Assembly (NCBI GenBank): GCA_945910005.1
Contig: OX246746.1
Span: 30,995,659 to 31,059,658, forward strand
Source: Isoperla grammatica
Lineage: Eukaryota; Arthropoda; Insecta; Plecoptera; Perlodidae
Direction: 5' to 3'
Length of the DNA: 64,000 nt
The position numbers and the translations under genes are program-made. Shown here in pieces: positions 1 through 64,000 of the stretch; the stretch's first letter is position 1; each line of letters opens with the position of its first letter. Below the pieces are notes generated by a model. It was not told the DNA's origin and ran no database searches. It saw nothing but the letters and a program-made list of their open reading frames with translations.

Positions 1-87
1 GGCATCTTAACGACATACACTTAGTTCATCTTCGTCATCCTCTTCATCTGGTTCTGGAGGACGTTGCACCATGCACACATACCTGTA

Positions 88-306
88 CTATGTCTTCCTA
101 TTTTTAGTGCGATTGTTGTCAAACTTGATTAGCATGAATAACCCTTGCTTTAGAGTCTCTTTTGAAATTTGTGCATATGGGGTCATGGGTGTTTCTTCAA
201 GTGGCAACTGGTCATCACCAGAACCACCCTCCTCTTCTGACAAATCCTTCTGTTTCTTCGACTTTGACTTCTTCGATTTAGACGCAACCTTCTTCTTTTT
301 ACCCAT
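88..306 (-). CDS. Unrecognised lysine-rich ORF, possible first exon
   Basis: A 72-codon reading frame starts with MGKKKK, runs through a lysine/serine-rich stretch and an acidic EEEGGSGDD segment, then a more ordinary sequence containing TPYAQISKETLKQG. A basic start followed by an acidic patch occurs in many ciliary and nuclear proteins, but I recognise no family. A donor-like ACAG|GTATGT lies just beyond the stop on the minus strand, and the bases after it also encode an acidic stretch, so this could be the first exon of a minus-strand gene leaving the window to the left. It may equally be a chance ORF. Confidence 0.3.
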   Translation of the reverse strand: MGKKKKVASKSKKSKSKKQKDLSEEEGGSGDDQLPLEETPMTPYAQISKETLKQGLFMLIKFDNNRTKNRKT

Positions 307-349
307 GTTTTTGGTGAGTTTCGTTTCATTGTTTTTTTAGTAACTTCTG

Positions 350-810
350 GTAGTATTCCTCAGTTGTGATAACTTCGGATACATCCATCAACTCCTACAA
401 TTTTTTTGAGTAGTTTTTTGGGCTACAGTTTTAAGGAGAATTTTTTCAAATGATTTGCTAGGGGATTCTTCTTCGATATGGAGTGGTTCTGAAGGCGTAG
501 AAGTAGCCTGAGGAGAGTTGATGGGAGATGGTGTTGATGTGATGGATGTTGATGGAATGGCGTCGAGATTTTCACTTTAACTCCCTATAGTACAATTTAG
601 TTGCATTTCTTACCATTTAACACTTCTCCAATAAAATTTGAAAAAGTGTTGTTTTGGTTTTCGGTCTTCTACTGCTTCATCTTCTTTTTCAAACCCATGG
701 CCACTGCCACCAAAAAGTGCAACTCATAAGTACAGTCTTCTAAATGTTAAGCATTACTGTAATGCAAAAACATTGGTGCCACACTTACCCCAGGAATAAA
801 ATTATGTAGG
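350..810. other. Intergenic, nothing recognised
   Basis: No coding segment or transposon end is visible. The motif TGCCACACTTACCCC near 778-792 recurs around 1229-1243, hinting that 770-1250 is one decayed repeat unit that includes the palindromes at 811-944. Confidence 0.4.
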
Positions 811-944
811 GCAAGTGTGGCACCATTCATGGTGCCACACTTGCCATAAAAAAAACAAAAAAACAAAAAAAATTTAAAACAATTAGCAGTGCAGCTTTTA
901 TTCATGAATAAAAGCTGCACTGCTAATTGTTTTAAATTTTTTTT
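811..944. repeat. Two adjacent palindromes (16-bp arms; perfect 40-bp arms)
   Basis: Positions 811-826 and 829-844 form an inverted repeat of 16-base arms (GCAAGTGTGGCACCAT) with a 2-base centre. Directly after it, 865-904 and 905-944 form a perfect palindrome of two 40-base arms with no spacer, centred on ATTCATGAAT. Such structures are typical of MITE-type repeats, but no target duplication was found. Confidence 0.8.
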
Positions 945-1594
945 TATCTTTAGATACCTTTGACCTTACTGTGAACCAACATCAACAATAACTATAAATA
1001 TTACTGATTCATTCATAGTCTTGGAACAAAACATTAGACAAGTCAAGTCGGGCGAATCGAGTTGGACAAATGAAAAACATTTGCTGATCAATATGCCAAT
1101 AGCTCTTGGAGAAGAGATCGTAGATGAGTATGAACTGAAGATGACAACCTCCATTATATCACTGATCAATATGTGTTTTTTTTTTTTTTTACTCTATAAA
1201 CAAGACAGTTATTGCCGGGTGCTACATTTACCCCGCTGCCACACTTACCCCAATTGACCCTATAGAGTTTTAGCCTTTTGTAAAGAGAGGGTCTTCAGTG
1301 ATCGGTAAATATGTTGTGATGCCCTCAAGTACCAATAGCATTTAAGAGTGATTGGCAGAGTTTGGCAACTGTGTCTGCAACTGTCTCCTTCCCTCTCTTC
1401 CTTGGTCGTCCTCTGTGTCGCCTTCCTAATTTACAGACCAGGGTTATACTGGTAGACTATATCATGGGATGGGATTTGTTCACTGAGCTATTCATTGTAA
1501 CGACCGTTTAAATGTTTGTGGAAGTATTCTTAAAGAGGAAATTTCAAACAACTTCTTGGCTTAGGAATAAGTAAACGGTGACTTTGGAACCGTC

Positions 1595-1857
1595 TAGCAA
1601 CGAAGCACTCAATAAATTCAAAGTTGTTCTGAATCGGCCTTGTTGATTCTGGCATTTGTCCGCAGGTGTTAGCACTGTCCAATCACTGATTAATATGTTT
1701 TGTATTTGAAATATCGATCTTTGATTGGTTATCGCTCACTCGTCGATGGTGTTCGAAGCCTACAGGGTTGGTTTAGTCACTTTCAATTAAAGTCCCCCAC
1801 TGCAAATCAGTTTAGTTACTGAGTGGGTAGACTCTAAATGTGAATTTATTTTATTTT
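1595..1857 (+). repeat. Dispersed repeat, copy A
   Basis: The segment starting TAGCAACGAAGCACTC and ending in a TTTA-rich tail is closely repeated in the same orientation at 42199-42444. Copy A has a slightly longer stretch before the shared AATTAAAGTCCCCC block. A short unit with a simple-sequence 3' end suggests a SINE or a retroelement 3' end; the family is not recognised. Confidence 0.75.
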
Positions 1858-3611
1858 ATTTTTTTTAGTAGCAGTAGTAGTAAGTAGTACCGTAGTAGTA
1901 GTGTATTTATTTACTTAACATTTTACGGAGGTAGTCCCTATTGATTTATAAGGCTTAAAACAGTTGTAACTTGTAATATAGGCTCTGCATATTTTTTCAT
2001 TAATTACCCATGGCAGTGGCCTACTGCTCTTACTTTGATTTTTAGTTAGTTTTTCATTTGTGAGGTGAGGTTACAAATACAATGCCTCCCTTTGAGTTGG
2101 TTTTGAATAGAGAACATCCTTTCTATAAATATGAAGGAAATCCTAATCTGTGTATGTATTTAAATTAGGCAGTATCAGAAAAAGAAATGATCTTCATAGG
2201 AAAACATTTTTGTATAGAGAAAGCCCACGTAGCATGCTGTTAAAAGTGAAAGTACATAGCACATAGAGTGTATAATAGAGAAATGTTGATATGGTTGAAA
2301 TGCCTGAGGTTCTTGTGTGATGGTAGCCACACCAACTAGTGCTTGACCATTTTTCACTAACTTGCGTTACAAGTTACAACACACACATTTTATTTATCAT
2401 ATATTCAAATTTTGTATTATGTCTACTAGGTATGCTACTGGGCTTTGGCAAATGAGTTTATTATCAGGTTACATGTTTAGCCTAGACCTAATGAGCAACA
2501 GCCTGATGAGAACTATCTTGATTGCATGACATGGCTTATCTAGTTTTAAATATGGAACAAGATAGGTGTAATATTGGGTCAGTCAGTGGAATAATATACA
2601 ATTGATTGCTTTTTTGCAATCATGATTGGAAAGTGTTTATTATTATGAAAGTGATGTGTTGGAGGAAGTTGTACAGGCAGTACTTGATTGATAACTACAG
2701 CATACTTTGCAGTACTCCTATTTCCTGCTTTTTATTTAACTGTATCTTAATTTTCATTTCTTGAGTTACCGGTAGGCCCAATGGCCAAAACTTGCATTAT
2801 AATTTAAGACAAAAAATAAACAAAAATATTTAATTTTGTAGACCTATTATATTATTGTTTTAATAAGAAATTAAGATAAATGTATATAAACAAACACTTG
2901 TACCTCATTTTCATCGAAGCAAACCATCATCATGTTCACGGAACCAATGCATACATTTTGCACGAATCTCCATGAAATGTATAAAACGGCTTTTTCTTTG
3001 TCTTATTGAAAATGTTATGTACCGGCATTGGGTTTGAAACCCAATGGTACCGGTGTCCTATCCTAGCTACGCCCATGTTTCCCATCTTGGATAATTTCTT
3101 AAAACCTGTACCTTGGCTGATAGTGTTCTTTAAAATTGTTCTGCAAATATTCTGCCCGTCAAATTGACATTTGAGGCGGTAATCTGAATTATATATGTCC
3201 AAGTTTCCTGGCTCAAATCATGCGCGAATAATCCTCGCTGTTTATGCGCCCCAAATCCATAATGTAATTTAGTTCTTTAAATCATTTGTTCATCACTACA
3301 CCAAAATTATTCTTTAAAAGTGTTGTAGTTGCCTGAACTAGAATCGTTTGATATTTTTAAAATTACCCTAACTTGTGCACATACGTGCCCCATCTCTAAT
3401 TCCAGTGCTCTTACATTTGTACCACACGCCAAACTCTTATTGAGTTATAAAAATTTATAGCAATTTATTTAGAGTTTGACATGTGGAAAGAGTGACTGGT
3501 ATGCTAAGTGTTCTGAGTTTCTATACCACCCAGTTGCTCTTATATTATAGACGTACTGAATACATCCATCCACACAGCTGGAGTGCACCAAACACAAGTG
3601 TAATCTTATGA
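1858..3611. other. AT-rich spacer, no gene seen
   Basis: It holds a short GTA-rich simple repeat near 1868-1903 and a small inverted repeat around 3022-3055 (GGTACCGG-type arms). Reading frames here are short and show no known family. Confidence 0.5.
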
Positions 3612-4346
3612 TTAAGAGGCAGTATCCAGGACGGTTTTAGCGCGAAACACAGTGCTAATCATTGGTCTATCTCCAATCGGACGTCTAACTGACTTAGATT
3701 TAATTGTATTGTTTGACTTACCAAGCCAACTCTTGACACCGACAGTTCCTCGAGACGTGCTTCCACCGGCTACCAAATCCAACTTCTCGTCGATCTCAGC
3801 CATCCTCGCCTTGGCAGCACTCTCAATCATGCTGCGTTCAAGCACAGCAACCTTCACCGTGCTCTCCTCGTCTCTTCTCACACGAGCAACTTCGTTGTCG
3901 ATTTTCTGTCGTTCCCGCAAGTTGTCGATCTTCTGTCGTTCCAGCAAGTTGTCGATCTTCTGTTGTTCGAGGTCTGCTTCGTACTGATGACGAATTCGAT
4001 CAGTCTCCATTTGCTCCCTTGCAAGACGAAGCATTTCCCTTTGAGCCTCTAGCTCTACCTGAAGTCTACGCCGACGAACCGTACTTGCACTGGATCTACG
4101 ACTTACAATAGACCCACCGGATCTTATTGAAAGACTGTCAGACACTAAACCATGTAAAACCTCACTGCTAACATGGTCTGAATTTACTGCTGAAGTAAGC
4201 CTACATGCTTGGTTACCTTCAATCTGTGTCTGTACACTTTTTGCAGATATCCAAGAATCCCCACATGGATACTTTTCAGCTGAAATACCTCTAGTAGATC
4301 GAACAGCCTGATCTGCTAGAGCACTATCCGGTATCTTCTTTTCCAT
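3612..4346 (-). CDS. Coiled-coil ORF, possibly BEL/Pao-like Gag N-terminus
   Basis: An uninterrupted 244-codon frame starts with MEKKIPDS. Its middle has SIRSGGS and SRRSSAS followed by an RRRRLQVELEAQ helix, then charged coiled coil with an imperfectly repeated RQKIDNL(R/L)E unit (three tandem copies), and a basic tail. A serine/arginine patch followed by a Glu/Arg/Gln coiled coil is common at the start of BEL/Pao-type retrotransposon polyproteins, so a detached Gag fragment is my first guess. No protease, reverse transcriptase or LTR is visible around it, and a host coiled-coil gene cannot be excluded. The open frame in AT-rich surroundings argues that it is recent or under selection. Confidence 0.45.
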   Translation of the reverse strand: MEKKIPDSALADQAVRSTRGISAEKYPCGDSWISAKSVQTQIEGNQACRLTSAVNSDHVSSEVLHGLVSDSLSIRSGGSIVSRRSSASTVRRRRLQVELEAQREMLRLAREQMETDRIRHQYEADLEQQKIDNLLERQKIDNLRERQKIDNEVARVRRDEESTVKVAVLERSMIESAAKARMAEIDEKLDLVAGGSTSRGTVGVKSWLGKSNNTIKSKSVRRPIGDRPMISTVFRAKTVLDTAS

Positions 4347-4731
4347 TTTTAAATTAACTACTAAATATCCATAGAACTAGACGATCCGGCCCGGAAGACC
4401 ATTAATGTCGCGCCTTGCGTTGACATATAGCCATATTTAACTACAATAAATACGCTATTATAAATAATGAATCTTTAATAGTTCAAAACTAACACTGCAT
4501 GGACATTTCCAAAACAAATGACTAACAATTTCAACAATAAGCAGTTGCTAGGCAACCATCTGCTCCATCCACCGCCACCTCAGCCTCCCTGTCTCCTTGC
4601 CAAGGTCAGTTGTATTTGAGGGGCCGTGATCACTGTGAATGGATCAGATGCTTGTGGATATGACAACTATTATTGATCAGGTTACATTGGATTTTGGGTT
4701 ACTTAATTATTATGAATTTTCCTCAATGTCA

Positions 4732-5087
4732 CTAATTTTCTGCCAAATCGTCTGCTGCAACTTCTGCTGGGTCCGCCTTTAACTTGTAGCTTATAGCTCG
4801 AAGATAGGTCTCCAGTCGTCCTTCGTCCTCATATGTAATGTAATTGTTTCGTTGTTGTAATTGCTTCGACCTGCTGCTGGTTAGAAAGGTAACGTCGAGA
4901 GACCGGTGGACGAACTTGCCTGTGCCCTCCTTCTATTTGTGCAATTACTTGTTCATTATCACGTTGTTCTTTTTTCAATACTTCTATGAACTTCCAGAGC
5001 GAAGGATGGTGTACTATCATCAGTTTCTGGAACTTACTGTGTCATCCCTCGATATTGTTGTTGGTTCGTTGCTCATAATTTAAAATA
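4732..5087 (-). pseudogene. MULE/FLYWCH-type transposase C-terminal fragment
   Basis: Read on the minus strand, the segment gives RTNNNIEG, an in-frame TGA where this family has Trp, then a frame with VHHPSLWKFIEVLKKEQ. That matches the usual RTNN-x-EGWH...HP-x-(I/L)WKFI signature of MULE-type transposon proteins. The frame continues to about 4860, where a shift moves the typical C-terminus (YLRAISYKL) to another frame that stops at about 4732. Stop plus frameshift mark it as a dead fragment. Confidence 0.7.
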
Positions 5088-5572
5088 ATATTTATAATTT
5101 TAAATAATATTGGCCCCCCAGGAAAATTTCAAAAACAAATACTGAAAACTTCTGAAACCACCTGTAACTAAGCAACTTGCTACGATACATTAAACTTTGA
5201 AAACTGTTGTTGTATTTAGGTAGCTTATTGTTAAGTGCCACATCCACGGTGATTCACTTGACGAAATTTAATGGACCATATTCATGATTGGACCTTATGC
5301 AATGGACCATTTCCCCTGGACCACTTGGAATGGACCATATTTATTGGACCAAAAGTATTGGACGTTATGTCCGCTAACCAGCCCAAGACATGGAGTACTT
5401 CGCTACTCCCCCCTACCCAATAATTAATGTTGGAAACGGGGTCAAGATATATATATATATAAATTAACTATTATAAATACAATATGACTACAGTCACAGC
5501 ATATCGTAGAGGCCTGAATAATCTTATTCGTTTAATGGCAGGAAAACAATAGAATAAACCTCGGACAGATTT

Positions 5573-5641
5573 GACGGTGGCGGGAATTGAACCAGCGACC
5601 AGACGAATTATAGCCTCGTAATGTTACCGCTGACCCACCTA
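5573..5641 (-). repeat. tRNA-derived SINE head
   Basis: On the minus strand the segment reads like a tRNA: GGTGGGTCAGCGGTAAC at the 5' side resembles box A, and GGTTCAATTCC is a good box B, followed by CCGCCACC, which can pair with the 5' end. The anticodon arm is poor, so this is more likely the tRNA-related head of a SINE than a working tRNA gene. Confidence 0.5.
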
Positions 5642-6328
5642 CTGACCCACTTACTGTATACACAGCACACTATACTGAACTGTACATACAGCGGTGACTA
5701 TCCACATTCTACAAGTATGTGTATGATTTTCCGAAAACCATTTTGGCAAATGACGAAGTAGAAGTCAATATTCTGTGAACTCCAATACCGCGAGTGTTGC
5801 TCGCTCAGAAACAGAAATCCTAATTTTACAACTTGTAGATGTCTCGTGCGCCCCGCTGTGAATAGGTCGCCGGGCAGTCGGTCGACCGAATAACGTGGTT
5901 ATTATGTTAGTATCTTGATAGTCGGCGGGCCAGTGTCCACCTGCAACCTCACATCTTCTTTTCTCCACCCCCTTTAGCATTAAAACGATGCCTGTTTTAC
6001 CGGCCTGAAGCCGAGACGAAATTCCCCAGCTAGGATACTGGGTCTTAAACTAGTCTGCTATTGATGTGGTGAAATTGTCTGACAACTATCTTTTGATCAC
6101 ATGTTCTAAACTATGGGATCCTAATCAATGAATTAATTTATCTTTATTGTACAATCTAGAGGGTATTACAGATTTTATTTTATAGTGGTACCCTACTGGT
6201 AGCTTACATTTATTTATATGATAGGGTTATAACATAAAACTAAGACAAGTTTTATTTACATTATATATTTTATTAATACAGTATAATAAAATATTAAAGA
6301 GTACAATATGATAACATTTAATTATGAC
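5642..6328. other. Spacer, no gene seen
   Basis: Only short frames without family resemblance are present. The preceding stretch 5262-5400 has several irregularly spaced TGGACCA words and is probably part of a decayed repeat. Confidence 0.4.
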
Positions 6329-7036
6329 CAGAGCCCTGCTTTTATGGTGATTAAAAAGGCCCAATTTCGTTTTTAAATTCCCATAAAGCGGTGAATAAGC
6401 GGTGACTAACAAAATTACCTATTTTAGAGAGGAAATTGTCTAGTTTTTGCAAAAGCGGTGAAAAAGCGACGATTAAATTGAAAATATAATCACAAATATA
6501 GATAGATAAATAAATATATATATACACAAACACAACGGAGACTGCCCCCCCCCCCCCCCCCCCCCCCGATGACATATGTAACGGTCCGGTCTATGGGTGC
6601 GTCATTGGGGGTAACATTCCACTTGGCCTTCGAGGGGGTGCGTGCGCAATTCAACAAGTCAACAACAGGGGTGGATAAATTACGCGCATTATTACGGTTC
6701 AAGCATAACTCAAAAGGCGCATCCGAAAATCAAAACAATTATTAAATTTTAATGAAAATTTTAATTTATTTTTAATTTAAATTAAATTTCATTTTCGAAC
6801 TAAATTTTTTTTTCAATTTTCTAAAATACTGGCTGAATATAGCTAATAAATCTCGAGTATCGCAGAAATCGTTGAAAATCGCGAATATCTCGAAAAACCG
6901 CCGATTTCGCGAAAATTCGCGAAAATTCTGAGCATATGGCTGTCATCAGGATGAGCCGAAATGTGAACATCTGAAAAAAAATATGACTTTTTCAACAATT
7001 CGCGTTTATCGCGAAAACCATAAACGCAGGGCTCTG
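6329..7036. mobile_element. hAT-type non-autonomous element, 708 bp
   Basis: The termini are inverted repeats (CAGAGCCCTGC then TTTATGGT on the left; the complementary GCAGGGCTCTG on the right). They are flanked by a perfect 8-bp duplication ATTATGAC at 6321-6328 and 7037-7044, the hAT signature. A run of 23 C at 6545-6567 lies inside. A second copy in opposite orientation is at 15055-16782. Confidence 0.88.
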
Positions 7037-7044
7037 ATTATGAC

Positions 7045-8719
7045 ATTACAATAGCATGCACAATGAAGCAAACGTAATACTGTATTGCTATTTTATATAC
7101 AGTACTTATCTATGCCTACGTATATATTCTATACACATGTATATTATATATGTACACTTACGTGATGATGTTTGGTTTTCTGTGTTGAGTCAGTCTTCTT
7201 TCTTGTTTCATTTGTGGGGGCAACCATAACTCAAGAAAATATGAATACTTCAATTTTCAATTGGCCTAGTTGTATTTAGGTCTATGTAAGATTGTAGAGT
7301 AGGTAATGAAAAGTTGTCAAATATCTTCTTTGCTGTGTGGTAAGATGTATGATTAATTACACTTTTAAGAATACCAAATAGTCATAACTCATAACTGTTG
7401 TTTGTACACTTAAAAAAGGTGTCCCCTAGGTCGATAAAGTGTCATTGCCATTCATTGTTTCAACATCAACGTATGCAAATCAAACTGAATCCAGTACAAT
7501 CGAATATTGTTTCCAAGGTGAAATACAAATGTCGAACCTCTGGTAAATAAATTACAAATCTGATTTTAAACTTAAAAGAATCATAGATTTGTACATTTCT
7601 ACATCGCACTGCGTGTATAAGCCTATAACTTTCATATTATACATTCATTAATGGTACACTTGTAGAGATCAATTCCAATGGTTTATTTTGAGTTGTACTT
7701 CTTTCTAGTTAGTTTTTTCCTCGACTGATGCAATTTGCAGAGGTTTTAGTAAACCAAAAAGTGTACCATTCAGAATGAAAGTACCTCTTATAAGTCTGAC
7801 AGTGTAGATTGTCAAAAGTTTATGGGATAGGTGTTTAACAATTTGAGGCTCATCTTGTAGTAAGCCAATAGCTCTCACAGTTGCTGATAATAACTGAAGT
7901 GGAGGTCGTAACCTTTACTCAATATAAATATTAATGTGTAGAGTTCACTTGGGTGAGAAAAGTTAAACAATGCAAGCCATACTGCTTAAAAACATTTACC
8001 TCGAGCTCAATACCAGTGACAAAGCACTGAATGCATCAATCATAGAGACATGTCTGCATTGTGGTGTTATCGAGCATTAAGTTGCCCAAATCACTTCTTT
8101 TTGTAAAAATATGAATTTGTTAATACTTACTTGATAGCATTATTTTTATATATATTTGTTTGTATAGTTCCGATCATTAATATTGTTCGATACTGAGGTA
8201 TTAATGTATTCCTTTGCTTATTATGCCTATTGTATGCATATTATGTACTGTTTTTTGTACAATAGCTAAATACTGAACTCTGCTAAATGTAAAGTAGGAT
8301 TCAACACGTAATAACAGGCCGATACAGTAGTACAATGATATTAATATTATATCTTACACAGTAGGTCTATGATGTACCAGGGTATTGTATACCGAGTGTT
8401 ATGTTGAACACCACTTACACTTGCTTACTTTGAAGTGTAGCTTACATAATGACAAACTAAATGCAGAATCGTTGAATGAGTGCTTACAATTGCAAAAAGT
8501 AATTAAAGTAGCCTAATGCATATACGATAGGAAACTTTGAAGAAGTCTAAACCCCGCCACTAGTTAGCAAACTACTTGCAATCAACATAGGAATGTTCAG
8601 GAAAAATTGACACTGCCAAGCTGTTACTGTATCTTGAAATATTTCCTTCGATATGTATTGCACCGAGCTCTAATCTGTCGTATTGTAGGCCTAGCTTATT
8701 CCAATTGTTTTCTTTTTAG
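7045..8719. other. AT-rich region upstream of the first visible DENND5 exon
   Basis: It is probably the 3' part of the DENND5 intron whose 5' exon was not found in the window. No coding segment or transposon end was recognised. Confidence 0.45.
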
Positions 8720-9496
8720 GTGATAATTTACAGTCAACTCCTCTTGATCGGTCCTACAAGTCTCAAGTTCTTGGACATTACCCCGACAATGTTCCGGGGA
8801 ACCCGTTCGATAAGGATGCCGTTTGCATGGTAAGTGCCGCCACTACTTTATGGACATCGCATTGTCTGTTGCTAGCAGGTCCTAAAGAGTCTCAGAAGTA
8901 GGGTTTACTATTTTCTGATTTGGCACGTCTTATTTCAGCTCTGTTTACCGCACGGGCTGCAGTTCCGAACACAAAAACACTCCATCAATCCTCAGTTTCA
9001 CAGTTTTGTGATCACCCGAGAAGATGGCAGTCGATGTTATGGATTCAGCTTCGTCTTCTACGAGGAGATACGCAACCGTAAAATATGCAGTGCTATGCAG
9101 ACGCTACAGGTACGTACCCAACATAATACTAGTGTGATAGCACATAGCTCCAGCATTTTGTTGTTCTTCATTGATGGAGTGGCAATGAATGCAAGGACGG
9201 TGGTATTGGTGGCAGCAATAGTCCTATGCAACCTCGATCCTGTATATCATGTTTGTTCCCTAGGCCATGCACTTGACAGAGCTCTCTAGTGGCAACCGAC
9301 GTAAGCAGGGAGGTATCGACGGGCATAATACACGATCTCTCCCACGCCACTTCAAACTGTCTGCCCATCACCCCGGAGCTGCATTGAGCTACTATGACAC
9401 AGCCAAGGACTCCCTCTTTGTCACCAAGAGCATTGCACTTGTTTGCCAACTGCCTTACGTGTACTCGGCACACAAGTTTCTCGACGGGATTCACAA
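8720..9496 (+). CDS. DENND5: DENND5 exons 1-3 (visible): uDENN region
   Basis: Exons 8720-8829, 8939-9109 and 9264-9496 encode the upstream DENN module. Diagnostic stretches are [48 protein letters not shown] and [10 protein letters not shown]. The insert in exon 3 (residues about 95-140 of the visible product) differs from vertebrates and is rich in Gly, Arg and His. The first exon begins in phase with one base owed by an upstream exon. Confidence 0.95.
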
Positions 9497-12400
9497 GTGA
9501 GTTACAGTAATAAACCGAAATAAATTTTACTTCTTCATCGGACGAGTACCGTCTTTATTTGTAACCGTGATTTAACTCGTAGATATGCCACTGCCGGGCC
9601 GTTGGTGAACCGGATGTCTTTGGAGAGTTACGTCTACAACCTGTTGTATGAAGTTCCACTGCCGCAGCCCGGACGAAGCATCGGTTTCTCGTGTGTCATA
9701 TCTCACGACACAATGGAAACTGTCGTCTTACAGAGGCCGGGTTCGATCGAGGAACTGCCCCTGTTTGATTTCTCGATGAAGGAACTATTCATGCTGCTGG
9801 GACTCGACTATGTTATTCAGCTGCTTACCTGTGTCCTCTTGGAAAACCAAGTACTTCTAGTCTCGTCAGGTAAAGCTCAAAACTTTCTATCTTGAAATAC
9901 CACAAGCTTTATAAATCTACTAGAATGTTTGCTTCTATTGAAGTGCTTTATTTAAGGGTGGTCAATCTGTCTTCTCAAAATCAATCCGGGTTTTCAAACT
10001 TTGTAGAAATAGCATCCTCACATTGTGAATACATACCTGTAGTATCTTTTGTACAACTCTTTGGGAAGTAAATTTACATGCTTTGTAGTGCCAGGCTATC
10101 AAAAACATGTAAGCCTGTGTTATGTGCTACTATCATCATATTAAAATGAGGTTTGCAGTGTAATTGATAATGGTTTCAGATTATCAGCGATTGATGGTTG
10201 TCGCCGAATGCATCACTGCGTTGTTATTCCCATTCTCGTGGCAACACGTGTACGTCCCAATCTTGCCGGCATCTTTACAACACTTCCTAGACGCGCCTGT
10301 ACCGTTCATTATGGGACTTCACAGCTGTGAATCACACCTGAAGATTGCAAGTGAGGTAAGTACTGTACCTGGTCAAAACCGGTAGCGATCTTCCGGCCAG
10401 GCCTTATTTATGCTTTCCAAATTTATAAGACATTGTAATGTTTCAACACATTTTACATAGTGCAATCAATACTTTCTCCACATGTATTAATTTACTACAC
10501 TGACCTAAATTACACCGCTTAGAAAATATCAATTTATTGCACAACTTTTATTGGGGTAGTCTTTTGCAATGGTAAAGCCATGAAGTTAAATGTATGTCAA
10601 TAGGTTAACGCACCGTGCGCAGGGAAGCATCCGTGCACTAGTTGTTCAATGGGCATGCTGTGGGAGTTTTGCTACTGGATACATTCTAATATTGTGATCC
10701 TACTGTATAATGCTGACATGTGCAGGCCAACCTATGCTATGTTGATATCGACGCCCACACCATTCAGCTACCAGAGGAATTGCCAAGCTTCCCGCAGTGC
10801 CACGAACTAACCGCCGAACTTGTGGAGCTACTGAAGAAACATCGTATGTGTGTGCAACACCTTGACAGGTGCGTACTGGATCTTTTAGTGTTGGATATAG
10901 TGTAAACTGAGCTTGGCTAAATAATACAACTAGTTGTTTAATTGCTAGATCCAGATCCTTCTATTGTGTCGAAGACTTTTTGAAAGAAGATACAAAGATA
11001 ATTCTAAGTTCTCTAATTTTATTCGTGTTATTATTTATCAGATGTAGGTCCTATGTACGTCTGTTTTTTTTTTATTATTATTATTTGACATGTTCAACAC
11101 TGTTTATGAATGTTTTTGTAAAGAGTCAAATGACCACAAATAAAATAAAGAATGTATTACATTTTAAAATGGCAAATTATTATTTTTTTTTTTTTTATTT
11201 TACACTGGTTTTTGGTTGTGATTGTACTGATGGTTTCCAGGAACTTGAACGTGGAGCTGCGGAGGCCTCCTGCTGTACCTCGCAATAATACCCCATCCAG
11301 CTGTACTCTACCCTCCAAGTTCCACACGCCTCGTAGGAAACACTCCTGGTCGCACGATGCAGACTCAGGGGTGACATCAGATGGCACGCCCCAGTCGGAG
11401 ACCTTGCAGAAGCTCGTGGCCATCGTTCGGAGATCAGGTTCGTCTTTCTTAAAGCATCATTTTAGCGGGTAAAGAACAAAACGCGGACAAATTTGGAAAA
11501 AATTGTTTTTTTCTCAGGGGCTCGGATTTTTCTTTTTTGCGGGATAAATTTGAAAAAATAAAACAGATTTTAAAGTGTGTGTATATAATAAATAAGAATA
11601 TATTATTAGACAGTGAAGAACAGAATTAATCTTCCACTTGGGATGTCGGTGGCAACTCTCACTTCTCGCCTTCCTTCTTTTAATGGAGCGGCAAAATTAA
11701 TAATGTGTTGACATTTTGAACGCAGTTTTATTTTATGGCACTTTAGGATTATCTTTCTGGTCACTTCAATGAATGAACTAAGTTCTGTGTTTCAACCAAG
11801 AATATAGCCTAAAGGTTTTTATTAAATAATAATTAATAAGAGACTTACATATGTGACTTGTAGAGACCCTGAATAATGAGCCTGTAGGCCTATTTCATGA
11901 AATACATTATGCAAAGTTTGTCTTGGTTAAAAAATTATTTTTTCCAAAAATCCTGTTTTCCCCTGAAAAAAACTGAAAACCTGGGGAAAAGAGATGGAAA
12001 TTAAAAAATCCTAAGCATGATGTACGGTACGTCATGATGGGAACATATCATGATGGGAATGTGTGTGACAATGGTCGTTGCTTGCAGGGGTCGCTTTGGA
12101 TGAAGACCTAGGTAACGAGAATGCCCGAGAACTCACTGAACACGAACAGTATGCTGAAAATTTGAAGTTCAACAATGCAGTTCGAGAAGTTTTCCTCAAT
12201 CGGTTCGTTCACATCTTCTCGGCGTATGAACATTTTGTCATTCAGCCCAACCAGGTAAATTATTTGTCAACTATTGGCCACCCATAAAATGCTTAATACA
12301 GTGGAACCTCTTTTGTGCGTTTCGCATTTCTACGTTTTTTTTGCGAGGTCCCCGCAAAGCCTTATGGCATTTATAATTTTATATGCATAATTTATTTAGT

Positions 12401-15400
12401 TAATACGTTTCTCAATATTACGTTTTTCGGGTTAGTGCGTCCTACAAACCAGTCCCTTCAGAGTGATTTTATGCATTAGTGCGTTTTGGGGCTTTGTATA
12501 TACGGAATTTCCACCCGGCCGCCCGGCCGAATTCCAACCTGTTGTTGTCAACAGAACGAAGCACGTACGACAGACCCCATTAGTCATCGCATTTCCCCTC
12601 CCCACTCCTCCTACCCCAAGCCGCCGGCCGGCCGGGAGAGAGAGAACAATGGAGTGCTATCATGTCTGAGCAAGACGCGACGAAGTAGCAACCGATGTTG
12701 GCTGCCGTAAGAGAGAAAGCGCTAGTCGCTGGACGCGTGAGTGGAAGCAAGACCGCGACAGCCGCGGGCGAGTGCAACTGCAACATGCAGGCAGCAACAG
12801 GCGGCTGTTCACTACGCAGCAAAACGACGCGAATGAGCCTATATATTTGGACTAATTAATACTTACTTACTTTATTGCATTCAAATAAATTGAAATCAAT
12901 ATCAAGACCTACAATTATTACACTGGTGTAAAAATAAGCTGATGGCCCATAGTCGTCACGTAAGCCTAGAAGGCCTAGGCCTAGCCGAGGTTAGTTACCT
13001 CCCGTTGCAGACGAAAACGGAGTTTTGTTGCTGTTATTAACCGATTAACAACCGGTTACCACATTCGGTTAACCAGTAAGTAAAATCCGTAACCGTCGTC
13101 ATCCCTAATTCTGGGGGGATGGGCTCACTCCTCGACAGCGCCTAGTACCTGCTTTCCATGGGTGGGTTTTGCGTGTCGTTGTGGTTTGGGGGGTACGGCC
13201 GCGGACTAACTCGTCCGCACAGGCATCAAGGGTGACCTCCAAAAGTGTGGGTTGAACTTAAAATGCTTACAGGGTCCAGACGTGAGCTTTTACAATTTGA
13301 GATACACTTTCTAGGGTTACTGGAATCGAAAAAAAGACAAATTTGATGTGTTTCAATACTCCGTTTTTTCCATTAGTACGTTGTTTTCATTCACTCGCCT
13401 CGAAAACGTACAAACAAGGTTCCACTGTAGTAAAAATGGTGGTCTTGTGATTTGAGATTCCCATGTATCTGAGTGTTTTTGAAGTATTTGTTACATTTAA
13501 ATATAGATATTTGACACTGGTTTGTATGGAAACCAATTTAGTGGGGTTGTTTTTACTTGAAACAGAAAACCCCCACGTTTCGTTGTTTGTTTCTATTTTT
13601 TGAAGAAAGTTTCACTGTGCTTCTTATTTTAGGACAAAGAAGAATGGGCTAGCAGTCGAGACTCGATGCAAAACTTTGACAAGGCCACTTACCTATCCGA
13701 CCAACCAGAGCAACATTTGCCCTTCCTTTCTCGCTTCATTGAAAGTCAGATGTTTGCTACTCTGATCGACAACAAGATCACGTCTGCGTGGACGGAGACT
13801 GAGCCCAATCTTCGTGTGTTTGATAGGCGCATCAAGCTACTCAGGTACCATAGTAGGCTCGTCACACTGTATAATAGGCGTGTAAAAAATAAAAATAGTT
13901 TTATTTGGAGTGAATTTTGATTTGGAATCTACAAGTTGAGGGTTTGTTGAGTAAGCGCTGTATATAACAGCATTTTATCCACATTTCCACCCACAGCTTG
14001 TAGGCCTACAAAAAATATATATATAAATAAATAGGCCTACAAAAAAATGTTTGAATGTAGGTACTCTTATTCAGGGTGGCTTGATAACTTTGAATTGTTC
14101 AGACCTTAGATTGAATCACTGGAAAGCATAATATTATCCAGGGCATATAGTCTGCACTGAACTAATTAGAAAGAAGTATTGCTTGTACATACAAAAATTC
14201 CCAGTTATCATTAGTTTCATCAATAATAATTCTATCCCATGAGTTTTTGAGTTATTCACTAATTAATGTAATTTCAGTGTTTGGCAGTGATACAATTTTT
14301 GCATTTTCTGATTTAAAATTGATAAATGTATAGTAATTTCGGTGTTGCAAAATGTACACACCTCTAGTAATAACCCGTCCACATTGTTGCAGGAAACGTT
14401 TTGGTGAAGGTCTAGTTCGCACCCCAAGCTACGAGCCGTGCACAACGATACGAGACTCCCAGTTGTTACTGGAGAAACGTCTAGTGAGTGTGGACATGGT
14501 GGTTCCAGGACCTCATGAGATATTGCCATCCGTCGGAGCACCACTAGACACTCCCACCAGACCACCGAGATTTAACAGCTTTCCTCTACTCGACTCTGTT
14601 GTACTAAACAAGGAACCCGCTTCCAGGTATGTGTCCATCCATTACCAGTAGGTCTCAAACTAAGGGAAGTAACATTTAATGTTGAGATGCCATCGGGTAG
14701 TTAAATTGCTTACTGGTTAAACAAATCCAAAACAGGTTTTAAGCCAATTTGGTAGTGAGACACATGTCATGTGGTATGGGCTATGGGGCTTGCCCTACTC
14801 TTTACTACCATCATCTTGTTCTGATTTGTACTGTATGTTATGTAAGGTATGTCATTACATTTTAAAATAAATAATAAATAAAATAAAATAAAAAAATTAC
14901 TAAAAATAAGCATTAGCATAACATAGGCCTACAGAAAAAAAAGTGGCAGATAAATTCAGTATGTTCAACACAGATTTACCAGTTTAATGAACTATTGTTA
15001 ATTGCATAGGCCTGTACATAATTCATGAATAAATTACTTTTAAATTACCATATCCAGAGCCCTGCGTTTATGGTTTTCGCGATAAACGCGAATTGTTGAA
15101 AAAGTCCTATTTTTTTCAGATGTTCACATTTCGGCTCATCCTGATGACAGCCATATGCTCAGAATTTTCGCGAAATCGGCGGTTTTTCGAGATATTCGCG
15201 ATTTTCAACGATTTCTGCGATACTCGCGATTTATTAGCGATATTCAGCCAGTATTTTAGAAAATTGAAAAAAAAAATTGGTTCGAAAACGAAATTTTATT
15301 TAAATTAAAAATAAATTAAAATATTCATTAAAATTTAATAATTGTTTTGATTTTCTGATGTGTCTTTTTGAGTTATGCTTGAACCGTAATAATGCGCGTA

Positions 15401-18400
15401 ATTTATCCACCCCTGTTGTTGACTTGTTGAATTGCGCACTCACCCCCTCGACGGCCAAGTGGAATGTTACCCCCAATGACGCACCCATAGACCGGACCGT
15501 TACATATGTCATCGGGGGGGGGGCAGTCTCCGTTGTGTTTGTGTATAGGCCTATATATATTTATTTATCTATATTTGTTAGGGATGCACACGATAATCGA
15601 TATTATCGATCGATAATCAATATTGGTATCAATATTGATAAACAATAATGAAATCTCATTATCGATAATCGAAAAATCAATAATCACTTGAATGTGGACC
15701 GAAATACTCAATTCGTATTTTCCCGCGCTTGGAACTATCTCTCGCTAATACAGCGTGATACCACGAACGTTGACGATGATTGTCGAACACGCCCGACGCC
15801 ATCCACCAAGGCCATCCACTTCAGTCGGCATTAGATAGTCTTGTCGGTAGGTCAAGTAGCACGCTCACGTTTCGTTTTGATCGCCGCTGTAAGTGTCGAG
15901 TTTGTTTTTGTTTTCCTTGGCGCTGTAAGTGGCTTCGTTTGCGGCCGCCGTCATATGACCTTTGACTGACAGTTTAGTGTGTGTGTAATATTGCCTAGTT
16001 TTATTTTTCATAGGCCTAAAACGTATTTTGTTTATACATTCAGACAGAATGCCCCGCAAACTGTTTAATATGTCTAATAAACGCATTGTTTGATATCTAT
16101 GTAGTGTGTGTACGCATAACATAAGCCTTGCCTTCACTATCCTCACCCGAGGTATTCAAGGCCAAGCAAGGTCAGCCGGCTATCTGCTGCTGTCACTAGA
16201 CCCAACGGCAAATGTTCGTTTGGCGCTCGGGCCTTCGCCTGAGCAGGTCTAGGCGGGCAGTTGGGGAGGGGGGGGGGGGGGGACAAACCGGTCGACAGGC
16301 GCAGAACAAGACGAGATCGGGAATGAGAGCTCTTGTTACGGCTCGCACTTGTCACACGCCTTGAGATACGTTCCGCTTACCTCGGAACAAGCTAAAGTTT
16401 GATTCGGGAAGTCGGGGGGGGGGGGGGGCGATTGGCAGACGCAGAACGAAGACAAGAGCGACAGGTATAAGAGCTTGTTTATTTTAATTTCCGATTTTTT
16501 TTTTTTTTTTTTTACTTGCTGAAATTTGTTTATCAATGTATCGATGTATCGATATTATCGATAATATCGATTCGATAATGACACTGCCGTTTCGATAATC
16601 GATAATGAAAAAAGTATCGATGTGCATCCCTAATATTTGTGATTATATTTTCAATTTAATCGTCGCTTTTTCACCGCTTTTGCAAAAAATAGGTAATTTT
16701 GTTAGTCACCGCTTATTCACCGCTTTTTGGGAATTTAAAAACGAAATTGGGCCTTTTTAATCACCATAAAAGCAGGGCTCTGACCATATCCATTTTATGC
16801 GCAAATTCATACCTCTGTTAAACCCTACCTGATTGGAAATCCATGTTTGCTACTAATCTGTTTAATTTGTTTATCTGTAAAAGATAAGGTCTCAAACTTG
16901 GTTCCAATAGGGTTTGTTATCTACTTGTCGTAGATCTCGGAAACGCAGTAATAGCCAGCAATGGAGACACCGTAAGGAACGAATACAGGGCCCTCCCGAA
17001 GACTCCAACGAAGTTTCCACTAGCTTACGCCAACCCAAACTCAGTACCGTCATGAGTCCAGCTGCCATCGCTCATACCAATTGGAGTTTTGTTGAGAAAC
17101 TGCTTAAAGTAATTGTGCCTGTCTTCTCTATTAGGTGTTGTGTCTAGCTCTAGAGTGGCACCCCCCTTGGCCCTTATATTACAACAAGTTTGGTGATTCA
17201 TTATTGACCAGTAACAACAGATGCATACATTCTAGTGAAGACTACAAGGTTTACTACCATACAGTACAACCTTGATATAACGTCGCTGAAGGGACTATTG
17301 ATTTTCGACGTTATATCAAGAGGGACGTTGTATCAAATTAACTTTAAAAAAACTGATTTATGGCTTATTTTGAAGTAAATGTACTTTTTGGGGCAACATC
17401 AATAAGGAAGGGACTGAAATAGTGACAGATTAGATTTGTTGCAAGGTATGACCTGCAGTATCCTATAATAACATTAAAGAAAAGATAACACAAAATGAAG
17501 TTAAACATTAGGGGGGGGGGGGGGGTGGTATAGGCCTACACACTTTTAATTTGGCCAGCGCTATTGTACAGTCTGCTGTCACTGCTCTTATCAAGGAGGA
17601 GATAACATGACCATCCAGTGCTTTTAAGATTATGCCTGACTCACACGCGTGATAAATTGGTTTATTTCCATTTTGGGTCTTTGTCAAGACAATGTATTAG
17701 ACACAGATAAAGGGCAACAAAGCGCTGGCTGGCAGGCTCACTGTGAGTCACCCGCCCCGGGCCGCTACCTGAGTCGGTTTCTCCGTGCGTAGGGTCGGGG
17801 GGGAGGGGGGGGGGAGTAAACTGACAAATAAATTCCATCGTAAAAACGGGAATTTTATGACTTTATCAAAACGACGTGATAATGCAAATGAAGTTGTATC
17901 AGACGACGTAATAACAAGGTTGTACTGTACCAATTTTTGTCCCTCAGTCCTGTTAATAGTGTGGTAATTATTGTTGGTGGGGCTACACATTATCTGCGCT
18001 TTTGACAAGCAGGATCCATTGTTTGTCGCAGGTGTTCGTCACTTCTGGTCACGCATGGTGCAATGAAATCACCTGTTTACCGTATCCCACTCCTAACATT
18101 TCATGAAATTAATTTTACTCAACTGAAAATTATCTAATTTTAATGCTTTTTGCATCCCCTGTTGAAACGATTTTCTATTTTCTAGCCGATTTATACACGG
18201 TCTTTAGAAAATCATACACTTACGTTCCACTGTATTATATTTCATGCGTAGACTACCTTAAATAAGAAATTAGGACTTGACACAGCTTTCAACGTTTTAG
18301 GACTGCAAAAGTAAGACAAAGCGCATGCTTGTTCAGAAGATGGGAACAGAAGCTGTGGAATTGGGACACGGAGGGGAGGTCTCGATCGTCGGTGTGGAGG

Positions 18401-21400
18401 AAAACACCCTAATCGCTAGTTTATGTGATCTGCTGGAAAGGATATGGTCGCACGGACTTCAGAACAAGCAGGTAGGGAACATATTCAATGTTGCACTTGA
18501 TTGTTCGGATGCCAGATGGAAAGTAGTCGATTTTATCGCTGCCTTTGTTCACAGGGTAAATCTGCTCTCTGGTCTCACCTAACCAACTATCAAGAACTGG
18601 AAGAATGCAACGATACGTCCAAACCAATCGACCCCAGCTTTCTTACACCTGGTAAGGACTTTTGTAGATTACAAAGACTATTAATGTGAATAAATATTAA
18701 ATATTAAAAAGACAGAAAAATTGAAAACAGGTAATTTTGCTATGTTGTTGTCAAAACATTGCATGTGTGTTCAACATATCGATGTAAATTTGAAATAAAC
18801 CGTACATAACAGTAACCGTACATGTGTTGTCAGTGATTTGAGCACCATGCGCTAAACTAGTGATGGAGGCACATGTCTGTAGGCCCTACATAGATTGATG
18901 TTGAGGCAAGTGTGGAGCACTGAAGCAATTTCTAAGAAAATATAAGTTGCACATGTATAGAGACGGATTGAAAACAGCAGGTGAAAGCAATAAATATGAG
19001 TATACAGTTTGGAGTTTAGGAGACATTTTTACTTTGCCATATAAATATAGATTTTGTTCTTCTAAAGTGGTAAAGATCTATACATTACGTATTTTCTAAT
19101 AGTAAGTGCTTGAAATCATTGTCTCTACATGTTAATGTGCTGTTATGAGGAAATTGAAGCTATGACTAATACTGTTATTATTCCTATAATGCAGCTCTGG
19201 CGTGGTGTGTCTTAAGGAAAAGACTCGACTGTACGTAGATCTTTACTGTTGGTTTTCATTATGTGTTTTGTGTTTGCTTCGTTTGTTTCATGTGTAGTAG
19301 TGTTAATTCCTTTGAATGCCAAAGTTTTCTCCATTTATTTTGCTTGACTATCTTGTAAATGTTCATGTTTGGAATCAACGCTGCTGCTTGGAAAAACAAA
19401 TTTGCTTTGTCGTGTATTTTCCGTAGCCCACTCGTCACTTCGAATCGTTATGAGCAATTTTTTTATTTTAATTTGCTGGTCCATTTTTCTATGAAGGTGT
19501 GCAGGTAAAAATGGTCATTTGCAACACTTAAGATGACTGAACAGATTTGAAAGTCTTTTGCAGGCACGACGGAGTATTCCCCCCCCCCCCCCCCCCCCCC
19601 CCCCCGCGGGTTATAAAGTTTCTTGGTAGTTCGAGTCTGTCTGTATATTTTGCACATGGAACCGTTAAAGAAGAAATGAGAGGTGCAAAAATGACATGGT
19701 GCTTGTTTGTTTCACGTGCAATGTGTTGTTTTTTCATCAGCAACTCCATCCCCTTCCAAGACCGGTCTCCCGGGATTGCTTCTCTGCGTTAAGTCGCGGA
19801 ATGTTTTTGAAATAGCTTCCTATTTGAGCACACACTTTGGTAAGTGGGTTCACACTCATGCATGCTCGCTCATTGCACTAATTATGTAATTGTTTGAATG
19901 CTTAACTTCTTGCCTGCAATGGCAATCTTGTACATGGTATTGACTTCATATTGTTTTAGTTGTGTCATGTATATTTATGTTATTAATCCATTCACCTATC
20001 AGAAGATCCTTCTAATTTTGGCTAATTAAGGCTGTTGGTGGAAATGTGCTCACACTTTTAGTAATTTATTGTGACTGTCTTTGTCCAAACCAGCTACTTC
20101 CGTAGCAGCTTATCGAGTTTCAGCTGTCTGCTATTTGTCAAGTTAGCATTAAACTAACCATAGCTGCTAAGGGGTGAGGGAACGTGATAGAAATTCAACA
20201 TTTTTTGCAATTTGCACGGATTTTTTTTTCAAGTTCTGTTTGGTGCGACTTCGAAATTTGAAGTTTCTCAACATTGAGCTTAGGCATTCATTTTCTATAA
20301 CATAGTAATGCCTTTATTTTCAGTTTAAATACTGAAATTGAAGATTCTTTATACGAACTAAGAGCTTCTTATTTGTTATTTACTCAGGGTCCCTAACTGT
20401 AGGAAGATGACGCCTAGTTTCCTTGTCTCAATGATCCTCATTTGTATTTTGTATTTGTTCTAGATCTCTCTTCTATGGCACTGGAAACAGATTTGAGCCC
20501 ATCACCCCCTCGAGGACGAGATCGCAGAAAATCTCCGGAGAAGAAAACTCCCGTGGTGGTAACGACAGAACAGCCCGTACTCAGACCGTTGCCCGTGTCG
20601 TTGACATTCGACATGAGGAATGTCCAGTCAATGGCCGACATCAAGACTCACATCGGGTACGCGAGAGCTTGGGTGCGACTCTCACTGGAGAAGAAGCTCC
20701 TGTCGAGACATCTCCGAAACCTGCTCTCCGATACCGCCCTTCTCAGGAGCCAATACAAACGCTCTGCCTTTCTCAGAAGCGAAGATGAGAAAGAACAATT
20801 CTTGTACCATCTTCTCACTCTTAATGCTGTTGACTACTTTTGCTTCACGAATACCTACACAAATACTAGTAAGTTTCAAGCCATTGTCTGCATGTAGTTT
20901 ATATTATCGGTTTCTTGTGTTGATTGCATCGAATTAGGCCCGAGTATATCACCTATTTTCATATCGTGTGTTTTTATAAACTATTCATTGAAAAAATTTA
21001 CGTACTATAAAGACCTGTGGCTTCTTTTCACCAATATCAGTATTTGGACAATATGTTGCACGTCGCTATTTTCTCGAAACAGTTCCGAAGCTGACCAAGG
21101 AATTAGTGGTCCAATCCAATGCATACTGCAGCCAGTGTCTCTCGAGATCCACGTTGATTTTAAAAGTAAAGTCTCATAGTTATCATGTGGTAAAATTACA
21201 AGCTAGGTATTTAATCAGTTTAAGAACAAAATTACCATTCATGTTATGTATTGGATTTAATTTCTTCTCGTAATCTGTTCGTCGAGACGAAAGGCAATTA
21301 TTAGATGCGTTTTTTGTTTTGGGCTTTTTTTTTTACCTAAATTTGGTTTGTAGAAGAGAAGACGAATCTGAATTAGGTACTCAAACAAAATGGCAGCCAT

Positions 21401-24400
21401 TGAAGCTTTAAAACAAAAGGCCTTACACTGGCATCACGTTTGATATCTGACCATTTCTATTTTAGAGTTATCATATCGTGTGGTGATATTTCCTTCGCGT
21501 AAAGCCAGCGCTGCTACTACCACCGCCAACTCTTGGGTTTCCTTGTCTGGTACACTGGGCGAGACAAGTCCAGTCCCGATACCGAGAAGTGCCCTGGAGT
21601 TTGTATTTCATGTGAGTGTTGTCTCTAGTAAAAACATTGGTTTTGGGTTTGTTTTGAAGCGGCTCACATTAAACCACTTTCTTTTTTAATTTTACAGCAC
21701 AAAAATTTGGGTATTCTAACTACGTTGCGAATCGGGCACGACAATTCGGGCTTGTCACCTAAATGGATGGTCGAGCATGTCGTGGTCAGAAACGAAGTCA
21801 CTGCTCACACTTACAAGTAAGTGTATTGATAATACTCACCTAGTGTTCGTGGATTATACTCGCTCGAAGGTAGATATTGGAGGTGTTTATGAAGAAAACA
21901 AATTGTTACAATACTTTGTTATGTCTTATCTTTCCATTTAGGTGTTTCTGTTTTTAAAGTGTGGTTTTGTTTCCACAGTGTCAACAAGTAAAATTTAGCA
22001 GTTTTTTAACGATTTTCTTGATATGTACCTATTAGTAGTTTTTAGTAAAACAAACATTGTGTAGGGTATATAATTTATTTTTTGTATTTGACATAAAATT
22101 TGAAAAAGGCTCTGGACCCGTATTCTGTAACTTTTTTTCGTAGGTCCTGATATGGTTTCTGCCTGAATTCGACGTTGATCGGATAATTGCGATTTTGTAA
22201 CTTTTTTGGTGCCCGTTTCCGCCTGAATCCATTTCCGTGGTCCTGATATGGTTTCAGTAGCTTTTTTACTGGTGAAACGAAATCAGCCGTAATATTAAGC
22301 ATGGATAATAACTGTTTACGCGTGATATTGTACTGCAAACTGCATTTAATAATTATGTTCCATTATAATGAGTGAAAAACACCAATAAATAACGTCTTTA
22401 CTTTTCATTTGAGGCAGTCTTTATTATTCGAAAATCTCAGCCGGCGCCGCGGTCTAGTGACGCCCGCCATTAGAGAAATAAAACGTAAACAACTCTAGCC
22501 TAGGCCTATTGTATCACTAGGACTGCCGTATTACTAGGCCGATACATATAAATTCAGTGTTAAGACATAATTAGATATTGGCGTAGGCCTAGGCATTACC
22601 TTGTAGGCTTCCTAGAACATAGAGACATTCCTAGAATAGAGAATAATGGTATTCTAGGTTGCTTCTTGGGTTGTAAAAGACGCGTTCATGTAACTGTGTA
22701 GGGTTATGTTTGTTTTGATTTGAGCCGTGTTGCAGTTTGGTTGCAGTGATCACGGCCCTCTAAATCATGATATTGTCTGTTTCTGATTGGCTTAAAGCCT
22801 CGGTGGCTCAGTCGCCTTGTGATGTCCTCCCAAAGCGTACATACACATTTCAGGCGCTGTTATAGAATCGCTATTTTGTTCATCTTTGGCGACGGCTGAA
22901 ACGGGCAAATAATTTCTGCCTGCATTCGTTTCGGCTGCTTTCATTTCAGGCAGAAATGGGAAAGTTACCGAATAGGGGTCCTGTGGACATATTGTCAAGC
23001 AAGTGCTTTATTTTCTGTGTCTGACCACCATATTTACATACATTCTCTAGAGTAATGATGTGATTAGCAATAATCTATTTCTTGTCCAGCTTGTCATCTT
23101 GATTGTGATTTGACATCTATCCTATCCCCCCCCCCCATGCTCTCGAATAACATGATTGCATTCATAGCAACGTAAAGCAACAAGAATCATGTACTTAGGT
23201 TCCCATGCGGACGGTGGCTGGGCCGAGGGATAGATGACGGCTCACTAGAGAGGCTTCTAGTAGGAGAGTTGGTGCCATGCCATGTTGCCAGATTGCATTC
23301 ATAGCAACGTAAAGCAACAAGAATCATGTACTTAGGTTCCCATGCGGACGGTGGCTGGGCCGAGGGATAGATGACGGCTCACTAGAGAGGCTTCTAGTAG
23401 GAGAGTTGGTGCCGCGCCATGTTGCCAGATTGCATTCATAGCAACGTAAAGCAACAAGAATCATGTACTTAGGTTCCCATGCGGACGGTGGCTGGGCCGA
23501 GGGATAGATGACGGCTCACTAGAGAGGCTTCTAGTAGGAGAGTTGGTGCCGCACCATGTTGCCAGATTGCATTCATAGCAACGTAAAGCAACAAGAATCA
23601 TGTACTTAGGTTCCCATGCGGACGGTGGCTGGGCCGAGGGATAGATGACGGCTCACTAGAGAGGCTTCTAGTAGGAGAGTTGGTGCCGCGCCATGTTGCC
23701 AGATTGCATTCATAGCAACGTAAAGCAACAAGAATCATGTACTTAGGTTCCCATGCGGACGGTGGCTGGGCCGAGGGATAGATGACGGCTCACTAGAGAG
23801 GCTTCTAGTAGGAGAGTTGGTGCCGCACCATGTTGCCAGATTGCATTCATAGCAACGTAAAGCAACAAGAATCATGTACTTAGGTTCCCATGCGGACGGT
23901 GGCTGGGCCGAGGGATAGATGACGGCTCACTAGAGAGGCTTCTAGTAGGAGAGTTGGTGCCGCGCCATGTTGCCAGATTGCATTCATAGCAACGTAAAGC
24001 AACAAGAATCATGTACTTAGGTTCCCATGCGGACGGTGGCTGGGCCGAGGGATAGATGACGGCTCACTAGAGAGGCTTCTAGTAGGAGAGTTGGTGCCAT
24101 GCCATGTTGCCAGATTGCATTCATAGCAACGTAAAGCAACAAGATTCATGTACTTAGGTTCCCATGCGGACGGTGGCTGGGCCGAGGGATAGATGACGGC
24201 TCACTAGAGAGGCTTCTAGTAGGAGAGTTGGTGCCGCGCCATGTTGCCAGATTGCATTCATAGCAACGTAAAGCAACAAGAATCATGTACTTAGGTTCCC
24301 ATGCGGACGGTGGCTGGGCCGAGGGATAGATGACGGCTCACTAGAGAGGCTTCTAGTAGGAGAGTTGGTGCCATGCCATGTTGCCAGATTGCATTCATAG

Positions 24401-27400
24401 CAACGTAAAGCAACAAGAATCATGTACTTAGGTTCCCATGCGGACGGTGGCTGGGCCGAGGGATAGATGACGGCTCACTAGAGAGGCTTCTAGTAGGAGA
24501 GTTGGTGCCATGCCATGTTGCCAGATTGCATTCATAGCAACGTAAAGCAACAAGAATCATGTACTTAGGTTCCCATGCGGACGGTGGCTGGGCCGAGGGA
24601 TAGATGACGGCTCACTAGAGAGGCTTCTAGTAGGAGAGTTGGTGCCGCACCATGTTGCCAGATTGCATTCATAGCAACGTAAAGCAACAAGAATCATGTA
24701 CTTAGGTTCCCATGCGGACGGTGGCTGGGCCGAGGGATAGATGACGGCTCACTAGAGAGGCTTCTAGTAGGAGAGTTGGTGCCGCGCCATGTTTCCAGAT
24801 TGCATTCATAGCAACGTAAAGCAACAAGAATCATGTACTTAGGTTCCCATGCGGACGGTGGCTGGGCCGAGGGATAGATGACGGCTCACTAGAGAGGCTT
24901 CTAGTAGGAGAGTTGGTGCCGCGCCATGTTGCCAGATTGCATTCATAGCAACGTAAAGCAACAAGAATCATGTACTTAGGTTCCCATGCGGACGGTGGCT
25001 GGGCCGAGGGATAGATGACGGCTCACTAGAGAGGCTTCTAGTAGGAGAGTTGGTGCCATGCCATGTTGCCAGATTGCATTCATAGCAACGTAAAGCAACA
25101 AGAATCATGTACTTAGGTTCCCATGCGGACGGTGGCTGGGCCGAGGGATAGATGACGGCTCACTAGAGAGGCTTCTAGTAGGAGAGTTGGTGCCATGCCA
25201 TGTTGCCAGATTGCATTCATAGCAACGTAAAGCAACAAGAATCATGTACTTAGGTTCCCATGCGGACGGTGGCTGGGCCGAGGGATAGATGACGGCTCAC
25301 TAGAGAGGCTTCTAGTAGGAGAGTTGGTGCCATGCCATGTTGCCAGATTGCATTCATAGCAACGTAAAGCAACAAGAATCATGTACTTAGGTTCCCATGC
25401 GGACGGTGGCTGGGCCGAGGGATAGATGACGGCTCACTAGAGAGGCTTCTAGTAGGAGAGTTGGTGCCATGCCATGTTGCCAGATTGCATTCATAGCAAC
25501 GTAAAGCAACAAGAATCATGTACTTAGGTTCCCATGCGGACGGTGGCTGGGCCGAGGGATAGATGACGGCTCACTAGAGAGGCTTCTAGTAGGAGAGTTG
25601 GTGCCATGCCATGTTGCCAGATTGCATTCATAGCAACGTAAAGCAACAAGAATCATGTACTTAGGTTCCCATGCGGACGGTGGCTGGGCCGAGGGATAGA
25701 TGACGGCTCACTAGAGAGGCTTCTAGTAGGAGAGTTGGTGCCGCGCCATGTTGCCAGATTGCATTCATAGCAACGTAAAGCAACAAGAATCATGTACTTA
25801 GGTTCCCATGCGGACGGTGGCTGGGCCGAGAGATAGATGACGGCTCACTAGAGAGGCTTCTAGTAGGAGAGTTGGTGCCGCGCCATGTTGCCAGATTGCA
25901 TTCATAGCAACGTAAAGCAACAAGAATCATGTACTTAGGTTCCCATGCGGACGGTGGCTGGGCCGAGGGATAGATGACGGCTCACTAGAGAGGCTTCTAG
26001 TAGGAGAGTTGGTGCCATGCCATGTTGCCAGATTGCATTCATAGCAACGTAAAGCAACAAGAATCATGTACTTAGGTTCCCATGCGGACGGTGGCTGGGC
26101 CGAGGGATAGATGACGGCTCACTAGAGAGGCTTCTAGTAGGAGAGTTGGTGCCATGCCATGTTGCCAGATTGCATTCATAGCAACGTAAAGCAACAAGAA
26201 TCATGTACTTAGGTTCCCATGCGGACGGTGGCTGGGCCGAGGGATAGATGACGGCTCACTAGAGAGGCTTCTAGTAGGAGAGTTGGTGCCATGCCATGTT
26301 GCCAGATTGCATTCATAGCAACGTAAAGCAACAAGAATCATGTACTTAGGTTCCCATGCGGACGGTGGCTGGGCCGAGGGATAGATGACGGCTCACTAGA
26401 GAGGCTTCTAGTAGGAGAGTTGGTGCCATGCCATGTTGCCAGATTGCATTCATAGCAACGTAAAGCAACAAGAATCATGTACTTAGGTTCCCATGCGGAC
26501 GGTGGCTGGGCCGAGGGATAGATGACGGCTCACTAGAGAGGCTTCTAGTAGGAGAGTTGGTGCCGCGCCATGTTGCCAGATTGCATTCATAGCAACGTAA
26601 AGCAACAAGAATCATGTACTTAGGTTCCCATGCGGACGGTGGCTGGGCCGAGGGATAGATGACGGCTCACTAGAGAGGCTTCTAGTAGGAGAGTTGGTGC
26701 CGCGCCATGTTGCCAGATTGCATTCATAGCAACGTAAAGCAACAAGAATCATGTACTTAGGTTCCCATGCGGACGGTGGCTGGGCCGAGGGATAGATGAC
26801 GGCTCACTAGAGAGGCTTCTAGTAGGAGAGTTGGTGCCATGCCATGTTGCCAGATTGCATTCATAGCAACGTAAAGCAACAAGAATCATGTACTTAGGTT
26901 CCCATGCGGACGGTGGCTGGGCCGAGGGATAGATGACGGCTCACTAGAGAGGCTTCTAGTAGGAGAGTTGGTGCCATGCCATGTTGCCAGCCAGATTGCA
27001 TTCATAGCAACGTAAAGCAACAAGAATCATGTACTTAGGTTCCCATGCGGGCGGTGGCTGGGCCGAGGGATAGATGACGGCTCACTAGAGAGGCTTCTAG
27101 TAGGAGAGTTGGTGCCGCGCCATGTTGCCAGATTGCATTCATAGCAACGTAAAGCAACAAGAATCATGTACTTAGGTTCCCATGCGGACGGTGGCTGGGC
27201 CGAGGGATAGATGACGGCTCACTAGAGAGGCTTCTAGTAGGAGAGTTGGTGCCGCGCCATGTTGCCAGATTGCATTCATAGCAACGTAAAGCAACAAGAA
27301 TCATGTACTTAGGTTCCCATGCGGACGGTGGCTGGGCCGAGGGATAGATGACGGCTCACTAGAGAGGCTTCTAGTAGGAGAGTTGGTGCCGCGCCATGTT

Positions 27401-30400
27401 GCCAGATTGCATTCATAGCAACGTAAAGCAACAAGAATCATGTACTTAGGTTCCCATGCGGACGGTGGCTGGGCCGAGGGATAGATGACGGCTCACTAGA
27501 GAGGCTTCTAGTAGGAGAGTTGGTGCCATGCCATGTTGCCAGATTGCATTCATAGCAACGTAAAGCAACAAGAATCATGTACTTAGGTTCCCATGCGGAC
27601 GGTGGCTGGGCCGAGGGATAGATGACGGCTCACTAGAGAGGCTTCTAGTAGGAGAGTTGGTGCCATGCCATGTTGCCAGATTGCATTCATAGCAACGTAA
27701 AGCAACAAGAATCATGTACTTAGGTTCCCATGCGGACGGTGGCTTGGCCGAGGGATAGATGACGGCTCACTAGAGAGGCTTCTAGTAGGAGAGTTGGTGC
27801 CATGCCATGTTGCCAGATTGCATTCATAGCAACGTAAAGCAACAAGAATCATGTACTTAGGTTCCCATGCGGACGGTGGCTGGGCCGAGGGATAGATGAC
27901 GGCTCACTAGAGAGGCTTCTAGTAGGAGAGTTGGTGCCGCGCCATGTTGCCAGATTGCATTCATAGCAACGTAAAGCAACAAGAATCATGTACTTAGGTT
28001 CCCATGCGGACGGTGGCTGGGCCGAGGGATAGATGACGGCTCACTAGAGAGGCTTCTAGTAGGAGAGTTGGTGCCATGCCATGTTGCCAGATTGCATTCA
28101 TAGCAACGTAAAGCAACAAGAATCATGTACTTAGGTTCCCATGCGGACGGTGGCTGGGCCGAGGGATAGATGACGGCTCACTAGAGAGGCTTCTAGTAGG
28201 AGAGTTGGTGCCGCGCCATGTTGCCAGATTGCATTCATAGCAACGTAAAGCAACAAGAATCATGTACTTAGGTTCCCATGCGGACGGTGGCTGGGCCGAG
28301 GGATAGATGACGGCTCACTAGAGAGGCTTCTAGTAGGAGAGTTGGTGCCATGCCATGTTGCCAGATTGCATTCATAGCAACGTAAAGCAACAAGAATCAT
28401 GTACTTAGGTTCCCATGCGGACGGTGGCTGGGCCGAGGGATAGATGACGGCTCACTAGAGAGGCTTCTAGTAGGAGAGTTGGTGCCGCACCATGTTGCCA
28501 GATTGCATTCATAGCAACGTAAAGCAACAAGAATCATGTACTTAGGTTCCCATGCGGACGGTGGCTGGGCTGAGGGATAGATGACGGCTCACTAGAGAGG
28601 CTTCTAGTAGGAGAGTTGGTGCCGCGCCATGTTGCCAGATTGCATTCATAGCAACGTAAAGCAACAAGAATCATGTACTTAGGTTCCCATGCGGACGGTG
28701 GCTGGGCCGAGGGATAGATGACGGCTCACTAGAGAGGCTTCTAGTAGGAGAGTTGGTGCCATGCCATGTTGCCAGATTGCATTCATAGCAACGTAAAGCA
28801 ACAAGAATCATGTACTTAGGTTCCCATGCGGACGGTGGCTGGGCCGAGGGATAGATGACGGCTCACTAGAGAGGCTTCTAGTAGGAGAGTTGGTGCCGCG
28901 CCACGTTGCCAGCGAGGATCTAACGGATGTCTGTCGCACTCCGCTGAGGTGTCGAAGTCCGAGCGTACCAAGGAGAGCTCAGGACATGAGGACCACCATT
29001 CCAGACATACAACACATACTCGGTAACCCCCAGGGATAAACGTCTCAGTTAATGGCAGAGGGTAGTCTTTCTGAAAACTGCACCAAATTGTATTTTTTTG
29101 GTAGGCATGTTGCTGATTATTGTTAATCGATTTGGGGCGGTTTTATAGTTCAAATCGGAATAGTCGCACTATTTCTGATCATCCACGCTATTGTGATTTT
29201 GCTGTAGATCGTGTAAGTCATCATCATTTTAAATTCACCACCTAGTGCCAGTCGGCAATATGTTAGTGAAATGCCCCTTCCAGATCATTTAAATACTGTA
29301 CAGATATCTAGTTTTTATTTTTATTTACATATTATGCATCATATCAATGACTAAATTTATTTCTTCTCAATTTTAACCATCAAGTGTTATCGTTTCTTCT
29401 TAGCTATTTAAAGGCAATGAAATAGTTTGGATGATTGGGAATCTTTATGTAGCTGCCAATATAACAAAAATAGTTAAACAACATATATTTTTTGTTAGTT
29501 TGCACATATGGATAAAAGCTCATTAAGCATGAATTCACAAGTTGTACTCACCAGTAATGAGTTGGGGAGCAGAGTGTTTTGCCCCGATTAAAAGTAACCA
29601 AGTTTGAAAATACTGAAAGAAGATGTTTGAGCATGCAATTTATATTAAATGTTTTGTTGCTTGTCCAATTCACCAAAAATTGAAAATCCAAGTATTTCAT
29701 CTTGCAGCGTAAATTGGCGTCGATATTCCCGACATAGGGGATTGAATATTTTTGTGTGTGTTGGCTTTCAGGAGATGCAGTGAACAATATCGTCAAGTTT
29801 TACTACAGACGCCAGCCCGATCGTGATCGCAACTCACTTACTGTGCTTCTCTGTGGAGAGCTAGGACTTGTATACTGCTTGGAACAAGCTCTCTTGACTG
29901 GCTTCAAGTCTGCTAGACTATTTGGGAAAAATCTCTACTTATGGGACTATTTTGGTAAGTAGCCTCAGGTGGCCACAGTTTGATATTGAGACTTCATAAA
30001 CTTCAACGTAGTTTATTCTCTAAATGATTGGGTGACTTATCAATCGGCACTTCTAGTTTGATGGGGATACCCAACTCTACTTAAACTCTACCGTGTAGAG
30101 ATCAGTAATCATATTTTTGCCATTATCAATATCGGCACTGTTTTGCCGTACCGTATTTTTTTTTTCGGTGTTAATAAAATGGTAAACAATATGCCTACTC
30201 ATGATGGCAGGAAATATGATGTTTACAAGTTACATTGCTTTCAGTTCGTGCCAAAGAGCAGTTTGAAGCAAGTGCGCTTGAAGAGGCGCAAGTTCCGTCG
30301 GAAGAAAGCGAGGTGGTTAAGTGTTTCTGCTATCTGGTGGAGCAAATATCCACCTCAACTCACATGCTGGGAAAGGATGATAAATTCCAGCTCTTTATTT

Positions 30401-33400
30401 GCCTGAGCGCTCGGTAAGTCCAGATTGTTCTTCTCGTAGATAAGACTCTCTGTCCAATATTAGGGGTGTGCGAGTAGCACTTTTCCAAATCGAGTCGAGT
30501 TCGAGTAGTAAATAACTCGCGAGTTTCGAGTCGAGTTTTGATTAGTGCCTGAATATAATAAAAAGATACAGGAAAGGAATAACTGCCGGTAGAGGACTAG
30601 ACAGACTAGACCTAGGACCCCATCTAAGCTACCGCCGAGTTCACCTAGGCTAGGCCTTGGCCTAAAAGCTGTCCCTGAGGCCTAAAACCATATACTGTAA
30701 TTTGTTCAATATTATTGTCTCCCTAAGCCTAAGGCTCAATAGATGCTAAATTCTGCCAACTCGGTCTAGCCTACATGTTCTAGACAAGGAAAGTACTAAG
30801 GCTTGCCCTAGGTCTTGGGCCTTGGGATAGGCTATGCTCGAAGCATGGCCAAATGCTAGGCCTAGGACTAGGTCTACACTGTACATGGGGACCTGGCACA
30901 GGAGAAGGACTTTAAGAGAAACAATAGAACTACAGTGTAATCTGTTTTGCAGATGGGTTGTCAGATGGCCACTTTTGTTTTTGTGCGACCATGTGGGCGA
31001 GTGTTTCCCCATTTTGAGGTTAATAATGCAAAGATTACATTTTGAACTTACCGTAAGTTGTATGGAACGTTTTAAAAATGATTTCAAATACATGATGATC
31101 AGTAGGGAGAGGGACTATAATAATATAATATCTTTGATGATTAGGTACCCTTAGGTCTAGGCTTAGGCCTAGCCTAGGCTATGCTAGGCTCTTTGAACAT
31201 GTAGTAGGCCGAGGCCTAGGTGTAGGCCTATGCGTCAGCGATCTCGTAGGCCTAGGTTCTCGAAGTTTCCCTTCCGTTTGTTTGGCTGCCAGTTCTACAT
31301 CATCCACACTTTCATCGATTAGTTCACAAAAACCGCAGACCCTTTTTGCGAATTTGCAGAAGTAAAGCGTCGTCTGCGCGGTCTGCGTGTATTGATCTGC
31401 TTGATAATGATCGATGGGTCACTTTTTCTTTAAGGTTGATTGTAAAATCGATATTTAAGCTATTTTAGGATACTAGCGCTACCTATATTGGCGACATTTT
31501 TAACCATTTGAATACGGCGGCTCAGTCGATTAAAACTACTCGAACTCGACTCATTTTTCATGAAAAACTCGATCACCTCGAGTCGAGTAGTAAGTACTCC
31601 ACTGAACTCGACTTTTCGAGTACTCGCACAGCCCTATCCAAAATGCTTATGTTTGTTTCATCTACAGCTTGAAAACATCTGACCATATAACTCCTGGATG
31701 TTGTCAATTGTCATAGCTTTGACTTAAGGATAGATGTAGTTTGACTCTATTTGTCTTGCGTATCGCATTATTTCAACCTCATCACCCTCTTACCTTGCTT
31801 CCAGTTTAACATTCTTACACGAATCATAGCTTTGGGTCTATGTCTAAGCTAGGCAACCAATTCATTTTCTATCAATGGAATCTTTCTTCCAGTGTAATTC
31901 TTAAAGCATAGTCAAACCACTTTGATAAGAATGCCGACAGGCAAACCTGCTAGGTGTACCTGCATTGCTTTTTTTAAACTGGTTTGGTTTTAATAGTTTA
32001 GAACTACTTGCTTAAATAACTGCAGTGGTTTTGGAAGGATAGAGCCACAGATAAGGGATTGTAGGCAGATAGATAACGCCCATGTTAAATATCGATCGCG
32101 GTTTTATTCGTACTGGGCTGTAGTACTGCAAGTAACCGCATTGCCGCGCTAGCGTCGCCTAAGAGCGAATTAACTGCCTCCTAGTGGGAAATGTTTGCAC
32201 CGGTGTGAGCCGGCCTCTTTTGCTCGGGCGCACGACTGACGCGACTTCCAGCCGGCTACAGTGTTGCCGTGGTAGTTTTCAGGCGAAAGCAGGTGCTAGG
32301 GGGGCGAATTCCGATCTTCTTGCACGAGCACTCGCCATAAATACACCCTCTTAGACAATGACAACTCGTACCCAATGCACCACACAAAACTTTGGGAAAC
32401 GTGTTATTTCAGTACAAAAACTTACACCACTGATAATATTGTACATTACGCCGTGCAAAGCTTAGGCCTATATTAGGTATCAAATTTAAATACGTGATTA
32501 TAAATATTCAATTTTTAAGACCAATCCAGTTTGTTAATATCAGAGATTATAATATAATTATAATATTATTATTGTTTACATCAGCTGATAGTCGAATCCA
32601 GATTATGTGGCTGATTTGGGCTCGAGTCTAAAATTATATTTAATATCGCCACAAAACGTTACGTTTTGGTTACGTTACATTTAATATGTTTCATTTCCAT
32701 TTTAATTGTGAACTTGTTCTTGTATTTTAGGAATGTCACTTTTATTGACCAGAAAACAATAATACAACACGTAATACGGTGAGATGTGCATTCATGTGTT
32801 TTGATTTGATTGAATCTTTATTGACAACAGGTCAGTGACCCACTAGTGCAATACAATATAATAAACAGCTGACAATACAATACAATGCAACAAGTCACAC
32901 TAGACTAACTTATAAGTAACATGAGAAATGTAAGAAAAAACAAAAAACAAAAACAACTTGTACGTACACACACACGCACTCACGCACACTCACACACGCA
33001 CATTCATGCACACTTATACTCGCTGACGCACACTCAAGCACACTCACTCACGCACATTCATGCACACTCATGCACACTCACACACATTCACGCACACACA
33101 CGCACGCATGCGCACGAACAAATTTCAGTGAGGGTTAACACGCACGCAGGGACATATATCATCGTCTAAACAACAGTTCTTTTGCGGCCTTCATGTAACC
33201 CCCTACCTTCCCACCCCCTCATAATCGGAAACTTATAAACATAGATAACTATGCCGAGTGAATAATTAGTTACTTGGGTATGTCATGCTGCTATGTCTTT
33301 TGATCACACTATCATTAATTCATGTGTAGGCCTATGTATATAAACAAAAGGTCGAACTGTAAAGCTCACTCGTAATGAAACCATAGCCAATATGGTTTCC

Positions 33401-34720
33401 AATTGACAACTGAGTTTCCATGCCACTTGATCATTGGTATATGTCTCAAGAGACGAATTCAAATGAATGTGGTACCAGGTCGGCTCGTTTCCCATTTTTT
33501 GGCACATATGGCTGGGTTACCAAATTACTCATGTGCCGATTCTCATGACCCATCTCAATTTTTCATTAATTAGATGTCTCTGGCTTGTGACAAGGTGCAC
33601 AGCTATGAGCGAATTATTAATAGTATTATAAGTATTACTTGTATGTAGTGTATTTTGTAATTACAATGTCTTCTTACGTTTTGTTATTTTTGGACCCTTC
33701 TCCTTGTATTATTGTAGAGATTTATGTTAATTATTTACTAAGTGTTAAGTTTACTACCTATTATTAGTGTTGCGAGCTGAGCTCTTCTCCACCCCTACCC
33801 ATTTTACATATTATGTGGATGCAGTACAAGCTTGCACATATAGCATTGGCTATGCCTGCTACACAAGTTAGCGTAGAGCGTTTGTTTTCAGGATTAAAAT
33901 TTATTCTCTTACCTCTTAGGTGTAATATGAACAAAGACAATACTTGAAGATATTTTGACTGTTTGCTCAAACACTGTTTTCATCAACAAACAAAATACTT
34001 AATTTTCAACTACACTCCAGTCAAAAATGTAAATTATATCTAATTTATAAATTATAGTCTACAACTCAATGCTAATTTTCTCGTGTAAACTTAGGCTACA
34101 TATAGGCCTAAACTTAGTTTTAACAAACTTAAAACAAACATTGGTTTTCTGCTTAGGAAATAAAATATACTAAAAAATTCAAAGTTGTTTCTCGAAAACA
34201 TCTTGCCAAAAACAACTGTGCATCTGCGTGAACCTGAACCCGAACCTTTATAAGTACAAAACCTGAACCCGAACCCGAATTCTTATCTTGATAAAACCTG
34301 AACCCAAAACTGAACCGATATTTTTACTATTGCTGAACCTGAACCCGAATCCAAACGAAATTAATTTCGGTTCGAATCCCTGCAAGGTAATACACCATGT
34401 ACAACTTCAACTAATATCTGTTTGAGCCACAATAGTAATGCAAGGTTGAGTGTAAATCGAATTCATGATCACTCACGCCTTTTACCACACACTGCCAAAT
34501 ATCAATGTTTTAACACATGGTTTGTGTGTGTTACAGGGAACATCTTCTGCATCGTATGTTACCCTGTTTGGCAAATACTCGAGCTACCAATGAAATGTTC
34601 GAAGAAGAATCCTTCTTAAGAAATTCGGTACTCTTAACCTATCTCATAACTATTCTTGAGCCTTTAGATGAATTTGATATTGTATTGGAAAATTCAATAA
34701 CTCAAGGCATTGCACAGTGA
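8720..34720 (+). CDS. DENND5: DENND5A/B orthologue (Rab6IP1-type DENN-RUN-PLAT-RUN protein), 5' exon missing
   Basis: DENND5 proteins bind Rab6/Rab11 through RUN1 and act on Rab39 through the DENN module in Golgi and endosome traffic (family knowledge). Twenty exons splice with consistent phase: 8720-8829, 8939-9109, 9264-9496, 9583-9869, 10180-10355, 10726-10868, 11241-11437, 12088-12254, 13633-13844, 14393-14626, 16934-17108, 18301-18471, 18555-18651, 20464-20868, 21466-21611, 21698-21816, 28820-29022, 29772-29954, 30245-30413, 34537-34720. Their 3,782 nt plus one base from an unseen upstream exon make 1,260 codons and a TGA, close to the vertebrate length of roughly 1,290. Domain order is uDENN, cDENN, dDENN, RUN1, PLAT, RUN2. 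The intron before exon 17 carries the 137-bp exon-head array; others hold transposons. The initiator exon was not found upstream in the window. Vertebrates have A and B paralogues; this looks like the single pre-duplication gene, but I did not test that. Confidence 0.97.
9583..10868 (+). CDS. DENND5: DENND5 exons 4-6: central DENN (cDENN) domain
   Basis: Exons 9583-9869, 10180-10355 and 10726-10868 carry the core of the Rab-exchange module. Recognisable pieces are [62 protein letters not shown] and [20 protein letters not shown]. All three introns have GT-AG ends and preserve frame. Confidence 0.95.
11241..14626 (+). CDS. DENND5: DENND5 exons 7-10: linker and dDENN
   Basis: Exons 11241-11437 (Pro/Ser/Arg-rich linker, ending LVAIVRRSG), 12088-12254 ([20 protein letters not shown]), 13633-13844 ([20 protein letters not shown] and [14 protein letters not shown]) and 14393-14626 encode the downstream DENN module and the start of the variable linker to RUN1. 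The exon 10 linker is proline-rich and not obviously conserved with vertebrates. A pogo-like element fills most of the intron between exons 8 and 9. Confidence 0.92.
12299..13427. mobile_element. pogo/Tigger-like non-autonomous element, 1,129 bp
   Basis: Terminal inverted repeats CAGTGGAACCTC...GTGCGTTT and AAACGTACAAACAAGGTTCCACTG are flanked by TA on both sides (12297-12298 and 13428-13429). Such CAGT-GGAACCT ends with TA duplications are typical of pogo/Tigger (Tc1/mariner superfamily) MITEs. No transposase frame is visible. It lies within a DENND5 intron. Confidence 0.8.
15055..16782. mobile_element. hAT-type element (same family as 6329-7036) carrying a nested hAT element
   Basis: The ends CAGAGCCCTGC and GCAGGGCTCTG match those at 6329 and 7036 in reversed order, and a perfect 8-bp duplication ACCATATC flanks it (15047-15054 and 16783-16790). 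Removing the nested element and its duplication leaves about 666 bp, close to the 708-bp sister copy. It lies in the DENND5 intron between exons 10 and 11. Confidence 0.9.
15579..16632. mobile_element. Nested hAT-type element, TAGGGATGCACA ends, 1,054 bp
   Basis: The ends TAGGGATGCACA and TGTGCATCCCTA face each other and a perfect 8-bp duplication ATATTTGT flanks the element (15571-15578 and 16633-16640). Both ends have ATCGAT-rich subterminal stretches. Internal frames are short and no transposase is recognised; two long G tracts (near 16266-16282 and 16415-16428) lie inside. Confidence 0.92.
16934..20868 (+). CDS. DENND5: DENND5 exons 11-14: RUN1 domain
   Basis: Exons 16934-17108, 18301-18471, 18555-18651 and 20464-20868 give [73 protein letters not shown] and [18 protein letters not shown], the Rab6-binding RUN domain of the family. 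The start of exon 14 adds a Pro/Arg/Lys-rich loop. The 1.8-kb intron between exons 13 and 14 contains two frame-preserving candidate cassette exons (19195-19230, 19741-19839). Confidence 0.94.
17262..17927. mobile_element. pogo/Tigger-like MITE, 666 bp
   Basis: The left end CAGTACAACCTTGATATAACG and the right end ACAAGGTTGTACTG are inverted repeats, each bordered by TA (17260-17261 and 17928-17929). It is smaller than, and differs in terminal sequence from, the element at 12299-13427. It lies in the DENND5 intron before exon 12. Confidence 0.8.
19195..19230 (+). CDS. DENND5: Candidate 36-nt cassette exon in the RUN1 intron
   Basis: An AG acceptor at 19193-19194 and GTACGT donor at 19231 bracket 36 nt. 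In the phase set by exon 13 (one base carried over) it reads [12 protein letters not shown] without a stop and hands the same phase on to exon 14. Prediction only; the polypyrimidine tract is modest. Confidence 0.45.
19741..19839 (+). CDS. DENND5: Candidate 99-nt cassette exon in the RUN1 intron
   Basis: A strong acceptor (T-rich tract ending TCATCAG at 19740) and a consensus donor GTAAGT at 19840 bracket exactly 33 codons. The frame set by exon 13 is open, starting [16 protein letters not shown] and ending YLSTHFG, and phase 1 is preserved on both sides. It would insert 33 residues into RUN1. Good splice signals, an open frame and symmetry make it a better candidate than the 36-nt one. Confidence 0.55.
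21466..29022 (+). CDS. DENND5: DENND5 exons 15-17: PLAT domain
   Basis: Exons 21466-21611 ([26 protein letters not shown]), 21698-21816 ([20 protein letters not shown], ending HTYK) and 28820-29022 ([35 protein letters not shown]) make up the PLAT (lipoxygenase-like beta-barrel) domain and the linker to RUN2. The 7-kb intron between the second and third contains the 42-unit array whose units each repeat the head of the third exon. Confidence 0.95.
22113..22982. mobile_element. Inverted-repeat element, superfamily unclear, ~870 bp
   Basis: The left end GGACCCGTATTCTGTAACTTT is the imperfect inverse of the right end AAAGTTACCGAATAGGGGTCC, and a TTTCTGCCTGAA motif follows inside each end. No clear target duplication was found. 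Internal frames are short. Confidence 0.55.
23154..28911 (+). repeat. Exon-head tandem array: 42 x 137 bp containing the DENND5 exon-17 acceptor and start
   Basis: Forty-two head-to-tail copies of a 137-bp unit run with almost no divergence; 42 x 137 plus one 4-bp insertion near 26990 gives the full length. Unit layout: bases 1-45 are intron end (GATTGCATTC...GTACTTAG), bases 46-137 are the first 92 nt of DENND5 exon 17 ([20 protein letters not shown] and on). Only the last unit (28775-28911) runs into the rest of the exon. Each earlier unit therefore carries a decoy 3' splice site and a coding fragment. A variable site after GGTGCC is ATG in 21 units, GCG in 17 and GCA in 4. Because 137 is not a multiple of 3, reading on from a decoy reaches a TAG inside the next unit. 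Confidence 0.97.
28820..29022 (+). CDS. DENND5: DENND5 exon 17, fused to the last unit of the 137-bp array
   Basis: The exon starts after CTTAG at 28819 and ends before GTAACC at 29023; its single first base completes the AA left by exon 16 to give Lys. Bases 28820-28911 belong to the last array unit and 28912-29022 are unique, encoding [19 protein letters not shown] and on, as in DENND5A of vertebrates. The acceptor lacks a clear polypyrimidine tract, which is notable since the same site is repeated 41 times upstream. Confidence 0.93.
29772..34720 (+). CDS. DENND5: DENND5 exons 18-20: RUN2 domain and C-terminus
   Basis: Exons 29772-29954 ([33 protein letters not shown]), 30245-30413 ([25 protein letters not shown]) and 34537-34720 ([13 protein letters not shown], ending NSITQGIAQ and TGA) form the second RUN domain, which ends the protein as in vertebrate DENND5. 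The last intron (4.1 kb) holds a hAT MITE, a CA-rich minisatellite and a hAT transposase relic. Confidence 0.95.
30461..31636. mobile_element. hAT-type non-autonomous element, 1,176 bp
   Basis: The ends TAGGGGTGTGCGAGTA and TACTCGCACAGCCCTA are inverted repeats, with near-identical 8-bp flanks TCCAATAT (30453-30460) and TCCAAAAT (31637-31644). Subterminal CGAGTCGAGT stretches recur at both ends; the interior is rich in TAGGCCTAGG. No transposase is recognised. Confidence 0.82.
32795..32880 (-). mobile_element. Non-LTR retrotransposon 3' tail fragment
   Basis: On the minus strand, ACTAGTGGGTCACTGACCTG is followed by CAATAAAGATTCAATCAAATC, the kind of short tail seen at the 3' ends of CR1/L2-type elements. 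Only the tail is visible. Confidence 0.4.
32945..33130. repeat. Degenerate CA/CGCACTCA minisatellite
   Basis: Irregular repeats of ACACACGCACTCACGCACACTCAC-like words run for about 185 bp. The frame across it (His/Thr/Ala-rich) is a by-product of the repeat. Confidence 0.85.
33816..34383 (+). pseudogene. hAT transposase C-terminal dimerisation relic with 3' element end
   Basis: Bases 33816-33947 translate to a 43-residue fragment with [20 protein letters not shown], the hAT dimerisation motif (P-A-T-x-x-S-V-E-R-x-F-S), then a stop. Downstream, 34225-34383 has repeated GAACC(T/C)GAACC words ending in GGTTCGAATCCCTG, resembling a hAT right end. The left end and most of the transposase are missing. 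Confidence 0.65.
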
Positions 34721-37700
34721 GGTGTTCCCTGTTTCTTTTACAAGCTAAGATCTGGTTTATTATGTATCCTATATTTTGCATTCCTATTTTACTAAAGTGT
34801 CAACCATGACCCAAGAAGGAATATGTTATATGGTGGCCATAACCTAATTGTTGATGCGTTAACAAGATTTTATTTTTTAAAGTACCTAACTATACAACTC
34901 GAGACGATGGGTGGGCTACGATATGGTAGCAGTGTTTCCGTATTACCCACTTGATAGCTTATTTAGTAGTATTTTGACTATTTTCTTACTTCTGTTGACT
35001 CTTTCTTCTGTTCTCGCTAGAACTGATTGTATAGCCCAGTATTTTTACAAACGAAAGAAAGAAAGAATGAATGAATGAATCTCACGTTACTCCTGGTTGG
35101 TCGGCGCTTCTTTCTCCCGACTGTTTTGGAAAAGCTACGCCACCCACTCTCAAAGACGCCATAATGGAAAATCCTGTCAAGAAGAAATTGTAAGCTATGT
35201 AGAATTTTGAGTATACCTAGTAAGAAGTTAACCACTCCTTGTTAGATTAGACCCAAGGCTGGCATAAGCAAAAGTGATGTAAATTTTAGGCTACAAAATA
35301 GTCTGTCAAGTTTCAGCAGTGATGATGTGGTTATCTATGAATTGGCCCATTTGTTGTTATGAAAAGTACAAATATTCAAATTGCAGAAAGCAGTTATCTT
35401 GAATTTAAATTACTTTGTATAGCCTTCTGAAAGCGCAAAGAGTATTTTCTCGTAATTGGTAATTTTATTTTATTTTATTGTGAATTGGCTCAGTGAAAAA
35501 TAGTAAACCGTTTCTGAACTCGTCTTCTAATTCAAATATAATGCTGTTATAGCATGCTTCGTATATGCTACATGGTACTATACATATTGATGGCAGCTTG
35601 GGTGGGAGTGTATGTGAAGCCACGAAAGCTGTGCATTACCTATGGGTGCACACGATAATCAGTGTTGTTCTATATACCAAAAGAATATTCTTGAATTGTT
35701 TGACATTTGAAAAAGCCTGTTTAGTGAATTTTGCTGATCATGTACATAAGTACAGTAAATAGTGTTTCTGTTGAGCAATGAGTCAGCCCCAGACATACCT
35801 TAGCATCAATGCATAGACTAGGTAAACTGCTTGTATTCCATCAGTAAAGCTTTGTATTGGAACCGATTATGACACTTGACACTTTCATAACAACAAACTC
35901 CATCTAAGTTATCACATTGTTCGTGGTTGGGAGAGATATATGCAGCATCGAATGGAAATTGTGAGAAAAATCCATTTAATTTGGTGAGTCCATGACAACC
36001 ATTTTTCCAACCAATACAAAGAAGTTGGTATATTCCACTGATGTATTTAAACTCTTAAAATGTCTCCTCAGGCCCTAGTGTGATGTGCTCTGATAGTGAT
36101 CACCCTATTTTCAAACGAATTAAAATGGTATTCCAATAATACAGGCAAGTGTGATTTCAGTGGGATTTATGTATTTATTTTATTATGACCCGATTTATTT
36201 TGGAAACGGGTGTGTGAGATTCATTATTGTTGTTTTTTCCATAACAATTCATTAGCAAGCTTGACCGACATGTTAATTTGGGTCTCATAGTAATATATTA
36301 TTCTCTTACATATGTCAGTCCCGTCCTACTCTCTGTTTCAATATTTAAGTTTTCTCTGAGAAATGGCAATTAGTCGTTGCACTGTTTACACGAAGGATTT
36401 AACCGAGGTTGAGTTCAATTTAGCATAAATCCTACTCGCTTCTCACATAAACGCTTCTTGTTGAGGATTTAATTTATTAGTCTATTCTTACTCCCACAAA
36501 ATTCGGAAGTAATTTGAAAGAAGGATTCAATCACATATTGACAAGAATTGAAATATTCTATCCAGGTGTGTGGTAGTTTTCAGAAATCAGTCACAGGTCG
36601 CTTGCTTGTATGGGAGTGACAAGGATTGAATTATTCAATATTTTGCCCATGCATGTAAATGCAAATTGTGGAGCAAGCTAGATTCAATCTCAATTCGATC
36701 CCAATCTCGCTCCTGTTATATAAACACGAATACTGACTCACTGCTTGTTTTGAGAGAAAACTGTCGTTGTTTCAGTCTTACAACTTTCACTTTCTTTGCC
36801 GACATTTTTGGTCAATACCTCTTTTTGGTAATTGATTCTACGTATTTATTTTATCGTTGTGTATCCCTAGCATTAACTTTATTTCAATGTGATATTTCAC
36901 ACCACACATTGCACCCTACCACATTTCTTTGTGACCTTTCCTTTTATTTGAAGCCTCAAGTATAATTAAGTAGGCCCACGTACAGCCAGTTTAAATACAT
37001 CACACAATCTTTCTATAAAATCACCATAAATATTTAAATGATGATGGAATATCTATACATATAAGAAAATAGAGAAAGAATTTGCTATATGTCAGCTAGG
37101 AACAAAGTATGGGAGAGTACTTTGTTGGACTTTACCATGCATCTGGTGGGCATGATAAGATATTAAACTAGCAACTTTAGTTGTACGTTTCACTGTGTGT
37201 TTGTTCCTATTGTTATTAATGTGCCATATTGTACAATTACTGATCTGTCAAACATGCTGCTAATAATGCCAACCGTCCACGCTTGGTTTCAACACAGTCT
37301 TGTGGCATTGTAGGCCTACTGTGGAAATTACTAGGTCTGTGCGAATATGGATGTTCCGTCTTGAGTCAAATTACAAATATTTAGTCAAAGGTACAGTAGT
37401 TGGAATTCTGTATAGGAATTGTAACCCAGTTTTGTCCCGATAATGGTTTTGGATTTTCATTTGAAAAATGAAAAGATTATTGATAGATCTAAACTACTTT
37501 GTCATTTTGTATATATTATATGTAACGTTGTGTGAACTTGTTGAAATATGTCACCATGTATACGTGGTGCTAATCACAACAAATGGCCTTATGCTTGGGC
37601 CTAGGTACATCCAGCAACATGTCAGGCATAAATCAATGTTAGAGTAGGTGTTATTTGATCTTGAAATGGTTTAAACTCGTTAATTATTTACATGTTTTAT

Positions 37701-39799
37701 TTGTAATTAGAATATTTGCACAGGCCTAAGATTTACCAAATGGCTAAGGATACTAATTATTTGGAGCGTGATAATTATTCAACCTTGTTGTAATGTAATT
37801 AGTTAGGAATTTCTGGCTATGTATATTCATTGTATTAATGCTCTTCAATCACCCATTGTTTACAAGGGGTTATATATTTCCTAGCTCTAGTAAACCAAAG
37901 ATTTAGAAAATGTGATAGACAAATTCAACAACACAGGTAATGGAATAATTGAAAATACTCATTTTCCTCATAGCATCCAGCATGTGTATTTCTAGAACTA
38001 CCATATGTGAGGTAGACTAAGAAACCCACTTCCGTACTTTTATGTGGGTGAATTTTGCATTTTGCTTTTAAAAGGAATAATATATCCTTAGTAGGTCTGT
38101 ACTTGTGGGTTTCATTGGTGCATATTCTTGGTACCGGCCCCAACGGCATATATAACATAACATGTATACAAGTATATTGCAACATCGTTACATACCATAT
38201 TAAATACCACACTTATCTAAAAAAAAACAATGTATTATTTTCTCAACGTTTATAAAGAGAGAACAACATAATAATCATAAATTATAATAACTGGTAACTT
38301 TATGTGTCATGTGTGTGCCTTCGTTGCAAAGCATCATTCCCAATATTTTATCGTTCACTCTATTTGAGTGACGCTGCTAGTTTGATTATACACCACATGC
38401 TATGTATTGGGTTTCTGTATATATTTTTTTGCACTAGTTTAAACATGCATGCAATTTCTTTATGGTCCGATACTGTACGTTATGCAAAATCAATGACATC
38501 TCCTACAAATATATATTGCATCTATTTAGTTCACCTATATAATTGTATCAAGAAGTGAGTGTTAGCCACCCCGTATGGCAGAAACTGGAATCTGAATGTT
38601 GACTTAATTCCGTCGATCTCAGACTTGTGTTAGATATGTTTTATTGCAATAAGTTGACATGTCATGCTACTAGTGAAGCTCGAAGCAGCAACACAAACAT
38701 GGTTTTATGTATGTATGTATGAATGTTATTAATTGTATTTTTTGACCTTGTCTGTTTCAACAAACTGTATCTGTTACCAATTATAAATAAACTTTGTATG
38801 AACCACTGCCGTGAACAAATTTTCTTCACTCATGACGCTCTCAATTTGTATATTTAACTTAGCTTGAATCCTCTTGGCTGTGTCATTGTAGCATGTAAAC
38901 ATTTTCCCAGGGATAGTCTATTAGTGTTGTATAAAATAATTTGTTTTTACAATATCCAGCTTTCCCAACATCAAATTCATCGTTTTCAACAGGTACATTA
39001 GAAGGAGGGAGTGGTGGTATCTTCTAAATTTGCTTTCTGACAATTAACAAGTCTATGGTTCAGGCCAGGCATTTCATGCAGCTCTCGCACGGTCAGCTGA
39101 ATTGAACGCAAGATTCTCAAATCTATGAACCTACACAGCTGGTAACAGTTGGAAGAAAAGTCAGTTTGGAGGAATCACTAAACATGGGCAGGGCACTAAT
39201 CTTACAGATTATGGTCATCACGATCAGATAATCATTTAAAGTTATGTATTAACATGGTCCATTTGATAATCCTATCAATTCTTAGTGGAGGTTGCCTATA
39301 GCCTATATTTGTGGACCTAATTCATTGGCTTCTGCCAGCGCCAACTGCCATCTGTACATATACATATAACACCGCCTTCACTTCCTAGTTCAGTCGGTGT
39401 CGTTGTGTGTCCTTAAACCCGAACTAACTAACTAGTTCAGTTGATTGTGTCCTGTGATTGGTTCCGTTGTTTCAACTTAAAGCAAATATAGAACTTAAGC
39501 CCCAACAACAATTGTCGGGATCGCAACCATACAAGAAATTGAAAACCTTTCGCCACTACAATCCGGAGTGCGACATTACGATTTACTTGTGAATAGTACC
39601 ATAAGAACCAAGTTTCTTAAGTTTAACGATTTCTGGATTGCAATTGCGACCTCGATACCGGCAATTTTGCCTAAAAGGGAAAGTTGAAACAATAGTTGAA
39701 TTCAAGAGGTTTCATCAGTCTTTTTTTCAAGTGTTTTGCGTAGATAGTCCAACTTCTTAAAATCGATGTTGAATTTTTGTCCTTGAACGGAAAATTGTA
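34721..39799. other. Probable DENND5 3' UTR and intergenic DNA
   Basis: No conserved coding frame is seen. A small AAGA/ATGA simple repeat lies at 35050-35081. If the DENND5 transcript has a long 3' UTR it could end near the AATAAA at 38786. The rest is AT-rich sequence without recognised repeats. Confidence 0.4.
38786..38791 (+). terminator. Candidate poly(A) signal for DENND5
   Basis: AATAAA follows a T/A-rich stretch about 4 kb after the DENND5 stop. Other AATAAA words exist nearer, so this is only one candidate. Confidence 0.2.
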
Positions 39800-39807
39800 C
39801 TATGTAA

Positions 39808-40586
39808 CAGTGGCGACGCTAGGATGTTGCATTAGGGGAGGCGGTTCAGGGGCGAGTATGCCAGTTGAGGGCGCAAACGCTATCGCAATCTGGACGTGTA
39901 AATACACCCCCTCCACCGACATCGTGTACCCTTGGATTTTGGATTGTTTTACTAAACTGGAAGAAAATGTGTTATCATGCTCGTTCTAGTACTCAGCATC
40001 AAACCGCAGGACGACTTGTTGCAAATTGATAACATTGACGATTGATTTTTCAATGGATAATATTGTCAAATCTCGAAGGCGATTTTGCAAACGTAAGACA
40101 CGGAAGGTGCGCTCGCAACCTGCACTTGATGCAGGATAACACGAATGTTTTCACGCAAAGTTAATAGTTAATAGTCACCGAATAATTGAACCAACTGAAG
40201 GAGTGTCATGAAAATGTTCGTTGCATTCTTCGTTATGTCATCAGAACTTGGTCAGTTAGATGACTAGAATTAGGATTTTAATAAAATAATTAGTCCCTAT
40301 GAGGGTACCATATCTTTACAGCACAGATAACTAATTAACTACGTAGTTAATTACGTAGTTAACTAATAACTAATTAACTACGTAGTTAATTAGTTATCTG
40401 TGTTTACAGTATACAGTACCTATACACTGAAAATGTAAATAAATAAAATATGTATCTGACAATCAAACGCGGTTTTGAATGCATAGCGATTGTCTAGTAG
40501 TAAATAGTGGTTGGGGGGGGGGGGGGGGCGAAGGCGATGCTCGGGGGGCGACTGCCCCCCCTCGCCACCCCTTAACGTCACCACTG
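39808..40586 (-). mobile_element. hAT element remnant, 779 bp, CAGTGGCG-type ends
   Basis: The ends CAGTGGCGACGCTAGG and CCCCTTAACGTCACCACTG are imperfect inverted repeats; flanks CTATGTAA (39800-39807) and TTATGTAA (40587-40594) form a 7/8 duplication. Near 40090-40135 the minus strand reads ASSAGCERTFRVLRL, a hAT dimerisation-domain remnant, with stops beyond. A palindrome with 32-bp arms lies at 40322-40402. Confidence 0.8.
40322..40402. repeat. Inverted repeat with 32-bp arms and 17-bp spacer
   Basis: Arms 40322-40353 and 40371-40402 are exact complements, and each contains the smaller palindrome TTAACTACGTAGTTAA. It lies inside the hAT remnant. Confidence 0.85.
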
Positions 40587-41675
40587 TTATGTAAAACGGC
40601 TTTTAGGGAAGATTCGAATGTCCCGCCGTTTCGATTCCAAGCTCTTTGGATGTCAAATGACAAATTCGTTCCGAATTTCTCCAGTAGGGTACAGGTCATT
40701 CGGAAGCCATATTGATTTTTTGAAATATGGAAGAGAAGGTGTGGTTATTTACCTAGGATTTTAGATGATTTCCAGTTTTTATTTTTATACCAACTGTAGG
40801 CACTTAGAAATTAAGTAGTGATGTAAGATAATATAGTGGTTTTGATGAATAATAGAAATGGATTTGAATGGTATGTGTATTTAGTGAGTAATTTGAACAT
40901 ATGTGAAGTATTTGCACTGAAGTTTTTTATGTTGGCAGTAGAATTTTAGGTTATTGTCATTTTTTTGTGTCAACGATTCTGACAAGATACTGTAATGATT
41001 TTAATGTAAAGTATGTTTTTTGTTTTTGTTTTAAAATTTGTATTCATATATTTACATTATACTGTAGTACTCCTACACCTGGTTGTTCATTAAGCAGTTT
41101 ATTAAAGAAATAGGTCATCCAGACTTAGGCCTAGGGCTTAGTCTTAAACACTATTGTAAAGTGTAGGCCTAGGCCCGAGGCTAGGCTATGCCAAGGCACT
41201 TTTAAATACTTTACTAGGCCTACAGCAATGAAACACACATGCACATGACAAATGCACTGTTAATGGGACACATTTTTCTCCGTCCTACCTAGGCTAGGCT
41301 AGGCCTAGGCTATATTATGTGCAATGTTATTTTGTTGCTGTTGCTGACTGTACCCCAACCACTTAATTTGTTTTCATTATTGTAGAAGTTATTGCAGGAT
41401 GCCTAGGCCTACTAAGTGTCCATAGGCCTAGTTCATATTCAAATACCTAGGCCTAGTCCTGGGTTACAACATGGTGACTCAAATAACCAAGCCTGGGTAT
41501 TTATTTCTTATAACATAGTCTCATCTAGGCTAGGCCTAGGCCTAGCTAGAAAATATACCCAGCATCTAACGTATTCTTTGTTGTGTTATTGTTTTATAGA
41601 TTTCTTGTAAGGGTCGGCCTAGTGGCCCCTTGGGAGGCGTGTTGTAGGCCTACGCCCAGGCGGTAGTGGTGTAGG

Positions 41676-44600
41676 ATGACCAGTTGGGCCGAAAGAATGC
41701 ACCGCAGAGCTGCCACTTTGAGCAATGTGGTAACATCGTGTGGACATCCGAATACTGTTCCATACCCTAGGAGGTTAGAAAAAGTCAAGTTTGGAGTAGC
41801 ATTGGATGAAGTATGCAAGAATGACATTCCAGGCCCACTACTGGTAAGTGTTAATATCAAATCCAGACTTAGTTTTTAAGTTTTTTAAAGCTAACAATAG
41901 GCCTATATGGTTGCCTAACCAAAACTATGCATAAGTGCAGTGTATTGGGTGAGAGTGTAATGAGTGTGCAGTGAGGGTTGCTGAGGAGACAGTTGCTAGG
42001 AGTGTTGATAATCGTTTTGTTGTTTGACAGTATGAATATGTATTGAGATAACCTTGGGGATGATGGATTTTCCCACCCTACCATATGCCCTACTAGTTTT
42101 TTACATGAATGAAATAAATGAAAAAGCAACTAGGAAGAATACCAAAATAATGATTAGGCCCTACGTATGCAACCATTGCTATTTATTCGGGATGGTCCTA
42201 GCAACGAAGCACTCAATAAATTCAAAGTTGTTCTGAATCGGCCTTGTTGATTCTGACATTTGTCCGCAGGTGTTCGCACTATCCAATCACTGATTTATAT
42301 GTTTCGTATTTGGAATATCGATCTTTGATTGGTTATCGCTCACTCGTCGATGGTGTTCGGAGCGTCGCTTTAAATTAAAGTCCCCCACTGAAAATCAGTT
42401 TCGTTACTAAGTGGGTAGACTCTAAATGTGAATTTATTTATTTTTATTTAAAATATTAACTGTAAAGCCTATATTGACATTAAAATGTGGTTGAATGTAG
42501 TCTGCAGGTTTTTGATTTGCTTTTATTATCATCCTGATACTTTTACATTATAGCCTATATGTGTAGAATTTGTCTACTTATCTAATCTAGGCCTAATATA
42601 ATAATGAATGCTGTTCACAGGTGCTGATACTGAAACTAAACAAAGAAGCTCCCTACAAGAAGGATGTATTTCGAGCACCGGGCCATCAAGGCAACATGAA
42701 GAAATTGATTCACTTTCTTCAAGCTGGTCGATTGGTCAACATGGATAACTTTTCTGTGTATACTATTGCCTCAGTATTGAAAAAATTTCTTCGAAAGCTT
42801 CCCGGTGGCATTTTTGGACGTGATGGAGAACAACGACTCTTCACCATAATCGATATCAACAGCATGGAGGAACAAAGGGATGCAATACATAGGTGAGATG
42901 ATATGCAGCAAAGCATGCGACACTATTGCTGGACACTGGGTATTAGATGAGGAGCTAATCACTAGGAAGCTTCATTAGTGTCAGCAAAACTCAGATGATG
43001 GAAAATAGAGTTAGGATTCTTCATCACCATTCAGCCGTAATTGTGTATTTTCGACCGGTATTTTGTTGAAATAGCTCAAAACAGTGAATTCCAATAATCT
43101 CACACCAAGTCTACATCAAATCCTTCAATCAGTGCTAGCCAGGATGGTCAACCAACCAACGTTACCTTGAAAATACAAAATGTCACAACGGGAAGTAGTC
43201 AGTCCACGTTGGGATTACGTGTAGCATTTTTCAATGTTGTGTTTATTTTTTATTTCAGGCTTGTTACATCACTTCCAGTGCACACGCAACGACTTCTTGT
43301 TTTGTTGTTCGGAACTTTTCGTGTGATTGCAACCAATTCGGAACGTTCCCAAACCGGAATGACATCAGAAGCTCTGGGCGTCAGCGTTGCTCCGAGCTTC
43401 TTCCAATCGTGTGTCAGCGATGGCAAAACTGCTAAGATGGAAGATGTGTTAAGATTTAAGGTAAGTTATTCAACCAAGAGTTTAACATGGACAATTCTAG
43501 GGTCTCTCTCAGCACCTAGAGCATGTTTATGCGTACCCACCTGTATATATTCTGCTTTTCAGAGTTGTCTTCAAATTAATTTATTTTAAGAACCATAATT
43601 TAGATTACGTATGCTACCATTGCTATTTATTCGGGATGCAGTACGATCAGAATCGCTGATGCTAATTTGAAAAAGAAGACAGACAACTGTATTCTAATAA
43701 TTTATCAATATCAAATCACCGTGGTTACAGTTGGAAAAACATGAAATGTGGAAAAATAAATTAGCCTAAAGCTGTTGCTCTGTAAATGTAATGTGTATGA
43801 CCAAACATTGTACCACATATGGGGTAAGCCTTGACCTAGGTACCACAAATTTACAAAATCATTATTTTTTGGCAAGATTTTCTCTTATTCTGACATTTTG
43901 GTCTCTCCTCTTTTACCCATCATTCACAATTCAGTATTATTCATAGCATCAATTCTTCTGACTTGTTTTTCTGGTCTCGCACAATACCGCTGATTATCGT
44001 GGAATTAAATTATCATTAATTCATCAACATGTGCCCCCCCCCCCCCAGTCACACACACACATGCTTAAAGAATATTTTGAAGTGAAAGTCTACCTGTCCT
44101 GAAGTACAACAATAATAACTCAGGTAATTGTGAAGGTAGTAAAATGTTATTATTAGTAGTAGAACCTTATTAAGTTTTTAACAATAACACCGGTCTCTGC
44201 AGCCAAGTTGCCAATCAACACATTACCTTGTTTTAGCTTTTCCATTGCCCAGCGTTCTAGTAGGCCTACCGGGTACTTAAATAATGACAACACATTTTGT
44301 AGTGACCCTAACACATTCTTTCATTGTTCCATTGCTAAATTGCTTCTTGATTGCTCAAACAAAAGTGATATTATTATGTTTCTATTAACCTCAATTATCT
44401 TGTTCACTGATAATTCACAATTGAATACATCGTATCTTCAACTAATAGTCAAGCCAAGTGAATTGCGATTTAATATTCTGAAATACAACTGTCGGTCATT
44501 CATTGCTACGGTTTCATAGATGGCCTTGGAAAATAAGCTAGTAAGGATGACATCGGATACCTGGCTCCAAATTACCCGGAGTCATTTTTTGGGTCCGGGT

Positions 44601-45276
44601 AATTTTTTAGTCCGTTTCTGAGAGCTGGAGCCAGTTCCGAATTTTATTACCCGATGTCATCCCTAGACTTCCTACATAGTATGTTTTACTCTTTTCTTAT
44701 CATAATATGTAGTGATCGAAAATTTCATGAAATATATTTTTTTGAAAGTTTCGTGAAATATTTCATGAAATATTTCACGAAATATTGAAATATTGTGAAA
44801 TATTCATATTTTGAGCACGATTGATACTTCACGATGCTAAAAAAACATCGAGTCATATTCGTAATCCAATGTTTTTTTTTTACAAACAATAACATGTAAA
44901 CATGTTGAGAATGAGGGAAGATAATACGGATTATGAATGATAGTGCAGTATGGTACAGTACAGTGCCCTCTGTCAGTTCAGTATATAAATAAAGCAGGCA
45001 AATTATTCATTTCACAACACAAGAATGATATATTTCAAGTTTTAATGTAACTGGACATGAAGTTCTTTGCCGTGGAGGCAACTCAATTTCCGATTCATAA
45101 AGAACTCGAGTTGAGGCTTTCGAACAATACTGCTTCGGCAATGTTCGAAAGCCTCAACTCGAGTTTTCAACACACACAACACACACTCAATACACACATG
45201 TTAATGAGATAGGAGACATAGACATGAATCCGGGCCCTAGAAGACTGAAAGTGCAACTGGTACATACAATACATGT

Positions 45277-45311
<35 letters not shown>

Positions 45312-48300
45312 CAATAGAATTATGCTGGTTGGTTGGGTAGTTGGTTGTTTGGAGCTTGCTGACAAGTTGTGAAAAACTGCAAGGATTGCAATCAACTTCT
45401 TCTTTTGTGGCCTACAGCATGATGAAATATTGTTACAGCCAGCACATAATTACGAAGCATAACAAAATATGGTTTCAAGTACAAAAATTTAAACATAACA
45501 CATCATAAATGTTATAAAATATCTATTAATTTGAATATTTCAACTTTTTGTGAAATATTTCAATGGCATGTGAAATATTTCGCGTTGAAACTTTCAAATT
45601 GAAATATTTCACACTTCGATCACTAATATTATGTATGTGCCATCCCTTGTACGAAAACAATGTGTGGGTGTAATATTTTACTCCATCATGATGTGACATT
45701 CCTTAGTATATCCAATATTCATGCATTTCATCAACTTTCAATGTACAAAATGTTTAAGACTTAAGTGCATACAACATCAACTTCCAGCCCTGGTCTACCT
45801 TAAAGACAATGCCTGAATTCAAGGGGTCTAGCCTATAAACAAGGTTGGAACTTGATTTGGTCCATTTGATTTAGTCCAACTTGATTTAGACCTACTTTTG
45901 TACAGTCCTGGGACATGAGATAGTTAAGCAAATTTGTCAAACTTGTTACATCATGTTTAATTTTTCTCTCAATTATTTTTGATCTAATAGTAATGTTATC
46001 TTCTTAGAGAGAAAATGGGTTGTGTGGCCTAGATGTACTTACTTTGACAGGTTCATGCAAGCTCAAGTTTAAGGAAAACAGTTACGTAGATCTTAATAGC
46101 TTTCTTAAATTGGGATCTCAAAAATGGTTTCAGAGTTGAATTGTACATTGTATATATGTTTGCTTTTAGCATGAAAGTGCACTAACAATAACATGCATTT
46201 GTTTCTTATTTGTGTACTTTTTTTTTCACTTACTCCAAAATGCAGGCCGAAGTTACAGTAAGTAATTAATATTTTCTATGTGTATACATAATGTGCTTGC
46301 AGACGCTAATGTAGCTATACTCACGTAGATAAGCAGTATTACCCTATTTTGATCCAGTCATCCTAGCATTGAAGAGTGTCATACTCCTAGCCAGTAGAGA
46401 GGAACATGCTTGCTACCTTCCCATCTAGGGTGAACATCTGTCCCGGAAAACCGGGATTGTCCCGGTTTTCTGACCCTTGTCCCGGTGTCCCGAAAAAAAC
46501 TTTCGGGACGCCCAAATGTCCCGGATTTGTCTAGAAGGGTAATATTCATTAAATTTAATGCTTTTAATAAGAAAAATATTACTTACAGTAATGACGAAAC
46601 TCAGTTATTTGAGCACTAGCACAGTTCTCTTTGGTAACTTACCACGTGCAGAGCGGGCTACGATTATCGCAAAGTGAGACGCGACGCGAGGAAGTTGGGA
46701 CCAACCCCCCCCCCCGCGGTACATCAGCACCACGTGCAGAGCGGGCTACGATTATTGCAACGTGAGACGCGGCGCGAGGAAGTTGGGACCACCCCCCCCC
46801 GCGGTACGTCAGCTTCGCGACTTAATTTTATGTGTCCGGGATTTTTTTTTTTGAAATATGGTCACCCTATTCCCATTCCATGTTCATGGTGACTACTTAG
46901 TCTGAATTTCTCCTGTCCCTAGTTTCAAAGACCTATATCGAGCAATTAAATACCCTAATTTTACAACGCTTATATTAGCTTCATAATATGATTGTCTGTC
47001 TGTCTGGACGGAATCTTATAATCGATATTTCACTTACTTCTAAATGTCCGATCGAGCTGAAAGTTTTCACACAGACGTATTCGTAATGACAATACACGAA
47101 TCAATTGTCATATTTACTAAATAATCAATTAATTAATCATAATTAATTAATTGTTGTTTTATATGGGAATTGATATTTCACCCACTTCCGAACGTTGAAT
47201 TAAGCTGAAAGTTTTCACACAGACGTATAGGCCTACGGTACCTAATGAAAATACATGAATCAATTGTCATATTTACTAAATAATCAATTAAGCCATCATA
47301 ATTAATTAATCAAAGTTTTATGTGGGAATCGATATTTCACCCACTTCCCAACGTCCGATCGAGCTAAAAATTTTCACACAGTCGTATTTTCTAAATGGCT
47401 ATTATGAATCAATTATCAGATTCACTAATTAATTAATTAATCCACCATAACTAATTAATTAAACAATTAGCTTCATATGGGAAATTAGTCACAGCTAGTG
47501 AGGATGGGCCAACCACATGCAGGCATCGGAATTACCGCTGGTTGTTCGGGACTCAAATATCCGTGACGAAAGCATCGGATATGTTTCTATGCAGCAAGAA
47601 TGTCATTGTTGGCCGATATCGCTGGATCGTGCATGAACGGAACTGTCCGAAATTCAAGTTTGCAATGCGAGCACGCTAGTTTGCGAGTGAAGTTAACAAG
47701 TACAAGTACACAAGTATGCAGTCTTCTAAATTCGGACACGTCCAGTGAGCATATATTCGATTGCAAGATTCTTTAAGACTAAAAAGTATAAAATAATATT
47801 ACATGAAAAAAAAATATTTTTTTTTAAAACAACGCTTATATTTAAATGCACTAAAAAGTAAAAAATAAATTTTCGGCCAGCAAATTTTTGCCTCACTCGG
47901 AAAATAAAAGCGTTGGGCGCTTTCGGTATTGACATAGATTGCAGTATTCTGCTGTTTATGCAGGGAAAGCGCCCAACGCTTTTATTTTCCGTGTGAGGCA
48001 AAAATTTGTTGGGCGAAAATTTATTTTTTACTTTTTAGTGCATATAAATAATAAGCGTTGTTTTAAAAAAAAAAATATTTTTTTTTTTATCTAATATTAT
48101 TTAACAAAACTATTCATCATGAATTGTGATGACATTAAGTTTTTTTGTGTGTGTAACATTTAAGAGAATGTTGACTGGCTACCTTCCCCTACTACATGTT
48201 TCCCAAGATTTTAATCAAAAGTCAAGCACTGAAACGATATTAGGTTTGAATATAGTATGTTGCACTCATCGGGCTGGGCACAAATTGGCGTTTGATACAA

Positions 48301-50987
48301 TTACATATTCGTGGTTGGAAGGCAAGAAGTGAAACACAGTGTTTGTAGGCATGCTTAGAATCACTCAATACTTCCTATAAAAACATAATTCTACTTCAAA
48401 ATATGATATTAAGTTGTGTAGTTGATTCATACACTCATTAGGTAATCAATGAAAAACAGAATTAGTTTGAGGTACCCTTTTTATCTGAAAACAAAATGAC
48501 TCTAATTGTAGTAGTATTTCCTACAAATACATATTGCTTTCATTGAATTTGATAATTTTTTTGCTTCATTTTGTGAGTACGTGCTTGTCTATAAATCAAA
48601 TGAATCCCACTGAAAGAATGTTTTGGTGTGGTCTTAACGCACAATAGATTTCTAAATACATTCGGCAAATGTCAGTGTCATTAAATTTAAAGATTCTAAA
48701 TATTTTACAACGAATTGGCTTTGAATAGTATTTATAAAGCTGTTAGCATGAACTGTAAATTTAACCAAACATTCCATAGAAGGCATATGTAAATACTTAC
48801 GGGATGCTTCAGTGAACATGGGAGTGTTACGCTGGCATAACATGACATGGCATGGCATGAATCTCAGTTCTTGGCTCAACTCTTGGGACTTACATTTTTT
48901 TTTTGGTACCTACTATAATAATTTAGTATTTGAGCTTAATTTGGTTACTAGTATTAAAGAAATCATAAAGTTTAAAGCATAAAGTTTGTTGTTTAAGACA
49001 ACCTAGAGTAAGGAAATGCTATGTGTGTTGTTATTGCAAGCTTTGGTACAAAACCACACATAATATGTCACTTGAGCTTTTCAATTGATGAGGTTATCTA
49101 GTATTGACATCGTACACATAATTATGCTTATGTTCTGCTACTTTGGTCCCAAAATAATCAAGATAAGAGTAAGCATACATAGAGCAGTGTGATTTTCTTT
49201 TTCACTCACACCTAAAATGTGACTATTTGACCACAGGCAGCAACCGTGTCTGAGAAATAAAATATCCACTAATTTATTCCATTTGAAAATCAAATTGTTG
49301 TCTGTGGGATGTTTGTTTAGTGCTACATCTTAGAGTTGCATATGATGTTAACACTTCCCGCTTAGGATTGCCTACTCAAGTAATGGCCAAGCAATTGAAG
49401 CAAGACACTTACATGTGTCCTTATCTGCTATTGCATTTTTAGTACATGTCTGCATGATGTCCAATTTGCACTTTTGTTAATACTGTATTGCCCACTTTGT
49501 GAAATATTTAATGGGGATGGGTAGTCTCACTATTACAACCTCACAGAATTACCGTGATTTAGTAATATCAATATCTCGAGTATGCTGCACAATATCGAAG
49601 AAGTGTTTACTAACCAACAATTAGTTTTGAAAGTTTTAAATACTGGATTAATAAAAGCTTCCAAATATTTTAATCCTTATTTTTTTAAGCTAATTAAAGA
49701 TTAATTGGTTTCCAAAATGGGAACCGTAATGGTTGTTTGATTGAATAATTAATTCATATTTGATATTTTGTTAATTCAGTTCCAGTTCTTATAAAACTAG
49801 ATACAGTACTGGTTACTAACTGATTTTTTTTAATATCATTACTAAAAACCATTGATTTTGCGTGGTTTTATAGTTGAGACTCACCTTTCCCCTAAATAAT
49901 TCAGGGCTTGCAGTCCTACATCCCACTTTGGAGCAAGCAGGTGAAGGTAGGTTTTTGGAATGATAACTCACAGGTCAGGAGAAGAGTGTGCATGCATCAG
50001 TAGATCACTTAGTGTGGTCTGGTCACCCAATGCTTAGTGATGCACCTGCAGCTATCTAACATGTCAATTGTGCTTTGCTTTATACACTACCTGTTGGATA
50101 TTTACAATTTCTGCATGCTAGATGTTATGTCTAAATGAATAGGAAGGAATAGAACACCAAGTAAGTTGTGAATTTGGCCGTTAATGAGATTCTTCTGTTG
50201 AAACGCTCATTTATATCGTCTTTTTGTTTTGTTTTTGAACTAAAAAAGGCTAAATTTGGATATGTTAACTTTTTAGAGGATTAGAAAATTAGAAGAGTAT
50301 CAAATAGGCAGTGAGGGATTAGAGGACGGTGTGATGATTGTTAAGAGACTTGATTGTTGTAGAGTGGTGTTGATTAAAATGCTTGATTGTAAGGAATTTT
50401 ATTAGATTATTGCTAATGTGTTTTTGATATTATCATTGTTTTAATTGAGCTGTGAACTTTATTATTGTTGTATTAATTAAAATAACACCACGCCTTGACG
50501 GCACATTTCAAACGAGGCCGGTGTGCTCCATGCAGTGGACAATAATGAGCAGATATTAGGAAATCCTCTGGCAAATTCTGTTAAAGTAGACCGCGTGGAG
50601 TGACTGTCTCTTCTGAGAATTTTACAGCTCACATTGCTTGTTAACGTGACGGAACTTAATTGATGATTTTGTTAATGCTGCCATAACTCAATTATTAATA
50701 TCTTGACCATCCAGTAAAACACAACGTGCACACTTCTCATAGTGGTACTTGAGAGTACATTCTCACTTGAATGTGCATAATGTGTTTGTTCGCATCAATA
50801 AGGTTGTTTATTTATTTATTTTAGGTAGCCACGCGTATTATGAAGTTCCTCATCGATAACTTTGGTGTGAGTAACCTGTTCGGGCGGGAAAATTATGAAT
50901 TCTACGCTCGAATTACTGGGCGGATACTGAAGGTGGAAGAAGATTGGATCTTCAGCTTCCGGTACCCTCCCGACACACTAGTTTCAC
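41676..50987 (+). CDS. RhoGAP gene exons 1-4: catalytic domain
   Basis: Exon 1 (41676-41843) encodes a basic lead (WAERMHRRAATLSNVV) and the domain start. Exon 2 (42621-42892) holds the arginine-finger loop DVFRAPGHQGNMKK and the IASVLKKFLRKLPGG helix. Exon 3 (43259-43460) has RLLVLLFGTFRVIA and MTSEALGVSVAPSFF. Exon 4 (50825-50987) has RIMKFLIDNFGVSNLFGREN and a short extension ARITGRILKVEEDWIFSF not part of standard RhoGAP. In the MTSEALGVSVAPS segment, the Asn usually found in this helix (as in NLA...P) is replaced by Ala. Confidence 0.92.
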
Positions 50988-53900
50988 GTGAGTACCACGT
51001 GGTGTGAGACCAGAAAGAGGAGTAACACCACTGACCAAGTCTAATCAGCATCTTGTATGATTTCAGGGCAGCTTTCTTTAGAGGCTGAAAAAACTTGGCT
51101 TCAATATGAGTGTGAAAGATGGGGCCTGAAATTCAATTTAGAAGGTAAGTCATGTTGTAAGTAGCTGTGTGTACATATCCAAAATTGTTGTCCAGTTCAG
51201 GTGAGATAGAATACCAATCCAGTCAATAATAAATTGGTACCGTAGTCACTTCAGTTTCAAGTAATCTCTCCGAATTGAAACCCAAAAAAGTGGTTATTTA
51301 TAATTCAATGTAAGAACTGGACCAAAATCTGAAACCTGAAACCCCACATCCATATTAATTTTTTAAAGCTGTGCAAACCAAGTCACCATTATCTGCAATA
51401 GACCATTTTTAGAATGATCTAGGACCCTAAAATTGGTTTTATTCACGGTCCTCTAAATCAGTTGCATACCAATTAAAAATATGAAATCCAGTTAACAGAT
51501 GCCATTAACCTTGACGACATTTGAAAACTAGTATTTAATTGTGCATTGTTGTCATTGCAGATTTAAAGGACTGTGATTAACTCAGTCTAACCGTGCTAGA
51601 TCCACTGCAATCTTTTTACGATGTGAAATGAAAATTTAGCTGATTTGAAAACTATCAATTTTGTTCCATTTGAATTTTAAGTAAAACACTACAAATTTAT
51701 CAGGGATTTAAATAATCGTATTTGAATGGGCTATGTCCAAACACATGGCAACTGCAACATATTTCGACTTGTCACGTGTTTTCATGTCTATCCTTCCCAT
51801 TGGCCTGACTTGGAGGTAACACAATAGGGTGTGTTAGTCTGGCTCTAGTAACTATTAAACAAACTGACGACAGTACTTGTGTATTACATCCCAGTTAAGC
51901 CTATTGGTGATTTGGATTTATTTCTTCTGGTCCAGTCACCATAAGGAACTTATTTTTTATGTGTGGATGAAATTACCTTGACTGCACATATTAAATATGT
52001 CTTTAATTTTACTTACTAACTGAAAATTAGTAGAAAATAAATACGTACTGTATTTACTCACGTCAAGGCAACATCCATAATTTCATAATATGTGTTTGAA
52101 AAATGAGAGTATGGCCATTATGTAGATACATTTTTTGTTGAAAATACACCATGCCCTTTTTAAAAATAGATTCTATAGAATCATGGTATGCCCACTATGT
52201 GAGGGCACTGTGTATTCGAGTAAATACAGTAATACTGGCACAATGGATAACAATGATTACATCATATTAATTGACAAATCTACCATTGTTTTTTAATACT
52301 ACAGTTTGAAAGTTTAAATGTTTATCCAGTTAACAGAGCCATACTGCACGTTTTCTACTTGAAGCTGTCAAAATACATTTGTCGAATGTTGCGATGGATC
52401 CTAGGCCTTGCTAACGGAACGGTTTTCTGTGTAACTTCCTGTAATCTGTTGTCTGATGCTCATGATTAAAGCATTGGCTCACTATGCTCCTCCTATAGGG
52501 ATGGGCATAGATATCAAGTATGAGTAGCAACCTTGTGGATGCCGACATCATATGTGAAAACAAGTCGAAGCCAATCAGCGGGTGGGTTTTCCAAATACAT
52601 ACAATAGGTACCTCACTCATCTATGACGTCAGCATCCACAAGATTGCCGTAGAACAACTTTATATATTCAATTCCAAAATCAATATTGACGATTGATATC
52701 ATTCTAATATCAAATATCGATCGATAAAGTGGATAATTTTGCCCATCCCTACTAGGATGTTACAGTATTATAAAGTTGGAAATTATTAGTTTTCTTTTTA
52801 ATGCGTTTTCACGACGCTATTGGATGTGAGCCCGGCAAGATACTGCTGTGTGTGTGTCACTCCGTTCCTTCCTAACAACCAAGATAGCCGATGTCAAATA
52901 GTATTGACGTGATTGTGACTTGCCAGGTGTTTTATGAAGAGCTACTTGCTGTTACATAATGTTAAGTCGAGAGAAAATTTATAAAATTTAGTGTGGATCT
53001 AGATATTATTATATTTTTTTAATGTTCTGTATTTATAGTATAGTAAATTAATATGAACACATTTACTATCTACTAGCCGAATCGAGTTCAGATTATCCAT
53101 AATCTCGGAAAATTGTGTCTGTAAATTCTGTTGTTAGTTATAATTTGGCAGGTGTTGTTTTTGTGGGAACATATATATATTATATTGTTGGTAAGATAGT
53201 GGCCATATGGGTGATACTTTTTTATTCGCTCTTCGAGTCGCTTGACTTCGGTCGTACTATTTCTATGGTGTCGGCTACAATGATCTTACCAAATGCAGTA
53301 AACATGGTGAAGTCTTGATGCCCAATAGGCACATGGCCACTCTCTTACCAACAATATAATATAGGCTCTCTATTGTAGCCTCATCAAGCATACTTATGTG
53401 TAGACGTGGCAGTGGATCGTATGAGAGAGTATTGAGTAAGCAGTGAAGGATTAGAGGGCAGTGTGATGGTTGCTAGGAGACCGATTGTTGTGTTTTAGAG
53501 TCTGTTATTGGCTGTAATATTTGATTGAAAGGAGTTTTCTTATAGCGTTTTCTTTTTAAAGGTAAGAATTTTCAAACATTAAAAAATGTGTGTTCATTAT
53601 CCATTGGCATCTGCACACTGTAAGACCGTAACATTTAGGCACACTGCACACGTTTCTAATTGTCTTCAGCCATGTCGCATCAAGAAGAGAGCCAGTCAAC
53701 TCCCGCTCTGATCCACGTGGCCACATATGACCCGACTGCTCCCAGTACCTCTCTAGGCATCATTCCCGAGAACAACCTGCTCGAGAGTTATACTCGCCTC
53801 TCTATAAGCCTAGAGGAGAACGGCTTGTTCAAGGGTTCAAGCCGTTCATCAAGTAGTTCCGCAACAAGCCACCACATGACGTTAGAGGAACTCCGAGCTG

Positions 53901-56900
53901 TCAACCGATACGCCGAAAGTACCAAAAGCCTCACCTATCTACCACAGGTATAGTATTTCATCAGATGATATGAACTCATAGTCTAATAAAACGTTTAAAT
54001 GGACGATTTTGTGCTAAAAACAAAAAATTAATTGATCAGAGGTGGCCAGAGTGAAGCTGTATTGATTGCTTGTGATTGTTTGTTAGGTTCATGAACGTCA
54101 AACAGCTCGCATGAGAACCCGTTCAGAGTGGTTCCTATCGCCTGCAGAGCTGGGTGGCCAAAGTGAAGCTGTATTGATTGCTTGTGATTGTTTGTTAGGT
54201 TCATGAACGTCAAACAGCTTGCATGAGAACCCGATCAGAGTGGTTCCTATCGCCTGCAGAGCTGGGTGGCCAAAGTGAAGCTGTATTGATTGCTTGTGAT
54301 TGTTTGTTAGGTTCATGAACGTCAAACAGCTCGCATGAGAACCCGATCAGAGTGGTTCCTATCGCCTGCAGAGCTGGGTGGCCAAAGTGAAGCTGTATTG
54401 ATTGGTTGTGATTGTTTGTTAGGTTCATGAACGTCAAACAGCTCGCATGAGAACCCGATCAGAGTGGTTCCTATCGCCTGCAGAGCTGGGTGGCCAAAGT
54501 GAAGCTGTATTGATTGGTTGTGATTGTTTGTTAGGTTCATGAACGTCAAACAGCTCGCATGAGAACCCGATCAGAGTGGTTCCTATCGCCTGCAGAGCTG
54601 GGTGGCCAAAGTGAAGCTGTATTGATTGCTTGTGATTGTTTGTTAGGTTCATGAACGTCAAACAGCTCGCATGAGAACCCGATCAGAGTGGTTCCTATCG
54701 CCTGCAGAGCTGGGTGGCCAAAGTGAAGCTGTATTGATTGGTTGTGATTGTTTGTTAGGTTCATGAACGTCAAACAGCTCGCATGAGAACCCGATCAGAG
54801 TGGTTCCTATCGCCTGCAGAGCTGGGTGGCCAAAGTGAAGCTGTATTGATTGGTTGTGATTGTTTGTTAGGTTCATGAACGTCAAACAGCTCGCATGAGA
54901 ACCCGTTCAGAGTGGTTCCTATCGCCTGCAGAGCTGGGTGGCCGAAGTGAAGCTGTATTGATTGCTTGTGATTGTTTGTTAGGTTCATGAACGTCAAACA
55001 GCTCGCATGAGAACCCGTTCAGAGTGGTTCCTATCGCCTGCAGAGCTGGGTGGCCAAAGTGAAGCTGTATTGATTGCTTGTGATTGTTTGTTAGGTTCAT
55101 GAACGTCAAACAGCTCGCATGAGAACCCGTTCAGAGTGGTTCCTATCGCCTGCAGAGCTGGGTGGCCAAAGTGAAGCTGTATTGATTGCTTGTGATTGTT
55201 TGTTAGGTTCATGAACGTCAAACAGCTCGCATGAGAACCCGTTCAGAGTGGTTCCTATCGCCTGCAGAGCTGGGTGGCCGAAGTGTAGGTGTGGACAGTG
55301 ACCCGTCATGTATTCACGTACTTAGAAGATCCAACAATCGTTCCTCGTCTTCGGGGAATATCGGTAACTACCACTGTTATACACTATTGTAGGATTCTAA
55401 TTTAACACTTAGCGTGCGGCCGGCGTAATATTACGCCGCGCGATGTCGTGCCAGGTTAGCGGGCGGCGTAGTATTACGTCGGGCATATATCAAACCTTCT
55501 AGTGACTGCGACGTTTTTCTACGCCGCTTGGATTTTGCGAGCACATTGGTACTGTTGTTTACCGTTAGATGGCATAGGCAGCCGCTTTTATTTTCTGTTG
55601 GCGCCAAAATTTCTAGATGTTTGCATGAAAAGTGCGAATGGCTTCTAGTAGGCGTTTTATTATTTTATTGTTATTATTTTATTATTATTATTAGTAAAGA
55701 GTAAAAATGTTCTAGCTTCAAAATAAGTCAATAAAAAAAATTAAAAATTTTTTTTTTAAATTTTTTATTTTTTTTATTTTTCAAAACTCCAAAATTGTCA
55801 CTTTTTTACAAAATTATGACTTATTCATATGAAAATAGAAAAAAAAAATCGTTTGGAGATCAAGAGTCAAGCTTTTTTTTAGGTATAACTCCCACACACA
55901 TACCTTCGATACTTCCTTCGGTATAATATCGAGAAAAGTGGCAAAAACCCCCAGCACCAGGGGAAGGACCTGCCTACAACGTCCAGCACCCAAAGTGTTA
56001 AGGCTGTATGTCTACCTACCCTGCGGATTCCCGATTTTGGTCGGTTAAGATTGCTTTAAAATGCTTTGAAATTGTCAGAAAGTAAACCAAACTATGTCGT
56101 ACCCTGTAAAATGTGATGCTCTTTCTTATAAATTTTTCTTGGTTCCAATAAATATTTCCATTTTTCAATCAACTTATTTGTGTAAAGTGTGTTGCAACTT
56201 GCAACAACACATTACAAAAGTTACCCTAAACAAGTTAATTTGCAAAATGGAAATATTTATTGACACAATGAATTGAGACACAATGAATCACTATCAACAT
56301 GTACTGTATTTTAGCCCTGTGTTATTTATTCTGTAGTAGGCCTTACAGTAATGGTAGTTGTTATTGTTTAAATTTCCTGTTTGTGCCTAATGTAATAATA
56401 TGCTGCATGTGCTAACATTTTATAAATAATACAGGACAGACATTTACTATTAATGGCTATCACACATTTTGCCAGTATTTGGTTATGGAAAAAATATTTC
56501 GAGTAGTATCTGTTGTTACTTTGTAACTAAGTAATTTTTTGACCGATTTTGCCACAAAACTAATGGCGTTCAATCCACAACGACAGTTGTAGATGGTCCA
56601 AATTTCAACTTTATCGGAGTCTGTTTGACTGCTGTCGCGAGACAAAACTTAAATGAGTGCCGTAAATGTAGAACGGAAGTGCTCGCTTAAAAAATACACA
56701 TTTTGTACTAAACCCTGTTTATTTGTGTGAGTGTTAGGTTAGTAGTGAAAGTATTGTTTCAGTTGGTGCAGGTTTAAGTGCAAGTGCAGAGTCAGTGAAA
56801 CGACCGAGCTTTCGACGTTCGTCAAGTAGGCGAGATCACGTTCACCGTTCTTCCAGCAGACGCAAGAACAAAGAAAACGGTGCGAAAACAACACAACAAA

Positions 56901-57067
56901 TTCAAACGCCTCCAAAATCAACGGTCCAAAATCCAACCCAGCTTAAAACGTCTCAAAACCAGCTACAAAAACAGGCCTCCACAGAGGGAAACGTGACTGA
57001 GCAAGATTGCACAGAAATGGATGTTCAAACATTTCACGTGACTCTAACATACAAGCCAAGAATCTAA
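41676..57067 (+). CDS. RhoGAP-domain protein, ARHGAP20/TAGAP-like
   Basis: Eight exons splice in frame: 41676-41843, 42621-42892, 43259-43460, 50825-50987, 51067-51144, 53670-53947, 55207-55363, 56763-57067; 1,623 nt gives 540 residues and TAA. A TAG at 41664-41666 in frame upstream supports the ATG at 41676, although an unseen 5' exon joined here remains possible. Residues about 38-230 are a RhoGAP domain: FGVALDEVCKNDIPGPLL, DVFRAPG with the arginine finger (Arg74), VLKKFLRKLPGGIF. RhoGAPs speed GTP hydrolysis by Rho-family GTPases. The ASVLKxFLRxxPGxIF motif is closest to the ARHGAP20/TAGAP group; I do not recognise the exact orthologue. The C-terminal half is Ser/Arg/Gln-rich and probably disordered. 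The intron before exon 7 carries the 112-bp exon-head array. Confidence 0.9.
42199..42444 (+). repeat. Dispersed repeat, copy B
   Basis: Direct-oriented copy of the segment at 1595-1857, from TAGCAACGAAGCACTC to GGGTAGACTCTAAATG and a TTTA-rich tail, with scattered differences. It lies in intron 1 of the RhoGAP gene. Confidence 0.75.
44542..44665. mobile_element. Short TIR element, TAAGGATGACATCGG ends
   Basis: The left end TAAGGATGACATCGG and right end CCGATGTCATCCCTA are inverted repeats 124 bp apart with GGCTCCA/TGGAGCC pairs inside. The end sequence is hAT-like, but the flanks do not show a duplication. Confidence 0.55.
44710..45625. mobile_element. hAT-type element, TAGTGATCGAA ends, 916 bp
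   Basis: The ends TAGTGATCGAA and TTCGATCACTA face each other with GAAATATTTCA words repeated inside both ends; flanks ATAATATG (44702-44709) and ATATTATG (45626-45633) match 7/8. A run of 28 C (45280-45307) and a 20-bp-class inverted repeat (CGAAAGCCTCAACTCGAGTT type, near 45105-45164) lie inside. Confidence 0.82.
46246..46257 (+). CDS. Candidate 12-nt microexon (AEVT) in the RhoGAP domain
   Basis: A T-rich tract and TGCAG acceptor precede, and GTAAGT follows. Twelve bases read AEVT in phase 0 between exon 3 (ends phase 0) and exon 4 (starts phase 0). Such short matches occur by chance, so this is only a candidate. Confidence 0.3.
46426..46869. mobile_element. hAT-type element, TAGGGTGAACA ends, 444 bp
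   Basis: The ends TAGGGTGA and TCACCCTA are inverted repeats; flanks TTCCCATC (46418-46425) and TTCCCATT (46870-46877) match 7/8. Inside are repeated TCCCGG words and two tandem 88-bp units (about 46642-46812), each with a GAGCGGGCTACGATTAT block and a poly-C tract. Confidence 0.82.
47022..47490. repeat. Three degenerate ~150-160 bp tandem units
   Basis: The words GATATTTCAC, CGATCGAGCTGAAA and TTTTCACACAG recur in order, starting near 47024, 47172 and 47331, each followed by AATTAATTAA-rich DNA. Units have clearly diverged, unlike the two exon-head arrays. Confidence 0.75.
47793..48101. repeat. Long hairpin MITE-like inverted repeat
   Basis: Arms of about 132 bp (47793-47924) and 137 bp (47965-48101) are inverse complements with few differences, around a 40-bp centre. 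Shared words include AAAGCGTTGGGCGCTTTC at the inner ends and the A/T-rich outer ends. No target duplication was resolved because the ends are A/T runs. Confidence 0.85.
49905..49940 (+). CDS. Candidate 36-nt cassette exon (GLQSYIPLWSKQ)
   Basis: A pyrimidine-rich tract and TTCAG acceptor precede 36 bases that read GLQSYIPLWSKQ in phase 0, and GTGAAG follows. Inclusion between exons 3 and 4 would add 12 residues near the end of the RhoGAP fold without shifting frame. Confidence 0.4.
51067..57067 (+). CDS. RhoGAP gene exons 5-8: C-terminal region
   Basis: Exon 5 (51067-51144) encodes LEAEKTWLQYECERWG. Exon 6 (53670-53947) runs from MSHQEESQSTPALIHVATYD to a Ser-rich stretch and LEELRAVNRYAESTKSL. 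Exon 7 (55207-55363) begins VHERQTARMRTRSEWFL, and exon 8 (56763-57067) is Arg/Ser- then Gln/Thr/Lys-rich, ending HVTLTYKPRI and TAA. Exon boundaries keep phase throughout. No known domain is recognised; low-complexity composition suggests a flexible tail. Confidence 0.82.
52496..52751. mobile_element. hAT-like MITE, TAGGGATGGGCA ends, 256 bp
   Basis: The ends TAGGGATGGGCA and TGCCCATCCCTA are exact inverted repeats. The flanks do not give a clear 8-bp duplication, so the superfamily rests on the terminal sequence only. ATCGATCGATAAAG-type sequence lies near the right end. Confidence 0.65.
54041..55284 (+). repeat. Exon-head tandem array: ~11 x 112 bp containing the RhoGAP exon-7 acceptor and start
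   Basis: The 112-bp unit repeats 11 times (acceptors end at 54086, 54198 and so on every 112 bp to 55206). Each unit has 33 bases of intron end (AAGCTGTATTGATTG...TTTGTTAG, T-rich and a good acceptor) and the first 79 bases of exon 7 (VHERQTARMRTRSEWFLSPA and on). Only the last unit continues into unique exon sequence. Variants are few: CGTTCAG/CGATCAG, GCTTGTG/GGTTGTG, GGCCAAA/GGCCGAA. Reading on from a decoy runs into a TGA just after the next unit's acceptor. Confidence 0.97.
55207..55363 (+). CDS. RhoGAP gene exon 7, fused to the last unit of the 112-bp array
   Basis: It starts after TTTGTTAG at 55206 and ends before GTAACT at 55364. It enters in phase 0 and leaves in phase 1, exactly as exons 6 and 8 require. 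The first 78-79 bases are array sequence; the rest encodes VGVDSDPSCIHVLRRSNNRS and is unique. A piggyBac-like element begins 38 bp after the donor. Confidence 0.85.
55406..55997. mobile_element. piggyBac-like MITE, 592 bp
   Basis: TTAA flanks both ends (55402-55405 and 55998-56001) and the ends CACTTAGCGTGC and GCACCCAAAGTG are imperfect inverted repeats, as in piggyBac elements. Inside are GGCGTA(A/G)TATTACG palindromes and A/T-rich runs; no transposase frame is present. Confidence 0.8.
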
Positions 57068-57464
57068 ATCAAGGTGAGTCATCATTTCAGTACAGGTGTT
57101 GTTGTAGTTGTTGTTGTTGTTTGGATAGTACCTAGGCCCTATCTATATAGTATTTCATTAATATTATTTCACGGTAGAACAGCCAAAGAGGTCTAATAAT
57201 TAATAGACAATTTGTTGAAACATTTTGGCCACAATGGTATTTTACTATTTTCCAATCGACCTTTATAGTCGGTCAAAGCCAAGTTACCTAATTGATTGGC
57301 CTCTTTTATCAAACACCATTATTATTTTATTTACATAAGTTACCTTACCTTTATTAATTTGTAGAGTTTTTGCTTTTTTCCACAAATAAATTATGTTTTT
57401 GATTAATTTTCAACTTTTCAACTTTCACCTTTTAGGCTTCTCAGAACCAGCTTTTTGCAATAAT
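57068..57464. other. RhoGAP-gene 3' UTR or intron, no coding content
   Basis: A good donor (AAG|GTGAGT at 57074) follows the stop by a few bases, so the UTR may be spliced, for example to the TTTCAG acceptor near 58760. A GTT simple repeat lies at 57099-57121. Confidence 0.35.
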
Positions 57465-58665
57465 TAGAGATACGTGAAAATAGCGTTTTGTGTATAGATG
57501 CTACAAAGCGCTATTTTTCAGTAGAAACTAAGGTTTTTCTGTTCCTATTTTATTATATTTAACATAGTACCGGTAACTATACTTTGTTTATGATAAATGC
57601 AATTTGATAGTTTTTCTATGTATTGTGTAGATTGGGGTCACAATTCTTACAATAACACACAGGAAACAACCAATTGACTATTTATATTACCTAATGAAGC
57701 ATCCAATAAGAAGAGTAGACTCCCAGAGGGACCTGGGCGTCATTACAGACTCAAAACTTTTGTTTAAAAAACATGTGGACAAAATCACATCTAAAGCCAT
57801 GTCCATGTTGGGAATCATCTATAGATTCACTGATATAAATGACCCAGCAGCATTAAGAGCATATTACACGGGATGTATTTTACCAATCATCGAATATTGC
57901 TCCCCAATATGGGCAATGGCTGCAGACACAAATCTAAAAACCCTAGATCGAGTGGTCTCATTTTTTCTTGCAATAGTGAAGTATCGAGTGCCGGCTTTAA
58001 AACATTGCACCAAACAGGAAATTATGCAATCTTTAAATATTGACAGCCTTACTTCTCGCAGAGTACGATCTGACATGGCTTTTCTGCATCGCATTGTTAA
58101 CGGTCATGTCAGGTCGGACATTCTTGTTTCGCTGTTTCCGCTCCGAATACCTTCTCGTACAACTCTTCTCACCAACCTATTCCCAAATATAAATAAATAT
58201 ATATAAATATAAAATAAAATATAAATATAAATATAAACCTATTCGCCTATCTATTACCAAAAGATCGCTTTTCTACCGCCTACCTACTACATTTAATTCT
58301 TTTCCCCAATCTTCTTCATATGACATATTTGCTAACAACTTAAAATCATTCCTTACCTCAACTCGCCTTTATGTAAACCAGTAGTTAAAAGCAGAGGATG
58401 CGCCGGCCGATGCGATTCTCACATTGGTTGTGTTTTTTATTAAAAAAAAAAAAAAAAAAATGTATAGGCCTAATGTTATAATGTTACGTTTGAAGGTTTA
58501 ATGTAAAATGGCTGTATAGCTGTATTTAAATCCTGAATAAATAAATGATTTAAAAATAAAAATTTGAGAAAACTTCATTCACAAGTTTTTTAATCTTGGC
58601 AAAAAAATAGATGCTACAAAACGCTTTAAAATGACAATTGAAAATGCTATTTTCACGTATCACTA
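57465..58665. mobile_element. hAT-type MITE interrupted by a non-LTR retrotransposon
   Basis: The ends TAGAGATACGTGAAAATAG and CTATTTTCACGTATCACTA are inverted repeats; a perfect 8-bp duplication GCAATAAT flanks them (57457-57464 and 58666-58673). The internal motif ATAGATGCTACAAA(G/A)CGCT appears near 57494 and again near 58608, on either side of the inserted retroelement. Confidence 0.85.
57600..58560 (+). pseudogene. CR1/Jockey-like non-LTR retrotransposon, 3' end of ORF2 plus tail
   Basis: The frame holds ITHRKQPI, RRVDSQRDLGVITDSKLLFK, GCILPIIEYCSPIWA and RVRSDMAFLHRIVNGHV, the C-terminal region of a CR1/Jockey-class reverse transcriptase. The frame stops at 58204-58206 in a tract of ATAAAT repeats; after that tract the frame resumes (SLFYRLPTTFNSFP) and ends at about 58383. 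An A-rich run (58442-58460) and AATAAA words form the tail. Catalytic RT and endonuclease parts are absent: a 5'-truncated copy. Confidence 0.82.
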
Positions 58666-60359
58666 GCAATAATGCATGGCCAGTTTGCTTTTCCGTTAGA
58701 CTCTTTCTCATTATAGCAGTGATTTGCTAACAATGATTTGTGTCTTTGGGGTTGTTTCAGGTCGAAATTCAACCTGTACATGCAACTGTCTTCGTTCTAC
58801 ATCATTGTTAAGTTATTATTAGTTTATTGTTGTGTGCGTGGGGCTCAATGGCTCTCTTTAAGTTTACTTACTTAAGAAAAAGCTGCAGTGAAGCCAATTT
58901 AGTCCGAATAAACTCCAAAGTAGTCCAGCTGTATTATGAGAGCAGCGGATGACCAGAGTTTTGATTGAAGTGGGTTTACGTGCATATAATTGCTCAGTGT
59001 CTCTAGACTGAGAACCTTAAGTGTAAGTATATTTATTGACCAGTGTTAAAATATAGCTTCAAATTCATGGATACAAAACATTCCACTTAATCGTTTTTAT
59101 AATTTCATGGCAGACCGTTTGAAGTGTTGTTCAGACGTGTGATTACGTAACTTAGAGGCGTTCTCACCGACAATATGTAATGGAACACCAAACAACCCAC
59201 CCACCTTAATATCAAACGCTTAGAAATATATGTAGTGTTATGTAAATGTGTCGTTCGAAGTTAGCCGTATTTAATTTAGTTATGCACGTAGAGTTCACGA
59301 GTCACGATTATTAAGATTTGTATTTACCCGACAATTTACATGGTAGCTTTCTCGTGCAATCTTGGCATTTGCCCACAACAAATTGTAATACGACGAGAAA
59401 ATGTGTGCATTTATCCATGTATTACAGCCTCATGGAGGCCTCTTAGGGGTAGTCAGTTGTTTCACAATTTAAATAAACACATGGATCAGATGTTTACAGT
59501 CCAGCCCACATTTGAAGAAACTGACGTGTCTGAAAAATTATTTTGTTGAAAATAGCAGTCATTTTATTATTCATTTTGATAAAGTAGGCTAAATCCAAAT
59601 GAACCACCATTCTGATTTAAATATTAGAAATTTGTGTAATTCACTCAGTAGTAGTTCTTATGGAACCACTAGCAGTTTTGTTCTCACTTTTTCAATGTTG
59701 TGTAGCATTCTTAAGATATCATAAAATGTGTATTTCTGACACAGCTTTATTACTGAACTACACTTTTCATCCTGAGGAAACAATGAAGAAATTGTGTCAA
59801 CAAAAACACTTAGATAAAACGGAATACTTTATTATATTCATAGCATGTATAGGAATTATCTATATGGCCATGGGGATCAAAAGTACTCTGTAAAATGCAG
59901 AATTTCATTAATACAGTACTGAGTTTGTAAAATTGAGCTGGACTGTAATTTGAAAAATATGTTCAAAATCTGAGAAATGAGCAATAATTTTTAGACAGAT
60001 AACAGTAACAAATCAAATTGCTGTTTTCAGGTATTATTTATTATTATGACTGTATTATTTAGAACTTCCATTGTTTCATCACTCTGTTAGTATTTATAAA
60101 GACTGGTAGTACAAATGCCAACTTAATGATTTCAGTGTCTTATGGTTGGCAGTCAAACATAATTCTCATTGTAATACAAGTGCTCGGTATCCTGGCAAGG
60201 AACTCCATGCATATTAGTAAACGTTACTATATTTAGACGGGCATTTTCTCTCTTATGCAGGATTGTTGGTGCCAAAAATGATAATAGAGTAAGAAATGGG
60301 GTTTTCAAGTAACCCACCTACGAGGGCACGTATTGTGTAGATTATAAAGGTGAACACTA
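58666..60359. other. Spacer or 3' UTR, no gene seen
   Basis: No conserved coding frame or transposon ends are recognised. The 69- and 77-codon frames in this stretch have no family resemblance. Confidence 0.4.
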
Positions 60360-60430
60360 AAAAATCCATTCCCGGTGGGACTCGAACCTTAATCTCTCAC
60401 TTTCTGGACAAGAGGCTGCTTGGGATAGAT
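60360..60430 (-). repeat. tRNA-like fragment (box B only)
   Basis: On the minus strand GGTTCGAGTCCCACCGGGAA is a good T-arm and acceptor-side sequence, but no box A or anticodon arm lies at the right distance. Probably a SINE remnant. Confidence 0.35.
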
Positions 60431-63400
60431 GTTTTAACATTTACCTTTCTATTCTTATCAGTGGAAAGTTAGTAAATGTAATTCCAGATATGCATTCGGA
60501 ATAATGGTGTGTTAAGTGTTTTGTACTGTTCTATTGCAGTGGCATTTGGTTGAAGCACACATTTTCTCATATGGTGATTGTATTCATATAGGCCTATTTA
60601 ATAGCCAATTTGTTTTTTATATTGATTTATATTAGTATTTACGTATATTATTTATTGAGCACCAAAGATTTTATATCATATTTTATGTTTGTAGATATAA
60701 GGTAGAAACTAAGAGGATTTCTCTTATGAAAACCTTTTTGAAACTCAACCAGTACCATTCTAACAAATACTTTAAACCAGTATTTCATTATCAGGATAAT
60801 CATGAACGCTTTATTTTTCAGTTGGCAGCAACTTGTGTGTGCTAGCTCATCCAAGGGTTTAAATTAAGTGTATCTCTTTACCAAAAATAGTATTTTATTT
60901 TGTGTTAACTCAAGGGATTGCATTCTAACCTCCCTTGCCCCAATTTTAACTATGGAACAGCCACAAACTGTTTATTTCAGGTAATTTTCTCGTCTTTGTG
61001 TTTTTGACATTGACACATTACAATTTATGTGTACATATTAGATACATATATTCTAAGATTTTCTCAAGCCTGCCTATAATTGTTACATATCAGAAGAAAT
61101 ATTTGTATGGGATGCAATTAATCAAAAATGGAAAATGCACCCCACTGAAGCACATGAGTCGATCAGATAGCTGTGGCTCTATCACAGACAGACTTAGGAA
61201 CTGTGCACATTTTCTTATTTGCTCTGCTCATAAACGTACAATCATTTCTCCAAGCAATTTAATGTATTGTCTTTTGGGGGCAAGGGAGAAAATAAGCTTA
61301 ATTTAGTATATATATGTATTCACATGTTTGCTCACTCTGATCTCTTCTAACATTACATGGTTGTCAAGTGGTGAGCATCCACCACGTTTTAAATGTATTT
61401 ACTTACTCTATACCGGGGACATGTTGTAATTTTAATGGGAGAACACTGTACAGAAATACTTAATTGACATATTACAATTTCAGTATTTTGTAATTAGTAT
61501 TCACACTTAGTATAACCGTACGATTTGTGCGTTTGAGTTTGGTATGACCGGCTCTTAAACAATAATATCAAGCGCGATCGAGGCTGGCTAAAAGACCAAT
61601 TTCTGTGTTTAGTGGGAAACTTAAACTCAGCACACATATTTTGATCATAACTGTTACCCAAACTTAGTATTTGTCAATCAAGCTATTTCTGTACTTTGAT
61701 TCTTGGACACTGCCAAAAAGGTTAGACATGTATATTTATGTCATAAAATTTTGCCTATTGAAAAATGTAGCTAATTTTTTATTTCTATTGTAAAGTGAAT
61801 GATTCTGTATTTTTAACTGTTTTAAGACTATACACATATTGGGAAAGAAAGCATGTATCAAAATGTGGATAGTGGTATTGTGTTGGGGTCATGAATAAAG
61901 ATTATGTATATTTGCTATAACCGAAACTTATTACTATAACACCACATTTCAATAATCTCATAGAACTGCGTTCTCAATGTCAGGGCATTTGTGTGACCTT
62001 TGTATATACATGTGGTTACTTTTGGCTTGACCATCTCATTCATAGGGTGTTTACTTCTGGTTCCGACTGCATTACAACAAAAATCAACAAGAATTTAAAT
62101 TAAAACAAGAATCTGCATAGCTTAGATGTGTTGTTATCATGGTTAAATGTTAATAACTTATTAAATTTCATGTCATTGTTTGATATAAGTATGATTGTGC
62201 ATAGCTTACAGTTTTCTTTGTGGTACTTACTTCACAACAATCAACAACAATTTAAAACAAAAATGTGAGTGTGTCATCTCCTTTAGTACTGTATAACGTG
62301 ACAACGTCTATTATATCAAATAAGACATTATTTCAGAGGAAGTTTTGGCAGACGTGTTACAAGCAACATGTAACCTGACATCTTGAGAACATGATGAAGA
62401 GAATCAATGCATTTGATGTCATAGGTGACACCTCATTCATGTGTCCCAACTCTTCTTATTGTCAACTGAACGCAGCCCAATGAGTTCAAGTTGTGGTTGC
62501 GTGAAAGTGGCCCCGCGAATATGGATCTCCTAGCTTGGTCCTGCTTCTTCAAAAGGTAGGGAACAATGCATTTCTTTGGTCATTGTAATGACGTTTTCTA
62601 AATAAGTCTCCACAATAAGTGATTCTGTATTATGGCGCTCAACTCCTAAAGTCTAAATGATAGGTCTACTACCAGCTAGCTATACAACATTACATTCAGG
62701 GTGCAAATTGTTGGTTTGGAAGAGGGGGGAATGTCCTTGCATGGGTAAAAAGGGGGCTGGGGCAAAGCCCCATTAGCCGGAGGCAAACATTTTGTGGGGT
62801 ATTTGTATCCTCTAGAGACGGCCTTTAAAGCGATCTGACTGAGGTATTATTTTGAAAGGAAAGAATCTGAAAGGACCTATAGTTATTAAAGTATTTTATT
62901 CTCATCTTAAGTTTTAAACCAATTATGTAACTTAATTTTTTAACTGTCCATTAATACACAAACTTTTTAGTACATAAAATTTCCTGGGCAGGAATGTATT
63001 TGTAAATTGTAGCAATATTTATTAATGTTATGAGATAAAGTCATGATATGAAAGAGGTATCAAAAGGTGGGGATTTAGGCCATTCCCAGCAGGAATGTCT
63101 TTTGAATAAAAAATAACCAGAGATGGAATGATCAGAAGGAGGGTAATCCCCACCCCAATCAATTTGTACCCTGGACTCCACTAGCCCTTTAGGAGTCACA
63201 TACTAACACACACATTAAGTTCATAAGTCACATTCATTACGTTAAAAAGAAAAATTTAGCAGCTTGTATTGCCGTTCTTGCACTAAACCCCCTTCTACTT
63301 CTACCACCCAGCTATGCAGTGAGTGCAGTGGTGGCTACCATTATGCCTGCCAGTGCCAGGTTGTCGCCTATTGAAAAGGTAACAAATTTAAAATCCACAA

Positions 63401-64000
63401 AATCAATATTTCACAACATTTAACATGTAGATGTAGATTCTTAAATAATTGATCCAGTGGTTTTCTAATAATAATATTACTGTAGATAATAATGGTTTCA
63501 GTAGGTGGCATCACATGTAACTAACACTTGGCTAAAGAATAGCGCTGCACTCACCGCATGGCTGGATGATGGGGTGGGGGTAAACCCTTGGCTTTCAAGG
63601 AGCTGAGTGCACAGCACACGCCACGCCCACTTTGCACCACGCGATGAGTACACGTAGTTCGCTGCGTCTCCGTCTTCTCCAGCCGTCATAACGCTCAACC
63701 GACGGTAAGTTACTGCAAGGATCCTACATACGGCTCGTGCTGTCGTAGTCTTCACTACAGTCCACGCACAATTGCACATTGCAACCCCAGTATAATATAC
63801 ACTCTAGAACTCTCGTGACAGTTCCAATTTCCATAATTCTATGGCCCACATGAAGCAACTGTAACAATAAACAGGTCGCAGCTCGCAACATTTTGGTACT
63901 CCTATCTGAGATAAAATACCAAAGTTTTCTGTTCGTTTTTGTGACAGGATTGAGATCTTGTGTACCCGTGTTATTGCGTTCACTAGAGCCCCGTTATGCT
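60431..64000. other. Distal spacer, no gene recognised
   Basis: Mostly AT-rich. Around 62700-62780 a GGGGGCTGGGGCAAAGCCCC-rich stretch looks repeat-derived. 63498-63779 has a 93-codon minus-strand frame in slightly GC-richer DNA, without family resemblance. Confidence 0.4.
61894..61899 (+). terminator. Candidate poly(A) signal
   Basis: AATAAA in a T/A-rich setting after the RhoGAP gene. If the 3' UTR is long and spliced it could end here; nothing else supports this. Confidence 0.15.

Follow-up and report, generated by a model that had tools for sequence, protein, structure and literature searches.

Tandem duplications that run across exon–intron boundaries are known from amphioxus, where they are called 'mirages'. 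As far as the accessible parts of the globin report go, BflGb6 carries a minisatellite-like duplication that takes in an intron's 3' end and the 5' part of exon 2, with haplotypes of 6 and 3 units, and BflGb9 has a duplicated 3' exon boundary; RT-PCR suggests that splicing is normal, and somatic instability of an Adh3 mirage is cited there (PMC3087553). PGBD5, which carries a triplication, and troponin C are given as further amphioxus mirages in the available portion of a second report (PMC3902484). In human segmental duplications, internal tandem repeats at exon–intron boundaries are described that change gene structure, with 27 intron modifications; in the sections available they average four units of 30 bp, lie in duplicated paralogues and often go with alternative splicing (PMC2812944). 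The Rogers model, discussed with the potato RdRp gene in the part of the source available (PMC4974935), involves a tandem duplication that carries splice signals, with both splice sites inside the duplicated segment.

The array analysed here lies in a DENND5 gene, within a window of 64,000 nucleotides (C6:30995659-31059658) of a genome, most likely that of an insect, of 874,298,753 bases in 603 contigs, which was searched. The first-pass annotation presented it as belonging to no known described class, a claim that does not survive. Nor does the array stand alone: the window has a second one some 25 kb further downstream (54041-55292), and with another five elsewhere in the genome the boundary arrays number seven, six acceptor-side and one donor-side. 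The architecture is shared with the amphioxus mirages (PMC3087553, PMC3902484), which, as described in the available text, are likewise tandem duplications over an exon/intron boundary, on the acceptor or the donor side, with one functional boundary copy. Here too the duplication spans the boundary and, in the six acceptor-side arrays, the copy adjoining the exon keeps the frame. The inner copies of amphioxus mirages are described as homogenised, and scattered variants may hint at the same here. The differences are the number of units, 42 in DENND5 against the 6 and 3 reported for BflGb6 and the triplication reported for PGBD5, the host, which by its proteins is most likely an insect, and the seven loci that emerged from one genome with little searching. 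A word search of open PMC texts found no insect mirage, those found there being from cephalochordates. What is known is the mirage architecture; what is new is the insect lineage, in which such arrays are apparently common, the many units and the several loci. Compared with the human repeats, units here are longer (112-161 bp) and the genes are single-locus where searched. Compared with the Rogers model as described, nothing here points to a new intron: one already present has acquired further copies of its acceptor together with the exon head, and the DENND5 and FASN donors lie outside the duplicated segment. Repeated exon sequence within one gene is also found in the mutually exclusive exons of insect muscle myosin. 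Such exons are repeated whole, and every copy has an acceptor, a donor and an open frame. The DENND5 copies, by contrast, are exactly spaced pieces that each hold the opening 92 bp of an exon and lack what follows, and reading through them leads to stops.

Results

The features of the DENND5 locus are as follows (a slash marks the splice boundary).

21698..21816, + strand: DENND5 exon preceding the array, donor CAA/GTAAGT at 21817, placed from the sequence and by tblastn with insect DENND5
23154..28911, + strand: DENND5 acceptor-side intron–exon boundary array, 42 copies of 137 bp (TRF and script)
28775..28911, + strand: terminal copy 42, joined to the remaining exon, with a private T-to-C change at unit position 130
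28775..28814, + strand: 40-bp intronic part of the unit, which shares 90% identity with the tail end of a SINE-like dispersed repeat
28820..29022, + strand: functional DENND5 PLAT exon, donor TCG/GTAACC at 29023

TRF gives a period of 137 bp in 42.0 copies over 23154-28912, with 98% matches, and a script places 42 unit starts from 23154 to 28775, spaced by 137 bp in 40 of 41 intervals and by 141 bp in one, where copy 28 ends in a duplication of 4 bp. Positions 1-45 of the unit are intron ending in TTAG, with the acceptor, and positions 46-137 are the 92-bp exon head. The composition, number, coordinates and near-identity of the units are as first described. The acceptor occurs 42 times, and the sole one open to the donor at 29023 is the last, with exon start 28820. 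The exon ending at 21816, when spliced to this exon, matches Rab6-interacting protein 1 (PDB 3cwz, E 1.2e-32), and the spliced exon scores as PLAT (PF01477); the peptide across the junction is kept in all seven insect DENND5 proteins aligned, with at most two substitutions. Periplaneta DENND5 used as a tblastn query gave 20 matches, collinear along the window, and the top-listed relatives (Anabrus, Periplaneta, Bacillus, Cryptotermes and Zootermopsis) align over 41-42% of an approximate query at 68-72% identity. A search of the 874-Mb genome placed the full unit at no fewer than 42 sites, all at this array, and one 40-bp partial match was found elsewhere, these counts being lower bounds. The DENND5 array is not attributable to chance.

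The second array lies in RhoGAP71E.

53670..53947, + strand: RhoGAP71E exon preceding the second array, donor CAG/GTATAG at 53948
54041..55292, + strand: second boundary array, 112 bp x 11.2, with 11 acceptors (TRF)
55207..55363, + strand: functional RhoGAP71E exon of the second array, donor TCG/GTAACT at 55364

Its 112-bp unit consists of the intron end with TTAG followed by the exon head VHERQTARMRTRSEWFLSP, and the last of the 11 acceptors alone reads through to the exon end. On its right side the array ends between RSEWFL(S/T)P and DSDP, at a position that varies in the two orthologues compared. Relatives of the gene were found in Periplaneta (84% identity), Anabrus (81%) and Bacillus (83%), and a genome search with the unit returned this locus only. 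Judged by these DENND5 and RhoGAP71E relatives, the host is most likely a polyneopteran insect, close to cockroaches, crickets and stick insects. A scan for further boundary copies in the window genes, covering 20 DENND5 and 8 RhoGAP71E exons with 120-bp flanks, found just the two known arrays. The same scan gave three short matches elsewhere, of 22-45 bp, and matches of the exon at 53670 that stem from the second array in its flank.

A further array came from 18 stretches of 10 kb (L010-L027) taken at round-number positions, one of which (L020) contains 12 units of 126 bp over the acceptor of the KR exon of fatty acid synthase (FASN). The exon before it has its last base at L020:4034, and joining the two gives a peptide that matches fatty acid synthase (E 2.2e-30). 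The genome was also searched for three protein families, and among the 360 matches listed (139 kinase, 88 myosin and 133 kinesin) four more arrays were recognised by the even spacing of repeated profile stretches.

L028: myosin array, acceptor side, 3 copies of 155 bp
L029: kinesin array, acceptor side, 7 copies of 152 bp
L030: kinesin-heavy-chain-like array, acceptor side, 2 copies of 161 bp
L031: third-kinesin array, donor side, unit of about 138 bp, at least 3 donors, 138 and 137 bp apart, and a part copy

In the myosin array, roughly 28 bp precede the acceptor in the repeated copies and are absent from the intron ahead of the first copy. In the donor-side kinesin array the first copy is the one joined to the exon. 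All three kinesin arrays lie over the P-loop, possibly because these searches detect only well-conserved exon pieces. By hand count, 49 of the 133 kinesin matches lie on C15 outside the gene at 28.46 Mb and belong largely to a dispersed family. The myosin search also returned six matches at C1:33475044-33479396, which we take to be repeated exons of the mutually exclusive kind. Among the 139 kinase matches listed (126 of 678 candidates scored), no array was found.

The first-pass annotation stated that only the last DENND5 copy is joined to the exon in frame, and the reading frames agree: all 41 earlier acceptors lead to a stop codon. The same is true of the other acceptor-side arrays, so that 68 of 68 tested upstream acceptors in the six run into a stop while the last keeps the frame (10/10 in RhoGAP71E, 8/8 tested in FASN, where 11 exist, 2/2 in myosin, 6/6 in one kinesin and, in the coding phase, 1/1 in the other). 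The FASN acceptors tested are among the nine found by an exact pattern, out of 12 that exist; the three outside the pattern are in the same frame, since 126 is divisible by 3, and meet the TAA in copies 10 and 11. The rule fails in the donor-side kinesin array, where splicing from the second donor would still give an open frame.

Variation among the copies was compared by codon position. Variable sites among internal copies number 3/31, 2/30 and 3/31 in DENND5 (40 copies, the 141-bp copy 28 excluded), 1/27, 1/26 and 1/26 in RhoGAP71E, and 4/33, 8/33 and 5/33 in FASN; the exon part of the internal copies is without sign of coding constraint. In FASN, all 11 internal copies lack 12 exon bases coding for FSSV that the functional copy has, which supports the earlier proposal that the terminal unit is held under constraint; 22 of 126 sites differ among these 11 copies. 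In DENND5 the main variation is at unit positions 124-126, with 21 ATG, 17 GCG and 4 GCA, and the variants are scattered as if at random (26 runs against 25.2 expected), a pattern that would fit exchange or conversion better than simple copying between neighbours. A search for higher-order repeats in the order of these variants showed no clear period, one of 15 lags (lag 6) reaching P 0.02. Diversity of internal DENND5 copies is 0.0159 (pi) in the exon part against 0.0011 in the intron part, mainly through this one three-base site. That the exon part is the more variable counts against plain neutrality, and the scarcity of other changes suggests that the array is recent or undergoing homogenisation.

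Discussion

The properties of the DENND5 locus support a model in which the array is a mirage, one of the seven boundary arrays found here, that probably expanded through tandem duplication with unequal exchange and whose copies are predicted to leave with the intron on splicing. The process would start with the tandem duplication of a segment across the 3' splice site. A duplication within an exon would usually be harmful, whereas one across a splice boundary could be nearly neutral, and unequal exchange would then expand the array. The 3'-most copy remains joined to the exon, and the message would be unaltered if the last acceptor pairs with the exon's own donor, by exon definition. The remaining copies give no open message for those tested, and could be homogenised by exchange or conversion. 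In the mirror case it is the donor that is duplicated, with the first copy joined to the exon. In this model the arrays are tolerated because an intact boundary persists at the end of the array, and the extra boundary copies are probably removed by splicing without harm. When consensus bases are crudely counted, however, the DENND5 exon donor scores 5 of 9 and donor-like sites within the unit 6 of 9, so that the exon's donor cannot be taken for granted as the partner, which makes this the weakest step of the mechanism. We had considered that units might be free of donor-like sites, and these sites in the DENND5 unit led us to discard the idea.

The near-identity of the DENND5 copies and the one 141-bp unit could also be expected if the assembler had inflated one or a few real copies. 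This appears quite improbable, given that the DENND5 copies bear private changes and scattered variants, that the FASN copies differ at the many sites noted above, that the seven arrays have distinct units in distinct genes, and that arrays of two and three copies are easily assembled. A regulatory role would have the copies act as decoy acceptors, splicing to them giving stop-containing messages that are degraded, with copy number tuning output. The stops behind every tested upstream acceptor and the donor-like sites in the units agree with this, but neutral copies predict the identical outcome; the array genes have no evident common theme, the exon part of the internal copies is free of any sign of constraint, and in the available text on amphioxus, splicing is reportedly undisturbed by mirages (PMC3087553), so that we regard such a role as unlikely.

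Two other explanations turn on the bases at the boundary. If an AG/GT acceptor re-forms a donor after a wrong splice, the units could be removed stepwise and errors corrected. DENND5, RhoGAP71E and FASN do have AG/GT acceptors, and with these three arrays AG/GT seemed a strong candidate for the key feature; with myosin (AG/CG) and the acceptor-side kinesins (AG/GG and AG/AT) it fell to three of six, against 2 of 20 non-array acceptors of the window genes read by eye (P about 0.06 by hand), and the donor that would be re-formed in DENND5, CAA/GTTCCC, is poor. Stepwise removal is highly improbable. The AGGT at the boundary of three units also recalls the Rogers model, in which introns are created by duplication of an exonic AGGT segment, so that the arrays would have made these introns, and whose motor, in the part of the source available, is tandem duplication as well (PMC4974935). 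This origin is barely credible here: the donors lie outside the arrays, 1.3 kb upstream in DENND5 (21817) and 0.2 kb upstream in FASN (L020:4035), and in DENND5 the intron-derived bases of the unit look like a dispersed repeat rather than exon sequence.

Growth of mirages by duplication and exchange would bear on several questions. If real, seven of them in one insect genome mean that mirages are not confined to lancelets and provide a second lineage for study. With anything from 2 to 42 near-identical acceptors ahead of a single exon, the arrays would be graded natural constructs for the choice of the spliceosome between equal sites. They also suggest how tandem duplication might lead to longer introns, and are a trap for gene annotation.

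As to frequency, the 18 stretches (180 kb) contain nine arrays of period at least 30 with at least 4 copies, two of them cut by a stretch end. One of the nine lies on a boundary, the other eight being judged non-boundary by eye from reading frames, and both arrays in the window do. As arrays of such period are frequent in the sampled DNA, boundaries would be hit occasionally, and near-neutrally. One boundary array per 180 kb extrapolates, very roughly, to about 4,900 in 874 Mb, with a Poisson 95% range (about 0.025 to 5.6 events) of about 120 to 27,000. It is possible, and we propose it with reserve, that exon-boundary satellites of both splice-site kinds are pervasive in this genome, in the thousands, that introns grow by taking in copies of the neighbouring exon, and that skipping dozens of identical acceptors is routine for the spliceosome, in conserved genes of an ordinary kind. 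The six acceptor-side arrays against one donor-side array may reflect a bias, which would be beyond the account proposed here.

Secondary structure was rejected as a cause of the arrays, the DNA z-scores of the two window units on both strands being 0.34, 0.51, -0.63 and -0.52. Over its intronic 40 bp the DENND5 unit shares 90% identity with a section of a repeat at C7:66626778, in the neighbourhood of which there is a tRNA-like GTTCGAATCC box. A second copy of this repeat lies near the one on C7, and an 18-bp match occurs in L011.

Repeats possibly related to the DENND5 array

The intronic part of the 137-bp DENND5 unit matches the tail of a dispersed SINE-like repeat, copies of which lie in two separate stretches of the genome (L009:4821-5240 and L011:8519-8668) and which contains a box that we take to be tRNA-like. 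Minisatellite density is high in the 18 stretches sampled elsewhere (L010-L027, 180 kb), where nine arrays have a period of at least 30 and at least four copies. Two two-copy tandem duplications lie in the window, outside the exons mapped here, and are possibly young seeds of the process that yields arrays of intron-exon boundaries:

46641-46813, 88-bp duplication
47084-47387, 159-bp duplication

Other profile matches and open frames

In profile searches of the assembly, the opening part of the kinesin motor-domain profile (positions about 1-94) was matched dozens of times, scattered along contig C15 (41.6 Mb), and many of these matches form inverted pairs about 2 kb apart, for example:

2339474/2341559, inverted pair
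13771791/13773884, inverted pair
20151585/20153683, inverted pair

The C15 matches could belong to an amplified palindrome or to a family of elements, which might sit on a sex chromosome. One stretch of the myosin profile (about 377-435) was matched six times at irregular spacing in C1:33475044-33479396; these matches resemble mutually exclusive exons of muscle myosin.

Two other open frames lie in the window:

57631-58203, plus strand, 191 codons; judged by eye, it resembles the final part of a reverse transcriptase from a non-LTR retrotransposon
3615-4376, minus strand, 254 codons, with a 27-bp tandem repeat (3894-3968) inside it
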